In this document: piece after piece, positions 1 to 64,000 of the stretch
How the letters are laid out: every line of letters starts with the position of its first letter
Position numbering within the stretch: the stretch's first letter is position 1
Source: an uncultured Bacteroidales bacterium
GTDB lineage: Bacteria > Bacteroidota > Bacteroidia > Bacteroidales > FEN-979
Assembly (NCBI GenBank): GCA_903887775.1
Contig: CAISRB010000024.1
Location: forward strand, 62,001-126,000
Length of the DNA stretch: 64,000 nt
Direction: 5' to 3'
Notes under the pieces: generated by a model
The model's input: only the letters and a program-made list of their open reading frames with translations
Told to the model about the DNA's origin: nothing
The model's database searches: none
Translations under genes and position numbers: made by a program

Positions 1-230
1 TTAGTTTCAAACTGCAACTTCATCCTGCTTTTCCAGGCATCGCGGATAAGTCCTTCGGAGGCCACGAATTCAGTGATCAGCACATCCGCCCCGAAATCCT
101 TGCAGATAGAACGGAATGGAGAATCCGTGACGTCTTCCATCGGAGCAAGGATTACAGGAAATTCACCGGCTGCTATCTGGCCAATCCTGATCAAAATATA
201 GTATTTTAGCGCAAAAATAGAAAAATCCAT
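1..230 (-). CDS. dusB: tRNA-dihydrouridine synthase, N-terminal part (truncated by window edge)
   Basis: Reverse-strand reading frame ...IRIGQIAAGEFPVILAPMEDVTDSPFRSICKDFGADVLITEFVASEGLIRDAWK matches the Dus N-terminal LAPMxxVTDxPFR motif. In-frame ATG at 230, though a TTG closer to IRIG is also possible. Confidence 0.85.
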   Translation of the reverse strand, partial: MDFSIFALKYYILIRIGQIAAGEFPVILAPMEDVTDSPFRSICKDFGADVLITEFVASEGLIRDAWKSRMKLQFET

Positions 231-238
231 AACATCTG

Positions 239-1150
239 ATGAAACAAGCCTTTTTAGGAAACCTCTCTCCATTCAGCCGACTCGTGTTCGCTGTCGCTCT
301 GACGTTTTCCTGTTTCATCATTATCTTTTTTGCAGCTCTTTTACTGGCAATGCCACTCTACCATGTGAACCTGGCCGGCACTCTTGATCTTCTCAACCAG
401 CAGGACAATCCAAAATCGCTGGCCCTGCTCAAATATTTCCAGGTTACACAGAGCTTCGGGCTTTTTATCATACCTCCAATCCTCATCGGTTATCTCTTTG
501 AACTTAATTCGTGGTCTTTTCTGAATGCAAATCATGCAGGCGGCAGCAGTCTCTATTTTATTGTTTTTCTGCTGATGTTTGTTTCCCTTCCCCTGATCAA
601 CTGGCTTATTGATATCAATGAAATGTTGAAACTTCCTTCCTTCCTTAAGGGGGTGGAAGACTGGATGAAAAACGCCGAGGACCAGGCCGGAAAACTTACC
701 GGGGCTTTTCTGGCCGGGAAATCATTCAGCAACTTCCTTTTCAACCTTTTCATGATCGGCATACTGCCGGCCGTGGGAGAGGAGTTTATGTTCAGGGGTG
801 TTTTGCAGAGGCTGCTGAAAGACTGGCTTAAAAACGTTCATATCGCCATCTTCATCACCGGCTTCCTTTTCGGAGCCATGCATATGCAGTTTTACGGACT
901 GCTTCCGCGGATGATACTCGGTGTGATCTTTGGTTATCTTTTCTACTGGAGCGGTTCCATATGGGTACCGGTATTTGCCCATTTCATCAACAACAGCGGG
1001 GCTGTCATCATTTCGTATTTTGCCAACCTGGGCCTGATCAGCCAGAAGTACCAGGACTTCGGAAGCACTCAAAGCATCTTTCTTATTTTGCTCAGCCTGC
1101 TGATGACAATGTCGTGCATGTTCATCGTGTACAGGCGAAAACTGCTCTGA
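239..1150 (+). CDS. CPBP family intramembrane metalloprotease (Abi/CAAX-like)
   Basis: Multi-TM protein with VGEEFMFRGVL (EExxxR) and HxxxN-like motifs (FAHFINN). Confidence 0.85.
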   Translation: MKQAFLGNLSPFSRLVFAVALTFSCFIIIFFAALLLAMPLYHVNLAGTLDLLNQQDNPKSLALLKYFQVTQSFGLFIIPPILIGYLFELNSWSFLNANHAGGSSLYFIVFLLMFVSLPLINWLIDINEMLKLPSFLKGVEDWMKNAEDQAGKLTGAFLAGKSFSNFLFNLFMIGILPAVGEEFMFRGVLQRLLKDWLKNVHIAIFITGFLFGAMHMQFYGLLPRMILGVIFGYLFYWSGSIWVPVFAHFINNSGAVIISYFANLGLISQKYQDFGSTQSIFLILLSLLMTMSCMFIVYRRKLL

Positions 1151-1867
1151 TTAACCTTTCATAAGCTTCATCAGGTTATCACGGTAAACAAGCCCGATAG
1201 GGATCATGGTCCCTTCAATGTTCACCTGGTTCCCTTCAATAAACCTGATCCTTCCCAGGGGTACGATGAAGGACTTATGTACTCTTATAAAAAGCCCATC
1301 AGGTAACTGTTCTTCCATTTTCCTGAATGTTTCGTGCACAATAAGCACCCTGGCAGCAATATGGACTTTCACGTAGTCACCTGTTGCTTCCAGGTAAAGG
1401 ATTTCTGAATAATTTACCTTATGAACTTTTTTATCTGCACGGAGGATGAGAAAACCCGTAGTTTCATGTTCTGTTGCCGCGGGCAGGCCGGCTTTAGACT
1501 TCAGGTAGTTTGTCCTTTCGAAAGTTTTGTTCACTGCTTTCAGGAATCTTTCAAAGGAGAACGGTTTAACAAGGTAATCCACGGCATCGGCTTCGAATCC
1601 TTCCACGGCAAATTCCGGATAGGCTGTTGTGAAAATCACCATTGGAGGATGGCTCAGCGACTTTACAAAATGCATCCCCGAGATCACCGGCAGATTGATA
1701 TCGAGAAAAATCAGGTCAACAGCAGAATTCCTGAGCAGTCCTGAGGCCTGCAATGCATCACCGCAGATCCCGGCCAGTTCCAGTTCAGGGATATCGGCAA
1801 TGTATCTGGCCAGGATCTCCTGCGACAGCGGTTCGTCTTCAATTACCAGGCAACGGAGTTTTTCCAT
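1151..1867 (-). CDS. LytTR-family response regulator
   Basis: N-terminal receiver (VIEDEPLSQ, DLIFLDINLP, K in DYLVKPF) plus LytTR DNA-binding domain (ILYLEATGDYVKVH, RVHKSFIV). Confidence 0.9.
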   Translation of the reverse strand: MEKLRCLVIEDEPLSQEILARYIADIPELELAGICGDALQASGLLRNSAVDLIFLDINLPVISGMHFVKSLSHPPMVIFTTAYPEFAVEGFEADAVDYLVKPFSFERFLKAVNKTFERTNYLKSKAGLPAATEHETTGFLILRADKKVHKVNYSEILYLEATGDYVKVHIAARVLIVHETFRKMEEQLPDGLFIRVHKSFIVPLGRIRFIEGNQVNIEGTMIPIGLVYRDNLMKLMKG

Positions 1868-2933
1868 ATAAAGGAATTGTCAGATTTACAGTAAAACGTT
1901 CCTTTTCTTTGCTTATTTTCAGTTCATGCCTCCCGGCGTACAGCAGATCAAGGCGGTTACGAAGGTTAACAAGACCTATTCCCTGAGTTTTTCGGGCTCC
2001 CTCATCCGCAGAAACACCAATATTATTTTCAAAATCAGCCTGGAGATGATCTCCTGAAACCCTGAACACTATCTTTGTGAAAACCGGGCCTGAGGCTCCT
2101 TTGATTCCATGTTTGAAACAGTTTTCTATCAAAGGGAGAAAGAGAAGGGGAGCGACCTGCCGGCCGGTTGTATCAGAAGGTAACTGAATTTCAACTTCAG
2201 CCTCTTTACCCGCCCTGAGCTTCTGAAGCTCCACATAATCGTTCATGGCCGAAAGTTCTTTCGTAAGATCAACCCGTTCGCCTGAGGTTTCATATAAGAC
2301 GTACCTGAGGAAATCGGAAAGCCTGAGCACAACCTCGGGAGCTTTCGCTGAATTTTGAAGCACCAGTGAATAGATGCCTGCAAGGCTGTTAAATAGAAAA
2401 TGCGGATTAACCTGTTTTTTCAGCGCATCAAGACGGGTCTCGGCGTTCTCTTTTTCAAGTCTGGCAAGCTGGTTTCTTGTCTCCATAAGCAAAAACCAGC
2501 CTTTTGATAACTTCAACAAGGTAGTAATGCCTGTGAAGACCAGGCTGAATTTAACAAGGTCGCTGAACTCATAATAAGAGATGAAATAATAACCCGGTAA
2601 AATGATATCGGTCAGTTTTGAAAAGGTGAGGATGTTCAGGCATGCAGTGGCGAAAACACACAGCAAAAGAAGAAAGGAATATAAAACATACCTCTTTCGG
2701 CTGAGAACACGGGAAATGAGTACAAACAGGTTAAGATAAATGCCGGGAAGCAGGGTTGCAATGAATATCAGAGTATAAATAACATCGATCTTTTCTATTC
2801 CTGCCGAACCTGCAAATATCCTTAGCAGGATGTAAAATGCAAGAAGCCAGAAAAGAAGGTGCTGCAACCAGCGTTGTTTCGGGATCTTCATCATGGCGGT
2901 ATAAATGTTCACTGTTCGCATATCATTCATCAC
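1839..2933 (-). CDS. LytS/YehU-type sensor histidine kinase
   Basis: QVNPHFLFNSLAGI His-kinase motif and ATPase domain (LPLIENCFKHGI). Overlaps the downstream response regulator. Confidence 0.88.
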   Translation of the reverse strand: MMNDMRTVNIYTAMMKIPKQRWLQHLLFWLLAFYILLRIFAGSAGIEKIDVIYTLIFIATLLPGIYLNLFVLISRVLSRKRYVLYSFLLLLCVFATACLNILTFSKLTDIILPGYYFISYYEFSDLVKFSLVFTGITTLLKLSKGWFLLMETRNQLARLEKENAETRLDALKKQVNPHFLFNSLAGIYSLVLQNSAKAPEVVLRLSDFLRYVLYETSGERVDLTKELSAMNDYVELQKLRAGKEAEVEIQLPSDTTGRQVAPLLFLPLIENCFKHGIKGASGPVFTKIVFRVSGDHLQADFENNIGVSADEGARKTQGIGLVNLRNRLDLLYAGRHELKISKEKERFTVNLTIPLYGKTPLPGN

Positions 2934-2949
2934 TCATCGTTCATTAACA

Positions 2950-3588
2950 TCATTTATTCACAACTTTATTCAGTACAAAGGTATACTCTGAATCCTTCTT
3001 TTTATTAAAAGCTTCAGGATCATTTCCATACTTGATGATGAATTTCTGGAGATCCGCGGTGGGAGCGGTCAGGACGACCTGGTAGCTGTCCTGATCTTTT
3101 TTGTCAAGGTCGAACTGGACTCTTTCATGGGCTATCCTGATACGGTTTTCATTAAACAGCTTCATAAGCCATTCCTCGTTATACCAATTAATTGTGATGC
3201 GGTTGTTTGACAGTTCTACTTTTGCAAGTGTATGTGCCGGGACAAGATGCATCACGGCAAGGTCAGTACCTTCCGGGTCGGGCAGGAAAAAGTCAAGGTA
3301 CAACTGGTTATCAAGGCTGAAAAGATGCGCAACAAATTTAGATGTAGCTTTCTTATCGGTATATATAATATCGTAACTATTACCTGGTTTTTCATCCTTG
3401 AATAAACCGGCAAATGCTTTATGTTGCCTGATCTCCCAGGAGGACGAATCATTTCCCAGGTAGATCCCTGTAAGTTCAGGTTTGTACACTATGTCTTTTT
3501 CATTGTAAAAAGGGTGGAGCGATTTTACAAGGCAGCCGCTCATTGTCATTGCGATCAGGGCTGTGAGGATTATCAGTTTTGCTTTCAT
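2950..3588 (-). CDS. predicted lipoprotein of unknown function
   Basis: Lipobox IAMTMSGC. Same strand, directly upstream of the kinase/regulator pair. Confidence 0.7.
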   Translation of the reverse strand: MKAKLIILTALIAMTMSGCLVKSLHPFYNEKDIVYKPELTGIYLGNDSSSWEIRQHKAFAGLFKDEKPGNSYDIIYTDKKATSKFVAHLFSLDNQLYLDFFLPDPEGTDLAVMHLVPAHTLAKVELSNNRITINWYNEEWLMKLFNENRIRIAHERVQFDLDKKDQDSYQVVLTAPTADLQKFIIKYGNDPEAFNKKKDSEYTFVLNKVVNK

Positions 3589-3748
3589 AATTAATAGTTT
3601 TATGATGCAAAGTAAGTTCAGGGGCGGGGCGTAAAAAAATTATTTCGTTGAACAGCATAAAATGTTCGACAAACGTATTTTTTGGAGGGAGCTGTGATTT
3701 TTAGAATTCACCGCTTGACATATTTAATTATCCGATTATCTTTGTTAC

Positions 3749-5161
3749 ATGAACAGGCTTTTCGAACCCCTTACCGGCAGCAACCTCAGCCCTTTCGATA
3801 TTTTCCTGCTGCTTTTATATGCCTCTACGAGCCTGGGTATCGGATTGTATGCGTCACGCCGCAAATCCGATTCCGATTTCATGATCGCAGGGCGCAGGAT
3901 TGGCATCATAGGTTTTGTGACTTCGGTTGTTGCAAGTTACATTGGAGGGGCTGCCCTTGTCGCTTATTCAGCTTATGTTTACCGGTTTGGTATCTCTGCC
4001 TTTGCCGTGTTCATCGGTACTGCCATTGGTTTCCTGGTGTTCATACCCTATGGACATAAGCTCAGGAAATTCAGCGGCGAAAAGCAGTTCTACACCCTTT
4101 CAGACTGGTTTTATTTCAAATTCAACAAACAAACCGGGTTATTCTCGGCGATCATTCTCCTGATCGTATATTCTGGTATGCTGCTGAACCAGTTCATCGC
4201 CGGAAGCAGCCTTTTGGCAAGCATCAGCGGATGGTCATACGAAACCGGGCTCCTGCTAAGCGCCGCCCTGATCATGACATATCTTCTGGCCGGAGGGTTC
4301 CGCAGCGTGATCCGCACCGACATCTTCCAGTATTTTGTGCTGCTCGTCATCATTATCCTTATCGCCTCCGTGATTTTCCGGGATAAGCAGGATTTTGCAA
4401 TGGAGCTTGTCGATTTTTCGAGGATGAACCTGGGAATGACCATTGCCTTTACTGCTTTCGGAGTCTTTATCATTTTTCAGTCGGCTGAATACTGGCAGAG
4501 GGTTTATGGTGCTAGATCCGACCGCATCGTCCGCGACGGCTTTATACTTTCGGCGGTATTCACTGTAATTACCGGGATTGCTATAACAATGGTCGGGCTT
4601 GCAGCACACAGCCACCTTTCAGATATTGAAGCAAAAGATGCCTTTGCAAAAGGGCTTACCCTTCTCCTGCCCCGCAAACTTCTCGGCGCGGCTCTCATCA
4701 TGGTCTTTGCAGCTATCATGAGCGCCGCGGATACGCAGATCTTCGTGCTTGCGTCCTCGGTCGCAGTCGACTGGTACGACAAACTCTCGGGGAGAAAATC
4801 AGATGATAAACGGCGAATGCTCATCACCCGTCTCGGTATCATCGGTTTTACTTCGCTGAGCTGCCTTGGAGCCTATTTCCTGAGAGACCTTGTGGCTGTT
4901 ATAATTTTTATTACGGGTATCGGTTTTACTATTATCCCTGCCTCGGTGGCATCATTTCACTGGAAGATCAGCAGCAAAGCGGCTTTGGCCAGCTTTATCA
5001 GCGGAATAACTTACATTTTCATACTTATCGTAATAGCTTTATTCCAGGGAAATCCTAAGGAATTTTTCAAAGACAATGCCGACCTGGCTATCCTATCGAT
5101 TGTCGTCTCAGCTCTTACATTGTTCACCGTAAACCTGTTTACAAAACCCCGGGTTTCATGA
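3749..5161 (+). CDS. sodium:solute symporter (SSS) family protein
   Basis: About 12 TM segments; SSS-like motifs (DFMIAGRRIG, TYLLAGGFRSVIRTDIFQ). Confidence 0.85.
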   Translation: MNRLFEPLTGSNLSPFDIFLLLLYASTSLGIGLYASRRKSDSDFMIAGRRIGIIGFVTSVVASYIGGAALVAYSAYVYRFGISAFAVFIGTAIGFLVFIPYGHKLRKFSGEKQFYTLSDWFYFKFNKQTGLFSAIILLIVYSGMLLNQFIAGSSLLASISGWSYETGLLLSAALIMTYLLAGGFRSVIRTDIFQYFVLLVIIILIASVIFRDKQDFAMELVDFSRMNLGMTIAFTAFGVFIIFQSAEYWQRVYGARSDRIVRDGFILSAVFTVITGIAITMVGLAAHSHLSDIEAKDAFAKGLTLLLPRKLLGAALIMVFAAIMSAADTQIFVLASSVAVDWYDKLSGRKSDDKRRMLITRLGIIGFTSLSCLGAYFLRDLVAVIIFITGIGFTIIPASVASFHWKISSKAALASFISGITYIFILIVIALFQGNPKEFFKDNADLAILSIVVSALTLFTVNLFTKPRVS

Positions 5162-6507
5162 AAAAAAGTTTACTGGCTGTTGTCCTGGTGATTTTTATAT
5201 CTGTTTCACAGATAGCTTATGCCCAGCTTGATACAACACTTCATAAAAAAGAGAATCGTAAGAAAGGCTGGACTTTCGGAGCTCTTCCGGTCCTGGGATA
5301 TGACGCTGACCAGGGGTTTCAGTTTGGCGCCCTGGCCCAGGTATTCAATTACGGCGATGGCTCCACTTATCCTGAATACAGGCATACGTTTTACGCGGAA
5401 GTCTCTTTCTTCACGAAAGGCAGTTCGGTATTTCAGTTGTTCTACGATTCGAAGTACCTGATCCCCGGGAACATCCGTTTTACGGGCGATATCACTTACC
5501 TCCCTGAGCGTGCGCTTGATTTCTATGGCTTCAACGGATACGAAGCAAATTACATCCCTTCGGTGGAGTCCCAGGGCAGCGACGATTATATTTCAAGGGT
5601 TTTCTATCGCTGCCAGAGGAGGCTTTTCCGTGTCATGGCCGATTTCCAGGGACCTATTCTGGGGCAGAAGTTCAGGTGGCTGGCGGGACTCAATTTCTTC
5701 GATGTGAAGATGGCTACTGTGGATATCAGCAAGATCAACGCAGGCAAGAAGGAAAGCAACCAGCTTCCCGACACAGCCCTGCTCTGGGATAACTATGTAA
5801 AGTACGGATTGCTAAATCCCCAGGAAGCCGGCGGAGGAACACTCACTTTTCTGAAACTGGGCCTGATCTATGATACGCGTGACAATGAAGCCGCCCCGAA
5901 CAAAGGAATATGGTCTGAGGTACTTGTGATGCTGGCACCGACCTTCCTTGGCAACAGTCCGTATGCTTTTGTGAAACTCGAGATCACACATCGCCAGTTC
6001 ATCTCCATTGTAAAAAAATACCTGGTATTCGCTTACCGTCTGAATTACCAGGGAACAATCGGGGGTACTTCTCCTTATTATATCGATCCGTATATGTTTT
6101 CCTCCTGGTCGCTTTCGACCAAACCCGACGGACTGGGGGGTGCCAGGACCATGAGGGGCATTCTCCGCGACCGGGTCGTGGGCGATGGGGTTGCCCTCGC
6201 AAATATCGAACTCCGCTGGAAATTCTGGAGAACCCATTTTCTTAAACAGAATTTGTATTTCGGATTGGTCGGATTCCTCGACGCCGGGATGGTGGTACAG
6301 GACAGGAAAGTCTATAAAAACCTGATCCCGGAGAACCTGCAGTCGTTTTACTTTAACTCTTCCGGCGACGGGATGCATTTTTCTTCAGGCCTCGGGCTGA
6401 GACTGGCCCTTAACGAGAATTTTATGGTCACCGTCGACTATGGCTTTGCGCTGAACAAACAGGATGGTAATAGCGGACTCTATATCGGACTGGGGCATAT
6501 GTTCTGA
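5158..6507 (+). CDS. BamA/TamA-type outer membrane beta-barrel protein
   Basis: Signal peptide, LGLIYDTRDNEAAPNKG and RGILRDRVVGDG surface-antigen motifs, C-terminal aromatic residue. ATGA overlap with the symporter. Confidence 0.8.
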   Translation: MKKSLLAVVLVIFISVSQIAYAQLDTTLHKKENRKKGWTFGALPVLGYDADQGFQFGALAQVFNYGDGSTYPEYRHTFYAEVSFFTKGSSVFQLFYDSKYLIPGNIRFTGDITYLPERALDFYGFNGYEANYIPSVESQGSDDYISRVFYRCQRRLFRVMADFQGPILGQKFRWLAGLNFFDVKMATVDISKINAGKKESNQLPDTALLWDNYVKYGLLNPQEAGGGTLTFLKLGLIYDTRDNEAAPNKGIWSEVLVMLAPTFLGNSPYAFVKLEITHRQFISIVKKYLVFAYRLNYQGTIGGTSPYYIDPYMFSSWSLSTKPDGLGGARTMRGILRDRVVGDGVALANIELRWKFWRTHFLKQNLYFGLVGFLDAGMVVQDRKVYKNLIPENLQSFYFNSSGDGMHFSSGLGLRLALNENFMVTVDYGFALNKQDGNSGLYIGLGHMF

Positions 6508-6520
6508 AAAGTTGTTCCCG

Positions 6521-6620
6521 TTTCTTCCCATAAAACCCAACTTCTATCTACAGAACGCGGCTTCTCACTGCAGAACCCGGCTTTTCACCACAGAACCCGG
6601 TTTCTTAACTCAGAAAAAGC
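6521..6620. repeat. degenerate 20-bp tandem repeat, about 4-5 units
   Basis: Units cttctatctacagaacgcgg / cttctcactgcagaacccgg / cttttcaccacagaacccgg / tttcttaactcagaaaaagc at 6541-6620; weak extra copy at 6521. Confidence 0.75.
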
Positions 6621-6664
6621 AAGCCGAAAATTAAAACACTTCTTTGATTTTAATTAAAAATAAA

Positions 6665-6696
6665 TTTGGAAACAGTCTAATTTAAAATTATATTTG
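6665..6696 (+). promoter_or_regulatory. Bacteroidetes-type promoter (TTTG-N20-TATATTTG)
   Basis: TTTG at 6665-6668, 20-nt spacer, TATATTTG at 6689-6696, 34 nt before the ATG at 6731. Fits the -33/-7 consensus TTTG / TAnnTTTG. Confidence 0.7.
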
Positions 6697-6730
6697 CATT
6701 CAAATTCACAAATAATTAAAATCAAATTGT

Positions 6731-7273
6731 ATGAAAGCAAAAAGAAATCAGATAGTTCTCTTAGTATTGCTTGTTTTTGGAGCAGGCATGATTGCAAAGG
6801 CACAGGAAAAGAAAGAAGCAGTCCCCAATGATCAGGCCTGGCTGCAGAAGTTTGTCGGCAAATGGACCGCAAATGTTGTAATGACAGATGATAAGAAGCA
6901 GGCAGCAACATTCGTAGCACATATGGATTATTCATCTGTGGCCGATGGCACCGGAGTTTATGGTACCGAATCTGTTGATGATCCTAAATTAGGGAAAATG
7001 CGCGCTTCCTTTCTTATGGGTTACGATCCTTATGAGAAAAAGATTCACTTCTATGCCGTCGTTAATATGGGTGTTTGTCATGACCATGATTGTATCTGGA
7101 AGTCACCTGAGCATTTTTATATGGAGCACAACAGTATGAGGGATGGGAAAGCCTTTAAGGAAGTAATAGACATCGTGTTCAAAGATAAAAACACAATTGA
7201 TTTTGCGGAAACCGATTATCTTGCCGGCAATATCGTTGAGACTGATAAAGGAATCTTTAAGAGGAACAAGTAA
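6731..7273 (+). CDS. secreted DUF1579-like protein
   Basis: Signal peptide; LQKFVGKWTANV...DPYEKKIHFYAVVNMGVCHDHDCIW layout resembles DUF1579/heme-binding-like beta-barrels. Confidence 0.5.
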   Translation: MKAKRNQIVLLVLLVFGAGMIAKAQEKKEAVPNDQAWLQKFVGKWTANVVMTDDKKQAATFVAHMDYSSVADGTGVYGTESVDDPKLGKMRASFLMGYDPYEKKIHFYAVVNMGVCHDHDCIWKSPEHFYMEHNSMRDGKAFKEVIDIVFKDKNTIDFAETDYLAGNIVETDKGIFKRNK

Positions 7274-9215
7274 CCTTCTCCTCAGGTGCGCAGCGATCCT
7301 GTTGTTTGTTTTGTTGCTTTGTTTTGTATTGCGCAATCCGGTCCTGATGGCTATTGTAGGATCGAAAGTCAATCGCTTCAATGCAGGGTATCACGCTGAT
7401 CTTAAGATACACAAAGCAAAGTTTGAGGGGATCTCAACCGTTTTCCTGACAGGGATAAGCCTGAAACCTGCTTTTGGCGATTCCCTGCTGCACATCGATA
7501 CGCTCATAGTTTCGTTTAATACATGGAAGCTCTTTTCCGGCCGTCTGAATATCTCATCGGCTGGTATCCACAATTTTTACCTGATGGTGAGCCGCAGGGA
7601 CAGCCTTACCAACTACCAGTTTCTTTTGCAAACCAGGAAACCCCTGTTAACCGAAAGCAATCCGGACCGGACAAGCCCGGAACCTGTTCCTGCTTCCCGG
7701 GAGTTTAACTTCTCTGAAACTGCGAACCGTATTTTCCGCTGGGTATTCGACAGGATCCCGGAGCAGATGGATATCAGCAACCTGAATATCCGCAGTACAA
7801 CGAACGATCATGTGGTAGCGGTTCATATCGACAGATTTCCATTGCAGGATCACAGCTTCACGACTAAAATTAAAATCAGGGAGGATTTGCTTGAAGCTGA
7901 ATGGAAGGCGGAAGGTAAACTCGACAGCCGGAACCGGATAGCAGAAGCTACTTTGTCATCCGCAGACAACACAAAAATTTCAATGCCATATATCGGGTTT
8001 AAGTGGAATGCAGGCTTTTGCTTCGATTCACTGACATTTAATCTTTTGGCAGAAAGTTTTAACAATGATGAGGCAGGGATCAAAGGCAAAATAGCTTTTA
8101 AGGGGCTTAAGATATTTCATGAAAAAATAGCAACCGATACGGTAAAGTTTGAAAAACTCGGGATTGATTACCAGCTGAATTTCAAATCCGATGCTGTCGA
8201 ACTGGATTCGGCCACGGAAGTCTTTTTTAATGACCTTGATTTTCATCCTTATATAAAATATAGCCCCGGCCCATCGAGGCAGATCACGATAAAGATAAAC
8301 AAGACGCCATTCCCGGCCCGGCAACTCTTTTCATCCCTGCCCGAAAAGATGTTTGAGAACCTGAAAGGAATAAAAACATCAGGCGAACTTTCATTTAACT
8401 TCGATTTCTTTGTCGACCTGGCCATACCGGATTCGTTAAAATTTGAAATGGAGCTGAAACGTCATCAGTTCAGGGTCCTTTCGTATGGCATGGGAGATTT
8501 GCTGAAACTCGACAGTTCGTTTGTTTATACAGCTTATGAAAATGATGAACCGGTTATGACCTTCAGTGTGGGACCGGTGAATCCGGATTTCAGGAAGATA
8601 TCACAGATATCTCCTTTCCTTCAGTATGCTGTGATGACTTCGGAAGACGGAGGGTTTTACCTCCACAGGGGATTTCTTCCGGAAGCTTTCCGCGATGCTC
8701 TCATCGCTGATATCAAAGAAGGACGGTTTATAAGGGGCGGAAGCACCATCAGCATGCAGCTGATAAAAAATGTTTTTCTCAGCCGGAATAAAACGATGGC
8801 CCGCAAACTGGAAGAGGCGCTGATTGTCTGGCTCATTGAGAACCAGCAGCTATGCAGCAAGGAAAGGATGTTCGAGGTATATCTGAATATTATCGAATGG
8901 GGCCCGCTGATCTATGGAGCAAATGAGGCATCCCGGTTCTATTTTAACAAGGACGCTTCAAAGCTCACGCTTGCAGAAGCAATTTTTATGGCTTCCATCA
9001 TACCGAGGCCCAAATATTTCAAATATAATTTCGATGAAACCGGCCACCTCAGGGCAAGCATGGCCGATTTTTACCGGGTAGTTTCCACAAAAATGCTGAA
9101 CAAGGGATGGATCACACAGCAGGAATTCGACCGCCTCATTCCGGAAGTGGAACTGAAAGGGAAAGCGAGGGAAGCAATATTGAATGTCGAATATCGTTCG
9201 GCGAAGCCGCAATGA
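7197..9215 (+). CDS. peptidoglycan glycosyltransferase (GT51)-domain protein with AsmA-like N-terminal region
   Basis: C-terminal AVMTSEDGGFYLHRGF...RGGSTISMQLIKNVFLSRNKTMARKLEEALIVWLIE is a GT51 signature. The called start overlaps the upstream CDS by 77 nt, so the true start is uncertain. Confidence 0.8.
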   Translation: MILRKPIILPAISLRLIKESLRGTSNLLLRCAAILLFVLLLCFVLRNPVLMAIVGSKVNRFNAGYHADLKIHKAKFEGISTVFLTGISLKPAFGDSLLHIDTLIVSFNTWKLFSGRLNISSAGIHNFYLMVSRRDSLTNYQFLLQTRKPLLTESNPDRTSPEPVPASREFNFSETANRIFRWVFDRIPEQMDISNLNIRSTTNDHVVAVHIDRFPLQDHSFTTKIKIREDLLEAEWKAEGKLDSRNRIAEATLSSADNTKISMPYIGFKWNAGFCFDSLTFNLLAESFNNDEAGIKGKIAFKGLKIFHEKIATDTVKFEKLGIDYQLNFKSDAVELDSATEVFFNDLDFHPYIKYSPGPSRQITIKINKTPFPARQLFSSLPEKMFENLKGIKTSGELSFNFDFFVDLAIPDSLKFEMELKRHQFRVLSYGMGDLLKLDSSFVYTAYENDEPVMTFSVGPVNPDFRKISQISPFLQYAVMTSEDGGFYLHRGFLPEAFRDALIADIKEGRFIRGGSTISMQLIKNVFLSRNKTMARKLEEALIVWLIENQQLCSKERMFEVYLNIIEWGPLIYGANEASRFYFNKDASKLTLAEAIFMASIIPRPKYFKYNFDETGHLRASMADFYRVVSTKMLNKGWITQQEFDRLIPEVELKGKAREAILNVEYRSAKPQ

Positions 9216-9258
9216 ACACCATTGAAACAGACAATTTTGTGAATAATATTGAATGCAA

Positions 9259-9340
9259 AACGCAACAACGCTCTAACGCAGAACGCAATAACGCTCTAAC
9301 ACAGAACGCTGTAACGCAATAACGCTAGAACGCCCTAACG
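9259..9340. repeat. AACGC-type degenerate intergenic repeat array
   Basis: aacgcaacaacgctctaacgcag / aacgcaataacgctctaacacag / aacgctgtaacgcaataacgctag: two 23-nt units and one 24-nt unit. Confidence 0.75.
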
Positions 9341-9395
9341 TAAAAATGTCAAAACGCGATTTTCTTATTATATTTACTGCATAAAATTCCCGCAT

Positions 9396-10019
9396 ATGCA
9401 AGAAATGTCATTTCAGCACTACCTCCTGGGATTGTTTGCCGTGGCCAATAACATTGCGGCCATACCGCTGTATATCAATCTCATACATGGCCGGACGGTA
9501 AAGGAACAGCGCAAGCTCTGTCACATCGCCACCCTGACTGCCTTCCTTACGATGATCATCACGATGCTGGCAGGCCTTGCAGTGCTGAATTTTTTTCAGA
9601 TCAGCGTCCCGGCTTTCCGGATTGCCGGCGGGCTTTTATTGCTCAGTACAGGTTTTGGCATGATGAATTCGGTTGAGAAATCAATTGAACTTACAGAGCA
9701 GACATTTTCAAAAATAATTTCTACTGCAATCATTCCCATTGCTATACCAATAACAACGGGTGCAGGCACAATGTCGACCATCATTCTCTTCTCCGAATCT
9801 GCCCACAATAAACCCTACCTGCAATTTGCATTGCTTGGCGCTATTATAGCGATGACAATCCTCATCTATTTGTCGTTCTGGTATGCGCCGAAGATCGTGA
9901 AGTATCTAGGCACGACGGGTCTTGATGTGCTCACGAAGATCTTCGGCCTGATCACTCTGGCGTTGGGAATTCAGTTCATCCTGACCGGTATTTCACAAGC
10001 CTTCCCAAAGATCTTATAA
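9396..10019 (+). CDS. MarC family integral membrane protein
   Basis: Six-TM protein; IPITTGAGTMSTIILFS and RIAGGLLLLSTGFGMM motifs. Confidence 0.85.
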   Translation: MQEMSFQHYLLGLFAVANNIAAIPLYINLIHGRTVKEQRKLCHIATLTAFLTMIITMLAGLAVLNFFQISVPAFRIAGGLLLLSTGFGMMNSVEKSIELTEQTFSKIISTAIIPIAIPITTGAGTMSTIILFSESAHNKPYLQFALLGAIIAMTILIYLSFWYAPKIVKYLGTTGLDVLTKIFGLITLALGIQFILTGISQAFPKIL

Positions 10020-10029
10020 AATATAAACT

Positions 10030-10905
10030 ATGAAGTACGACGAACTGTTATTCTCCGCCAATAAAAAAGCCGGAAAAATGGAAGACTTTGATGCCGGTTA
10101 TACAGGTAAATACAAAAGTCATAAGGAAACGGAAAACGATCTCGCGAAGAACCTGAAAAAGATAGCAACAATTCAGGATAAACTGTATGCCGAAGGCAAG
10201 CAGTCGCTGCTCATCATTTTGCAGGCGCTCGATGCGGCCGGGAAAGACGGAGCTATCAAACACGTGATGTCGGGCCTGAATCCACAGGGATGCAGGGTTT
10301 CCTCATTCAAAGCCCCATCTGTTTATGAACTGGACCATGATTTTCTCTGGCGGGCTCATTGGGAAATCCCTCCCCGGGGAAAGATCGGAATCTTTAACCG
10401 TTCCTATTATGAGGAAGTACTGGTCGTGAGAGTTCATCAAAACATACTGAAATCACAGAAACTGCCTGATATTGCTGAGAAAATTGAAGACGGGCATATC
10501 TGGCAGGAGAGGTATGAAGACATTAATAATTTTGAACTCCATCTTATGCGGAACGGGATGCAGATCCTTAAGTTTTTCCTGAATGTTTCAAAGAATGAGC
10601 AGAAAAACCGCTTCATGGAACGTATCGAAAACCCCGAAAAGAACTGGAAACTTTCCCCCAATGATGTAAAGGAAAGACAATACTGGAACGATTACATGAA
10701 GGTATATTTTAAAATGTTCGAGCATACTTCCACCAAACATGCGCCATGGTACATCATACCGGCTGATAATAAATGGTTCTCCCGAATTGCCATTGGCGAG
10801 ATCATTGAAGCTAAACTTAAAGAAATGGATCCTCAGTATCCCGGGCTGAACGAGGAACAGAAGCAGTCACTGGCGGTTGCAAAAACAGTTCTTGATAAGG
10901 AATAA
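10030..10905 (+). CDS. PPK2-family polyphosphate:nucleotide phosphotransferase
   Basis: LIILQALDAAGKDGAIKHVMSGLNPQGCRVSSFKAPS...RAHWEIPPRGKIGIFNRSYYEEVLVVRVH PPK2 signature. Confidence 0.93.
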   Translation: MKYDELLFSANKKAGKMEDFDAGYTGKYKSHKETENDLAKNLKKIATIQDKLYAEGKQSLLIILQALDAAGKDGAIKHVMSGLNPQGCRVSSFKAPSVYELDHDFLWRAHWEIPPRGKIGIFNRSYYEEVLVVRVHQNILKSQKLPDIAEKIEDGHIWQERYEDINNFELHLMRNGMQILKFFLNVSKNEQKNRFMERIENPEKNWKLSPNDVKERQYWNDYMKVYFKMFEHTSTKHAPWYIIPADNKWFSRIAIGEIIEAKLKEMDPQYPGLNEEQKQSLAVAKTVLDKE

Positions 10906-10934
10906 AGGCGTTTAACAATATCAAACCGTATTAT

Positions 10935-11498
10935 ATGCGTTCAAAGTTTATTTTAGTTTTCATTGTTTTGATTGCAGGGCACAGCTACAGTCAGAATAAC
11001 CTCAACTCCGAAACAGTCGTGAAGCCCAAATTTATTTCCACGGGCATTGTTCTCCAAGACCTTCAGCAGAATGGCACAAATTCAAAGTATTATGAGACTT
11101 CCCAGGATCTGATTTTCATGGATGAAAACCTCATTGGGGCTCTTAATGCAATCACGCCTAATGTTGTTACACAGGAGAATATTGATTATATAAAATACAT
11201 CAACTCCAGGGACCAGAAACCCTACAGGGAGGTCTGGGATCATAATATTTACTTTAAATATGCTACTACGATCACGGATGTGCAACAGATCCTGACCGAC
11301 CCGGCTGTATTCGCAGATCTGAAAAAACGACTGGGGAGAGAGTTTAACCGACTCGACGTCAATGTTTTCATTACCGGCAGCGACAGGATCATGTTCATCC
11401 TCAGGTCCCCCAACTCACAAGCCGGTGCGTTTTACAGGGCCATACTCGGCAATGGAGAAATCCGTATCGATGAGATTTCCAACTGGAGGGATTCATAG
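10935..11498 (+). CDS. secreted protein of unknown function
   Basis: Signal peptide MRSKFILVFIVLIAGHSYSQ; no recognised domain. Confidence 0.55.
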   Translation: MRSKFILVFIVLIAGHSYSQNNLNSETVVKPKFISTGIVLQDLQQNGTNSKYYETSQDLIFMDENLIGALNAITPNVVTQENIDYIKYINSRDQKPYREVWDHNIYFKYATTITDVQQILTDPAVFADLKKRLGREFNRLDVNVFITGSDRIMFILRSPNSQAGAFYRAILGNGEIRIDEISNWRDS

Positions 11499-11525
11499 TA
11501 ATTCAGGTTGAAAAAATAGCATTAT

Positions 11526-12257
11526 TTGCAAAGCATGAGCGTTATCCACAGGTTTTTGCTGATCACTACTATAATCTGGGCCCCGGTCATACTGTATGCC
11601 CAGCAGAAATCTCCGCCTGTCGATATAGGGAAGGAAAGCATGTACTTCCCGCATCATTTTCAGAAATACCATCTACAGACTGGTCTGGGTTTTGATTTTA
11701 TCAAACTGCCTTTCGACTGGGTCGAGAATGCCCTTGAGGCACCTTTGCTTGATCTTCATCTGACATTTGGCCTGCCGGCCGGATTCTCTCTGGAAGGCAA
11801 CCTCAACACTATCCTTGTATCAAACCAGGTCAGTCTTGGCGCCAGATGGAATTACATTCACAGGAATTTCTCGTTTAACCTGGGATATGACCTTGGTTAT
11901 TCACTGGGGATCATGAATTTCGCCGGTTTTAAAAATACCGGAATGACGCTTATTCATTACCCTAATGCCTCGATAGGATTTAAAACTAAAACGCTTGCAT
12001 TCACCTTCAAGGGCGAAGCTGTAATTATAGCCTGGGGGCAGATGAAAACAGGCGAAGATTTAATGAGCCGCAGCATTAATTTTTTTGACGGGATGACCGG
12101 GGCGATATACCTCGAGCAGCGCATATTCAGGAAAAAAATACTGATCATTGGCTTCAAGGACAATTACGTAAAGTATTACTGGCCGGCTTGGATGGTTTTT
12201 TCAACCTTCGACCGGTATTATCACATTCCCGAACTTCATCTGTTATGGGTATTATGA
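11526..12257 (+). CDS. predicted outer-membrane protein of unknown function
   Basis: Signal-peptide-like N-terminus; alternating hydrophobic beta-strand pattern. Confidence 0.5.
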   Translation: MQSMSVIHRFLLITTIIWAPVILYAQQKSPPVDIGKESMYFPHHFQKYHLQTGLGFDFIKLPFDWVENALEAPLLDLHLTFGLPAGFSLEGNLNTILVSNQVSLGARWNYIHRNFSFNLGYDLGYSLGIMNFAGFKNTGMTLIHYPNASIGFKTKTLAFTFKGEAVIIAWGQMKTGEDLMSRSINFFDGMTGAIYLEQRIFRKKILIIGFKDNYVKYYWPAWMVFSTFDRYYHIPELHLLWVL

Positions 12258-13507
12258 GAAACTGTTTGTTAACTTTATTTTGTATTGCCTTGCTGATGGC
12301 AGGCTGTAACAAGTCAAAGGAGGTGTCTATACCCTCCCCGGGCCCGAATTCTTTATTTACTGAGACTTATCCCTTGCCTGAAGCTTCCAGGAAAGTGATG
12401 GACGGGATATACAATGTAACAGCCGGAAATGAGCTTTTTGGCGACCAGGTGGTGCTGAAATGGTCGAGAAAGAAACTGACTGTGATGTGTTCCGACGGAC
12501 ATTATTTGGTTCTTGATGTCGGACAGCTTGATTCGGTTATTATGATCCAGGGATACTGGAGGTACTGTTATAATGACAATACGGGAATTGCGAGCGCATA
12601 CATCGCCAGGGATGAGGGAGGAAAGGACATCATCGAAGCCAATCCGCATCCTGGCCAGATCATTATCCGCGGGGGGTATGGTTCGAAAGGAAATGAGATC
12701 AACAACCCTCTTCAGTTTGTATATCTGAGGCCTATTTCCCCTTCTGTTCTGAACAAAAAGTTTTCCCTGCTTGCCCACCGTTCCGGAGGAAGGACTTCCG
12801 ACCACCTGCCGGTATCTGAAAACAGTATCGCGATGATCAATTTTACAGAGGGATTGGGGTCCACGGGCATTGAAATTGACGTGCAGCTTACCAGTGACGG
12901 CGTCCCTGTGCTGTACCATGATGCCGACCTCAATATCCGCTTAACCCAGAAAGGACCGGTTTCGGGACCTATTAATGATTTCACTTATCTGCAGTTATTC
13001 TATCTGGTGCGCCTTATCCACGGGGAGCATATTCCGAGGCTGAAAGATGCACTTTATTTCGTTGTTGACAGCACCCTCCTGACCGACGTCTATCTTGACA
13101 TGAAAGAAAAAGTTCCTTCGATAAAGGAGGTCATCCCGATACAAAAGGAAATACTGCAAAGGGCAAAGGAAAAAGGAAGGGATCTGAATATTTATATCGG
13201 ACTGCCATCCCAGGATGCCATAAACGACTTCATGAGCCAGCCCGATTACCAGAAAATCCCTTCTCTTTGTGAATTGTCGGTGGATGACGTGGTAAGAACG
13301 AACTCCATGGTATGGGCGCCTCGCTGGACTGAGGGCACACAGGATGCGCTGGTTGCGCAAATTCACGGACAGGGCCGGCTGGCCTGGACCTGGACCCTCG
13401 ATGATGTAGACTGGATAAAGGAATTTATCAATAACGGGCAGTTCGACGGCATACTCACCAACTACCCCTTCATTGCCGGGTATTATCATTACATCCGGGA
13501 GAATTAG
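12254..13507 (+). CDS. glycerophosphodiester phosphodiesterase-family lipoprotein
   Basis: Lipobox LLMAGC from ATG 12254 (or 12245). LLAHRSGG...ENSIAMINF...GSTGIEIDVQLTSDGVPVLYHD is a GDPD signature. Confidence 0.85.
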   Translation: MRNCLLTLFCIALLMAGCNKSKEVSIPSPGPNSLFTETYPLPEASRKVMDGIYNVTAGNELFGDQVVLKWSRKKLTVMCSDGHYLVLDVGQLDSVIMIQGYWRYCYNDNTGIASAYIARDEGGKDIIEANPHPGQIIIRGGYGSKGNEINNPLQFVYLRPISPSVLNKKFSLLAHRSGGRTSDHLPVSENSIAMINFTEGLGSTGIEIDVQLTSDGVPVLYHDADLNIRLTQKGPVSGPINDFTYLQLFYLVRLIHGEHIPRLKDALYFVVDSTLLTDVYLDMKEKVPSIKEVIPIQKEILQRAKEKGRDLNIYIGLPSQDAINDFMSQPDYQKIPSLCELSVDDVVRTNSMVWAPRWTEGTQDALVAQIHGQGRLAWTWTLDDVDWIKEFINNGQFDGILTNYPFIAGYYHYIREN

Positions 13508-13510
13508 GCT

Positions 13511-14098
13511 ATGAAAAGAATTATTATTATCGGCTTGTTTTTCCTGGTTGCAGCCTGGAATGCAGCCGCCCAGCCGGGCGACAGTATCCCGAAAACACGC
13601 AGCCATTACACCCTGGCAATCGGAACAGGATGGTCCCATTATTTTGCCAACATGGACATCGTCCCCGCACGGAATGTTCAGAAAGAATTCATAGGCACTT
13701 CATTCCGCTTTATGTGGGAACCCGAATACAGGCTGAGCCTTGGCCTCGAAACCGGGTTTTACCGTATTTTCAGGGTAGATTCAGCCCTGACAAGCGAATA
13801 TACGATGGATGCCAGGATGTATATGGTCCCGCTGCTGCTCGTTATAAGAATGAGAATAGTGGATAATTTTTACCTTTCCCTGGCGCCCGGAATTGCCGTT
13901 CAGTTCTCACAGATCAAAGGGATTGGAGAAACGATCAGCAGCACCCAGTATTCTTTTGCAAATTTTGAAGCCTGCGCATCTTATCTTTATCCTTTGAACA
14001 AACGATTTGTTATCGGAGGTGAAGCAAGGTTTTTATACATAGGCAAGACAAATGACTATATCATGTCGCTGAATGCTGTCTTCGGTGTGAAACTGTAA
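13511..14098 (+). CDS. outer-membrane beta-barrel family protein
   Basis: Signal peptide ending NAAAQ; beta-barrel-like sequence ending FGVKL. Confidence 0.55.
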   Translation: MKRIIIIGLFFLVAAWNAAAQPGDSIPKTRSHYTLAIGTGWSHYFANMDIVPARNVQKEFIGTSFRFMWEPEYRLSLGLETGFYRIFRVDSALTSEYTMDARMYMVPLLLVIRMRIVDNFYLSLAPGIAVQFSQIKGIGETISSTQYSFANFEACASYLYPLNKRFVIGGEARFLYIGKTNDYIMSLNAVFGVKL

Positions 14099-14099
14099 G

Positions 14100-14267
14100 A
14101 CCTGCGATCCCTGACGTCTGTCGCGTAATCCCGATAACAAAGGCAGCAGTCATCATATCACGGGCGCCATCAAGATATGCCCCGATGGTTGTGTTTGAAG
14201 GAAGGCGGAAAAGGAAGAGGATGATGGATACAATGATCAGAGTATGAGGGAGTTTTTTCTTTTCCAT
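14100..14267 (-). pseudogene. remnant of a YfcC-family (C4-dicarboxylate/short-chain) carrier with large internal deletion
   Basis: MEKKKLPHTLIIVSIILFLF (family N-terminus) runs straight into PSNTTIGAYLDGARDMMTAAFVIGITR (internal family segment), then similarity stops. Confidence 0.45.
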
Positions 14268-14421
14268 TGAAAATATTTTAAGCGTATAAGTGAGAATCGG
14301 TAAATTTATTTTTATTTTTGATTGAGTTATTTTTTTCTGTCGAATTTTCAACAACAGGAACAGATTAATTAAAAATATCATATATTAGCAGAATCAGAAG
14401 TTGAACCCAAAAAAAAATCCT

Positions 14422-15525
14422 ATGAAAAAAATTTTACTTTTTCTTGCAGTAATGTTACTTTACATTACACAAAGCTATTCCCAGGCAACTTTTAACACCG
14501 GAGGTATAAAAGTTGATGTATCCGAATATGGACGTATCAGGATTGCTACGACTGATGGTACGAAACAGCTGGAACGTGCTTCAATTTTAGTCGGGACCTC
14601 TCCGACAGATGTATTTGACTATACAAATGACGCAAACACTCTGGATGACTTCGTTTTAGTCACAAATCCTTTAAAGAGCGATTTTGAAATCTATGGTTCC
14701 GTTGACAACACGTATTCAGACTTACCGCCAAATGTAATTGTAAAACATAATGTCTACGGCTGGAACAACGGCGAATATACTATTGTCAGGTTCAATATCA
14801 AAAATAATGAAACTGATCCCTTAACAACTACCTTGGCAGGGTTAGATATAATACCTTCCTTAAACGATGACTATGGTTTCGATTCTGTTTCATACCTCAG
14901 CACCGAAGGAGTTATCCGGTTTCACAAAGGGAATGAGGTAAATATGGGGATGAAACTTCTGTCATCAACCTTGACCTCCCTTTATTCATTTGAATGGTAT
15001 GACAGTTATTCAGTAGATACAGATTATTGGACATGGATGAATCATGGGTCATTACAGGCATTATATGCTTCAACCACTGCTGACGGACCGGTTACAATTA
15101 CTTCTCAGGGTTCGGTTACATTGGCTCCCGGGGAATCTTTTAATGTATATTATGCCTTGGCTCTCGGAGCTGATCAGACTGCAATGTTAGCCAATATCAC
15201 CGCTGCCGTAACGAAATATGAGGCGTTGATCGTTGGAGTTGCAAAAGTGGCTCCATCAGCAAATGAACTGAGCCTCGGGCAAAATTCCCCCAATCCGTTT
15301 AAACATTCAACAACGATCAGTTATCAGCTGCCAGATGATGGTTTGGTAAGTTTAAAGGTTTATAATACGGTCGGAACCGAAGTGGCTGATTTGGTAAATT
15401 CAAATCAGACAAAAGGCACCCACTCCATTCAATACAATGGGAACGATCTGCCCGACGGTATGTATTATTATACCCTCAGGTTTAATGGCCAGGTCAAATC
15501 AAATAAAATGTTCCTGAACAAATAG
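14422..15525 (+). CDS. T9SS type A sorting domain-containing secreted protein
   Basis: Signal peptide; C-terminus LGQNSPNPFKHSTTISYQLP...LPDGMYYYTLRFNGQVKSNKMFLNK. ATG 14422 preferred over the TTG at 14401. Confidence 0.85.
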   Translation: MKKILLFLAVMLLYITQSYSQATFNTGGIKVDVSEYGRIRIATTDGTKQLERASILVGTSPTDVFDYTNDANTLDDFVLVTNPLKSDFEIYGSVDNTYSDLPPNVIVKHNVYGWNNGEYTIVRFNIKNNETDPLTTTLAGLDIIPSLNDDYGFDSVSYLSTEGVIRFHKGNEVNMGMKLLSSTLTSLYSFEWYDSYSVDTDYWTWMNHGSLQALYASTTADGPVTITSQGSVTLAPGESFNVYYALALGADQTAMLANITAAVTKYEALIVGVAKVAPSANELSLGQNSPNPFKHSTTISYQLPDDGLVSLKVYNTVGTEVADLVNSNQTKGTHSIQYNGNDLPDGMYYYTLRFNGQVKSNKMFLNK

Positions 15526-15553
15526 CCATCCTGATATTATAATTACTGATATA

Positions 15554-15584
15554 AAAAAACCCGGGAATTTTCCCGGGTTTTTTT
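15554..15584. terminator. bidirectional intrinsic terminator between convergent genes
   Basis: aaaaaaacccgggaattttcccgggttttttt: perfect hairpin with A-tract and T-tract on both sides. Confidence 0.9.
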
Positions 15585-15589
15585 ATGCC

Positions 15590-16798
15590 TTATAATTTGA
15601 TCTGCACGATGGTCATTGCGTGAGGACTGACTCCTGTAATCCAGTCTTCAGGGTTGGATCCATCGAGGTTGGCGCGGATGATCTTCCCGTCGGGATTTGA
15701 ATTTGAGTTCTTAACTCCCCAGAAAAGTTTGTTATGCTGGTAATCAATGGTAACACCCCAGGTGGCCTTCGAACCGTAATCACCTATTTTGACAATGTTT
15801 GTACCATCAATATTGCACATATAGATGCCATTCTCAGGGGCTACGGTACCTGCTGCTGCATAGAGGGCCATATAGGTTTTCCCGTTCTTCACATCAACTT
15901 CAATTGCAGTTCCGTCTATATCCGGGATCATCTCTGTAAGCCCCGATCCGTCAAAATTCACTGACCAGTAACCACCGCTGTAATCAGTCTTATCATTGAC
16001 GAGGTAGATCTTATTGGATGCAGGGTCATATTGCATGTCGATCGGATATTCGGGCGGATTTCCTCCAGTGTTTATGAATACTTCGGGATTACTGCCATCC
16101 AGGTTAGCCCTGTAGATACCCCCTGTGCGACCCCAGTAAATTTTATCTCCAAGTACGAAGATAGCTTCGGCGTCACCCACAATTTCCTGTCCCGGAACAC
16201 CGGCATCTAGTATCTTGTGGGGATTTTTTCCATCTGCATCAAACATGTAAATCGCCTGCATGGAATAATCGGTGATATATACTTTCTTATGTGCTGTATC
16301 AACAGCTATTCCATAGGGCCTTGACATATCTGCAGGTACGAAATCCTGAACAAGGGGAGCAGCAGTATCCATGATGACCATATTCCCGTTCCCGACAGTC
16401 CCACGGGTAGTAAAGTAAAATACCTGGGTGAGTCCCGCAAGAGGATCTTTAACATTCACGACCATGGTTTTGACCGCCTGATTGTAATAGACCTCGTTGA
16501 TCGGGGTACAGGTCAGTTTGACATTGTAAAGCCCCGGCTTCGAATAACTGGTTGTCGGATTGGCTTCAGTCGAAGTTGTACCGTTCCCGAAATCCCAGGA
16601 ATATCCCGTCGCATTCAGCGATAAATTGGTAAATGTGACCTGGCATGGCGCGTATCCCTGGTTATCGGTGACATAACTAAAATCAGCGATTGAACTTGCG
16701 GGAGGGGTTCCCATGTCCTTGCTTTTGCATCCTGTCGCCAGCGTTACTGCGAACAGGAAATAAATTAGATATAAGAAATTTCTTTTCATATGTTTCAA
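15590..16798 (-). CDS. lipoprotein with PKD domain and YWTD/LDL-receptor-class-B-like beta-propeller
   Basis: Lipobox LATGC; GYSWDFGNGTTSTEANPTTSYSKPGLYNVKL (PKD); repeated GIAVDTAHKKVYITD / NKIYLVND / NKLFWGVKN propeller repeats. Last gene of the Sus-like operon. Confidence 0.85.
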   Translation of the reverse strand: MKHMKRNFLYLIYFLFAVTLATGCKSKDMGTPPASSIADFSYVTDNQGYAPCQVTFTNLSLNATGYSWDFGNGTTSTEANPTTSYSKPGLYNVKLTCTPINEVYYNQAVKTMVVNVKDPLAGLTQVFYFTTRGTVGNGNMVIMDTAAPLVQDFVPADMSRPYGIAVDTAHKKVYITDYSMQAIYMFDADGKNPHKILDAGVPGQEIVGDAEAIFVLGDKIYWGRTGGIYRANLDGSNPEVFINTGGNPPEYPIDMQYDPASNKIYLVNDKTDYSGGYWSVNFDGSGLTEMIPDIDGTAIEVDVKNGKTYMALYAAAGTVAPENGIYMCNIDGTNIVKIGDYGSKATWGVTIDYQHNKLFWGVKNSNSNPDGKIIRANLDGSNPEDWITGVSPHAMTIVQIKL

Positions 16799-16818
16799 AT
16801 TAACAGATTATACAATGA

Positions 16819-18153
16819 TCAATAACCAGGATTCTGGGTCATCAGCGTATTGGTTTGCAACTCACTTAGCGGTATGGGGAATAGGGTGTAGTTTTGACTG
16901 ATCCCCAGCACAGTGGTTGCTCTTTTTGTCCTGACAAGGTCGGCCCACCTTTGGCATTCGAAAGCAAATTCATGCCTGCGCTCGTTCTCGATGACCAGTT
17001 TGAGTTCGTTATAATCGGTGGATGTTGTGGGAGGAAGGCCGGCACGGGCCCTTACGACATTAACGTCATTTCTGATATCTTCAATAGTTCCGTTCGAGTA
17101 GGCACGGGCCTCCGCGCGAATCAAGTACATTTCGGCCAGGCGGATTACATATACCCGGTCGGTTCCGGCAGTGACGTCTATGTATTTGTAGCCGAAGGGC
17201 AGGTTTGTCGAATCAAACTTAATAGATGCATTGAACCTGGCTGTATCGGTCAGTTTAAAACTTTGGACAAAGCCGGAAGGAGGCGATACTTCATAGCGGC
17301 CAAGGAGGCTCCTGGGAAAGAAATACTGAGCCAGGAGGTTACGGTTCTGTACACTGGAAACAATTTCGAAAATAGATTCGGTAACATTTCCGTTGAACAG
17401 ATCACTGTAGATTGGCGCAAGTATAAATCCGCCTTCATTGATCACCTTGTCTGCCTTTTCAATTGCGAGGGTTGCGATGGCCGGGTCGTTGTTTTGCTGG
17501 AATTGTGTAAGATAGACCCTTGCCAGCAGGGCAGTTGCACTGAACGCGCTGGCGTGACCCAAGGTCCTGGTAGCGGGCAGGATTTGTTCGGCCTGCAAAA
17601 GGTCGGCAATGATCTGGTCAAAGACCTGGGGCACGGTGTTACGTGCCTGGTTTATGTTGCTGAGGTCAAGCGTTGGCTGGGTCTTTATCGGAATCCCGCC
17701 GAAATCACACAACAGGTTGAAATGACATAAGGCACGCATAAACAGCCCGTCGCCTGTATACATGTTCCTGTCGTCAGTACTCATATCAATGTCGGCAATC
17801 CTTGCCAGGACATTGTTAACCCGGTTGATGCAATCATAATTGTATGCCCAGATCCCGTCAATAATGCCATTATCGGCAGCGATCTTATGATTGGCGATCT
17901 GTGAATAGTCCTGCGTCGTCCCGGTCCATACAAGATTATCGGCGGCAAGATCTTCAACAATAACCTGGTAGCGTCCGTAAACACCAGTAGATTGCAGGGC
18001 ATTGTAAGCCCCGGTGATGGCGTTTTCCACTCCTGATTTATCCTTGATTGCCTGGCTGGCCGAGATGGAATCGGTAGGTTGAATATCCAGCATTTTGCTA
18101 CAGGACGCTGTTGCGAGGATAAAAAGGATCAGTATAATTGATAAATTTTTCAT
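16819..18153 (-). CDS. RagB/SusD family nutrient-binding outer-membrane lipoprotein
   Basis: Lipobox ATASC; DISASQAIKDKSGVENAITGAYNAL, RALCHFNLLCDFGGIP, RLAEMYLIRAEARA, ERRHEFAFECQRWADLVR. Confidence 0.95.
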   Translation of the reverse strand: MKNLSIILILFILATASCSKMLDIQPTDSISASQAIKDKSGVENAITGAYNALQSTGVYGRYQVIVEDLAADNLVWTGTTQDYSQIANHKIAADNGIIDGIWAYNYDCINRVNNVLARIADIDMSTDDRNMYTGDGLFMRALCHFNLLCDFGGIPIKTQPTLDLSNINQARNTVPQVFDQIIADLLQAEQILPATRTLGHASAFSATALLARVYLTQFQQNNDPAIATLAIEKADKVINEGGFILAPIYSDLFNGNVTESIFEIVSSVQNRNLLAQYFFPRSLLGRYEVSPPSGFVQSFKLTDTARFNASIKFDSTNLPFGYKYIDVTAGTDRVYVIRLAEMYLIRAEARAYSNGTIEDIRNDVNVVRARAGLPPTTSTDYNELKLVIENERRHEFAFECQRWADLVRTKRATTVLGISQNYTLFPIPLSELQTNTLMTQNPGY

Positions 18154-18170
18154 GTTTCTCAGTTTAAAGG

Positions 18171-21080
18171 TTAAAAAACGAAGCTTACACCAAGCATCAT
18201 GGTGCGCGATTGCGGGTAAGTGAAGAAGTCGGTTCCAATGATGATATTACTGGAACCTCCGTAGTAATTTACTTCGGGGTCCATCCCGAAATAATTGGTA
18301 AAGGTGTAAAGGTTCTGAATGGTTGCATATATTCTGGCAGACTTCATACCCACATGCTTAATCCAGTTTTTCTTAAAATTATAGCTCAGCGTAATATTCT
18401 TTATCCTGAGGAAAGATCCGTCTTCGATAAACCTTGATGATTTATAGGAATCACCGGCTTTTGGAAATTGGGTTATATCGCCTGGTTTTTTCCACCGGTC
18501 AACCATCCGTATTGTCTGGTTGTCTTCCCCCGTCCCTGATTCAAGGTATATCAATGAGGCATCGAATATGTTGTTCCCATACACGGCCTGGAGGAAGATT
18601 GAGAGTTCAAACCCTTTGTAGCTGAAAACATTGGTAAATCCGGCAGTGAACTTCGGGTTCGGGTCGCCGATCTTCGTGCGATCGGCCGAGGTGATAATAC
18701 CATCGTGGTTGATGTCCTCATACACCAGGTTACCTGTCGTAGGATCAACGCCCAGGCAGTTATAGCCGTAAAAAATGCCGATCGGCTGACCCACTTCAAC
18801 GCGGTTCCCTCCACGGCCCATATCATCAATTGGCTGATCGTTGTACAGGCTGAGCACTTTGTTACGGTTTGACGCATAATTCAGGGATGAGGTCCATGTA
18901 AATTCGCCATTGATATTCACAGTATTCAGCGTCAACTCCAGCCCTTCATTCTGAAGCTGTCCGATGTTGGATGAGATAGTATAGAATCCAGATGAGGAGG
19001 GGACCGGTCTTTGCAGAAGCAGGTCTTTCGTATGATTGTAATACACATCAGCTGTCAGGCTGATTCTGTTCTTTAGTACCGACACGTCTAATCCCAGTCC
19101 GGTTTGTGCAGTTGTTTCCCATTTCAGATCCGGATTGGGTAACTGCGTGGGTGCAATACCCGAGTTGCCCCCATAATTATACCCGCCGCTGTAGAGCCCC
19201 AGCGAGGCGAAGTCGCCTATGCCGTCATTGCCGGTAAGCCCGTAGCTGGCCCTGAGTTTAAGCTCGTTGATCCATTTGGCCTTCTTAACAAAAGGTTCCT
19301 CCGACATGCGCCAGGCAAAAGACCCTGCCGGGAAATAACCGTAATGGTTATTGGCCCCGAATTTAGAGGAACCATCTGCCCGGGCGGTCAGTGAAAAGAT
19401 GTATTTGAACTTGTAATTGTACTTCGCCTGCCCGAAGAAGGAATTAAGAACCCGGTCCAGGGCCGTTGCAGAAGCAGCACGGATGGTACCGGCCGAGACC
19501 ATGTACTGGAGGTCGTTGTTCGGGAAATCTATGCCTTCGATATAGGTGGTCCGGTTACAATATTTTTCATAACTGTAACCGATCAAAACGTCGATATTGT
19601 GTTTTTCCTTAATCGCCTTGATATACTGCAGCACATTGTTAGTGGTGATATTACTGGCATAATTGGTTGCTTCAATACCCAGGCCGTTGTACTTGGCGCC
19701 CTGACGTTCGTTTGTGGGATCATAACTGTGCTCCCTGAGATTGTATATATCGACACCGAATTTGGATGTAAATGAAAAACCCTCAAGAAATTTATATTCC
19801 ACGTATGCATTACCCCCTGTACGGTTGGTATAGGCCATATTCACAGCATTTTCATAAATGGCAACCGGATTTGCATAAGGGCCGGTCTCGTCGTATTTGC
19901 CGTTGGCGTCATAAACCGGATAAATGGCAGGTATTGACATTGCGTTTGGCAGGGGGCCATATAAAGTTGCGTCGCCTTCCACCCTGGCATTTTTTGAATA
20001 TGTAATACCTACACCACCTCCGATAGTCAGGTTAGGCAGTATCTTGTAGTCTGCATTGATACGGCCGCTGTAACGCTGATAAGAGGTTCCTTTGACAACA
20101 CCGGTCTGGTCATAATAATTACCTGAGATAAAGAGCCGGAATTTATCATTTCCGCTGCTGACCGAAAGTTCCGTATTTGCAGTGGGGGCCGTCTGCAGAA
20201 TAAGACTCATCCAGTCGGTGTTGATCCCCTTGACAGTGGTTCCTTTATATGCATTCCACTGATCGGCATTCATCATCGGGATGATCCTTTCTTTAGGCAG
20301 CGTTTGCCATCCGTAGCTCATATTCAGAGTTACATCTGTTTTCCCGCGGGCTCCTTTTTTAGTCGTGATCAGGATAACCCCGTTAGAAGCGCGGGCGCCA
20401 TACATTGATGTGGCAGAAGCGTCTTTAAGGATGGTCATTGATTCGATATCATTGGGGTTGATGTCTGACATGGCATTGAGTTCCTGGCCGCTCATTCCCA
20501 CCTGCGAATATTCTCCGGTGATCGCTGGGATACCATCGATAACCATCAGGGGCTGGTTGCTCGCATTGATGGAGCTGCCCCCCCTCAGCTTGATCATATT
20601 CTGACCGCCGGGAGTTCCCGATTGGGAAACGACCGTGAGTCCGGCCGTTTGCCCGGTAAGGACCCCATCGATGGTGCGGATCGGTATGTTTTTAATTTCA
20701 TCTTCATTCACCAGCCCAATTGAACCTGAGATCAGCTTTTTACTGCTTGTGCTGTAACCAACAACAACGACCTCGCCAAGCGGGATGTCCTGGTTGCTCA
20801 TTTTGACGTTGATTACCTGGTGGCCGTTTACAGGAATTTCCTGGGTCTGCATTCCAATATAGGAAAAAACCAGGATTCCTTTGCCAGGCGCGTTGAGAGA
20901 ATATTTACCATTTATGTCGGAGGTAGTTCCCTGTTTGCTCCCCTTGATCAGAACGGTGACTCCCGGAAGCGGTGAATTATCATCGGCTGAAATGATCTTT
21001 CCGCTCACAGGAATGTCCTGCGCTACCAGTTGCCGGAAGAGCATGCCAAACAATAATAACAGATAGTAAGGTTTTTTCAT
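18171..21080 (-). CDS. SusC/RagA family TonB-linked outer-membrane protein
   Basis: Carboxypeptidase-regulatory-like N-terminal domain (VSGKIISADDNSPLPGVTVLIKGSKQGTTSDINGKYSL), plug domain, IESMTILKDASATSMYGARASNGVILITTKKG. Confidence 0.97.
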   Translation of the reverse strand: MKKPYYLLLLFGMLFRQLVAQDIPVSGKIISADDNSPLPGVTVLIKGSKQGTTSDINGKYSLNAPGKGILVFSYIGMQTQEIPVNGHQVINVKMSNQDIPLGEVVVVGYSTSSKKLISGSIGLVNEDEIKNIPIRTIDGVLTGQTAGLTVVSQSGTPGGQNMIKLRGGSSINASNQPLMVIDGIPAITGEYSQVGMSGQELNAMSDINPNDIESMTILKDASATSMYGARASNGVILITTKKGARGKTDVTLNMSYGWQTLPKERIIPMMNADQWNAYKGTTVKGINTDWMSLILQTAPTANTELSVSSGNDKFRLFISGNYYDQTGVVKGTSYQRYSGRINADYKILPNLTIGGGVGITYSKNARVEGDATLYGPLPNAMSIPAIYPVYDANGKYDETGPYANPVAIYENAVNMAYTNRTGGNAYVEYKFLEGFSFTSKFGVDIYNLREHSYDPTNERQGAKYNGLGIEATNYASNITTNNVLQYIKAIKEKHNIDVLIGYSYEKYCNRTTYIEGIDFPNNDLQYMVSAGTIRAASATALDRVLNSFFGQAKYNYKFKYIFSLTARADGSSKFGANNHYGYFPAGSFAWRMSEEPFVKKAKWINELKLRASYGLTGNDGIGDFASLGLYSGGYNYGGNSGIAPTQLPNPDLKWETTAQTGLGLDVSVLKNRISLTADVYYNHTKDLLLQRPVPSSSGFYTISSNIGQLQNEGLELTLNTVNINGEFTWTSSLNYASNRNKVLSLYNDQPIDDMGRGGNRVEVGQPIGIFYGYNCLGVDPTTGNLVYEDINHDGIITSADRTKIGDPNPKFTAGFTNVFSYKGFELSIFLQAVYGNNIFDASLIYLESGTGEDNQTIRMVDRWKKPGDITQFPKAGDSYKSSRFIEDGSFLRIKNITLSYNFKKNWIKHVGMKSARIYATIQNLYTFTNYFGMDPEVNYYGGSSNIIIGTDFFTYPQSRTMMLGVSFVF

Positions 21081-21095
21081 AAGTTAAAAGTTTGG

Positions 21096-22382
21096 TTAGT
21101 ATTTATTATTTAATGGTGTCACCAGGATATTTACGGGAATGATATCCATCATGATATGCACTACCGTATAATGTTTTCCGTGAGATGGACTGCTGCTATA
21201 AAAACCTTCGGATGAATCCGTCTTGCGAAGGGTAAGCATAAACCCTGAAGTTTTATTGACAGGGGTTATGTTTTGGATGGTATCGTTCACTTTATTGTCT
21301 ATGAGGTCAATGGTGATTAGATCATGGAATGTGTCCTGATTTCCTGATAAAACACCGGCATGACAGGAATAATGATCACTGTGATGTTCTTTGCCCCTGG
21401 TTGGTTGTTTCCCTTCTGCAGGCGTGACAATGCCGGTTGCAGCATCATAGCTGTCCCCTTCTTCCAGGTAAGTCAGGGAGATGTTCTCAATCAGAGGCTG
21501 GCTTTGTTTGTAGGAGATCCGGGCATCTGCTTTATTCAGGATGGTAACGCCCGAAACGCCTGCGACACGGATAGTGTTTTGCGGGCCGTTATAAATAAGC
21601 GCTGTGTTTTCGTCAACGCCAAAGCCAAGCTTTCCCGACTTTGTTTCATTCATCAGTACCGTGGCCAGCCTTCCGATGCGCGCCCTGACAAGAAAATGCT
21701 GATCGACCAGGCCACAGGGGAAAAAGCCAAGCCCTTTAGTAACCAGAGCACCATTGTCTTCAGGAAAATCATCCCCTGTATAATCAGTAATGATTCCATG
21801 GCTTAGTGCCGCTATACTTGTACCTCCCCCGATCATGATCTCACTCATGATGGCTGCACCGGCGCTGGTGCCGCCGATGACACCGCCCGAGCGGTAAACA
21901 TCCCATACTGCTTTAAGAACAGGAGTCTGACTTCCGTCAGGGTGAAAGAGTGTTTTCGTAGTTCTCAGCTGGTCGCCACCTGTAAACCAGACAGCCGAAC
22001 ATTTACTTACGACTTCTGCCAGGCGGGGATCATTCCCGTTATCCTTCCATTCCGATTCATTGATATCCTTCGTGCTGTCATCATCGACCACGGCCACCGG
22101 GATCAGGTGGATGTTTTCAGGTTTAAGGCCATATGAGATAAGTATGTTTTTGAAATAAACGAAGGACTGCACAGGTGTACCACCTGCTGATGGGATTATG
22201 GCAAAAGTGGCTTTCTCAGGGCCGCCAGCCAGGCTGATCAGCTGCTGAAATATACTCTTGTTGTCAGCTTCCAGGCCGCCTCCTACAATGACAAGGTTCC
22301 CTTTAATCGGTGGTGGCTGGCAGATGGATTCAAGGCTCAGGAAGAAAAGGGATACTACTAATAAAAGCTTGATATTGCTCAT
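21096..22382 (-). CDS. cyanophycinase, exported (signal peptide)
   Basis: Signal peptide MSNIKLLLVVSLFFLSLESICQ; VIVGGGLEADN, IPSAGG, WFTGGDQLR, GGTSAGAAIMSE (catalytic Ser), DQHFLVRARIGRL. These are peptidase S51/cyanophycinase landmarks. Confidence 0.9.
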   Translation of the reverse strand: MSNIKLLLVVSLFFLSLESICQPPPIKGNLVIVGGGLEADNKSIFQQLISLAGGPEKATFAIIPSAGGTPVQSFVYFKNILISYGLKPENIHLIPVAVVDDDSTKDINESEWKDNGNDPRLAEVVSKCSAVWFTGGDQLRTTKTLFHPDGSQTPVLKAVWDVYRSGGVIGGTSAGAAIMSEIMIGGGTSIAALSHGIITDYTGDDFPEDNGALVTKGLGFFPCGLVDQHFLVRARIGRLATVLMNETKSGKLGFGVDENTALIYNGPQNTIRVAGVSGVTILNKADARISYKQSQPLIENISLTYLEEGDSYDAATGIVTPAEGKQPTRGKEHHSDHYSCHAGVLSGNQDTFHDLITIDLIDNKVNDTIQNITPVNKTSGFMLTLRKTDSSEGFYSSSPSHGKHYTVVHIMMDIIPVNILVTPLNNKY

Positions 22383-22501
22383 TGTGCGGAGAATTTACTG
22401 TCGGGCTGGACTAATTATATAGCGAATATATTAAATTTGTGAAAAACTAAACAGGTAAGGAATAATTTTTTCTCAACTTTGCCAGATTAAAACGCAATAT
22501 T

Positions 22502-23647
22502 ATGCTAACACTCTTCAAAAATGCTCATGTCTATTGCCCGGATGATACAGGTAAAAAGGATATTCTGACCGGTGGTAAAAGTATACTTTCAATAAAAAAC
22601 CATATTGAGCCTCCGCAGGGAACAGATGTGACTGTCATTGACTGTGAAGGGCTCCGGATTGTTCCAGGGCTTATCGACAGCCATGTTCATGTCACCGGCG
22701 GAGGAGGCGAAGGCGGGCCGGCAAGCAGGATGCCTGAACTCCAGCTGGGCATGATGCTCGAAGGGGGCGTTACCACCGTGATCGGATGTCTCGGTACCGA
22801 CGGGATCACCCGAACTGTAGAAAGCGTGCTGATGAAAGTCAAATCATTGCGTGCCCAGGGAGTCTCCGCATGGATGTATACCGGTGCATACCAGGTTCCC
22901 ACGGTTACGATCACTGGTGATATAGGGAAAGATATAGCCTTGTTCGAAGAGATCATCGGAGTAGGGGAAATCGCCATATCCGACCACCGTTCTTCAGTCC
23001 CGTCTGTCGCCGAATTGGCAAGGATCACAGCACAGGCCCGCGTTGCAGGCATGATCGGCGGAAAGGCCGGGATTGTCAACATGCACATGGGTGATGCAAA
23101 AGATCCTTTCAGGCCGCTCCATGAAGTGGTCGCCTGCACCGAAATGAACTACCGGCAATTCATACCTACCCATTGCAACAGGAACCCTTATATTTTCGCA
23201 GATGCAAAAGAATATGGTAAAAAGGGTTACGTGGATATCACAACCAGTTCCTATCCCTACGATATGGAAGTTGAGATAAAACCATCTGTTGCTCTGAAAC
23301 AGTTGCTCGAAGCGGGAGTTCCCGCATCGCATATCACGTTTACCTCCGATGGATGCGGCTCACTTCCCAGCTTCGATTCTGAAGGCCGACTGGTGAAAAT
23401 AGATATGGGGCTGCCAAATTCCATCCTGAGGGAGATCAAAGAAGCTGTGCTGGAGGATAAAATTCCTGTTGAAACTGCCTTGAAAGTCGCCACTTCAAAC
23501 CCTGCCGATATCCTGAAGTTAAAAGGGAAAGGCTATATCAGGGAAGGTTACGATGCAGACCTGCTTGTGCTTGACGATGGTTTCAACATCATCCATGTGA
23601 TGGCCATGGGAAAGATCATGACCATTTTGCCGAAAGAATCCGCCTGA
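22502..23647 (+). CDS. iadA: beta-aspartyl-dipeptidase (isoaspartyl dipeptidase)
   Basis: Amidohydrolase VPGLIDSHVHVTGGGGEGGPASRMPE, MHMGD, FIPTHCNR, TSDGCGS; IadA-type length and motifs. Confidence 0.93.
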   Translation: MLTLFKNAHVYCPDDTGKKDILTGGKSILSIKNHIEPPQGTDVTVIDCEGLRIVPGLIDSHVHVTGGGGEGGPASRMPELQLGMMLEGGVTTVIGCLGTDGITRTVESVLMKVKSLRAQGVSAWMYTGAYQVPTVTITGDIGKDIALFEEIIGVGEIAISDHRSSVPSVAELARITAQARVAGMIGGKAGIVNMHMGDAKDPFRPLHEVVACTEMNYRQFIPTHCNRNPYIFADAKEYGKKGYVDITTSSYPYDMEVEIKPSVALKQLLEAGVPASHITFTSDGCGSLPSFDSEGRLVKIDMGLPNSILREIKEAVLEDKIPVETALKVATSNPADILKLKGKGYIREGYDADLLVLDDGFNIIHVMAMGKIMTILPKESA

Positions 23648-23662
23648 CAAAAAATCACTTCA

Positions 23663-24772
23663 TTAGGCTTTCTGGGCAACGCTTCGCAACGTAACATCAT
23701 CAAGCTTCCTCATGTTCACTTCCACCCCTATGCCTGGTTTGGTTGGTACGTCCATGGTGCCGTCGGGGTTGACCACAAATTCAGGATCCACTATATCTTC
23801 TTTATAATACCGTTTGCTGGCTGAAAGATCGCCCGGCAATGTAAAATTTGGAAGGGAAGCCAGTGCAACGTTGCCAGCCCGGCCAATCCCTGATTCAAGC
23901 ATACCTCCATGCCAGACCGGGATGTTCATTCCGGCACAGTAATCGTGGATGAGCTTTGATTCAGTGTAGCCCCCGACCCTTCCTGGCTTGATGTTGATCA
24001 CCCTGCAGCTGTCCAGTTCGATGGCTGCACGGGTGTCATCAAGCGAATGGATGCTCTCGTCAAGGCAGATGGGTGTTTTAAGTTCGCGCTGGAGTTTGGA
24101 ATGATCAAAAATATCCTCATATCCGAGCGGCTGTTCGATCAGTAAAAGTCCATAATCATCCATCTTTTTAAAAATACCGATATCCTCCAGCCGGTAAGCT
24201 GAATTGGCATCGACCTGCAACAACAGGCCTGGAAACTGCTTACGCAATGCCTCGACAAATTGCAGATCAAAACCCGGGGCTATTTTGATCTTGATCCGCT
24301 TATATCCTTCTGCAAGATAACCCTCAACTTTTTTAATAAGTCCGGCGACCGAATCCTGAATGCCGATGCTGACCCCTACGTCGATCTTTTTGCGGGTACC
24401 ACCTAACATCGTTGATAAAGAAATGCCTTTTGTTTTCGCGAAAGCATCCCATATAGCCGCTTCAAGTCCGGCTTTGGCCATCATATGGCCCCTGACCTTT
24501 GCATACGATGCAATGGCTTCATCAACACTCTGGAGGTCTTTACCCAGCACAGAGGGAATTAAAAAATCGTTCAGGATGTGCCATGCGGTGGGCACTGTTT
24601 CGTAGGAATAAAAGGGCGTGCCTTCAGCCACGCTTTCACCCCATCCTGTCACACCTTCTGCATCAACCTTCACAATGATATGTTCTTCATCATATTCGGT
24701 TCCCATCGAGGTTACAAACGGGCTTACCAGGATCATTTTAATGTGCCGGAGTTCAATTCGTTCAATACGCAT
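23663..24772 (-). CDS. enolase-superfamily MenC/N-acylamino-acid racemase-like protein
   Basis: MRIERIELRHIKM...FVTSMGTEYDEEHIIVKV, KIKIAPG catalytic KxK, VDANSAY, INIKPGRVGGYTE, WHGGMLESGIGRAGN. Confidence 0.85.
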   Translation of the reverse strand: MRIERIELRHIKMILVSPFVTSMGTEYDEEHIIVKVDAEGVTGWGESVAEGTPFYSYETVPTAWHILNDFLIPSVLGKDLQSVDEAIASYAKVRGHMMAKAGLEAAIWDAFAKTKGISLSTMLGGTRKKIDVGVSIGIQDSVAGLIKKVEGYLAEGYKRIKIKIAPGFDLQFVEALRKQFPGLLLQVDANSAYRLEDIGIFKKMDDYGLLLIEQPLGYEDIFDHSKLQRELKTPICLDESIHSLDDTRAAIELDSCRVINIKPGRVGGYTESKLIHDYCAGMNIPVWHGGMLESGIGRAGNVALASLPNFTLPGDLSASKRYYKEDIVDPEFVVNPDGTMDVPTKPGIGVEVNMRKLDDVTLRSVAQKA

Positions 24773-24813
24773 AAGATTTTTGTTTAAGTGGTTTGTTATA
24801 CCTGAGTTAAAAT

Positions 24814-26316
24814 CTATTTTTTTTCAACGCGAAGAACAGGGTAGGGTTTCCCTGCTTGAAGAAGATGAGCATATTTTTCATAGGTAGCCAGTCCAAGCAT
24901 CGACTTCGGCTCAAGGGCAAGGACCAGCATCTTGCCTTTCAACTGGGAGGTTGGGATAAATATAAAACCGGTATCAGTCGGAAGGCCCTTACGGATGTTA
25001 ATGGTATACCGGGGATCCACAACTTTTTCCCCTTCGAAATCTGCAGAATCGATGAAGGTAATATTATATTGAATGAATTTCTTATCTGAAATTCTTTTCA
25101 GCGGGATTTCAACAAATGATTGCCTGAGGGCCCAATCCAATAATTCAGCACAATCTTTAGGGATCAGGTATCCCAGGGGTTCACGAACAGCGGAAACTGA
25201 TTTAACCACCGGCCGGTAATCCTTTACTGTAACAAGGCTGTCTTTTTGTGAAAAATAAGAAAAAAGAGGGATCTTCAGGGATTGTCCGTTTGCAGCATGC
25301 ACTGATTGAATGGATATTTCCTGGCCGGATGCGGAAGATGCCAGTTTTTTTCTTTCCCCTGAAACGAGGGTCTTTACTTTTACTTTGTTCGTATAAACAT
25401 ACTCGAGCAAACCACGCATGCCGGTCATCTGACCTTCGGCCCTGCGCTGAAGATTTTCGATGGAATCATCCCTGCCATTCATACCTTCCTGGATAAAAGA
25501 GAAAGTACCCTGGATCCCGAAACTCTGCCTTCCGTCATTGATATCGAAAGTGCTGTGCCTTATATAATCGATTTCGGGCGGGCCACCGGGACAATATGTG
25601 AAGGAAGAAAAATTCCTGTCATGAAGGTAGTTGAAAATGAACGGAAGGTAATCATTGTCCTGCAGTTTCCGAATGCCATCTGCCACATCCAGATTGGTGT
25701 TGGTCCCGATGTTCTCATCTGAATTCTTCCTGTAACCGTACTTTCGCCACTCCCCTCCAAATGGAGAATATTCATGCACATCCATGGTCGCTTCAAACAG
25801 GAACCTGTCAAAAAGCCGGTGCAGCGCGATCGTTTCAGGTTCCGTCAGGATCAGGTGGTTTCGGTTCAGGTCAGCACCATTAGCATTCCGTCTCTTGTTA
25901 ACCTCCGACCCATCGGGGTTTAGCTGAGGAACAAGGACAAAGTCAATGTTATTAAAAAGGTAACGGTTTTCAGGCTTAAGCAGTTCCCGGGCCAGCAGCA
26001 ACGCACCCTCCTTCCCCGATTGTTCATTCCCATGCTGCTGGGCAAAGATGAGCACTTTGATCTTTGATGTATCCTGGCCAAATACCGAAGAAGAGAATTT
26101 CAGGGCATAAAGGTTCCTGCCTTTGACTGAATGCCCGATGATCTCCACTTTAAGTAATCCTGGCTGTTTACCGAGAAGCTCGATATAATTGGATAGCTCA
26201 GTATAAGAGGTCAGCTTTTGAAAATTATTGTTCACAGAAGGTGGGCTCGGGACCTGGGCCAGGATTGTAAAGGAAATCACCTGCAAAAACGAGAACAGGA
26301 AGCTCATGCGTCTCAT
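24814..26316 (-). CDS. M14 family zinc carboxypeptidase
   Basis: FAQQHGNEQSGKEG (HxxE), QLNPDGSEVNKRRNANGADLNRNH. Start set at ATG 26316 (MRRMSFLFSF... signal peptide), because the ORF-track extension to 26451 translates tRNA-Ser. Confidence 0.88.
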   Translation of the reverse strand: MRRMSFLFSFLQVISFTILAQVPSPPSVNNNFQKLTSYTELSNYIELLGKQPGLLKVEIIGHSVKGRNLYALKFSSSVFGQDTSKIKVLIFAQQHGNEQSGKEGALLLARELLKPENRYLFNNIDFVLVPQLNPDGSEVNKRRNANGADLNRNHLILTEPETIALHRLFDRFLFEATMDVHEYSPFGGEWRKYGYRKNSDENIGTNTNLDVADGIRKLQDNDYLPFIFNYLHDRNFSSFTYCPGGPPEIDYIRHSTFDINDGRQSFGIQGTFSFIQEGMNGRDDSIENLQRRAEGQMTGMRGLLEYVYTNKVKVKTLVSGERKKLASSASGQEISIQSVHAANGQSLKIPLFSYFSQKDSLVTVKDYRPVVKSVSAVREPLGYLIPKDCAELLDWALRQSFVEIPLKRISDKKFIQYNITFIDSADFEGEKVVDPRYTINIRKGLPTDTGFIFIPTSQLKGKMLVLALEPKSMLGLATYEKYAHLLQAGKPYPVLRVEKK

Positions 26317-26334
26317 AGGATGAGATTGGGATTG

Positions 26335-26422
26335 CGGAGAGACTGGGATTCGAACCCAGGATGCACTTTTGGCGCATACACACTTTCCAGGCGTGCTCCT
26401 TCGACCACTCGGACACCTCTCC
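26335..26422 (-). tRNA. tRNA-Ser (anticodon GGA)
   Basis: Reverse complement GGAGAGGTGTCCGAGTGGTCGAAGGAGCACGCCTGGAAAGTGTG...GGTTCGAATCCCAGTCTCTCCG with a long variable arm and GGA in the anticodon loop. Confidence 0.95.
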
Positions 26423-26427
26423 CCGGT

Positions 26428-26464
26428 CAAAAGCGAAAAAGCGAAAAGCAAAATAGCGAAAATG
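26428..26464. repeat. GCGAAA-type degenerate intergenic repeat array
   Basis: aaaagcgaaaaagcgaaaagcaaaatagcgaaaa. Confidence 0.7.
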
Positions 26465-26527
26465 AATGCTAAGACGTGGTTCCCGGATTCGCTTTGAGAG
26501 TGTAAAGGTAAGGAAATTTCTGATACA

Positions 26528-27556
26528 TCAAACTGTCATCTCGCCGCGAAGGCTGGTCTGCAAAAGCTGTTTTACAGCCTGGGTCGAGAACTGGCAGCCG
26601 AGAAGGTACATCAGCTTCGTCACTGCCGATTCAGTCGTTATATCATACCCGCCAATCACGCCTATCCTGCTTAGCTCGGCGCTGGTCTCATATTTCCCCA
26701 TTTCGACGGTGCCTCCCTTGCACTGGGTCACATTAAGGATGATTATGTCCCTGTCGGCTGACTCTTTGAGGGCGTCAAGGAACCAGGGCAGGGTAGGGGC
26801 GTTGCCCGCACCGAAAGTCTCAAGTATGACCGCTTTAAGTCCGGAGGTATGAAGGATAGCTTCCACAGCACATTTTGAAATGCCGGGGAACAGCTTAAGG
26901 ATAGCGATGTTCTCGTCCAGCTCCTTAAGTACTTTGAGTCTCTTGAAATTCGGTCTCAGGATATGATCCCTGTGATATTTGATATTAACCCCGATTTCAG
27001 CAAGCAACGGGTAATTTGCCGAAATAAATGCCCCGAAATTTTCGGTGTTCAGCTTCGTTGTACGGTTCCCGCGGAACAACTTGTTCTCAAAACAGATCGC
27101 GACTTCAGGAACAATGGGAGTGTCGACTTCCTTCGATACTGCAATTTCAATGGAATTGATAAAATTCTCCCTTCCGTCGGTGCGCACCATCCCGATAGGC
27201 AGTTGGGAACCTGTGAAAATAACAGGCTTATTCAGGTTTTCCAGCATAAAACTTAGAGCCGAAGCAGTATATGCCATAGTGTCGGATCCGTGCATCACTA
27301 CAAATCCGTCATAATTTTCATAATTTTCTTCTATGACTGTCGCCAGTTTCACATAGAACGACGGATTCATATTCGAGGAATCAAGCAGGGGCTGAAACGT
27401 CTGAAAATCGATCTTGCAGTTGAAATTCTCAAGTACCGGCAGATACTTGTAAAGATTCTCAAACGACAAGGGCTTCAGTGAGCCTGTCTTTGGGTCCTGA
27501 ACCATCCCGATGGTTCCGCCGGTGTATATTACAAGGATACTGGTTTGTCCGATCAT
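26528..27556 (-). CDS. ansA: type I (cytoplasmic) L-asparaginase
   Basis: VIYTGGTIGMVQD, VVMHGSDTMAYTASALSFML, GTVEMGKYETSAEL; no signal peptide. Confidence 0.93.
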   Translation of the reverse strand: MIGQTSILVIYTGGTIGMVQDPKTGSLKPLSFENLYKYLPVLENFNCKIDFQTFQPLLDSSNMNPSFYVKLATVIEENYENYDGFVVMHGSDTMAYTASALSFMLENLNKPVIFTGSQLPIGMVRTDGRENFINSIEIAVSKEVDTPIVPEVAICFENKLFRGNRTTKLNTENFGAFISANYPLLAEIGVNIKYHRDHILRPNFKRLKVLKELDENIAILKLFPGISKCAVEAILHTSGLKAVILETFGAGNAPTLPWFLDALKESADRDIIILNVTQCKGGTVEMGKYETSAELSRIGVIGGYDITTESAVTKLMYLLGCQFSTQAVKQLLQTSLRGEMTV

Positions 27557-27557
27557 A

Positions 27558-27597
27558 AGAAAATAGCGAAATAGCGAGGAAGCGAATTAGCGAAATT
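27558..27597. repeat. GCGAAA-type degenerate intergenic repeat array
   Basis: aagaaaatagcgaaatagcgaggaagcgaattagcgaaa. Confidence 0.7.
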
Positions 27598-27604
27598 CAT
27601 TCCC

Positions 27605-28396
27605 CTAACGCGCCGCCACTTTAAATAATTTCATTGCATTCCTGGTTGTGACTTCTGCAACTTCTTCCAAAGTTACGCCTTTAATCTCAGCAATCTTTGC
27701 AGCTATTAACGGAATATATGAAGATTCATTGCGTTGCCCCCGGTGAGGGACAGGTGGAAGAAATGGCGCATCAGTCTCTAAAAGCAGTGATTCCAGGGGC
27801 ATTGCAGCAACAACCCTGGCAAGGCCCGATTTCTTATAGGTTATAACCCCGCCTATCCCGAGATAAAATCCCATGTTAACTGCTCGGGCTGCCTGGGCCA
27901 CATCCCCGCTGAAACAATGGAAAACTCCCCTCAAACCTTGGCCGCTCCTGCCTTCCATGATATTCAGCGTGATCTCAATGGAATTCCTTGTATGAACCGC
28001 AACCGGCAGTTTGTACTCAACAGCCAGGTCGAGCTGAAGGCAGAAACCTTCCTTCTGTTCCTTTTCAAATGTTTTATCCCAGTAAAGATCGGTGCCTATT
28101 TCTCCGATACCGTAAAAACGGTAGGTTGCATCAGCCAGGTAGTTCCTCATCGTCTGAAGTTCCTCCAGGTAATTTTTACGGACCGATGTGGGATGAAGCC
28201 CTATCATCGGAAAACACAGCCCCGGCCAGCCCCGGCTTAAAGCGAGCATTGGTTCGACCGAGGAAGAATCAATGTTGGGAAGGAAAATATACCTTACTCC
28301 CGCTTCCTCTGCATGGCAGACCACCTGGTCCCTGTCGGCATCAAACTCCTCGAGATAGAGGTGGGTATGGGTATCGGTAAAAACGGGATTACTCAA
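27605..28396 (-). CDS. TatD family hydrolase
   Basis: FTDTHTHLYLEEFDADRDQ, FHCFSGD, LLLETDAPFLPP. Confidence 0.92.
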   Translation of the reverse strand: MSNPVFTDTHTHLYLEEFDADRDQVVCHAEEAGVRYIFLPNIDSSSVEPMLALSRGWPGLCFPMIGLHPTSVRKNYLEELQTMRNYLADATYRFYGIGEIGTDLYWDKTFEKEQKEGFCLQLDLAVEYKLPVAVHTRNSIEITLNIMEGRSGQGLRGVFHCFSGDVAQAARAVNMGFYLGIGGVITYKKSGLARVVAAMPLESLLLETDAPFLPPVPHRGQRNESSYIPLIAAKIAEIKGVTLEEVAEVTTRNAMKLFKVAAR

Positions 28397-29351
28397 GGTG
28401 AGCTACAATATCATCCACCGGAATATCCAGCATACAGCGGAAATGCTGCCTGGGGCATTCCCTGAAACCTATCTTGCTGCAAGGGCGGCATGAAAGGCCT
28501 TTGATTTCCGCCAGGTATGAATTACCATTATCTGAAGGCAGGTATGGGTACATCCCGAAAGCCGGGATCGTATTCCCCCATACCGAAACCATTTTCTTCC
28601 TGAAAGCCGCTGCAACATGCATAAGGCCGGTATCATTTGTAAGGACTGCGGATGACTGCCTCACCAGTGAGGCCGCCTGGTTCAGGCTGCACACTCCGCA
28701 AAAACTGACTGCGGGTTTTGAAACCAGACCGAGGATCTCTTCACCCCTTGCACTGTCCTCCTTACCGCCAAGTAAAATCACCGGCTTGTTCAGCCGGCTG
28801 ATCACCTCCGCAATTTTTGAGGCAGGAAAGATCTTCGTGTGATGCTTTCCTCCAATGACCACTGCAATGTAATCCTGAAATACAGGCGTAACTTCATCAG
28901 CCGGCGTAATAAAATAATCAAGGCCACTGCCGTCGTTATTCACCCCCAGCTTTTGTACAGCCCTGAAATACCGGTCAACAATATGAATGCCCGGAAGGAA
29001 ATTCCATTTGAAATTCACGATCAGCCATTTCCTGATGTTAAGTTTATTAAAACTCCCGGATGGCCTGCCCAGCAGGAGTCTGACATACGTTGAACGAAAA
29101 TTTTTATGCAGATCGACGATATAATCAAAACGCTCGGCTTTAAGCCGGGGAATAATCTCATTGAAATTTTGATCATAGAGCCAGAGTTTATCAATGTAAG
29201 GGTTAGATTTCAGAACAGGCTCAAACCGCAGTTTAGTGAGAAAATGGACCCTGGCACCCGGCAGCTGCTGTTTCAATGCCCTGATGACCGGCGTCGTGAG
29301 AACTATGTCACCGATGGAACTAAAACGGATGACCAGGATCTTAAGTGCCAT
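28389..29351 (-). CDS. glycosyltransferase family 9 (heptosyltransferase-like)
   Basis: KILVIRFSSIGDIVLTTPVIRALKQQLP; VLTNDTGLMHVAAAF. Confidence 0.9.
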   Translation of the reverse strand: MALKILVIRFSSIGDIVLTTPVIRALKQQLPGARVHFLTKLRFEPVLKSNPYIDKLWLYDQNFNEIIPRLKAERFDYIVDLHKNFRSTYVRLLLGRPSGSFNKLNIRKWLIVNFKWNFLPGIHIVDRYFRAVQKLGVNNDGSGLDYFITPADEVTPVFQDYIAVVIGGKHHTKIFPASKIAEVISRLNKPVILLGGKEDSARGEEILGLVSKPAVSFCGVCSLNQAASLVRQSSAVLTNDTGLMHVAAAFRKKMVSVWGNTIPAFGMYPYLPSDNGNSYLAEIKGLSCRPCSKIGFRECPRQHFRCMLDIPVDDIVAHLE

Positions 29352-29367
29352 GATGTATTTATAAATT

Positions 29368-29435
29368 CAAAAGCGAAAAGCGAAAGGCGAAATAGCGAAA
29401 TAAATTTTCGCTTTTCACTTTTCGCCAATTCGCTA
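29368..29435. repeat. GCGAAA-type degenerate repeat array with inverted copy
   Basis: aaaagcgaaaagcgaaaggcgaaatagcgaaataaattttcgcttttcacttttcgccaattcgc. Confidence 0.75.
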
Positions 29436-30071
29436 CTTAATGAAGGGGTTATTCACCATCTCGTATCCGATTGTTGTCTCCGACCCATGTCCGGGATAAA
29501 CAATTGTTTCTTCGGGCAATGTGAAAAGTTTGGTTTTGATGCTTTCCATCAGCAATTCATAATCACCGGAAGGCAAATCGGTGCGGCCGACGGTATCCCT
29601 GAACAATACATCACCGGTGATCACAAAGCCATCCGCAGAATTGTAGAAACACACACTGCCGTCGGCATGGCCGGGAGTATAAAGTGCTTCCAGTGCAGAA
29701 GTTCCAAAGCTGATTTTATCACCATCCTCAAAATAAGACAACGGCCCGGGCATCTCCTCCAGAATATATCCGAAGTTCAGGCCAATATCCTTTGCCTGGG
29801 TGAAAAACGGCTGGCCTGCCTTGTGGTACTCGGGACGGATCCCATACTTCTCAAAAACAAACCGGGTCCCCAGTATATGGTCTATATGGCAATGAGTATA
29901 AATATTTCGGACAATCCTGAGCCCGGAATCGGAAATAAAATCAGACAAACCCTGCTTCTCGAAAGGTTCATAGCAAGCAGCATCTACAATTACCGCCTCT
30001 TTGGTCTCATCGTAAAGTACGTAGGTGTTGACCATAAATGTGTTGAAGGAAAAACGTTCTATATGTATCAT
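29433..30071 (-). CDS. MBL-fold metallo-hydrolase (glyoxalase II-like)
   Basis: THCHIDHILG (HxHxDH), TPGHADGSVCFY, YPGHGSETTIGYE. Confidence 0.92.
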   Translation of the reverse strand: MIHIERFSFNTFMVNTYVLYDETKEAVIVDAACYEPFEKQGLSDFISDSGLRIVRNIYTHCHIDHILGTRFVFEKYGIRPEYHKAGQPFFTQAKDIGLNFGYILEEMPGPLSYFEDGDKISFGTSALEALYTPGHADGSVCFYNSADGFVITGDVLFRDTVGRTDLPSGDYELLMESIKTKLFTLPEETIVYPGHGSETTIGYEMVNNPFIK

Positions 30072-30173
30072 GGGATATCAAATCTTTGCAAAGATAGGAA
30101 ATAGCCGCTATTGCAAGCTGCAACTAAAATAATCGTAATTTAGCGACCCGTTAACTTCTTCTGATCAATTAAT

Positions 30174-33100
30174 ATGCCGGCTGCAGATGCAACTCGTGAG
30201 GGATTATTATGGCGCCTCCTCGTGCGGTACGGTTTTATTTTATTTCTGTTTGGAAGCCTTTCTTCTGCCGGACAATTTTACAGCGGATCACAACTCAACT
30301 TTGGCAAATCCAGGGTTCAGTATAATGATTTCCTCTGGCTCTATTTTAAATTCGAGAAATTCGATACGTATTACTATCTGAATGGAAAAGAGCTGGCTCA
30401 GTATTGTGCCCAGTATACCGACAAACATATGAAGGAGATCGAGCTGGAGCTGCAGTCGAACCTTGAACAGAAGATCCAGTTCATTATCTTTAATAACCTC
30501 AGCGACCTCAAGCAGAGTAATATAGGGATTTATGGAGATTGGGATTCCTATAATACCGGAGGCGTTACGCGCATTATCGGGGGAAAGGTTCTGATCTATT
30601 TCGACGGCGATTACAGTCATTTTGACCAGCAGATCAGGGCGGGGATCGCCCAGGTGCTTCTGAACCAGATGATGTATGGCACCGGAATAGGCGCTCAGAT
30701 CAAGAACAATGCATTATTTACGATGCCTGACTGGTACATGAACGGCCTTATTTCTTTCATTTCCAGGCCCTGGGATTCGGAACTAGACAATACAGTGATG
30801 GATGCCGTGCTGAATAAAAAACTGGTTAAGGTCAACAGCCTCACCGGCCTTGATGCAGCATATGCAGGCCATTCAGTATGGCAGTACATTGCGAAGACCT
30901 TCGGCGACGCCGCTATCCCGAACATCGTGTACATGACACGTGTGACCCGCAGCATTGAAAAAGGCTTTATGAACGTTCTCGGCCTGCCCTACAGCACTGT
31001 AGCGGAGAACTGGCTGAAATATTACCGGGAGCTTTATTCCAGGCAACTTGCACAAAGGGAAAACCCACCCGGAAATCCGCTGAATAAAAAAAATAAACCC
31101 GACAGGGTGTTTCGTCAGTTGAAAATCAGTCCCGATGGCAATACCGCCGCATACTGCACCTGGAATCTGGGCATTTACAAGATCTTCCTTGTTGATACTG
31201 AAACCGGAAAGAAGAAGAGAATATACCGCGGAGGTTACCGTCTTGCAGAAAAACCAGACTTTTCCTACCCGCTGCTGGCCTGGCATCCCGGAGGAAAAAT
31301 CCTGGCCATCCTCGTTGAAAGGAAAGGGGAGGATTATCTTTATTTTTATAATACTGCGGATAAAAACCGTGATCATGTCGTGCTGTATGAGTTTGACAAG
31401 GTACTCGATATGTCCTATTCGGCTGATGGCAATTTACTGCTGATGTCGGCGGTGCAAAAAGGGCAGTCCGACATTGTCGTATATAATATTGCAGCCGGAT
31501 CGCATGAGCAGCTGACAAAAGATATCTATAACGACCTGAACCCAAGGTTTATAAACGGTTCAACTCAGATCATCTTTGCCTCGAACCGTCCAAACGACAC
31601 CATTAAATTTGATCCGGTTGTCGACATCAGTAAGATCCATTACAATAACGACATCTTTGTTCTTGACTACAAAGGCCATTCACCCCTGATGCGGAGGATC
31701 ACCAATACCCCCGATGCGGATGAGATCCAGCCCAATTCCTGGATGGGCAATTATTACTCCTATCTCAGCAACCAGAACGGTGTTTATAACAGGTTCCTCG
31801 CGCGTTACGACAGCGTAGTTTCTTTTGTGGATACAACCACGCATTACCGTTATTATACGACATCCTACCCGGTGACAAATTATTCCATGAATATTCTCGA
31901 AACGGATATTTCACAAACAGCCGGAAGGTATGCCGAAGTGGTTTTCAGGAATCAGAATTATAAGATGTACCTGCGCGACCTTGTAAAACCGCAATTCCTG
32001 GAACCCGCCACCCTGGAACCTGCATTTTTCAGGATAAAGGAGATCGTTAAAGTTCCTGAGCCCAAAGCGAAACCGAACCTGGATGATACCCTTATGAAGC
32101 TGTTCAAAGAGCAGCCTCCCCGGGAACCCGGTCATTCAAGATTTTCCACGGTGAAAGTCAAGGCAGCGCCGAAAAAGAAAACGGGAGATGCCGACTCTGT
32201 GTCGATGCAGCAGCTGCAGCTGATGGCCCTGGCCATGTCGGATACTTCGAAGAGAGGCGTGATCGGGCGGCAGGCAGGCCCGAAAAAAGACACACTGAAC
32301 AAATACAAAAACGCCAAACAGCTTAATTATAATGTGGAATATTCGATTGACCAGATGGTGACCCAGATTGATTTTACATACCTGAACTGGGCTTACCAGC
32401 CTTTTTCGAATTCCAGTTCTCCAATCTATATCAATCCGGGCTTTAATGCACTGTTTATGGTTGGGGTGACCGACCTGATGGAAGATTACAGGATTACAGG
32501 AGGGGTAAGGCTTAACTTCAACCTGGTTAACAACGAGTATATGCTCTCTTATTCCATATTCAAAAAACGCCTCGACCACCAGATCATTTTCCACAGGCAG
32601 TCTGTGGAAGAATCTTCCGATTATTCCATTATCCGCCACCGTATCAATGAACTCTATTATATATTAACGTATCCGTTTAATCCGGTGTTAAATATCAAAG
32701 GCACGGCCACTTTCAGGTATGACCGTGCAGTATACCTCTCGACGGATCTGTATAATCTCGCGACACCTGATAATAACAGGCTTTGGATCAGTCTGAAGGG
32801 AGAGCTTACCTATGATAACACGAGAAACCTCGGCCTGAACCTTTACCAGGGGACAAGGTACAAGGTTTTTGGTGAAGCCTATCAGCTGGCCCAGGACAGG
32901 GGCATACAATGTTTCGTGCTGGGGTTCGATATCCGCAATTACCAGAAAGTACACAGGACCCTCATCTGGGCTAACCGTTTTGCTGCAAGTACCTCGTTTG
33001 GAACCGGAAAGCTCGTTTACTACCTGGGGGGGGTGGATAACTGGTTATTCCCGAACTTCAACACCAACACGCCTGTGGCCCAGGACCAGAATTATGTATT

Positions 33101-33512
33101 CCAGACCCTGGGAACCAATATGCGGGGTTTCGATCAGAACATTCGTAACGGGAACAGTTTTTTTGTATATAATACTGAGCTCAGGATGCCTGTGTTCAGG
33201 TACTTTTTCAACCGGCCGATACGCTCCGATTTTCTGAACAACTTCCAAGTCGTGGCTTTCGGAGATGTTGGGACAGCCTGGACCGGTACCTCCCCATGGT
33301 CGGCCGACAATCAGTTGTATACACGCTACATCTACAGGAAACCTATGTTTATAAAAGTCGAATCGATCAAGGATCCCATTGTGGAAGGCTTCGGATTTGG
33401 ACTTCGTACCAGGCTGCTGGGTTATTTTTTACGCGGCGACATGGCCTGGGGGGTGGAAGACGGCCGTATACTGTCACCCGTTTTTTATTTTTCACTTAGT
33501 CTTGATTTCTGA
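30174..33512 (+). CDS. large secreted protein with TolB-like propeller repeats and C-terminal barrel
   Basis: Signal peptide; WYMNGLISFISRP peptidase-MA-like region; KISPDGNTAAYCTWNLG, LLAWHPGGK propeller repeats; barrel-like C-terminus ending FYFSLSLDF. Confidence 0.65.
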   Translation: MPAADATREGLLWRLLVRYGFILFLFGSLSSAGQFYSGSQLNFGKSRVQYNDFLWLYFKFEKFDTYYYLNGKELAQYCAQYTDKHMKEIELELQSNLEQKIQFIIFNNLSDLKQSNIGIYGDWDSYNTGGVTRIIGGKVLIYFDGDYSHFDQQIRAGIAQVLLNQMMYGTGIGAQIKNNALFTMPDWYMNGLISFISRPWDSELDNTVMDAVLNKKLVKVNSLTGLDAAYAGHSVWQYIAKTFGDAAIPNIVYMTRVTRSIEKGFMNVLGLPYSTVAENWLKYYRELYSRQLAQRENPPGNPLNKKNKPDRVFRQLKISPDGNTAAYCTWNLGIYKIFLVDTETGKKKRIYRGGYRLAEKPDFSYPLLAWHPGGKILAILVERKGEDYLYFYNTADKNRDHVVLYEFDKVLDMSYSADGNLLLMSAVQKGQSDIVVYNIAAGSHEQLTKDIYNDLNPRFINGSTQIIFASNRPNDTIKFDPVVDISKIHYNNDIFVLDYKGHSPLMRRITNTPDADEIQPNSWMGNYYSYLSNQNGVYNRFLARYDSVVSFVDTTTHYRYYTTSYPVTNYSMNILETDISQTAGRYAEVVFRNQNYKMYLRDLVKPQFLEPATLEPAFFRIKEIVKVPEPKAKPNLDDTLMKLFKEQPPREPGHSRFSTVKVKAAPKKKTGDADSVSMQQLQLMALAMSDTSKRGVIGRQAGPKKDTLNKYKNAKQLNYNVEYSIDQMVTQIDFTYLNWAYQPFSNSSSPIYINPGFNALFMVGVTDLMEDYRITGGVRLNFNLVNNEYMLSYSIFKKRLDHQIIFHRQSVEESSDYSIIRHRINELYYILTYPFNPVLNIKGTATFRYDRAVYLSTDLYNLATPDNNRLWISLKGELTYDNTRNLGLNLYQGTRYKVFGEAYQLAQDRGIQCFVLGFDIRNYQKVHRTLIWANRFAASTSFGTGKLVYYLGGVDNWLFPNFNTNTPVAQDQNYVFQTLGTNMRGFDQNIRNGNSFFVYNTELRMPVFRYFFNRPIRSDFLNNFQVVAFGDVGTAWTGTSPWSADNQLYTRYIYRKPMFIKVESIKDPIVEGFGFGLRTRLLGYFLRGDMAWGVEDGRILSPVFYFSLSLDF

Positions 33513-33955
33513 TGGAACATGGGATAGAAAACCGGGTGTTGACGTTTATCCGCGAGCATCATATATTTACGCTCGCCGTAACCCGTGATAATAAGCCCTG
33601 GTGTGCAACCTGCTATTATGTGTACCTCGAAGAACTTAATTTGTTCGTATTTACATCGGGCCATGACACAAAACATATAGCAGATGTGGTCGAAACGGGG
33701 AATTATTATGCTGCAGGCGCGATAGCCCTGGAAACTAAGATGACAGCTAAGATAAGAGGCCTGCAATTCGCAGGTTTTATGAAGGAGCTTCGTGGGAATG
33801 ATCTGAAAACAGCGAAGTCGGCATACTTAAAAGCCTTCCCTGTGGCGCGGCTGGCCAAGCTCCACCTCTGGGGCCTTGTCCCGGATATCATAAAAATGAC
33901 CGATAACCGGCTCGGTTTTGGGAAGAAATTATTGTGGCAGAATAATGGATTGTAA
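33512..33955 (+). CDS. pyridoxamine 5'-phosphate oxidase-like (YhbP/UPF0306-type) protein
   Basis: FIREHHIFTLAVTRDNKPWCATCYYVY...FTSGHDTKH split-barrel flavin-binding pattern. Confidence 0.75.
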   Translation: MEHGIENRVLTFIREHHIFTLAVTRDNKPWCATCYYVYLEELNLFVFTSGHDTKHIADVVETGNYYAAGAIALETKMTAKIRGLQFAGFMKELRGNDLKTAKSAYLKAFPVARLAKLHLWGLVPDIIKMTDNRLGFGKKLLWQNNGL

Positions 33956-34161
33956 ATCAGATAGTTATAAATTATTAAATGCTAATTGGGTTGCTTTCAG
34001 TAATTTAACAATAACCTCCCTTTTTCTGTTAATAACTATATTGGCAGGCCCTCATTCTTCGTTGTATATTGCCCCTTCGAAAAAACGGCCCCAATAAAAG
34101 TTTATCTTCCAAAGGGCCAAATAATTGTATAAAAAGTATAAACAATATAACCTGTTTGAGC

Positions 34162-36861
34162 ATGGAAGTTACCCCCATCGTCCAATCAATCCAGGATCAA
34201 AAAGCTACTCATTATACCGATGTATTGGCAAAACGAATCCGGCCTAAAATTTCAGCAGATGATTTGGAGATGAAAAACAAAGCAGAGGAAAAGAAGAAGG
34301 AGGAGTCGGAAGTGAAAAAGTCAGACCATCCTAAAAAATATTCCCATCATGAGGCTGTTGAAAAGTCCACTGGGTATTTCAATGGAGATAATCTTGCAGC
34401 AAACGTCTGGGTGAACAAATACGCCCTGAAGAATTCTGAAAGCCTGCTCCTGGAACTTACCCCTGATGATATGCACAGGCGAATTGCCGGTGAGATAGCA
34501 CGGATTGAAAATAAATACCCCAATCCGATGGGCGAGGATGAGATTTTCGAACTAATCAGGGATTTCAGGTATATAATTCCCCAGGGAAGCCCGATGGCAG
34601 GGATAGGCAACAACTTCCAGATCGGTTCCCTCTCAAATTGTTTTGTGATAGGGAATGAGGGCCAGAGTGACAGTTACGGCGGCATCATGAAGGTGGATGA
34701 GGAGCAGGTTCAGCTGATGAAACGCCGGGGAGGCGTGGGGCATGACCTTTCGCACATCCGCCCGAAGAATTCAGTAGTCAAGAACTCTGCCCTGACTTCA
34801 ACGGGAATTGTTCCATTCATGGAGCGATATTCCAACTCAACACGTGAAGTGGCTCAGGAAGGAAGACGTGGCGCTCTCATGCTCAGTATTTCCATCAAGC
34901 ATCCCGATGCAGAGCATTTTATTGATGCCAAGCTGGAAGCAGGGAAAGTGACCGGAGCCAATATCTCGGTTAAAATCACCGATGATTTTATGCAGGCTGT
35001 GATTGCAGACGGCGAGTTCACCCAGCAGTTCCCCGTGGAATCGAAAAACCCTACGGTGGTTCGCAAGATATATGCCCGTGACCTTTGGTCGAAGATTGTA
35101 CACAACGCATGGAAATCCGCAGAACCTGGAATATTATTCTGGGATACGATCATTCGCGAGTCGATTCCCGACTGTTATGCCGACCTCGGCTTTAAGACCG
35201 TCAGCACCAATCCCTGTGGCGAGATCCCCCTTTGTACTTATGACAGCTGCCGCCTCCTGGCGATCAATTTATATAACTACGTGGATAAACCTTTCACGAC
35301 TGATGCCAGCTTTAATTCGGAACTGTTCATCGACCATGTGCACAAGGCACAGAGGGTTATGGACGACATTATCGACCTGGAACTGGAAAAGGTAGACCGG
35401 ATCCTGGATAAAATTGATGCTGATCCTGAGGCTGAGGATATTAAAGCCCGGGAACGGACGATGTGGCTGAACATCAAAAAGAAAGCCATTCAGGGCCGAC
35501 GTACTGGTTTTGGCATCACCGCCGAAGGCGACATGCTGGCCGCTCTGGGAACCCGCTACGGCTCCGACGAAGCAACAGATTTCTCGGTGGAGGTCCACAA
35601 GCTCCTGGCGATTGAAGCTTACCGCTCATCAGTGACAATGGCCAGGGAGCGCGGGCCCTTCCCGATTTACAATACTGAACGCGAAAGGACCAACCCGTTT
35701 ATCCTGAGGCTGAAGGAATCGGCTCCCGATGTATACGAAGACATGGTTGAATACGGTCGCCGCAATGTAGCTATGCTCACGATAGCCCCCACCGGTTCGG
35801 TGAGTATCCTCACCCAGACCACCTCGGGCCTTGAGCCGGTATTTGCCGTTTCATACAAGCGCCGCCGCAAGGTGAACCCAAACGACAGGAACGTCAAGAT
35901 CACCTTCAAAGACGAAATAGGGGATACCTGGGAAGAATACAATGTGTTCCATCATAAGTTCATTACCTGGCTTGAGATCAACGGTTACAATACCGAAGAA
36001 GTTTCCCGCATGGACGAGAAGGAACTGAAGGATCTGATTAAAAAATCGCCGTTCTTCCGTGCTACGGCCAACGATGTTGACTGGGTGGCCAAGGTCAAGA
36101 TGCAGGGAGCCGTACAGAAATGGGTCGACCATTCCATCAGCGTTACCGTGAATGTCCCTGCCGATATCAAAGAGGAAATGATAGGGAACATATACGAAAC
36201 AGCCTGGAAAGAAGGCTGCAAGGGAATGACCGTATACCGTGACGGGTCCCGTTCGGGAGTCCTTGTGAATCATGAAAGCAACAAAAAGAAGGAAGAAGTA
36301 ACCGATTTCCAGGAAACGAAGGCACCTCATCGTCCCGAGCGTCTTGAAGCCGATATCGTACGTTTTCAGAACGAATATGAAAAGTGGATTGCGGTGGTTG
36401 GATTATATAACGGCCGCCCGTACGAAGTTTTCACCGGCCATGCCGAAGACTTCTGGATCCCGCAGTGGGTGCAGAAAGGCTGGATCGTAAAAACCCGGCC
36501 CGACGGCATGACCTCAAGGTATGACTTCCAGTTCGAAGACCGGCAGGGGTATAAGATCACGATTGAAGCCCTTTCCCGTTCATTCAACAAGGAATACTGG
36601 AATTATGCCAAACTTATTTCCGGAATCCTGAGGCACGGGATGCCTCTGCCTTTTGTTGTCAATATTATCTCCAAACTCCATTTCGAAGTCGATTCCATCA
36701 ACACCTGGAAGAACGGAGTGGAAAGAGCTTTGAAAAAATTCATCCCCGACGGCACCCATGCCGTTGCCGGCGCCTGTCCCAAATGCAGCGACACCAACGG
36801 CCTGGTATACCAGGAAGGCTGCCTGGTGTGCAAGAGCTGCGGGTATTCGAAGTGCGGTTAA
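34162..36861 (+). CDS. adenosylcobalamin-dependent (class II) ribonucleoside-diphosphate reductase
   Basis: SLSNCFVIGNEGQSDSYGGI, STNPCGEIPLCTYDSCRL, MLTIAPTGSVSILTQTTSGLEPVF, C-terminal CPKCSDTNGLVYQEGCLVCKSCGYSKCG. ATG 34162 preferred over 34069. Confidence 0.92.
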   Translation: MEVTPIVQSIQDQKATHYTDVLAKRIRPKISADDLEMKNKAEEKKKEESEVKKSDHPKKYSHHEAVEKSTGYFNGDNLAANVWVNKYALKNSESLLLELTPDDMHRRIAGEIARIENKYPNPMGEDEIFELIRDFRYIIPQGSPMAGIGNNFQIGSLSNCFVIGNEGQSDSYGGIMKVDEEQVQLMKRRGGVGHDLSHIRPKNSVVKNSALTSTGIVPFMERYSNSTREVAQEGRRGALMLSISIKHPDAEHFIDAKLEAGKVTGANISVKITDDFMQAVIADGEFTQQFPVESKNPTVVRKIYARDLWSKIVHNAWKSAEPGILFWDTIIRESIPDCYADLGFKTVSTNPCGEIPLCTYDSCRLLAINLYNYVDKPFTTDASFNSELFIDHVHKAQRVMDDIIDLELEKVDRILDKIDADPEAEDIKARERTMWLNIKKKAIQGRRTGFGITAEGDMLAALGTRYGSDEATDFSVEVHKLLAIEAYRSSVTMARERGPFPIYNTERERTNPFILRLKESAPDVYEDMVEYGRRNVAMLTIAPTGSVSILTQTTSGLEPVFAVSYKRRRKVNPNDRNVKITFKDEIGDTWEEYNVFHHKFITWLEINGYNTEEVSRMDEKELKDLIKKSPFFRATANDVDWVAKVKMQGAVQKWVDHSISVTVNVPADIKEEMIGNIYETAWKEGCKGMTVYRDGSRSGVLVNHESNKKKEEVTDFQETKAPHRPERLEADIVRFQNEYEKWIAVVGLYNGRPYEVFTGHAEDFWIPQWVQKGWIVKTRPDGMTSRYDFQFEDRQGYKITIEALSRSFNKEYWNYAKLISGILRHGMPLPFVVNIISKLHFEVDSINTWKNGVERALKKFIPDGTHAVAGACPKCSDTNGLVYQEGCLVCKSCGYSKCG

Positions 36862-37000
36862 TTGAAGATCGGGATGAATAACAGAATCTGAAAGTAGTGA
36901 TGAGTGAAAGATCATTATGAAATCATGATTACCGGCTCTTTTCAAATTGTTAACCAGAATTTACAATGATCATTGCTATCGGGACAAAATTCATTATCCT

Positions 37001-39820
37001 ATGCAGAAGATAAAGTTGTCATTAAACAGGATGTTATTGATTTTCCTGGCGTTTGGGATGTCAAACTTCAATGTATTTGCTGAGAGGAATGCTCCTGTTA
37101 CAACATTTGCCACAAAATCAGCCTGTCCGGCCCACACTGCCATGATGCCAGTTACCGTTACAGGATTTACAAATATTGCGGCTGTTTCTCTCCGAATCGA
37201 TTACGACCCAAGGGTTGCATCCTTCAACAGCGCAGTCCCGAATATGAACCTGAGCTCGATGATAGTCAATTCCGTGAATATCAGTTCAACACAGGCAAAA
37301 CTTCTGATTGTTTGGTCTGATGTGACCCCCAGATCCCTGGCAGCCACAGATACCCTGGTAAAAATAACGATGAACTATATCAGCGGGTCCACAACTTTCG
37401 TATTTAACAATACATCAGGGGGCGGGGGCGATTGCGAATATGTGGATGAGACATATACGGCGATGAACGATATTCCTACGGCAACCTATTATATTAATGG
37501 AAGCATTGACATTCTTACAATCGGTACTCCGGGCCCGGTCACAGGCAGCAGTATTGTATGTGCCGGAGCAAGCGGGGTTGCCTACTCAATAGCGCCGGTT
37601 ACCAATGCCACGGCCTATACCTGGTCCCTGCCTTCAGGTTTTTCCATTACAAACGGTTTGAATACCAATTTGATTACAGCTAATACCGCAGGCACTGCAG
37701 TATCCGGAAATATCACCGTGACGCCTGCCAATGCCTGTGGTTCAGGTTCCTCTTCACCAAATTTTGCCGTAACAGTAAACCCAATGCCGGTGCCTGCCAC
37801 AACAGGCGCTGCATCGGTCTGCATCGGAGCAAGCGGGCTCACTTATTCAACAGAATCAGGAATGACAGGATATACATGGTCTGTTTCTTCCGGAGGAACA
37901 ATTACAGCAGGGGCGGGAACCAACACCATCATTGTTACCTGGAATACCGCAGGAGCTCAAACAGTAAGTGTTAGCTACACCAATGCCAATAACTGTACAG
38001 CGGTTACCCCAACTGTTAAGAATGTCACGGTAAATCCATTGCCTGTTCCTGCAATTACAGGCTCAACTTCGGTCTGCACAGGTGCAACGGGGATTACCTA
38101 TTCGACGGAATCAGGAATGACAGGGTATACCTGGAGTGTTTCATCGGGAGGAACGATTACAGCCGGCACAGGTACCAGCCAGATCACAGTCAGCTGGAAC
38201 ACAAATGGCGCCCAGACTGTGAGTGTAAATTATACAAACACGAACTCCTGCACAGCAAGCGCCGCAACAGTAAAAAATGTCATGGTCAATCCATTACCTG
38301 TTCCGACCATTACAGGTTCCTCGACGGTCTGCGCAGGTTCAACAGGGATTACCTATTCGACTGAATCTGGGATGACAGCTTATGTCTGGAGTGTTTCATC
38401 AGGGGGAGCAATCACTCCCGGTTCGGGTACCGACCAGATCACGGTTAGCTGGAATAACCCGGGAGCACAAACGGTTAGTGCGAACTATACCAATGCAAAT
38501 GGATGTACTGCAACCACTGCAACAGTTAAGGATATCACCGTTAATAATTTACCCGAACCAACACTGACAGGCCCATCAACAATATGTGCGGGTACTGCGG
38601 GAAACATTTATACCACCCAAAGCGGAATGTCAGATTACGCCTGGACAGTATCGGCAGGTGGTACAATAACTTCAGGAGGAACATCAAACAGCTCATCTGT
38701 TACTGTTACCTGGAACACCATAGGGGCACAAACAGTAAGTGTGAATTATGCCAATGCAAACGGATGTTACGCCATTAATCCATACATCTTTAACGTTACT
38801 GTAAATCCCTTGCCCGTGCCGGTCGTCTCAGGCCCTGCGGCTGCCTGTACAGGATCATCAGGGAACATTTACAGTGCTTCAACCGGCATGAGCGATTATC
38901 TCTGGACAGTTTCCCCCGGTGGCACAATTACTTCAGGAGGAACCTCCGGCAGCTCATCAGCTACAGTTTCATGGAATACTTCAGGGGCTCAGTTTGTAAG
39001 CCTCAATTATACTAACGATAACGGATGTACCGCTTTATCACCTGTTAGTTATGATGTGACAGTTTCTGCGAGTCCGGTGGCTTCTATCAGCGGGCCAGAC
39101 AGTGTATGCCAAACGACCCCCGGCACATATTCAACAGAGGGAGGGATGTTAAATTATATCTGGACCGTTTCTTCGGGCGGAACAATAATTTCGGGACAGG
39201 GAACCAGTTCAGTGCATGTTCAATGGAATGATGCAGGCGCACAAACACTGAGTGTTATTTACTCCGGCGCCGGAGGCTGCAGTCCGTTAAACCCTGCGGT
39301 TTTGGATGTAACAGTCATTCCAAAACCAGCAATCCCCGTGGTTACAGTAAACGGAGATACCCTGATCAGTAATGCACTGAATGGGAATCAATGGTATTTC
39401 AGCCTGAGCGGCAACCAGGGCAATCCTGTCGCCGGCGCTACCGGGCAAAGTCACATTGCCCTGGAAACCGGCTATTACTGGACCATTGTAACCCTTACCG
39501 GCTGTTCCTCCGACACCTCGAATCATGAATATATGATTGGAGTGGGAATCAGTGAAAACAATAATAACCCGGGCGAACTTTCTGTTTACCCTGTGCCGAA
39601 CGGCGGGGTATTTACGATAAGCCTGCAAACGATGAAATCAGGGAAAACAGATATCCAGGTGATCAATGAACTCGGATTAAGCGTTTATTTGGAACAAAAT
39701 ATTCCATTGACCGGATACCTTTCAAAAACGATTGATCTCCGACCTTTATCAACCGGCGTTTATACTGTAATCCTGAGTAATTCTGAAGGGAAAACAACAA
39801 GGAGGATAATTATCAGATAA
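37001..39820 (+). CDS. secreted protein: cohesin-like domain, about 8 PKD-like repeats, T9SS type A C-terminal domain
   Basis: Signal peptide from MQKIKLS (37001); cohesin-like segment VTGFTNIAAVSLRIDYDP; repeated SVCxGxxGxxYSTESGMTGYTWSVSSGGTITAG...NVTVNPLPVP; C-terminal VYPVPNGGVFTISL...TGVYTVILSNSEGKTTRRIIIR. Confidence 0.85.
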   Translation: MQKIKLSLNRMLLIFLAFGMSNFNVFAERNAPVTTFATKSACPAHTAMMPVTVTGFTNIAAVSLRIDYDPRVASFNSAVPNMNLSSMIVNSVNISSTQAKLLIVWSDVTPRSLAATDTLVKITMNYISGSTTFVFNNTSGGGGDCEYVDETYTAMNDIPTATYYINGSIDILTIGTPGPVTGSSIVCAGASGVAYSIAPVTNATAYTWSLPSGFSITNGLNTNLITANTAGTAVSGNITVTPANACGSGSSSPNFAVTVNPMPVPATTGAASVCIGASGLTYSTESGMTGYTWSVSSGGTITAGAGTNTIIVTWNTAGAQTVSVSYTNANNCTAVTPTVKNVTVNPLPVPAITGSTSVCTGATGITYSTESGMTGYTWSVSSGGTITAGTGTSQITVSWNTNGAQTVSVNYTNTNSCTASAATVKNVMVNPLPVPTITGSSTVCAGSTGITYSTESGMTAYVWSVSSGGAITPGSGTDQITVSWNNPGAQTVSANYTNANGCTATTATVKDITVNNLPEPTLTGPSTICAGTAGNIYTTQSGMSDYAWTVSAGGTITSGGTSNSSSVTVTWNTIGAQTVSVNYANANGCYAINPYIFNVTVNPLPVPVVSGPAAACTGSSGNIYSASTGMSDYLWTVSPGGTITSGGTSGSSSATVSWNTSGAQFVSLNYTNDNGCTALSPVSYDVTVSASPVASISGPDSVCQTTPGTYSTEGGMLNYIWTVSSGGTIISGQGTSSVHVQWNDAGAQTLSVIYSGAGGCSPLNPAVLDVTVIPKPAIPVVTVNGDTLISNALNGNQWYFSLSGNQGNPVAGATGQSHIALETGYYWTIVTLTGCSSDTSNHEYMIGVGISENNNNPGELSVYPVPNGGVFTISLQTMKSGKTDIQVINELGLSVYLEQNIPLTGYLSKTIDLRPLSTGVYTVILSNSEGKTTRRIIIR
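37510..39330 (+). repeat. in-gene tandem repeats of about 250-265 bp encoding PKD-like modules
   Basis: Eight successive modules, with the central ones strongly alike at protein and DNA level (acttattcaacagaatcaggaatgacagg...). Confidence 0.8.
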
Positions 39821-39863
39821 CATAAGGGGGAAATAATTTCTGAGGAGGTTATCCCAGACTGTC

Positions 39864-40262
39864 TCAGAAATGTTTCTTATGGTAATCGTAAGTCGTATTA
39901 TCCCTGAGCTCTTTTATTTTTAAAGCGATAATCATGATGGCCTCCAGGTGATTCTGCCGGAACCATTCGATAGCCGCTGGTTTGGCATGACAGGCATCGG
40001 CAAAAACTATAAAAAAATCATGCTTGTTCTTATGCAGCCATTCATAAGCTTTAAGGTCTTCATCGATCGCGGCATCCAGGGCTGCAAGATGGGGAAATCC
40101 GTTCTTCATCAGCCAGGTTGTGGCTTCCTCGCTTCCTCTCACTGCATGTGATAAGGCGGCAAGTTCGGGATACCCGTTCTTCATCAGCCAATCAAGAATT
40201 TTTTTGTCTCCCTTGAGCGTTTCTTGAAAGGCCAGCCATATTTTGGGGGAATAATAGAGCAT
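39864..40262 (-). CDS. small protein of four 25-aa repeats, unknown function
   Basis: WLMKNGYPELAALSHAVRGSEEATT / WLMKNGFPHLAALDAAIDEDLKAYE / WLHKNKHDFFIVFADACHAKPAAIE / WFRQNHLEAIMIIALKIKELRDNTT. Confidence 0.65.
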   Translation of the reverse strand: MLYYSPKIWLAFQETLKGDKKILDWLMKNGYPELAALSHAVRGSEEATTWLMKNGFPHLAALDAAIDEDLKAYEWLHKNKHDFFIVFADACHAKPAAIEWFRQNHLEAIMIIALKIKELRDNTTYDYHKKHF

Positions 40263-40312
40263 GGGGCGTTTAGCGTTATTGCGTTATTGCGTTTAGCGTT
40301 AAGGCGTGAAAT
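40262..40312. repeat. AACGC-type degenerate intergenic repeat array (reverse orientation)
   Basis: ggggcgtttagcgttattgcgttattgcgtttagcgttaaggcgtg. Confidence 0.7.
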
Positions 40313-40315
40313 CAA

Positions 40316-41092
40316 TCAATCATACACCTTCACCTCAATCCCTTCCTGTCTTACTCGTTCTCCAATCCACTCCAGCTCTTCCCGGCTGATCTTTTCGAGA
40401 TCCCGGGCCGGGGTTGCTCTTGCGATGGGGTAAATCATGACGGTTTTAGGGCGGATGACTTTAAGGTGTGCGATCCAGGCTTCCACTTCAAAGCTTGTCG
40501 TGTTATCGACCAAATGACCGTTTACGATTCCCCTCAGGAACATTGTCTGTATGATCAGCTTCCCCTTGAATTTTTCCAGGTCGCTTAACATTCGCCTGAA
40601 GTCAAAGGATTCAACCGGGTTATTCAGGATCCTGAAGGTTTCTTCAGTGCCGGCATCAAGTTTCAATATATTGTTATCAAGTTTTAGAAGGGCATTGAAA
40701 ACCGACGGATCGTGGATGCGGCTTGCATTGCTCAAAACACTTACAACTGACCCGGGAGAAAACCGGTCCCTGAGCATCAGGGTGTCGTCGACGATCCCGC
40801 TGAACTCAGGATGCAGCGTTGGTTCCCCGTTACCGGCATAGGTGATGGCATCGGGCAGGTAATCTTCAGCAGCCAACTCTATGAGCTTTTGTTCCAGGAA
40901 AGAAGCAACCTCCAAACGGGAGGGCAACTCCATACCTTCCCGGGCCAGGGCAGGAGTCCATCCGCATTCACAGTAAATACAATTGAATGAACAAAATTTT
41001 CGGTGCAAAGGCAGCAGGTTGATCCCTAATGACAGGCCCAAACGCCGGCTGCGCACAGGCCCGAAAATTATATCATCAAACAGGAAAGGCAT
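40316..41092 (-). CDS. radical SAM protein
   Basis: GPVRSRRLGLSLGINLLPLHRKFCSFNCIYCECG with CxxxCxxC cluster-binding motif; YAGNGEPTLHPEF. Confidence 0.9.
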   Translation of the reverse strand: MPFLFDDIIFGPVRSRRLGLSLGINLLPLHRKFCSFNCIYCECGWTPALAREGMELPSRLEVASFLEQKLIELAAEDYLPDAITYAGNGEPTLHPEFSGIVDDTLMLRDRFSPGSVVSVLSNASRIHDPSVFNALLKLDNNILKLDAGTEETFRILNNPVESFDFRRMLSDLEKFKGKLIIQTMFLRGIVNGHLVDNTTSFEVEAWIAHLKVIRPKTVMIYPIARATPARDLEKISREELEWIGERVRQEGIEVKVYD

Positions 41093-41251
41093 AGTTATTT
41101 ATTAACACTGCAAAATTCTGCAATTTCGCCGGACTTACCTAAGAACGGAGGAAAATGATTATTTTTATTGCCCGAACGGATAGCCGGATTCCACGGATCT
41201 CAGGATTGCCGGCTGCAGGGTGGGTATTGTATAAAAAGTAAAACCGGGATT

Positions 41252-42226
41252 TTGACTTCATTATCCGAAATAAAACAACCTGTAAAGGAGCATATCGAAA
41301 GCTTCGAAAAAAGCTTTATGGCTTCGATGAAAAGCCAGGTCCCGCTGCTTGATACAGTCACAAGATACATTCTAAAACGCAAAGGCAAGCAGATGCGGCC
41401 GATGTTTGTTTTCCTTTCGGCGGGTCTTCACGGTCCGATCAGCGAAAGCACATATACCGCTGCTTCGATGATCGAGCTGCTGCATACAGCCACCCTGGTG
41501 CACGATGATGTGGTTGACGACTCAAACCAACGCCGGGGTTTCTTTTCGATCAATGCCCTCTGGAAAAATAAAATAGCTGTCCTGGTGGGCGATTACTTGT
41601 TGTCAAAGGGCCTGCTTGTAGCTCTTGAGAAGGACGAATTCCGCCTGCTGAAGATCGTTTCCGATGCCGTGAGAGAAATGAGCGAAGGGGAGTTGTTGCA
41701 GATAGAGAAGGCACGCAAACTCGACATTGAAGAAGGTGTTTATTTTGAAATCATACGTAAGAAAACGGCTTCGCTGATTGCTTCCTGCTGTGCCTGCGGA
41801 GCTGCAAGTACTACTGATGACCGGGACATTCAGACGGCGATGTGGCAGTTCGGCGAGATGGTGGGTACTGCTTTCCAGATCAGGGACGACCTGTTTGACT
41901 ATCAAAAACATAATAAAACCGGAAAACCAGGCGGGGCCGATATCAGGGAACAAAAAATGACATTACCCCTGATTTATCTGCTGAATCTATCGGGCCGGGC
42001 CGAAAAACGCCACATCATCAGCACGGTAAAAAATCATCACAATGATCAGAAACGGGTTGCTGAACTCATAGCAAAAGTCGAAGCCATAGGCGGCCTGCAT
42101 TATGCAAATGAAAAAATGCTCGAATACCGCTCACGGGCTTTGAAAATCCTCTCAGACTTTCCGGATAACGATTTCAGGAAATCACTTTACCAGCTTGTGA
42201 TGTTTACAACGGAAAGGGAAAAATAA
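41252..42226 (+). CDS. polyprenyl (trans-isoprenyl) diphosphate synthase
   Basis: LVHDDVVDDSNQRRG first Asp-rich motif; FQIRDDLFDY second. N-terminus likely at TTG 41252, since upstream ORF sequence looks non-coding. Confidence 0.9.
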   Translation: MTSLSEIKQPVKEHIESFEKSFMASMKSQVPLLDTVTRYILKRKGKQMRPMFVFLSAGLHGPISESTYTAASMIELLHTATLVHDDVVDDSNQRRGFFSINALWKNKIAVLVGDYLLSKGLLVALEKDEFRLLKIVSDAVREMSEGELLQIEKARKLDIEEGVYFEIIRKKTASLIASCCACGAASTTDDRDIQTAMWQFGEMVGTAFQIRDDLFDYQKHNKTGKPGGADIREQKMTLPLIYLLNLSGRAEKRHIISTVKNHHNDQKRVAELIAKVEAIGGLHYANEKMLEYRSRALKILSDFPDNDFRKSLYQLVMFTTEREK

Positions 42227-42244
42227 CCTGCATGAAGCGCCGCA

Positions 42245-43303
42245 TCATGCTTTCCTCAGCGTAAACCCGAAGGTAGTACCCACCCCGACGGTGCTGCGCA
42301 CATTGATAGTCTGATTATGGGCTTCAATCAGATGTTTGACGATTGCGAGGCCGAGTCCCTTGCCTTTATTCGAGATTTCCCGGCCCCGGGAAGTACGGTA
42401 AAACCTTTCGAATACCCTGGGAAGGTCGTCCTGGTCAATCCCGACGCCGTTATCGGTGATCTCTACCAGGATGTTTTCATCCATGTCGAAGAAACTGATC
42501 TTTGTGCGGCCTTCTTTTTCAAGTCCGTAACGAAAAGAATTATCGATTATGTTTGTGAGTACCTGCCTTATTTTTTCCCTGTCGGCATAAACCCATAAGG
42601 CTTTATCCGGCTGGTTGATGACCACCTGAATATCATGTTCCTTTGACTTCATCTCAAGCATTTCAACAACCTCCCGGCTCAGGGCTGAGATATCGAAACG
42701 GAGCTTGTTCAGATTCATCTGGCCGGTTTCAAGCTGGGTAATTTCACCAAGATCTTCGACTATTTTAATCAGTCTTTCAACGCTGACTTCGGTCCTTCTC
42801 AGGTACTCTTTGTTTATTTTCGGGTCGTCTAGCCCCCCGTCAAGTAAGGTGGAAACATATCCCTGGACGTTGAAAAGGGGAGTTTTCAGTTCATGGGAAA
42901 GATTGCCGATAAAGTCTTTTCGGTATTCCTCAAGCTGTTTCAGCCGTTCTATTTCTTTCTGCTTCTCTTCACCCCAGCCGGCCACTTCTTTTTCCACCCT
43001 GTCAAGGATATTCCTGTCGGAACTGAACCGCTGACGGTCCGTCTTCTGAGCCTTAACATTGTAGATAGACTTATAGATAAGACGGATCCGGGAATAGATA
43101 AATTTATCGACGGTATAGCGGAAGAAAAAAAAGGTCCCGGCAAAAAGCAGTCCGCCAGTCATTAGCAATATACCATACATCGCGAATCCGGCAAACAATG
43201 GAGGATCCAGGATACCGGCCGAGAAAAAAAACAATATGATGTACCCTGCAGTAACAACTGTGGCATTCAGGAAAGCAATTTCACGGGGGTCATGGAATTT
43301 CAT
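42245..43303 (-). CDS. sensor histidine kinase (PhoR-like)
   Basis: DFIGNLSHELKTPLFNVQGYVSTL; DNGVGIDQDDLPRVFERFYR; GKGLGLAIVKHL. Confidence 0.92.
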   Translation of the reverse strand: MKFHDPREIAFLNATVVTAGYIILFFFSAGILDPPLFAGFAMYGILLMTGGLLFAGTFFFFRYTVDKFIYSRIRLIYKSIYNVKAQKTDRQRFSSDRNILDRVEKEVAGWGEEKQKEIERLKQLEEYRKDFIGNLSHELKTPLFNVQGYVSTLLDGGLDDPKINKEYLRRTEVSVERLIKIVEDLGEITQLETGQMNLNKLRFDISALSREVVEMLEMKSKEHDIQVVINQPDKALWVYADREKIRQVLTNIIDNSFRYGLEKEGRTKISFFDMDENILVEITDNGVGIDQDDLPRVFERFYRTSRGREISNKGKGLGLAIVKHLIEAHNQTINVRSTVGVGTTFGFTLRKA

Positions 43304-43986
43304 TCCTCTTCATATTTATAGCCAACACCCTTGATGGTCCTGATGTGGTCGGTGCCCACTTTCTCCCTGATCCGGCGGATATGCACATCGATTGTACGGT
43401 CGCCCACAATGACATTTTCGCCCCATACACGGGTAAAAATATCTTCGCGCGTGAATACCTTGCCGGGCTTAGAAACCAGCAGCTGCAGTATCTCGAATTC
43501 TTTACGGGCAAGGATGATCTCTTCATCCTGTTTTATCACCATATACCTGACCTGGTCTACAATGAACTCTTTTGTAATTATCTTTTCTGACAGCTCCGGG
43601 ATGGCCCTGTACCTTCGCAATAAGGCCTGTATACGGCTGATGAGGACTTTCGGTTTGACAGGCTTCGTCACGTAATCATCGGCCCCGGCTTCAAAACCTG
43701 CGATCTGTGAGTAATCTTCTCCCCTGGCCGTAAGGAATACGATGAGTGAATTCTGCATTCCGGGGATCATCCGGAGTTGATTGCAGGTTTCAATCCCGTC
43801 AAGGCCCGGCATCATGATATCGAGCAGGATCAGATGAGGTTTATGCACCAATGCGAGTTCCAGCGCCTTCTGACCGTTTCGGGCCTTCAGTATCTGGAAA
43901 CCCTCTTTCGCCAGGTTATAACCCAGGAACTCCAGTATATCGGCTTCGTCATCCACCAGAAGAATAATGGTATCTTTGTTTTCCAT
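43300..43986 (-). CDS. OmpR/PhoB-family response regulator
   Basis: LLVDDEADILEFL, LLDIMMPGLDG, K in YVTKPVKP, wHTH C-terminus RTIDVHIRRIREKVG...IKGVGYKYEE. ATG 43986 (MENKDT) preferred. Confidence 0.92.
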   Translation of the reverse strand: MENKDTIILLVDDEADILEFLGYNLAKEGFQILKARNGQKALELALVHKPHLILLDIMMPGLDGIETCNQLRMIPGMQNSLIVFLTARGEDYSQIAGFEAGADDYVTKPVKPKVLISRIQALLRRYRAIPELSEKIITKEFIVDQVRYMVIKQDEEIILARKEFEILQLLVSKPGKVFTREDIFTRVWGENVIVGDRTIDVHIRRIREKVGTDHIRTIKGVGYKYEEE

Positions 43987-44051
43987 AAAGGAACAATATC
44001 CATCCAACAAATTTAACAAAATAGCGTTACATCAGGGTAAAACCTAACATC

Positions 44052-44681
44052 ATGCAGAAGTTACTGTTTTGTTTGTTTTTTTTATTACCGCTGATGGGTT
44101 TTACCCAGAAGTTCAACGGAGGTATACTTGCCGGGGGAAATGTGAGCCAGGTTGACGGGGATAATTATGAAGGGTATCATAAAGTCGGCTGGCAGGCAGG
44201 CGCCTTTGTGAGCCTGAGGGTTTCAAAACATTCCTCATTTCAGCTGGAGATGGAATATTTTCAGAAAGGAAGCCGGAGGGCCTCCAATCCCGATAGCGGC
44301 TCTGCTGATTATTCCTTCCTGATGAGGATCCATTACATAGAGATCCCCTTTTTATATCAGTACACTTTTGCAAAAAGGTTTCAGGCTGAAGCTGGGCCTG
44401 CTGTCGATATCCTGCTGGGCTCGCTGGAAGAAAGCGGTGGCCAGCCCTCTCCAAGCACTGTCCCGTTCCGGCCGGTTACCTTATCGGGAATACTTGGAAT
44501 AGCCTGTTATATCACCCCGAATCTGAAAGCCGGTCTACGTTTTAATTATTCCCTGCTCTCAATCCGGCAACCGGCAGATCCGGAGCCTCCTTCTTACAGG
44601 TATATCCTCTTTGAGAAAGGCCAATACAATAATGTCTTATCTTTGACCCTTTCATGGGATTTCAGGAAGTTTGAATTCTAA
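44052..44681 (+). CDS. outer-membrane beta-barrel (porin-family) protein
   Basis: Signal peptide ending GFTQ; KFNGGILAGGNVSQVDGDNYEGYHKVGWQAGAFV pattern. Confidence 0.7.
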   Translation: MQKLLFCLFFLLPLMGFTQKFNGGILAGGNVSQVDGDNYEGYHKVGWQAGAFVSLRVSKHSSFQLEMEYFQKGSRRASNPDSGSADYSFLMRIHYIEIPFLYQYTFAKRFQAEAGPAVDILLGSLEESGGQPSPSTVPFRPVTLSGILGIACYITPNLKAGLRFNYSLLSIRQPADPEPPSYRYILFEKGQYNNVLSLTLSWDFRKFEF

Positions 44682-44703
44682 GCCGATTTCAGGATAAGGA
44701 AAA

Positions 44704-45273
44704 TTGAAAAATAAACTCATCATAGGAATTACCGGGGCTTCCGGCTCCATTTACGGCAAACTGCTGCTGGAAAAGCTTGTCGGCCTCAGCAGTCAGCTCG
44801 AAGATGTTTCGGTAATCTTTTCAAACAATGCCAGGATGGTATGGGAATATGAACTTGGCCCCATTGATGTTTCATCCATCCCGTTTACGATCTATAAACC
44901 CAACGATTTTTTCGCTCCCATGGCCTCGGGTTCCCCGGCTTATACCGCGATGATCATCTGTCCATGCTCGATGGGAACCCTCGGCCGCATTGCCTCCTGC
45001 GTATCCGACGACCTTATGACCCGCGCCGCGGATGTTATTTTAAAGGAAAAACGCAGGCTGGTACTCGTCCCTCGTGAGGCTCCCTACAACCTCATCCACC
45101 TGAACAATATGAAACTGCTGACTGAAGCCGGAGCTGTGATCTGCCCTGCATCCCCTTCGTTCTACTCGAAGCCCAAGACTATCGAAGAAGCTGTAATGAC
45201 CATAGTTGACCGGGCGCTTGTACATGCCGGCCTTGAAGTCGACAGCTACCGATGGGGGGAGAATCGCGTTTAG
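44704..45273 (+). CDS. ubiX: UbiX family flavin prenyltransferase
   Basis: IIGITGASGSIYGKLLLEKL; CPCSMGTLGRIASCVSDDLMTRAADVILKEKRRLVLVPREAPYNLIHLNNM. TTG start. Confidence 0.93.
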   Translation: MKNKLIIGITGASGSIYGKLLLEKLVGLSSQLEDVSVIFSNNARMVWEYELGPIDVSSIPFTIYKPNDFFAPMASGSPAYTAMIICPCSMGTLGRIASCVSDDLMTRAADVILKEKRRLVLVPREAPYNLIHLNNMKLLTEAGAVICPASPSFYSKPKTIEEAVMTIVDRALVHAGLEVDSYRWGENRV

Positions 45274-45304
45274 TGTTTTGGCGTTAGGGCGTTATGGCGT
45301 TATG
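45266..45304. repeat. AACGC-type degenerate intergenic repeat array (reverse orientation)
   Basis: cgcgtttagtgttttggcgttagggcgttatggcgttatgg. Confidence 0.6.
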
Positions 45305-46198
45305 GATGTTTTTCATCAATCGCTGATATCCAATATCTCCCAGTGCTTTTCCGGAGAACCAAAGCTCGTACTGCTCTTCGGTAAGATGTATCCAGTCATT
45401 TTTTCGCATTTTTTTCAGCGCATCGGAGGGATGGAAATAAGTTTCCGGCGTGGGTAATGCAAAACGGTTATAAGGGCAGGCATCCTGGCAGATATCACAG
45501 CCGTAAATCTTTCCGCCCAGTCTGGAACCTACCTCCGGGATCATTTCCGCATTCTTAACAAGGGTACAATAGGAGATGCATTTTCGGATGTCGAGTTGGT
45601 AAGGCCTATCTATGGCCCCGGTAGGGCAGGCACTGATACATTTGTTGCAGTTTCCGCAATGATCTGTTTCGGGTAAATCGGGTTCTGTCTCAAGTGTTGT
45701 CAGCAGGATACCTATAAAAAAGAAAGAACCCCCTTTGCGGTTGACCAGAATGGTGTTCTTTCCCTGCCATCCGACACCACATTGCTGGGCCCAGGCTTTC
45801 TCCAAAACTGGCCCTGAATCAGAAAACACCTTTGAAGTGACAGCCTGGCCAGTCAATGTATCGATAAAAGCTGCAAGCTGATGAAGTTTTCCTTTTATCA
45901 GCTGAGGATAATCATTTCCGTAAGCATATTTGGATATGATAAAATTATCTTCTTCAACAAGCAGCTCAGGCGGGTAATAATTGATGAGGCATGCAATTAC
46001 CGTCCTCCCCCCCGGCAGTACCATATCGGGGTGAAGCCGCTCAGCGGCATAACGTTTCAGGTAACCGACCGAGGCCTGCCTCTCCTCCTTAATAAATTGA
46101 TCGTAAAATTTCTTCAGATGATCCAGTGGCCGGACTGTTGCAAAACCGCAGGCATCAAAGCCGAGTTGAAGTGCATGTTTCCTGATCTGTTCTTTCAT
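45284..46198 (-). CDS. queG: epoxyqueuosine reductase
   Basis: LGFDACGFA, GGRTVIACLINYYPP, CGNCNKCISACPTGAI, CDICQDACPYN. Confidence 0.93.
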   Translation of the reverse strand: MKEQIRKHALQLGFDACGFATVRPLDHLKKFYDQFIKEERQASVGYLKRYAAERLHPDMVLPGGRTVIACLINYYPPELLVEEDNFIISKYAYGNDYPQLIKGKLHQLAAFIDTLTGQAVTSKVFSDSGPVLEKAWAQQCGVGWQGKNTILVNRKGGSFFFIGILLTTLETEPDLPETDHCGNCNKCISACPTGAIDRPYQLDIRKCISYCTLVKNAEMIPEVGSRLGGKIYGCDICQDACPYNRFALPTPETYFHPSDALKKMRKNDWIHLTEEQYELWFSGKALGDIGYQRLMKNIHNAITP

Positions 46199-46248
46199 AG
46201 TCCCTTAGACCTCGAAATTCTCCTGAAAAACCCATTAACGTTATCACT

Positions 46249-47277
46249 TTAAAACAGAGTCCCCGGTCCGGGCCCCTTGATCTTCCCAAGATGCTTATAC
46301 GCCAGTTCAGTGGCTTCCCTGCCCCGCGGGGTTCTCATGATATAGCCTTCCTGAATTAAAAAGGGTTCATACACTTCCTCAATGGTCCCGGCATCTTCAG
46401 AAACGGCTGTCGCGATGGTAGTCAGACCTACCGGCCCTCCCTTGAATTTTTCTATGATGGTCAACAGGATTTTATTGTCCATTTCATCCAGCCCATGTTT
46501 ATCAACATTCAGGGCTTTTAAGGCATACTGGCTTATATCGAGGTCAATATTACCATCCCCCTTGATCTGGGCAAAATCACGAACCCTTCTCAGCAGGAGG
46601 TTTGCAATACGCGGTGTTCCCCTGCTACGGCGGGCTATCTCAACCGAAGCTGCTTTGTTGACAGGGACTTTCAGGATCTCGGCTGAACGCCTTACAATGA
46701 TATCGAGTGTTTCCGACTTATAATACGAAAGTCTTGAGTGTATGCCAAAGCGTGAGCGCATGGGTGCCGAAAGAAGCCCTGAGCGGGTAGTTGCGCCTAT
46801 CAAAGTGAAAGGATTCAGTTTGATCTGTACAGAACGGGCATTCGGCCCGGTCTCGATAAGAATATCGATTTTGAAATCTTCCATCGCCGAATACAGGTAT
46901 TCTTCGACCACATGTGACAGCCGGTGGATCTCATCGATGAACAGCACATCATGCGGCTCAAGGTTTGTCAGAAGTCCGGCCAGGTCGCCGGGTTTGTCAA
47001 TCACCGGTCCCGAAGTGACTTTAATGTTAACGCTTAACTCATTGGCAATGATATAGGCCAGGGTTGTCTTTCCCAGGCCCGGCGGACCGTGAAGCAATAC
47101 ATGATCAAGTGCCTCGTTCCGTTGTTTCGCCGCCTGAACGAAGACCTTCAGGTTTTCTACAATAGCCTCCTGCCCTGAAAATTCAAAAAAGCCTGAGGGG
47201 CGTAACACCGATTCGATCTCCTTCTCTATCGGGCTGAGGTTTTGTGAGCTGGGGTCAAGGATTTCGTTCATCCGCAC
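46249..47277 (-). CDS. ruvB: Holliday junction branch migration DNA helicase RuvB
   Basis: [89 protein letters not shown]. Confidence 0.98.
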
Positions 47278-47355
47278 AAAAGTAAAAAAAAATGGCGGGT
47301 TCCGGTTGAGGAATATTTTTATTACTTTTATCCTATAATTTCCTTAACCTGTTTT

Positions 47356-48198
47356 ATGCAACCAATTGTTGTAGCGGTCGATTTTTCCAATTCCTCAATT
47401 CACGCTATTGAGTATGCAATCCCGCTTGCCAATAAACTAAAGTGTGACATCGTCCTTGTTTGGGTTGATAAATTCAGCTCCACCGAATCGCTTTACCCTG
47501 ACACTTCAACGGAGAACCGGAATGAAGCGAAGAAACGCTTTGAAGAGATCCTTCTGCAGTTCGGGAAAAAAATGGGAAAGGGGCTGAAAATGGAATTTAA
47601 GCTCAGGAAAGGCAAAGTATTCCATGAGGTTGACACCCTGGCCAAAACACTTGGCGCCCTGCTCGTGATCACGGGAACTCATGGGGTGAGCGGTTTTGAG
47701 GAATTCTGGATTGGCAGTAATGCATTTCGTATCGTAACCTATGCTTCCTGTCCCGTTGTAACAGTGAGGCATGATTTTGATAATAAAAAAGGGATTGAAA
47801 GGATCATCGTACCTATAGATGGCTCCGCCGAAACCATTCAGAAGCTTCCTTTTATCGCCCGCCTGGCAAGGCTCTTTAAATCGGAAGTCCATGTCGTGGC
47901 TACACATTCCAGCCATCTGAACTCGATCCAGAGAATTGCAGAAAAATACCTGCAGATGTCGGTCAGCTATTTCCAGGCAAACGAGATCAGCTGCATTCAG
48001 GACAGTATGGTCTCGAATGATATCACGAAAGCCCTTCTGCAGTATGCCGTGAATGTAAAAGCCGATCTTATCGCTATCATGACCGAGCAGGAAACACCGG
48101 TAAATATATTGCTCGGAGCCCAAGCCCAGCAAATGATAAACCAGTCATCAATTCCAATTCTGAGCATTCATCCGCAGGAACATTTCTGCCTGAAATAA
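47356..48198 (+). CDS. universal stress protein (two UspA domains)
   Basis: VAVDFSNSSIHAIEYA...VITGTHGVSGFEEFWIGSNAFRIVTYASCPVVTVR. Confidence 0.85.
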   Translation: MQPIVVAVDFSNSSIHAIEYAIPLANKLKCDIVLVWVDKFSSTESLYPDTSTENRNEAKKRFEEILLQFGKKMGKGLKMEFKLRKGKVFHEVDTLAKTLGALLVITGTHGVSGFEEFWIGSNAFRIVTYASCPVVTVRHDFDNKKGIERIIVPIDGSAETIQKLPFIARLARLFKSEVHVVATHSSHLNSIQRIAEKYLQMSVSYFQANEISCIQDSMVSNDITKALLQYAVNVKADLIAIMTEQETPVNILLGAQAQQMINQSSIPILSIHPQEHFCLK

Positions 48199-48201
48199 AT
48201 C

Positions 48202-48633
48202 ATGGGAAAGCGCTTCTTCATATTGTTATCACTCTTTATAATTTCTGCCGGATGGCTGAGCGGTTTTGCGCAGGAAGTGCGGATAGACAGTGGGGCCGTG
48301 ACCATATACCAGGATAAACTGGTTGACGAACTTATTCAGAAACAGCTGAAGCTGAACGAAGCAGGAAACAACCAGGATGGTTACAGGATACAGATCTTCT
48401 CTGACTCCGGGAATAATTCAAAGACCAAGGCTCAGGCGGCCATCAACGAATTCCTGGCAAAACACCCGGAGACAAAGGCATATCTTGTTTTTAAATCCCC
48501 GAATTACAAGGTCAAGGTAGGAGATTTCCGCAGCAAACTTGACGCTATAAGGTATCTTAACCAGATTACAGAAGATTTTCCGAATGCATTTATCATATCA
48601 GACCTGATCAATATACCACAAGTTGAACCATAA
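48202..48633 (+). CDS. SPOR domain-containing secreted protein
   Basis: Signal peptide; YRIQIFSDSGNNSKTKAQAAINEF...YKVKVGDFRSKLDAIRYL. Confidence 0.8.
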   Translation: MGKRFFILLSLFIISAGWLSGFAQEVRIDSGAVTIYQDKLVDELIQKQLKLNEAGNNQDGYRIQIFSDSGNNSKTKAQAAINEFLAKHPETKAYLVFKSPNYKVKVGDFRSKLDAIRYLNQITEDFPNAFIISDLINIPQVEP

Positions 48634-48644
48634 AACCTGAGTTT

Positions 48645-49493
48645 ATGAGCAAGATCGTTGTAGCTATTGACTTTTCGGATTGTTCAATCAATGCTTTTCT
48701 GCATGCCCTGAGTATTGCACAAAATACCAGGAGTGACATGATCCTTGTCTGGGTTCAGAAATCTGCAGGCCATACCGATAAATTCGGCGTTTCCCAGGTA
48801 GACCATACAAAGAAGGTTGAAAAGGAATTTCAGGACCTTATTGAAAAATATCAGCCTGAGCTTCCCGGGAATAAGATTACCTTCAGGATCAGACCAGGCA
48901 AGGTCTTCACTGAGATTGCCGAGGAAGCGCGGACAAATAAGGCTTTTATGGTAGTTTGCGGGACTCACGGAGCATCAGGTTTTGAAAAGTTCTGGATAGG
49001 CAGCAATGCAAACCGTATTGTTTCAGCATGTACGTGCCCGGTTATCACGATAAGGGGAGGAGTAAATGTAAGCCGACCGCTGAAAAAAATCGTCATGTCA
49101 GTTGACAGCACGCAGGAAACAAGGCAAAAAGCATCATTCACAGCGATGCTGGCGAAGGCTCATAATGCGGAAATATATATAATCAAGCTTTACTCCACAA
49201 AGACAAAAGCAGTAAGGCAGAATGTAGATCTGTTTACTTCCCAGGTCGAAAGGTTCTTTTCGCAGGAAGGAGTCAAATTCAATACGATCGCTGAAGAAAC
49301 AGAGGACATCCCTGAATCTGTTATCAATTATAGTAAAAAGATTGATTCGAACCTGATCTCTATCATGACCGAGCAGGAATCATCAACATCAACGCTCTGG
49401 CTCGGACCCTATGCCCAACAGATCGTCAACCATTCACCGATTCCCGTACTGAGCGTACATTCCAGGGATGTGTATACGGGACTGGGATTCTAG
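48645..49493 (+). CDS. universal stress protein (two UspA domains), paralogue of 47356-48198
   Basis: VAIDFSDCSINAFLHAL...VCGTHGASGFEKFWIGSNANRIVSACTCPVITIR. Confidence 0.85.
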   Translation: MSKIVVAIDFSDCSINAFLHALSIAQNTRSDMILVWVQKSAGHTDKFGVSQVDHTKKVEKEFQDLIEKYQPELPGNKITFRIRPGKVFTEIAEEARTNKAFMVVCGTHGASGFEKFWIGSNANRIVSACTCPVITIRGGVNVSRPLKKIVMSVDSTQETRQKASFTAMLAKAHNAEIYIIKLYSTKTKAVRQNVDLFTSQVERFFSQEGVKFNTIAEETEDIPESVINYSKKIDSNLISIMTEQESSTSTLWLGPYAQQIVNHSPIPVLSVHSRDVYTGLGF

Positions 49494-49567
49494 CAATGAA
49501 CAAATTACCATGTACAATAAACAAATAGAAGAATTTGAACATCGTATATTGTACATTGTACATCAGA

Positions 49568-50647
49568 TCAGCACCGGTCAATGCAATTCAGATCGGTGAA
49601 TGCAACTTTTAAGCGTTCCACCATCGAAACCTGCGCGCTTCGCAGCCATACCCTGGGGTCATAAAATTTCTTATTCGGTTTATCGTCCCCATCAGGATTG
49701 CCGATCTGGCCCTGGAGATAGCCTTCATTCTTCTTGTAAAATTTGAGTACGCCTTCCCAGAATGCCCATTGCGTATCGGTGTCGATATTCATCTTGACCA
49801 CGCCATACCCTATAGCTTCTGCAATTTTCTCGGGTTCCGAACCTGATCCGCCGTGGAAAACGAAATTTACAGGATTGGGGCCTGTATTGAACTTTTCCTG
49901 GATGTATTTCTGGGAATTGTGCAGGATGACCGGCTGAAGTTTTACATTACCGGGTTTATAGACCCCGTGAACATTACCAAAGGAAGCGGCAATGGTGAAG
50001 TTGTCGCTGATGCTTTTCAGCTGCTCGTAAGCATATGCCACATGCTCGGGCTGGGTATAAAGCCGGGAACTGTCAATGCTGGTATTGTCCACACCGTCTT
50101 CCTCGCCTCCGGTTACTCCAAGCTCGATCTCGAGCGTCATTCCCATTTTACTCATACGTTCAAGATATCGTTTGCAGATGTCGATGTTCTCATGCAGGGG
50201 CTCCTCCGAAAGGTCGAGCATATGGGAGCTGAAAAGAGGTTTCCCATGCTGTTCAAAATATTTTTCACCTGCATCCAGAAGCCCATCGATCCAGGGAAGG
50301 AGCTTCTTTGCAGCATGGTCGGTATGGATGATCACCGGGATGCCATACATATCGGCTATCGTATGAATATGCTGTGCCCCTGAAATACTTCCCCTGATGG
50401 CAACAGATTCTTTTTCGTTTTTCAGCCCTTTGCCGGCAAAAAACACCCCGCCCCCGTTTGAAAACTGCACGATAACGGGAGAGTTCACAATCTTTGCTGC
50501 TTCAAGTACAGCATTAACAGAATCTGAACCAACAACGTTTACTGCTGGAATGGCAAACCGGTTTGCTTTGGCAATACGGAATATTTCCCTCACGGCATCG
50601 CCTGTGGCAACGCCTGGTTTTACTGTATTAAAAATCTTTTCTGACAT
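49568..50647 (-). CDS. fba: class II fructose-bisphosphate aldolase
   Basis: FAIPAVNVVGSDSVNAVLEAA; HTDHAAKKLLPW; LEIELGVTGGEEDGVDN; FVFHGGSGSEPEKIAEAIGYGVVKMNIDTDTQWAFWEGV. Confidence 0.96.
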   Translation of the reverse strand: MSEKIFNTVKPGVATGDAVREIFRIAKANRFAIPAVNVVGSDSVNAVLEAAKIVNSPVIVQFSNGGGVFFAGKGLKNEKESVAIRGSISGAQHIHTIADMYGIPVIIHTDHAAKKLLPWIDGLLDAGEKYFEQHGKPLFSSHMLDLSEEPLHENIDICKRYLERMSKMGMTLEIELGVTGGEEDGVDNTSIDSSRLYTQPEHVAYAYEQLKSISDNFTIAASFGNVHGVYKPGNVKLQPVILHNSQKYIQEKFNTGPNPVNFVFHGGSGSEPEKIAEAIGYGVVKMNIDTDTQWAFWEGVLKFYKKNEGYLQGQIGNPDGDDKPNKKFYDPRVWLRSAQVSMVERLKVAFTDLNCIDRC

Positions 50648-50730
50648 ATATTGATGTTTATGGTTTTACTGATGACCCGATATGTTTATCCGGTCTTGAA
50701 AGATCAAAATTACAAAAAAACCGGCATTTT

Positions 50731-50762
50731 GTTGACAACTACGCTTGTTTTTTATATCTTTG
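50731..50762 (+). promoter_or_regulatory. Bacteroidetes-type promoter (TTG-N20-TATCTTTG)
   Basis: gTTG at 50732-50734, 20-nt spacer, TATCTTTG at 50755-50762, 30 nt before ATG 50792. Confidence 0.6.
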
Positions 50763-50791
50763 AAAATCAGTTAAGTAAATACCATTATGAC

Positions 50792-51535
50792 ATGAAAACA
50801 ATGCTATCAGGGATTATGGCGCTGATAATTCCTGTTTTTGTTGTTGCGCAGACCTCAAAGGATGCACCGGATCTCAGCCAGATCCAGAAGAAAATCAATA
50901 AGATTGAGAATGAGAATACAAAGCTGAAAAATCAGCTGAATAGTGTTCAGAAAACCCTCAATCAGATGACCCAGGCCGAGATCAAAGAACATTCCGATCT
51001 CGCAAAGCATGAATCCCTTGCCAGGGCAAACCAGGACACTGTCAGGATGTATTCAGGCAGGATACAGAAACTGGAAGAAGGCAATGCGGAAATCGAGCAT
51101 GCATTAATGTTGAGAACCATCGGCTTCCTCGTTGTATTCATTTTGCTGATCATCCTTTTAGTATTTGTTGGATTGACCCATATGGGAAAGCAACGCAAAA
51201 GCCTCGAGGAACTTCTTGAAAAAATGAAAGCCCAGAGGGAAGAACGTGAACAACGGGTAGCTGAACTCAGGGCTGATCTTGCACAATCAAAGAATGAAAT
51301 TTCTACCTTGAAGAAAGAAACCGGTGAACGGCTCGCGGCAATGAATGACAATATAGCACATGCCGACAAGAACCTGCAAACCATGCTGGTTGCGAAGATC
51401 GCTGAACTGGGGCAGAAAGTTGCAGATTCAGGAAAAAAGCTCGATGACCAGATCCTCGCTGCTCATAAAAAAACCGATGAGCTGAAAACAGCATTGGCAA
51501 GGGAGATCGAAGCGATACGATCGAAGTTTGAATAA
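50792..51535 (+). CDS. coiled-coil membrane protein of unknown function
   Basis: Signal peptide MKTMLSGIMALIIPVFVVAQ; heptad-rich regions flanking one TM (TIGFLVVFILLIILLVFVGL). ATG 50792 favoured by the promoter position. Confidence 0.7.
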   Translation: MKTMLSGIMALIIPVFVVAQTSKDAPDLSQIQKKINKIENENTKLKNQLNSVQKTLNQMTQAEIKEHSDLAKHESLARANQDTVRMYSGRIQKLEEGNAEIEHALMLRTIGFLVVFILLIILLVFVGLTHMGKQRKSLEELLEKMKAQREEREQRVAELRADLAQSKNEISTLKKETGERLAAMNDNIAHADKNLQTMLVAKIAELGQKVADSGKKLDDQILAAHKKTDELKTALAREIEAIRSKFE

Positions 51536-51644
51536 GAAGCTGAAGGTGTGAAGGATTGATATCGGAAATTATTCTGTAAATCAATCATTTCAATCCTTCA
51601 TACCCACATTTGATTCCGATTTTTCCTATTTTTGCAGTCATTCC

Positions 51645-51721
51645 GGCCCCGTAGTTCAATTGGATAGAATGGCAGATTCCGGTTCTGTTGGTTGAAGGTT
51701 CGAGTCCTTTCGGGGTCACCA
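51645..51721 (+). tRNA. tRNA-Arg (anticodon CCG), CCA encoded
   Basis: GGCCCCGTAGTTCAATTGGATAGAATGGCAGATTCCGGTTCTGTTGGTTGAAGGTTCGAGTCCTTTCGGGGTCACCA folds as a cloverleaf; loop TTCCGGT gives CCG. Confidence 0.95.
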
Positions 51722-51775
51722 AGATGTTCTGGACATATTGATTTTACTAGTGTTTCAGAACACGACAGCTAAAAA

Positions 51776-51798
51776 CTGTCAACTTTTCTGTCAACTTT
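51776..51798 (+). repeat. tandem 11-bp direct repeat CTGTCAACTTT (12-bp spacing) next to tRNA 3' end
   Basis: ctgtcaacttttctgtcaacttt at 51776-51798; preceded by the hairpin gacag-ctaaaaa-ctgtc. Confidence 0.7.
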
Positions 51799-51844
51799 AA
51801 ATCCCCAAACGATTAATTGTAAAGGTTAATTCGTTTGGGGATTT
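51799..51844. terminator. strong hairpin, likely intrinsic terminator
   Basis: aaatccccaaacgattaa ... ttaattcgtttggggattttt inverted repeat with T-tract. Confidence 0.8.
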
Positions 51845-52168
51845 TTCTGTTTAATCCTGTAAACATAAGTAAATTCATGATACCAGAATTTTACGATTCT
51901 TATAATGCGACACTGATGCATTAAAATTTCTTTCTGATAAAATTGACAGGCTTGGCTTAGCATTGTTATCCTATCAACCTTTTCTTACCTGATTTCACAT
52001 GACTCCTCAATTTTATTGGTGTCTCCTTGTTTTACCCCCATTTTTTACAAATTCTTGCTTGGAATCTGTTCATAATTAATTTTGCCACGGCTAATTTTTT
52101 TATGATTTTTTTTCAAGAAAATTCTGCTTCCCTAATTTGCTATGCGATAATCTGTTTCGGGCCAAAAG

Positions 52169-52240
52169 GTTAATAACTGATTAGTCTGGGGTTACTATTG
52201 CTTTACTAATACGTTAATAATCAGTCTGTTGTTAATAACT
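52169..52240. promoter_or_regulatory. repeated GTTAATAA(C)/CTGATTA operator-like elements upstream of phage HTH gene
   Basis: gttaataactgattagtctg (52169-52188), gttaataatcagtctg (52213-52228), gttaataact (52231-52240). Confidence 0.5.
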
Positions 52241-52311
52241 TTATCATCCATGTAATTTCCGGTTTAATACTTTTGCCGCTTGTAAAATTTAATAAAAAAT
52301 ATATACAGCGT

Positions 52312-52491
52312 ATGAGCGAAAAGTCAATAATCGAGAAACCCGTTACAGCATACTATATCTGTAAAATGATAGGAGTCAGCCGACCTGCCCTCCATAAATG
52401 GAGTAAGGCAGGCATTGTCCGCTACCATAAACTTGGGGGCAAGCTTTTTTACTTTGAAAGTGAAGTAATGGAGGACTTAAAAAAATGCTGA
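52312..52491 (+). CDS. helix-turn-helix (MerR/excisionase-like) DNA-binding protein
   Basis: VTAYYICKMIGVSRPALHKWSKAGIVRYHKLGGKLFYFESEVMEDL. ATG 52312 preferred over 52273. Confidence 0.75.
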   Translation: MSEKSIIEKPVTAYYICKMIGVSRPALHKWSKAGIVRYHKLGGKLFYFESEVMEDLKKC

Positions 52492-52580
52492 TTAATCAGT
52501 CGATTAATCTCCAAGAATGGGAGCCTATGAATTTCCAATAAATCAAAATTAACCAAACCAACTAAACCAAACTACTATTT

Positions 52581-52832
52581 ATGAGAATCAGTAAAGAATC
52601 ACTGGCAGAACTAAGAGATAAACTGCCTCGTGGAAGCGCTCAAAAGATAAGAGCGCGACTAATCAAGAAAAATATCCGGTTTACGCAGCAATACATTTAC
52701 CGTTGTCTGGATCCTGACCAGGACGATTACAATCCTACCATCATCGACGAAGCAATTAAACTTGGTGAAGAGATAACAAAAAGTATAAAGGAAAAGGAAG
52801 AAAGAGTTTCACACCTAAGGTACGCGTTCTGA
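52581..52832 (+). CDS. small phage protein, HTH-like
   Basis: 83 aa; ELRDKLPRGSAQKIRARLIKKNIRFTQQYIYRCLDPDQDDYNPTIIDEAIKL; adjacent to the next ORF. Confidence 0.55.
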   Translation: MRISKESLAELRDKLPRGSAQKIRARLIKKNIRFTQQYIYRCLDPDQDDYNPTIIDEAIKLGEEITKSIKEKEERVSHLRYAF

Positions 52833-53029
52833 TGAGAACATTTTCTGCCATGTCCCTACCGGACAAACGGTTAACCATGCAGGCTTACGAACAATTACGG
52901 TCTATGTATAAAACAATTACCGACAAGCCTGGTAACCTGCCTATGGAGCTCAGGGATAAACTATTGCAGCAAACACAACGCTTGCAACAATTGATGGATG
53001 CATTGGAAGCGGAAATATTATCCGAGTAA
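52832..53029 (+). CDS. small phage protein of unknown function
   Basis: 65-aa ORF overlapping the upstream stop codon. Confidence 0.4.
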   Translation: MRTFSAMSLPDKRLTMQAYEQLRSMYKTITDKPGNLPMELRDKLLQQTQRLQQLMDALEAEILSE

Positions 53030-53074
53030 TTCAATCTTCACGAGTTTCCCAAATCCAGACTAACCATTCCAGCA

Positions 53075-53482
53075 GTGAGTAAAGATTCTCAAAGGATAAC
53101 CCATAGCTGCTATGAATCAGCAGGGGAGATGCTCCTTGATAAGATTGCTGAGGTCAACAGCATTTTGATCAAACAGAAGGCCAAGACCGGTGAGACGGAA
53201 TCGTATCGGTTCTGGATCAAGGTTGCCGATGTGATGAAGTTCGCCTGGGATTATATTCAGGATGTTCATTGGATCTTAAGGAAAAACCAAATCCTTGAAG
53301 CAGAAAACAAGTGGCTTAAGGATTGGAATATTGAGTTGTCAAAGCGGCTTGAACACTATGAACTGGTAAGAGAGATGAAGCTTAATGGCCGTTTTGAGGA
53401 AATCGTGAAAAGTGTTGATGAAATGCTCTCTAAAAGAGAACAGCAATCTAACCATATTAAACAAACCCTACCTGATGAATGA
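53075..53482 (+). CDS. phage protein of unknown function
   Basis: 135 aa, GTG start, 8-bp overlap with the downstream helicase gene. Confidence 0.5.
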   Translation: MSKDSQRITHSCYESAGEMLLDKIAEVNSILIKQKAKTGETESYRFWIKVADVMKFAWDYIQDVHWILRKNQILEAENKWLKDWNIELSKRLEHYELVREMKLNGRFEEIVKSVDEMLSKREQQSNHIKQTLPDE

Positions 53483-55580
53483 ATTACCAGATAACCAGGG
53501 AATCGAACTGCCAAATATTGAAATACTTAATGAAGAAGAAGTCCTTCTGTTTGCAGATACAGCCCTGGTAGAGGCCGGTAAAAACCTGACCCGTCGGGGT
53601 GAGGTAATCAATCAGATTTGCGATCTGATCTTTAAAATGGATGATCCTATAAGGCAAAGCATATTTGTTGAGGAGATCTCAAAGCGACATAAAATCTCCA
53701 AAAAGGCAATCACGGACAGGATAAAGACCCTGAAAGATTCAGTCACTGTAATTAAGCAAGATAGCAAGGATGAATTTGAGGGATTCGGCGACATTGACAG
53801 AAAGACAGCACGGAAACTGGGATTCTTTGAACATCGCAATTGCTTTTACTTTTTAACGAAGGATGGCCCATTCAGGGCGTCAAATTTCATCATTCGCCCC
53901 CTGTTCCATATCTATTCAAAGACCGATAACAAACGCCTGGTCGAGATCATCAATGAGGACGATTATAAACGAACGATTGACATACCTTCCAAAAGCTTTG
54001 TCAGCATAGAACAGTTCCAGGCCGCCGTGATCAATGAAGGCAATTTCCTTTTCTTCGGCACAAAATTTCATTTTCTTAAGATCCTGGACCACATCGCCAA
54101 CAAGTTCCCGGTATGCAACGAGCTGAAAACGCTTGGCTGGCAGAGAGAAGGCTTCTATGCCTTTGCGAACGGAATCTTTAATGGTACCTGGCAACCGGTG
54201 GATGAATATGGAATTACAGAACATGCAAAACAAAAGTATTTCTCCCCGGCATATTCCCGTGTTTATAATGAGGTCCGTGAAGATGACGATGATTATGAAA
54301 GCGACCGCTATTTCATCTGGCAGCAGTCCCCGATCACCTTCGGGGAGTGGACCAAGCTCATGATGGATGTCTATGGACCCAATGCCAGAATAGCGATTGC
54401 CTTTGCCATAGCCACGGTCTTCAGGGATCTGATCTATGAGAAATATAAAATATTCCCTCACCTCTTTCTATTCGGTGAGAAACAATCCGGCAAGTCACAG
54501 CTTGCCTGGTCCTTGTCAAACCTATTCTTTAATAATATGCCCGCATTCAATTTAAGCTCAGGAACCCAGGTCGGCTTCCACAGAAAGTTATCCAGGATAA
54601 AGAACGCCCTATGCTGGTGGGATGAATACTCCAATGATATTGATCCCAAACGAATTCAGACGCTGAAAAGCGCTTTTGACGGCATGGGCCATGAAAAAGG
54701 GAAAATGACCAGGGATAATCGCACGGAGGTAACCAAAGTCAACGGTTCTTCCGTGATCAGCGGTCAATACCTGCCCACCGTTGATGACAATGCCCTGTTT
54801 ACCAGGTCCATCCTGCTTTCATTCATCCGGAAGATCTATACGGCAGAACAACTTGCACGCTATGATGAATTGAAAGGCTATGAGCAGCAAGGCCTGAGTA
54901 GCCTTATCGGAGAAATCCTTAAATACAGGAAAGAGATTGATCAGGGGTTCAGCATGATCTTTTCGGACCTGATGGATAAGATCAAAGATGAACTTACCCG
55001 GGAAGGAAAACAGTTTGAGGAACGGCTGGTAAGAAATTTCTGCATCATACTGGCTCCGGTTAAGATCGTACTTAAATCCATGCTGCCCCTTGACCTTAAC
55101 TTCACATTCGAGGAGATCTATGCCCAGGCAAAGATCATGATCACGGAACTTTCCGTGCAGATTTCTTCCAGTGAATCCCTTTCCAATTTCTGGATGATGA
55201 CCGAGTACCTGTTGGATAACAAGCTGATCGAAGCCGGTAAGGATTTTGAAGTGAAATCAATTGCCACAATCAAGGTGACTAATAAGAACTCACAAGCGGA
55301 AACACTGAATTATCCTGAACCAAAAGTGGTTCTGTTCATTCGTTTCTCAAGGATCCATCCTCTGTATATGGAAGGTCATCGGAAACAGTTTGGCAAAAAC
55401 GGTGTTGACCTGGTCAGCCTGATGCATTATATCAAGCATCACCCCAGTTATATCGGATCGATGAGCAGTTACCGGTTCGAAGATTCGATCAGCAGTTGCT
55501 TTGCATTTGATTATGAGACACTAAAGGTCAACCTGCAGCGGTTGCAACGCATTAACGGAGAAGAAGAACAGCCTTTTTAA
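53475..55580 (+). CDS. phage/plasmid-type primase-helicase ATPase
   Basis: Walker A LFLFGEKQSGKSQLAWSL; NALCWWDEYSND; NGSSVISGQYLP...DDNALFTRSILLSF. ATG 53475 (MNELPDNQG) preferred. Confidence 0.75.
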   Translation: MNELPDNQGIELPNIEILNEEEVLLFADTALVEAGKNLTRRGEVINQICDLIFKMDDPIRQSIFVEEISKRHKISKKAITDRIKTLKDSVTVIKQDSKDEFEGFGDIDRKTARKLGFFEHRNCFYFLTKDGPFRASNFIIRPLFHIYSKTDNKRLVEIINEDDYKRTIDIPSKSFVSIEQFQAAVINEGNFLFFGTKFHFLKILDHIANKFPVCNELKTLGWQREGFYAFANGIFNGTWQPVDEYGITEHAKQKYFSPAYSRVYNEVREDDDDYESDRYFIWQQSPITFGEWTKLMMDVYGPNARIAIAFAIATVFRDLIYEKYKIFPHLFLFGEKQSGKSQLAWSLSNLFFNNMPAFNLSSGTQVGFHRKLSRIKNALCWWDEYSNDIDPKRIQTLKSAFDGMGHEKGKMTRDNRTEVTKVNGSSVISGQYLPTVDDNALFTRSILLSFIRKIYTAEQLARYDELKGYEQQGLSSLIGEILKYRKEIDQGFSMIFSDLMDKIKDELTREGKQFEERLVRNFCIILAPVKIVLKSMLPLDLNFTFEEIYAQAKIMITELSVQISSSESLSNFWMMTEYLLDNKLIEAGKDFEVKSIATIKVTNKNSQAETLNYPEPKVVLFIRFSRIHPLYMEGHRKQFGKNGVDLVSLMHYIKHHPSYIGSMSSYRFEDSISSCFAFDYETLKVNLQRLQRINGEEEQPF

Positions 55581-55622
55581 ATTTTTTAGAAATGAGTTTC
55601 CGAAAATTTCAATCTTTTCGAT

Positions 55623-55723
55623 CCTACGTCCTACAAAATAGATTATAATATTAAAAATCAATAATATAGAGTGTAGGAAGCTGTAGGATGTTGTAGGTAG
55701 CTGTAGGACTGTAGGACTGTAGG
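55623..55723. repeat. iteron-like TGTAGG array with AT-rich spacer
   Basis: CCTACG 55623 and CCTACA 55630 (inverted), about 35-bp A/T-rich block, then TGTAGG at 55672, 55682, 55692, 55702, 55710, 55718. Confidence 0.75.
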
Positions 55724-55769
55724 AAGCGGTTTTTCGTGTTTGGCAAACGGTTTTTTAATTTTTTTTCAA

Positions 55770-56012
55770 ATGGGTGAATTAAAGAAAATAGATGGGTATG
55801 GATGGGAATATTATGATTCGGTTCCCGGCGATTTCATCCTGGCCACCCTGGAAGATTTTCATATAAAAGGTGTGAAACGTATTGGCCTTGAATTCCTGAT
55901 TCGCTATGCAGACAAAGAAAAATATCAGGTCTGCATTGTTTCCGAGCGGTTGACCTCTACATTCCTTCTGCCTTTTATTCAAGCAAACAGAGTATTCATT
56001 AAAACATCTTAA
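55770..56012 (+). CDS. phage protein of unknown function
   Basis: MGELKKIDGYGWEYYDSVPGDFILATLEDF..., 80 aa, ATG 55770. Confidence 0.5.
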   Translation: MGELKKIDGYGWEYYDSVPGDFILATLEDFHIKGVKRIGLEFLIRYADKEKYQVCIVSERLTSTFLLPFIQANRVFIKTS

Positions 56013-56014
56013 TA

Positions 56015-56275
56015 ATGTCTTCAATCACGATCAATCAGCTCATTAAGAATACCATTGAACAGAACCGGTATTCTAAACGGAAAGTGGCCACGGCTGCCGG
56101 CATTTCTGAAAAGACCCTTCGGAAGATTCTCAATTCCGATGACATTGACATTTCGGCGTTGTTCCTTCTCAGCCGTGCCATTGGCTTCAAAGTCACCATT
56201 GAATTCTCCAATGACCAGACCAGTATCAAGTTTCCATTAATCCAGATGGACCATGAAGATCCTGCTCAAGATTGA
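56015..56275 (+). CDS. XRE-like HTH protein
   Basis: LIKNTIEQNRYSKRKVATAAGISEKTLRKILNSDDIDISALFLLSRAIGFKVTIEF. Confidence 0.75.
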   Translation: MSSITINQLIKNTIEQNRYSKRKVATAAGISEKTLRKILNSDDIDISALFLLSRAIGFKVTIEFSNDQTSIKFPLIQMDHEDPAQD

Positions 56276-56414
56276 AAAGATACAGGAAATCGTACTGAAT
56301 CTCCTGGTATTTATGGTGTTTCTGGGTCTTATCCTCTTCCCCCTGTTACTGCCTCACCAGCTTGGTGAAATTATCGGCCTTATTGTCAAAGGCTATAAAT
56401 CGATCAATCCTTGA
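56253..56414 (+). CDS. small single-TM membrane protein (53 aa), absent from the supplied ORF track
   Basis: MKILLKIEKIQEIVLNLLVFMVFLGLILFPLLLPHQLGEIIGLIVKGYKSINP; overlaps the preceding gene by 23 nt. Confidence 0.5.
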   Translation: MKILLKIEKIQEIVLNLLVFMVFLGLILFPLLLPHQLGEIIGLIVKGYKSINP

Positions 56415-56451
56415 CCTTTATATTCAGTAGTCACGCAGTTACATTTGCTCT

Positions 56452-56934
56452 ATGCCTTCACCGATGATAGTAAATTGCCAGTGTGAACCTTATCTGATAA
56501 GGTTTCTTGAATCGTATTTCGAAACTTCATCTCCGATTGAATTTCCAAGAAATCACGATTTCAATTTTCAATTGACGTTCCTGGTTACTCAGCCGCCTAA
56601 AAATTGGGAAGAGGAAGATTATGGAGAAAGCAATCTGAAAATCCAGCTTCCCTTCATGGAAAACAAGAATGCTTATTCGTATTGGTATTTATCCAGAAGG
56701 GCACAGACTTCCTTTGTTGAACGAATCAGGTCATTTTATAAATGTGTCTTCCATGAACAGGTAAATCAAAGCATAATCCTTGGTTTCACACGCAAAGAAT
56801 CCATTGAAATATTCATTGAACGGTACAGCCTGCCTGGAGAATCCTGGGACATGATGAAGAAAGATTATGGTCGATATCGTAGGAATCGCCGCTTGTTGAA
56901 GCTTAGAAAAAAGAAGAAAAGTTTTGTCAGTTGA
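56452..56934 (+). CDS. phage protein of unknown function
   Basis: 160-aa ORF, basic C-terminus RRNRRLLKLRKKKK. Confidence 0.5.
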   Translation: MPSPMIVNCQCEPYLIRFLESYFETSSPIEFPRNHDFNFQLTFLVTQPPKNWEEEDYGESNLKIQLPFMENKNAYSYWYLSRRAQTSFVERIRSFYKCVFHEQVNQSIILGFTRKESIEIFIERYSLPGESWDMMKKDYGRYRRNRRLLKLRKKKKSFVS

Positions 56935-56960
56935 ATGGTTCTGTTGTCCCTTGAGTGTCG

Positions 56961-56990
56961 TCATATGCCACTATATGCCGTTATATGTCG
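56961..56990. repeat. three helically phased 10-bp repeats (tcATATGcca ctATATGccg ttATATGtcg)
   Basis: Exact 10-bp spacing, 33 bp upstream of ATG 57023. Confidence 0.65.
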
Positions 56991-57022
56991 TTTTTTGGAA
57001 ATTGTAAAATGAAAGTGAAACC

Positions 57023-57550
57023 ATGGAAAATATTTCAGTGCATGAAGGAATAAATTTTGGGGGAGTAAATCCCGTCTACTGGATTTTCAAAGAAGACCTT
57101 CTTTCTCTGGTCTATTCGAAAAATACCTGGACTGCAACCGTCGCTCTTGGTTTGGGAAGATCATGGAATACCTTGTATGCCACCGCGGAAACCATACAGA
57201 TTGAAGGAGAAGAGCAAGAAACTACTTCTGGAACCAAGTATGTTTATAAGATTACGATGCAGGTTCCCAAAGACCGGCCCTCTGTAGAACTTCTGCTTCG
57301 TAAAATGAATCAACGGGGCATCATTGTGCTGACCAAGGATAAGAATGGCACAATGCGGATTTTCGGAACTCCGGATTGTCCGATGAAAAAAACATCAAAG
57401 CTTCTCATACCAAAGGAACCTGAAGGATATAACGGTTTTCAGGTTACCTTCCAGGGAGAATTTCCGCAACCGGCATTGTATTATGGTGGTTCAGCCAATT
57501 CCATAATCGTGACCCCGCCTCCTGATCCTGGTGGTGAAAGTACTTTGTAA
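57023..57550 (+). CDS. phage protein, possibly virion/tail-associated
   Basis: 175 aa, beta-rich; first gene of the structural block. Confidence 0.4.
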   Translation: MENISVHEGINFGGVNPVYWIFKEDLLSLVYSKNTWTATVALGLGRSWNTLYATAETIQIEGEEQETTSGTKYVYKITMQVPKDRPSVELLLRKMNQRGIIVLTKDKNGTMRIFGTPDCPMKKTSKLLIPKEPEGYNGFQVTFQGEFPQPALYYGGSANSIIVTPPPDPGGESTL

Positions 57551-57603
57551 GTCCTTTATTACCCTTGTTTGCGGAAGTATCATTGCAACCTTAATCGGTT
57601 ACA

Positions 57604-58863
57604 ATGAACCGCCTTTTAAATGAAATCCTTTCCTCTGTATGGCTGATCGACAATGAACGGTCAGCTTATTACGCTTCCCTGGTCCATACATTGTTTAATG
57701 GTGGCTCCGTCAATCAGGGGGATCTTTCTATCGAAAGGGCGAAAGCAAGATCATATGTTTTGGCAGGAGGTGGACCCGATCAGTCTTTCGGATTAAGGGA
57801 TGAATCCATTCCTGCAGGCAGCATGGCCGTTATCCCGATCCGTAGCGAGATCATGAAGTATGACCAGGAGTGCGGACCCCGTGGCACGATGTCCATCATG
57901 GATGAAATCGATGCTGTTAACAAGAACCCTAATATTTCCGGGATACTGCTGCTCATTGATTCGCCTGGTGGCCAGGTATCGGCAACCGATCTTCTGGCTG
58001 AGAAAATCAGAACATCACCCAAGCCGGTTGTTTCTTATATCGAAGGCCTGTGTGCAAGTGCAGCTCTGTGGATTGCCGCCGGATCGGATAAGATATTTGC
58101 TTCATCCGACCTGGACCGTATCGGTTCCATCGGAGTGATGCTCGCATTCGCTGATCTCAAACCCTATTATGAAAAGCTCGGCGTAAAGTTCCATGAATTC
58201 ACTGCCACCTTATCAACAGATAAGAATAAGGAATTCAAGGATGTTCTTTCCGGAAACTATGACGGCTACAGAACAGAAGTACTTGATAAGATCAATGAAA
58301 AATTCATAGCCCACATCAAGCAGTGCCGGCCTGCAGTCAGCGAAGATGCGTTAAGCGGCAAAATGTTCTTTGCCCAGGATGCCATTGCAGCCGGACTTCT
58401 TGATGAAATCGGCTCATTTCAATCAGCCCTGGCTTATACCGCTAACCTGAGTATGCAATACAGTCAAGTTCAATCTAAACATAATGACAACATGAAATTC
58501 AGTTCGAAATGGAATACCCTCATGGGGTTCTTCGGTTTTTCAACCGATCAGGCCGATGCAGAAGAAATGACCGTTGAACGGATCGGTCAGCTCGACCAGG
58601 AAATGAGTAACCTTAAATCAAAGAATGAGCAGTTGGAAGCCAATATTCAGAAAGAAGCCTGCGCAAAACAGCAGGCCCTTGATTCACTCGCCGCCGAGAA
58701 GCTCTCTCATGATGCCACCCGCAAGGCATTTGAAGACCTTAAGGCCGAAGATGCCGGTGGAGAAACAACCGCATCCAAAGTTAAAGACATGATCACCGGC
58801 GACAATCCGGCTCCTGCCGTGTATGGACACGACAAACTCGCAGAAAAGTTTTTAGGTAAATAA
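57604..58863 (+). CDS. S49/SppA-type prohead protease fused to scaffold-like C-terminal region
   Basis: ISGILLLIDSPGGQVSATDLLAEKI...VSYIEGLCASAALWIAAGSDKIFAS...DRIGSIGVM; C-terminal coiled coil and charged tail. Confidence 0.85.
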   Translation: MNRLLNEILSSVWLIDNERSAYYASLVHTLFNGGSVNQGDLSIERAKARSYVLAGGGPDQSFGLRDESIPAGSMAVIPIRSEIMKYDQECGPRGTMSIMDEIDAVNKNPNISGILLLIDSPGGQVSATDLLAEKIRTSPKPVVSYIEGLCASAALWIAAGSDKIFASSDLDRIGSIGVMLAFADLKPYYEKLGVKFHEFTATLSTDKNKEFKDVLSGNYDGYRTEVLDKINEKFIAHIKQCRPAVSEDALSGKMFFAQDAIAAGLLDEIGSFQSALAYTANLSMQYSQVQSKHNDNMKFSSKWNTLMGFFGFSTDQADAEEMTVERIGQLDQEMSNLKSKNEQLEANIQKEACAKQQALDSLAAEKLSHDATRKAFEDLKAEDAGGETTASKVKDMITGDNPAPAVYGHDKLAEKFLGK

Positions 58864-58889
58864 AGTATTAACGCAAATCTTTTTTCACA

Positions 58890-59837
58890 ATGCCAGAAAT
58901 TTCATTAGCTCAGTTGAAGGAAGCTTTCGGAACCTATATCGGAACGAACCAGAAGGATATCCTTCTGCTTCTCACCCAGGCCACGGTCAGCCAAAAGCAT
59001 ATGACCACCATCGCCTCAGCCGATCTTGAATACCGCGCTTCCAAAGCCGTTATCGATGATATGGTCCAGGGCTTTCAGAAGAAATGGACCCCCAAAGGAA
59101 CGGCAACTTTCACCCCGATCACTATACCGCAGAGGCGGCATAAGTTTGATTGGGAAATGTATCCCGATGATATCGTGGACTCCTGGTTAGGCTTCATGGC
59201 CGCAGAAAATGTGGACCGCAAACAGTGGCCTATCAGCCGTTTCATCATCGAGAAACTCATCCTTCCCAAGATCAATGCCAACCGGGAGTTGAAGCTGATC
59301 GGCAAGGGTATTTATGAAGCCCCGGTTGAAGGAACCGCCCAGGCTACAGGCAAATCCATGGACGGTTTCATCACGATCCTGGAGAAACTTAAGACTGCAG
59401 GCAATTCAAATGTCAATTTCATCCCTCTGACGGCTCTTACCGCAGACAATATCTTTGATGAAATCGAACTGTTTGCCGCATCCGTGGCCGATCTCTATCA
59501 GGATATCCCGATGGAAGTGTATCTTTCAAGGAAATGGTATTCCGCTTACCATAAAAAGCGCAGGGATCTCCATGGCCAGGACACCAATTACACCGGATTG
59601 AAAGACCTGATCGAAGGCAGCAACATGACCTTGACACCCCTTCCTTCAATGAACGGTAAAGATGTCATCTTCACCACTCCGAAGGATAACTTCATTCGCC
59701 TGATGAACCGCAATGAAGGCGCTTCCAATATCACTATTGAAAGCGTTGACCGTCAGATCAAGGTTTTTGCCGATTGGTATGAATCCGTTGGATTCGGGAT
59801 CCAGGAAGCCGTATTCGCTTACGTTCCCGGTGCATAA
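58890..59837 (+). CDS. putative major capsid protein
   Basis: 315 aa directly after the protease/scaffold gene; position and size fit. No direct motif. Confidence 0.55.
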   Translation: MPEISLAQLKEAFGTYIGTNQKDILLLLTQATVSQKHMTTIASADLEYRASKAVIDDMVQGFQKKWTPKGTATFTPITIPQRRHKFDWEMYPDDIVDSWLGFMAAENVDRKQWPISRFIIEKLILPKINANRELKLIGKGIYEAPVEGTAQATGKSMDGFITILEKLKTAGNSNVNFIPLTALTADNIFDEIELFAASVADLYQDIPMEVYLSRKWYSAYHKKRRDLHGQDTNYTGLKDLIEGSNMTLTPLPSMNGKDVIFTTPKDNFIRLMNRNEGASNITIESVDRQIKVFADWYESVGFGIQEAVFAYVPGA

Positions 59838-59875
59838 TTCACGGAGTAATCAATAAAATATAGGAGAACATTAAA

Positions 59876-60586
59876 ATGAAAATAGTTCGAACATTGTTTA
59901 CCCTTGTGATGATCCTGCTCACGGCTTCAGTCTTTGCCTATGCCCTGGACACGTCACCGCTTCCCATCGCTTTAGGCCTGACGGCCTTCAGTCTGGTCAT
60001 TCCTCGCCAGCAGGGAGTTCTGAATTTCTCAGTCCTCTTTGACCTGGCAAAGCCTGTTGGCGAAACCGTCGGCAGTGGAGGAGGGATCAAAAGCGAAATC
60101 ATCCTCATCCATGAATCCGATGTGGATTGGACGCTGTTCCCGGAGCGTGGAACCGGCGTTGATCTTTCTACGATCACCGCTGATATCGCCATGAAAACAG
60201 GTAAGTTCATGCATCGCTTTTATATGACCCAGGGGACTATCAAACCTTCCGAGAAAAAGCTCAAAGGATCTAACCAGGATTGCGGAGGCTATGAAATTAC
60301 CCTGGAAGGGTTCTATCCCGGGATTGAAAAAGCAGTGCAGAACTGGAAAGCCCAGTTCGGCATCAGTTTCAAAGGCCTTATCATCGTTCAGAATTGTGCC
60401 CTGGCACAGCGTTATCTGATCGGTGAAAGATGCAACCTGGCCCATATCGAGGATATCGATACGACCTGGGGCGAAGAAGTTGATAAAGAAAAAGGTTCCA
60501 AGTTCACCTTCAAATGCAAACAGAGCATGCCGATGGCCCTTTATGAAGGTGCAATTGCATTTGACCCCTTAAGCGAAAGCTGGTAA
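59876..60586 (+). CDS. phage structural-region protein with two N-terminal hydrophobic segments
   Basis: FTLVMILLTASVFAYALDTSPLPIALGLTAFSLVIP then a soluble domain; ends just before a terminator. Confidence 0.45.
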   Translation: MKIVRTLFTLVMILLTASVFAYALDTSPLPIALGLTAFSLVIPRQQGVLNFSVLFDLAKPVGETVGSGGGIKSEIILIHESDVDWTLFPERGTGVDLSTITADIAMKTGKFMHRFYMTQGTIKPSEKKLKGSNQDCGGYEITLEGFYPGIEKAVQNWKAQFGISFKGLIIVQNCALAQRYLIGERCNLAHIEDIDTTWGEEVDKEKGSKFTFKCKQSMPMALYEGAIAFDPLSESW

Positions 60587-60624
60587 GTTTCCATAATTAG
60601 TAGGTTAGTTAATGGTTGGTTGGA

Positions 60625-60654
60625 GAACCCCGGCTTGCGTCGGGGTTTTCTTTT
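60625..60654 (+). terminator. intrinsic terminator
   Basis: gaaccccggcttgcgtcggggttttctttt hairpin plus T-tract. Confidence 0.85.
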
Positions 60655-60694
60655 GTCCTTTCACTGCAATTGCAGTGAGGTTATTTTCGCATCA

Positions 60695-61402
60695 ATGTTA
60701 GAAGAGATAAATTCCTGGATTGCCTCAGATCATGATTTTAATGAAGGTCTGGCTCTATATCAGAAATATGGCCGCAGCAAATCCCTGCTCCGAGTTATAA
60801 ACGGTAGTGGCCCTTCCCCGAAGAACTTAAATACTCTTATCTACGAACTGTCACGTAGTGCCGGCATCCCTGAAACGGGAAAAACGCCGAATATTATGTT
60901 AAATAGAAACACCACTGACAGTTCTGATAAGAAGCATCCGGTAGTGGATAAGCCGGCAATTCCTGGTAGGGGAGCTACTGCAGATTTTCCTCGAAGAGAG
61001 AACACTGCAGAGATTGATCAGCTTATCCAGGAAAAAACAATGCTACTAAAGGAATGGGATAGTCTTCATGCCACCCTTGAACTTGTTGATAAACAAACCT
61101 GCAGAATTAACGCCCTTCGTATCCTTGATATCGGCGATATCCTGGATGATATGTATAACCGCCTTGATCACTATAATAAACATGCTGTGTTACCGCCGGG
61201 TAGGATATTTCCGGTCAGAGATTACTCCGGTTCCAAACCCTTCGATGTATTCAAGCGCCGCTCTACCCTGAAGACCTATATCAGCCGTGAAAACAAACTG
61301 ATCAAGGATGCCAGAACAAAATCTGTCCTGATCAAGCATCGCAATCTGCTTGCCAAGTACCAGCTGGAACTTAATGACATTGAAAAGAAGATTGAAAAGT
61401 GA
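60695..61402 (+). CDS. phage protein of unknown function, coiled-coil C-terminus
   Basis: MLEEINSWIASDHDFNEGLALYQKYG... start at ATG 60695; the ORF-track start at 60620 would read through the terminator. Confidence 0.6.
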   Translation: MLEEINSWIASDHDFNEGLALYQKYGRSKSLLRVINGSGPSPKNLNTLIYELSRSAGIPETGKTPNIMLNRNTTDSSDKKHPVVDKPAIPGRGATADFPRRENTAEIDQLIQEKTMLLKEWDSLHATLELVDKQTCRINALRILDIGDILDDMYNRLDHYNKHAVLPPGRIFPVRDYSGSKPFDVFKRRSTLKTYISRENKLIKDARTKSVLIKHRNLLAKYQLELNDIEKKIEK

Positions 61403-61980
61403 GCTTATTCAAACTATCGGACCTTACCAGCAGCACACCTAAGCATGAAACCGGTGGATCAGTTAAAACAACCGGTACCAGCCGATGCTTTATTGGCAAA
61501 GCCAATGAAAAGCTTCAGCAAAAGATCGGACTGATAAGCCCCAACCTGACTATTCATTACGCTTCCCTGGGTGATTGGTCAACTCATGACCTGTTGTTTT
61601 ATCTGCTACAGATCACCGGTCCGGCCAAAGTATATTTCACCACTTGGGCAATCAGCGAATATGCAATCCGGCAATTGCACTCCTTTATCCAGCAAGGCCA
61701 TATCCTTGAACTCCATGGAATCTTTGATTATCGCAACGGAGTTCGCAAACCTGCCGAGCTGCAATTCCTGCAGCAGATAACAACGAACATCAAACCGGCC
61801 AAGTGCCACGCTAAAGTAACCTCAATCATTAATGATGCCTGGGGCATAGCAGTAAACGGATCGGCAAACTATACCCGCAACCCTCGCATTGAGGCAGGCA
61901 CAATCTGCACCGAAAGAGCGGTTGCAGAATTTCACCGGGACTGGATCCTTAAAGAATTAAACGAAACAACCGTGTTTTAA
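61399..61980 (+). CDS. phospholipase D-like (single HKD motif) protein
   Basis: KCHAKVTSIINDAWGIAVNGSANYTRNPRIEAG matches HxK(x)4D(x)6G..N; GTG start. Confidence 0.75.
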   Translation: MSLFKLSDLTSSTPKHETGGSVKTTGTSRCFIGKANEKLQQKIGLISPNLTIHYASLGDWSTHDLLFYLLQITGPAKVYFTTWAISEYAIRQLHSFIQQGHILELHGIFDYRNGVRKPAELQFLQQITTNIKPAKCHAKVTSIINDAWGIAVNGSANYTRNPRIEAGTICTERAVAEFHRDWILKELNETTVF

Positions 61981-62252
61981 TGGATGAACTTGAAGAACGC
62001 CTCGCTCAGATCGAGCAGTATAGCGGCCTGATGTTCAGCAGGGAAGAAATCGCTGATATCCTGGATGTGGATAGACAACTGTTAACGGAACTGCTTGATG
62101 AAGGAGATTACCTGAGGGCCTTTAAGAAAGGCCGGCTATTGCGTGAAGCACAGCTTCGCAAAGCAATCTTTGACCTGGCTGCCAATGGTTCTTCGCCGGC
62201 TCAGGCATTTGCAGCAAAACTTATTGAAAACGCTAAAATGGAAGATAAATGA
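61980..62252 (+). CDS. small HTH protein, candidate DNA-recognition/terminase-associated factor
   Basis: MFSREEIADILDVDRQLLTELLDEGDYLRAFKKGRLLREAQLRKAIFDLAANGSSPAQAFAAKLI. Confidence 0.5.
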   Translation: MDELEERLAQIEQYSGLMFSREEIADILDVDRQLLTELLDEGDYLRAFKKGRLLREAQLRKAIFDLAANGSSPAQAFAAKLIENAKMEDK

Positions 62253-62881
62253 ACGTCTGGAAACTTGAAAACGATACGGCCATAGATCGTATCCGTATGC
62301 ATTACATAAGTGGTTATGAGCTTTCAGCTCATGACGAAGAAGTAAAGAGGCGCTGGCATGCCGCCTTCACCTTTGGTTTAGAACATAAGGGGAGCGACAA
62401 AGAAGTCGCCTCCATGCTGATCAAAACCTTTAATATCTCGGAATCCCAGGCATACCGGGATATTTACAATGCCATAAATCTCTTTGGTGATGTACGAAAG
62501 TCAACCAAGGAAGGCCTTCGGTACATGGTCACTCAATGGGCCATTGAAGTATTCAAGATGGCCGTGGTCAAAAAGGATTTCAAGGGCATGGAAAAAGCCC
62601 TGACTTGTATTACCAAGACCAACAACCTGGATAAAGAAGATCAGGACCTTCCGGATCCTTCAAAGATCCAGCCGCCGGTGCAGATGCTTTCCCTTTCCAT
62701 CAACTTTGTCAACAGTCCGTACTTCAAACTCATTGACGACAAAGCTCAGAAAGAAATCCTTGCCGTGGTCGAACGGATCCAGCTTGTCATTGATCAGTCG
62801 CCGGTAAAGAATTACCTGGATATGCTCATGGCTGATGTTGCCGCAGCCGAATCCCTGACCGATGGAAGAACTGCAGATTAG
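62249..62881 (+). CDS. putative small terminase subunit
   Basis: GSDKEVASMLIKTFNISESQAYRDI HTH-like region; directly upstream of and overlapping the large terminase gene. Confidence 0.5.
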   Translation: MNVWKLENDTAIDRIRMHYISGYELSAHDEEVKRRWHAAFTFGLEHKGSDKEVASMLIKTFNISESQAYRDIYNAINLFGDVRKSTKEGLRYMVTQWAIEVFKMAVVKKDFKGMEKALTCITKTNNLDKEDQDLPDPSKIQPPVQMLSLSINFVNSPYFKLIDDKAQKEILAVVERIQLVIDQSPVKNYLDMLMADVAAAESLTDGRTAD

Positions 62882-64000
62882 ACCGGCTCCCTATTACAAT
62901 TTCCCTCAGTTGGTCATTAAGCTCAGCTCCCGGCCTCATAAAATGTTCATCGGTGGCCGTGGTGTGGGCAAGACAACCATCATTGCCGATGAAGTCATTA
63001 AGTATATCTCAGCAATGCCCCGTGGTAAAGTATCCCTGAACGGGCTTACTTATTTCCATATCCGAACCAAATCATTGCCCCCGATCATCGATCATTGGGA
63101 ACGCCGTGGCCTGTATAGGGGGATCCATTATTTCATAGGGCATAAAGCCCCTAAGAAATTCCTGTGGGATGAACCACATCAACCGCCTTTGGACTATACC
63201 AATTGCATCCATTTCTGGAACGGCTTCGTTCTTGAATTCAATTCCTTCGACCGGCCGGAAATGGCACGAAGCGGCTCCTATGACGGGATGATCTTCGATG
63301 AAGCGACCAAGCTTAAGAAATCCGCCATCGACAGTGATGTGCTTCCTGCAAACCGTGGAAACCGTGACCGGTATGGTCACTTGCGCTTTCATCATGGCAC
63401 CCTGTTCCTGGGTTCCATGCCTCTGACATCGGATGGTGACTGGGTATTCGATTACGAATCCCTCATGGGAGAATTTCCCAATGAATTCCTTTACCTGGAA
63501 GCTTCGGCTCAGGAGAATATCAAAATCCTTGGAGAACGGTATTTCCGTGACCTCAAACGGGTGTTGCCCCAGGTTATCTATGATCTTGAAGTTCTCAACA
63601 AAAGAAGGAAAACCAACGTCAATAGATTCTATCCACTACTTTTTGAAAAGCAGCATGGCTATACAAATTCCTATGACTATTCCTTTTATGACCGGATTAA
63701 TCAGGACCCTTCTAAAAATGCTGTCGAGGATTCGCGTGGTGATGTCGATTGCCACAGCCTGGATCCTCTATACCTGTCATTCGATTTTGGTACGACACAG
63801 AACTGCCTGATCGTAGGCCAATGGCACCGTGATAGCAATGAGTTTCCCATCATAAAGAACTTCTATGTCGAAAATGAAACCCTCAAGGTCGTTGTTGAAA
63901 TGTTTACCAGGTATTATCAACATCATCCTACACGGGTGATCTACCTGTATGGGGGGAGCGACGGACAGCGCAAGAACGATGCGGCAAGCCGAAAGAGTTA
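62862..64000 (+). CDS. terminase large subunit (truncated by window edge; absent from the ORF track)
   Basis: ATG 62862; MFIGGRGVGKTTIIADEV Walker A, GSYDGMIFDEATKL Walker B, LYLSFDFGTTQNCLIVG nuclease-like Asp motif. Confidence 0.88.
   Translation, partial: MEELQIRPAPYYNFPQLVIKLSSRPHKMFIGGRGVGKTTIIADEVIKYISAMPRGKVSLNGLTYFHIRTKSLPPIIDHWERRGLYRGIHYFIGHKAPKKFLWDEPHQPPLDYTNCIHFWNGFVLEFNSFDRPEMARSGSYDGMIFDEATKLKKSAIDSDVLPANRGNRDRYGHLRFHHGTLFLGSMPLTSDGDWVFDYESLMGEFPNEFLYLEASAQENIKILGERYFRDLKRVLPQVIYDLEVLNKRRKTNVNRFYPLLFEKQHGYTNSYDYSFYDRINQDPSKNAVEDSRGDVDCHSLDPLYLSFDFGTTQNCLIVGQWHRDSNEFPIIKNFYVENETLKVVVEMFTRYYQHHPTRVIYLYGGSDGQRKNDAASRKS

Follow-up and report, generated by a model that had tools for sequence, protein, structure and literature searches.

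The closest described systems are the replication origins of SaPIs and PICIs. A SaPI origin consists of iterons directly downstream of the initiator gene, and the initiator recognizes it through its C-terminal domain (PMC7581432). In PICI and SaPI origins, two sets of iterons flank an AT-rich region, an organization that no other known bacterial replicon was reported to have (PMC6092414). The C-terminal domain of Cch2 specifically binds direct repeats downstream of its own gene, namely three copies of AAGTG; the putative origin is located downstream of cch2, and replication of SCC in vivo was not shown (PMC7581432).

The locus described here lies in a 64-kb stretch of DNA from an uncultured Bacteroidales bacterium (the window). 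It is located immediately 3' of a gene for an initiator homologous to SaPIbov1 Rep and Cch, and it combines two sets of iterons with an AT-rich region. The original prediction had described two CCTAC(A/G) sites, an A/T stretch and six TGTAGG copies with their spacings, starting 43 bp after a helicase gene, and this layout proved exact when the sequence was re-read. The helicase stop codon occupies positions 55578-55580, 42 bp intervene, and the first site begins 43 bp on, at 55623. The left arm of the window consists of two sites on the minus strand, the degenerate iteron CCTACG (55623-55628) and CCTACA (55630-55635), the latter reading TGTAGG on that strand. Left arms are also found among relatives, and by this comparison the two CCTAC sites are read as a second, inverted arm. 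The spacer at 55636-55671, the proposed unwinding element, is A/T at 32 of 36 positions (89%), and the richest 36-mer of the region (33/36) is equalled by only 4 windows in the 64 kb. On the plus strand, four TGTAGG copies at 10-bp spacing (55672, 55682, 55692 and 55702) form an inner module (55672-55707), and two more (55710 and 55718) form a right outer module (55710-55723), with 8-bp spacing from 55702 on. Start-to-start gaps across the six copies are thus 10, 10, 10, 8 and 8.

Altogether the window contains 8 TGTAGG on the plus strand and 7 CCTACA, and 7 of these 15 words are packed inside 94 bp at this locus. All three copies of the pattern TGTAGGNNNNTGTAGG in the window lie in the array, and 100 dinucleotide shuffles produced none. 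Recurrence of the array in many intergenic regions of the host, which would have spoken against an origin, was looked for in the whole 3.8-Mb genome; only one further place was found, on contig C4. This second TGTAGGGTTC array (C4:13640-13730, equivalent to L006:7640-7730) has a 10-bp period and no opposed arms. Its surroundings are a small island with a tyrosine integrase, where its neighbors are an HTH gene (91 aa) and a helicase-like fragment (218 aa); a similar array is present at G249:C203:10881 (L058). GC skew, which had been proposed as a marker of the origin, had no extremum at the array. Promoter and terminator scans at the array gave nothing beyond chance, and a tRNA was the sole match in an Rfam scan.

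A tRNA-Arg gene is located at 51645-51721 (plus strand), and the left attachment site of a prophage lies at its 3' end (51705-51719): the 15-bp repeat TCCTTTCGGGGTCAC is found again at L009:14514, next to a tyrosine integrase gene (L009:13144-14349, minus strand). The element measures 45.8 kb and carries genes for a head-maturation protease, a large terminase, a tape measure protein, an endolysin and the integrase. It is a complete temperate tailed prophage of a Bacteroidota host, inserted at tRNA-Arg. A satellite, in the sense of a PICI as a phage-dependent island without the full virion genes, was rejected because the 45.8-kb prophage holds virion genes. Inspection by eye also identified a Vsr-like gene and, side by side, two genes resembling those of C5 cytosine methyltransferases in the prophage (L008:2411-5526), which may serve in anti-restriction.

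The gene upstream of the array (53475-55580, plus strand) encodes a 701-aa protein from the ATG at 53475. Alignment and model place the AAA+ core at approximately residues 286-540 (54330-55094), with Walker A GEKQSGKS and Walker B WWDEY. A C-terminal winged-helix region, approximately residues 584-690 (55224-55544), is the proposed iteron reader on the basis of the model, domain identities and a residue scan. The 701-aa protein alone had no Pfam match, D5_N and primase domains included. DUF927 was matched by 4 of 17 relatives, and the annotation DNA primase or toprim protein is found in several relatives whose N-terminus is longer. A profile built from the 17 relatives gave one strong match among solved structures, SCCmec Cch (5dgk, E = 8.7e-9). 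The AlphaFold model (mean pLDDT 84.6) had its best Foldseek matches with Cch (5dgk, 4.1e-14) and the SaPIbov1 initiator (8tch, 1.0e-12). Profile and predicted fold both relate the window helicase to SCCmec Cch and SaPIbov1 Rep, which are self-loading initiators. The label "primase-helicase" given to it earlier is kept for the helicase and dropped for the primase, for which no domain was found in the window protein. A replicon of the P4 alpha or D5_N primase-helicase type was rejected, since there was no Pfam match and Cch and SaPIbov1 Rep outranked D5-type structures, and an iteron plasmid origin with a Rep_3-type initiator was rejected in the absence of a Rep_3 match among the neighboring proteins.

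The protein ends in an acidic, SSB-like tip, EEEQPF (55557-55577), identified by alignment. A PF tip, mostly acidic, was present in 47 of 93 members of the helicase family versus 24 of 4038 other ORFs. The SSB tip recruits replication proteins. Another prophage protein, 313 aa long and antirestriction-like by eye, has a similar end, CQDLPF (L008:6835-7776).

Relatives of the helicase were collected by protein similarity from phage and plasmid records, IMG/VR, genomes and GTDB contigs, and were nearly all from Bacteroidota; collections were scanned with a six-row alignment, since the one with 17 rows was too diverse. We then searched near each helicase gene for over-represented hexamers of any sequence, with no word specified beforehand. 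A significant cluster was found downstream of the helicase at 50 of 67 protein-found loci, versus upstream at 6 of 74 (Fisher 7.6e-17), and in 53 pairs of equal length at 38 versus 4, with the reservation that many loci are interrelated and the counts overstate independence. The remaining 17 of the 67 relatives had no significant downstream cluster in this word-blind scan. The distance between helicase and array ranged from 11 bp to 3.5 kb, and the genes downstream of the array varied. The comparison with related prophages, suggested as a check on the window, thus revealed the same layout, with differing repeat words, behind the homologous helicases of many phages. In a relative on the Persicobacter plasmid JZB09-Plasmid11, the downstream cluster was absent and a tandem ACGTGT array was located far upstream (L074:1233-1400, E = 8e-8).

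Scans that started from the DNA were also made. Three TGTAGG at 10-bp spacing were found in 47 IMG/VR contigs, 13 of which encoded a homologous helicase, mostly 25-53% identical; no helicase copy was detected in the other 34, some because the contig is cut. As a prospective test, a scan with TGTTGG identified 95 contigs, 12 of them with the helicase and the same kind of geometry (e.g. L281, L241). In the control with the reversed word, 17 viral contigs had arrays at the same spacing and none had the helicase, the control being imperfect in that three of its contigs contain ATGTAG arrays. Since 13/47 or 12/95 versus 0/17 is weak by itself, we rely on the contrast between downstream and upstream regions. 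When the two-armed pattern was added to the selection, the helicase was the commonest gene family at the resulting 78 loci, with 21 occurrences versus 10 for the next. When 396 genomes of the phylum were searched for three TGTAGG, one genome apart from that of the window was identified, few matches being found because prophages are patchy and words differ. Some TGTAGG arrays are located directly 3' of other helicase families, D5_N (L038:4315, L107:3025-3234) and VapE-like (L114:5947), which may reflect the selection by word or a word favored by several initiators. One family member with a TGTAGG array (L143) lies on a contig labelled Phycisphaerae, from a Planctomycetota MAG, pointing to a wider host range or to mis-binning.

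In its full form, the family pattern can be written as "< 8 < 8 <", an AT-rich spacer, "> 10 > 10 > 10 >", further sites, and "> 8 > 8 >". Altogether 52 clusters contained 156 same-strand gaps of 8-9 bp, versus 38 by random placement (maximum 56 in 500), and 109 same-strand gaps of 10 bp, versus 17 (maximum 31 in 500). Their outer pairs were divergent in 37 cases and convergent in 1, and first and last sites had opposite orientation in 49. The spacers, like that of the window, were AT-rich, with 75% A/T versus 56% in their surroundings, and exceeded them in 67 of 70 cases. ATCAA/TTGAT, which weakly resembles IHF sites, was present in 37 of the 70 spacers, versus 16 expected from base composition. 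Set against this pattern, the 10, 10, 10, 8, 8 series of the window is read as a compact form of the family layout, in which the inner module is fused to the right outer one.

The word itself was variable. We found TGTTGG in three P. gingivalis phages and TGTAGG in another (L069), TGTCCG in Microcystis phage Mea-Yong924-1, GTTGAG in Flavobacterium phage 1H, and TGTAGT, TGTAGA, TGTTGT and TGTAAT elsewhere among the relatives. The comparison indicates that spacing is conserved while the presumably recognized word evolves, and that the layout is a trait of the helicase family.

In order to relate word and helicase, we used a tree of the helicase core from which the C-terminus was excluded. On this tree, 6 changes between TGTAGG and TGTTGG were required, versus a mean of 14.4 in shuffles, none of which was as low. 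Words follow the helicase tree, yet with at least 6 switches between these two commonest words. In pairs with 85-95% core identity, the C-terminal region was 80% identical if the word was the same and 48% if it was different, while the 75-85% band had no C-terminal difference by word; these contrasts stem from few clades. Among all positions, residue 672 (55488-55490), where the second wing strand of the model begins, best separated the two words, with Asn in 15 of 16 TGTTGG versus 5 of 32 TGTAGG relatives. Independent pairs did not disagree at this residue, which had been chosen out of many positions as the best one, and were too few for significance (p 0.06-0.25). These data suggest that the C-terminal winged-helix region, or residue 672, may read the word.

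Taken together, the data make it very probable that the phage begins to copy its DNA at the repeats that follow the helicase gene. The original proposal, an origin made of iterons and an unwinding element, fits best, given that the helicase is kin to SaPIbov1 Rep and Cch by homology and that the layout recurs after homologous helicases. By analogy with relatives, the helicase (53475-55580) would bind the TGTAGG iterons, most likely via its C-terminal winged-helix region, assemble on the two oppositely oriented iteron sets, presumably as two hexamers, melt the AT-rich spacer between the arms, and load itself as the replicative helicase, and its SSB-like tip may recruit host proteins. We assign a probability of roughly 0.88 to this whole explanation, i.e. 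that 55623-55723 is the origin of the prophage and that the upstream helicase binds it, melts the spacer and loads itself.

The array might instead be an operator cluster, through which the helicase or a small HTH protein controls the genes from 55770 on, replication starting elsewhere. Initiators often regulate themselves, and the small ORFs that follow the array from 55770 onward do include an HTH protein (56015-56275). However, the constant neighbor of the arrays is the upstream helicase, not the variable downstream genes, an operator would not need two opposed arms and an AT-rich spacer, and no sigma-70-like promoter was found beside the array on the forward strand, with the reservation that Bacteroidota promoters differ from the sigma-70 type. 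We therefore consider an operator improbable. There is also only a slim chance that the element is a true origin whose iterons are read by a small phage protein or a host DnaA-like factor, which then recruits the helicase. The gene is surrounded by small proteins of unknown function, and direct binding in this helicase family is known from staphylococcal members only (PMC7581432); against this stand the predominance of the helicase beside DNA-selected arrays and the agreement of the words with the helicase tree.

That the array is a functionless tandem repeat, made by chance or slippage, could be argued from the 17 viral contigs with reversed-word arrays at the same spacing. This is contradicted by the conservation found: the same geometry, with several unrelated words, two orientations and an AT-rich spacer, lies beside helicases that are 25-35% identical, and the bases between repeats vary, which slippage does not explain. 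We regard its likelihood as practically negligible.

Beyond the origin assignment, we tentatively suggest, as a possibility rather than an expectation, that the outer (8-9 bp, opposed) and inner (10 bp) iterons are separate functional modules, e.g. for helicase loading and melting, that the word drifts jointly with the C-terminal winged-helix region, and that co-resident phages would thereby obtain separate replicons without cross-talk. With words that have switched naturally while the geometry was preserved, the origin-reading rule of self-loading helicases can be tested directly. The switches also provide a means of finding origins in Bacteroidota phages of the gut and mouth, for which none was found described in the literature searched. 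A search for TGTAGG and replication gave unrelated papers only, among the matches listed, and no description of these Bacteroidota phage origins was found in the small part of the literature covered.

Phage P4 (PMC6092414), with alpha and ori/crr, is likewise a replicon of the phage type that has repeats and an initiator helicase of its own, but unlike alpha the window protein matches neither D5_N nor a primase domain. SCCmec Cch is the closest solved structure to the window helicase, whereas Cch2, with its AAGTG repeats, belongs to another helicase family. The P. gingivalis phages, Flavobacterium phage 1H and Microcystis phage Mea-Yong924-1 share homologous helicases (24-30% identity) and the two-armed layout, and their records have no origin annotated in the stretches examined; in the P. 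gingivalis phages, unlike the window, the array lies 1.2-3.5 kb downstream and the word is TGTTGG (TGTAGG in one group). The SaPIbov1 rep-ori and Gram-negative PICIs have the same two iteron sets around an AT-rich region directly 3' of a homologous initiator, but here the carrier is a complete prophage, not a satellite, and the iteron word is TGTAGG. On the sequence comparisons above, we assign these loci to the PICI/SaPI type of origin, present in ordinary Bacteroidota phages. Because this organization is widespread in ordinary temperate Bacteroidota phages with a homologous initiator, it belongs to the helicase family and not to satellites.
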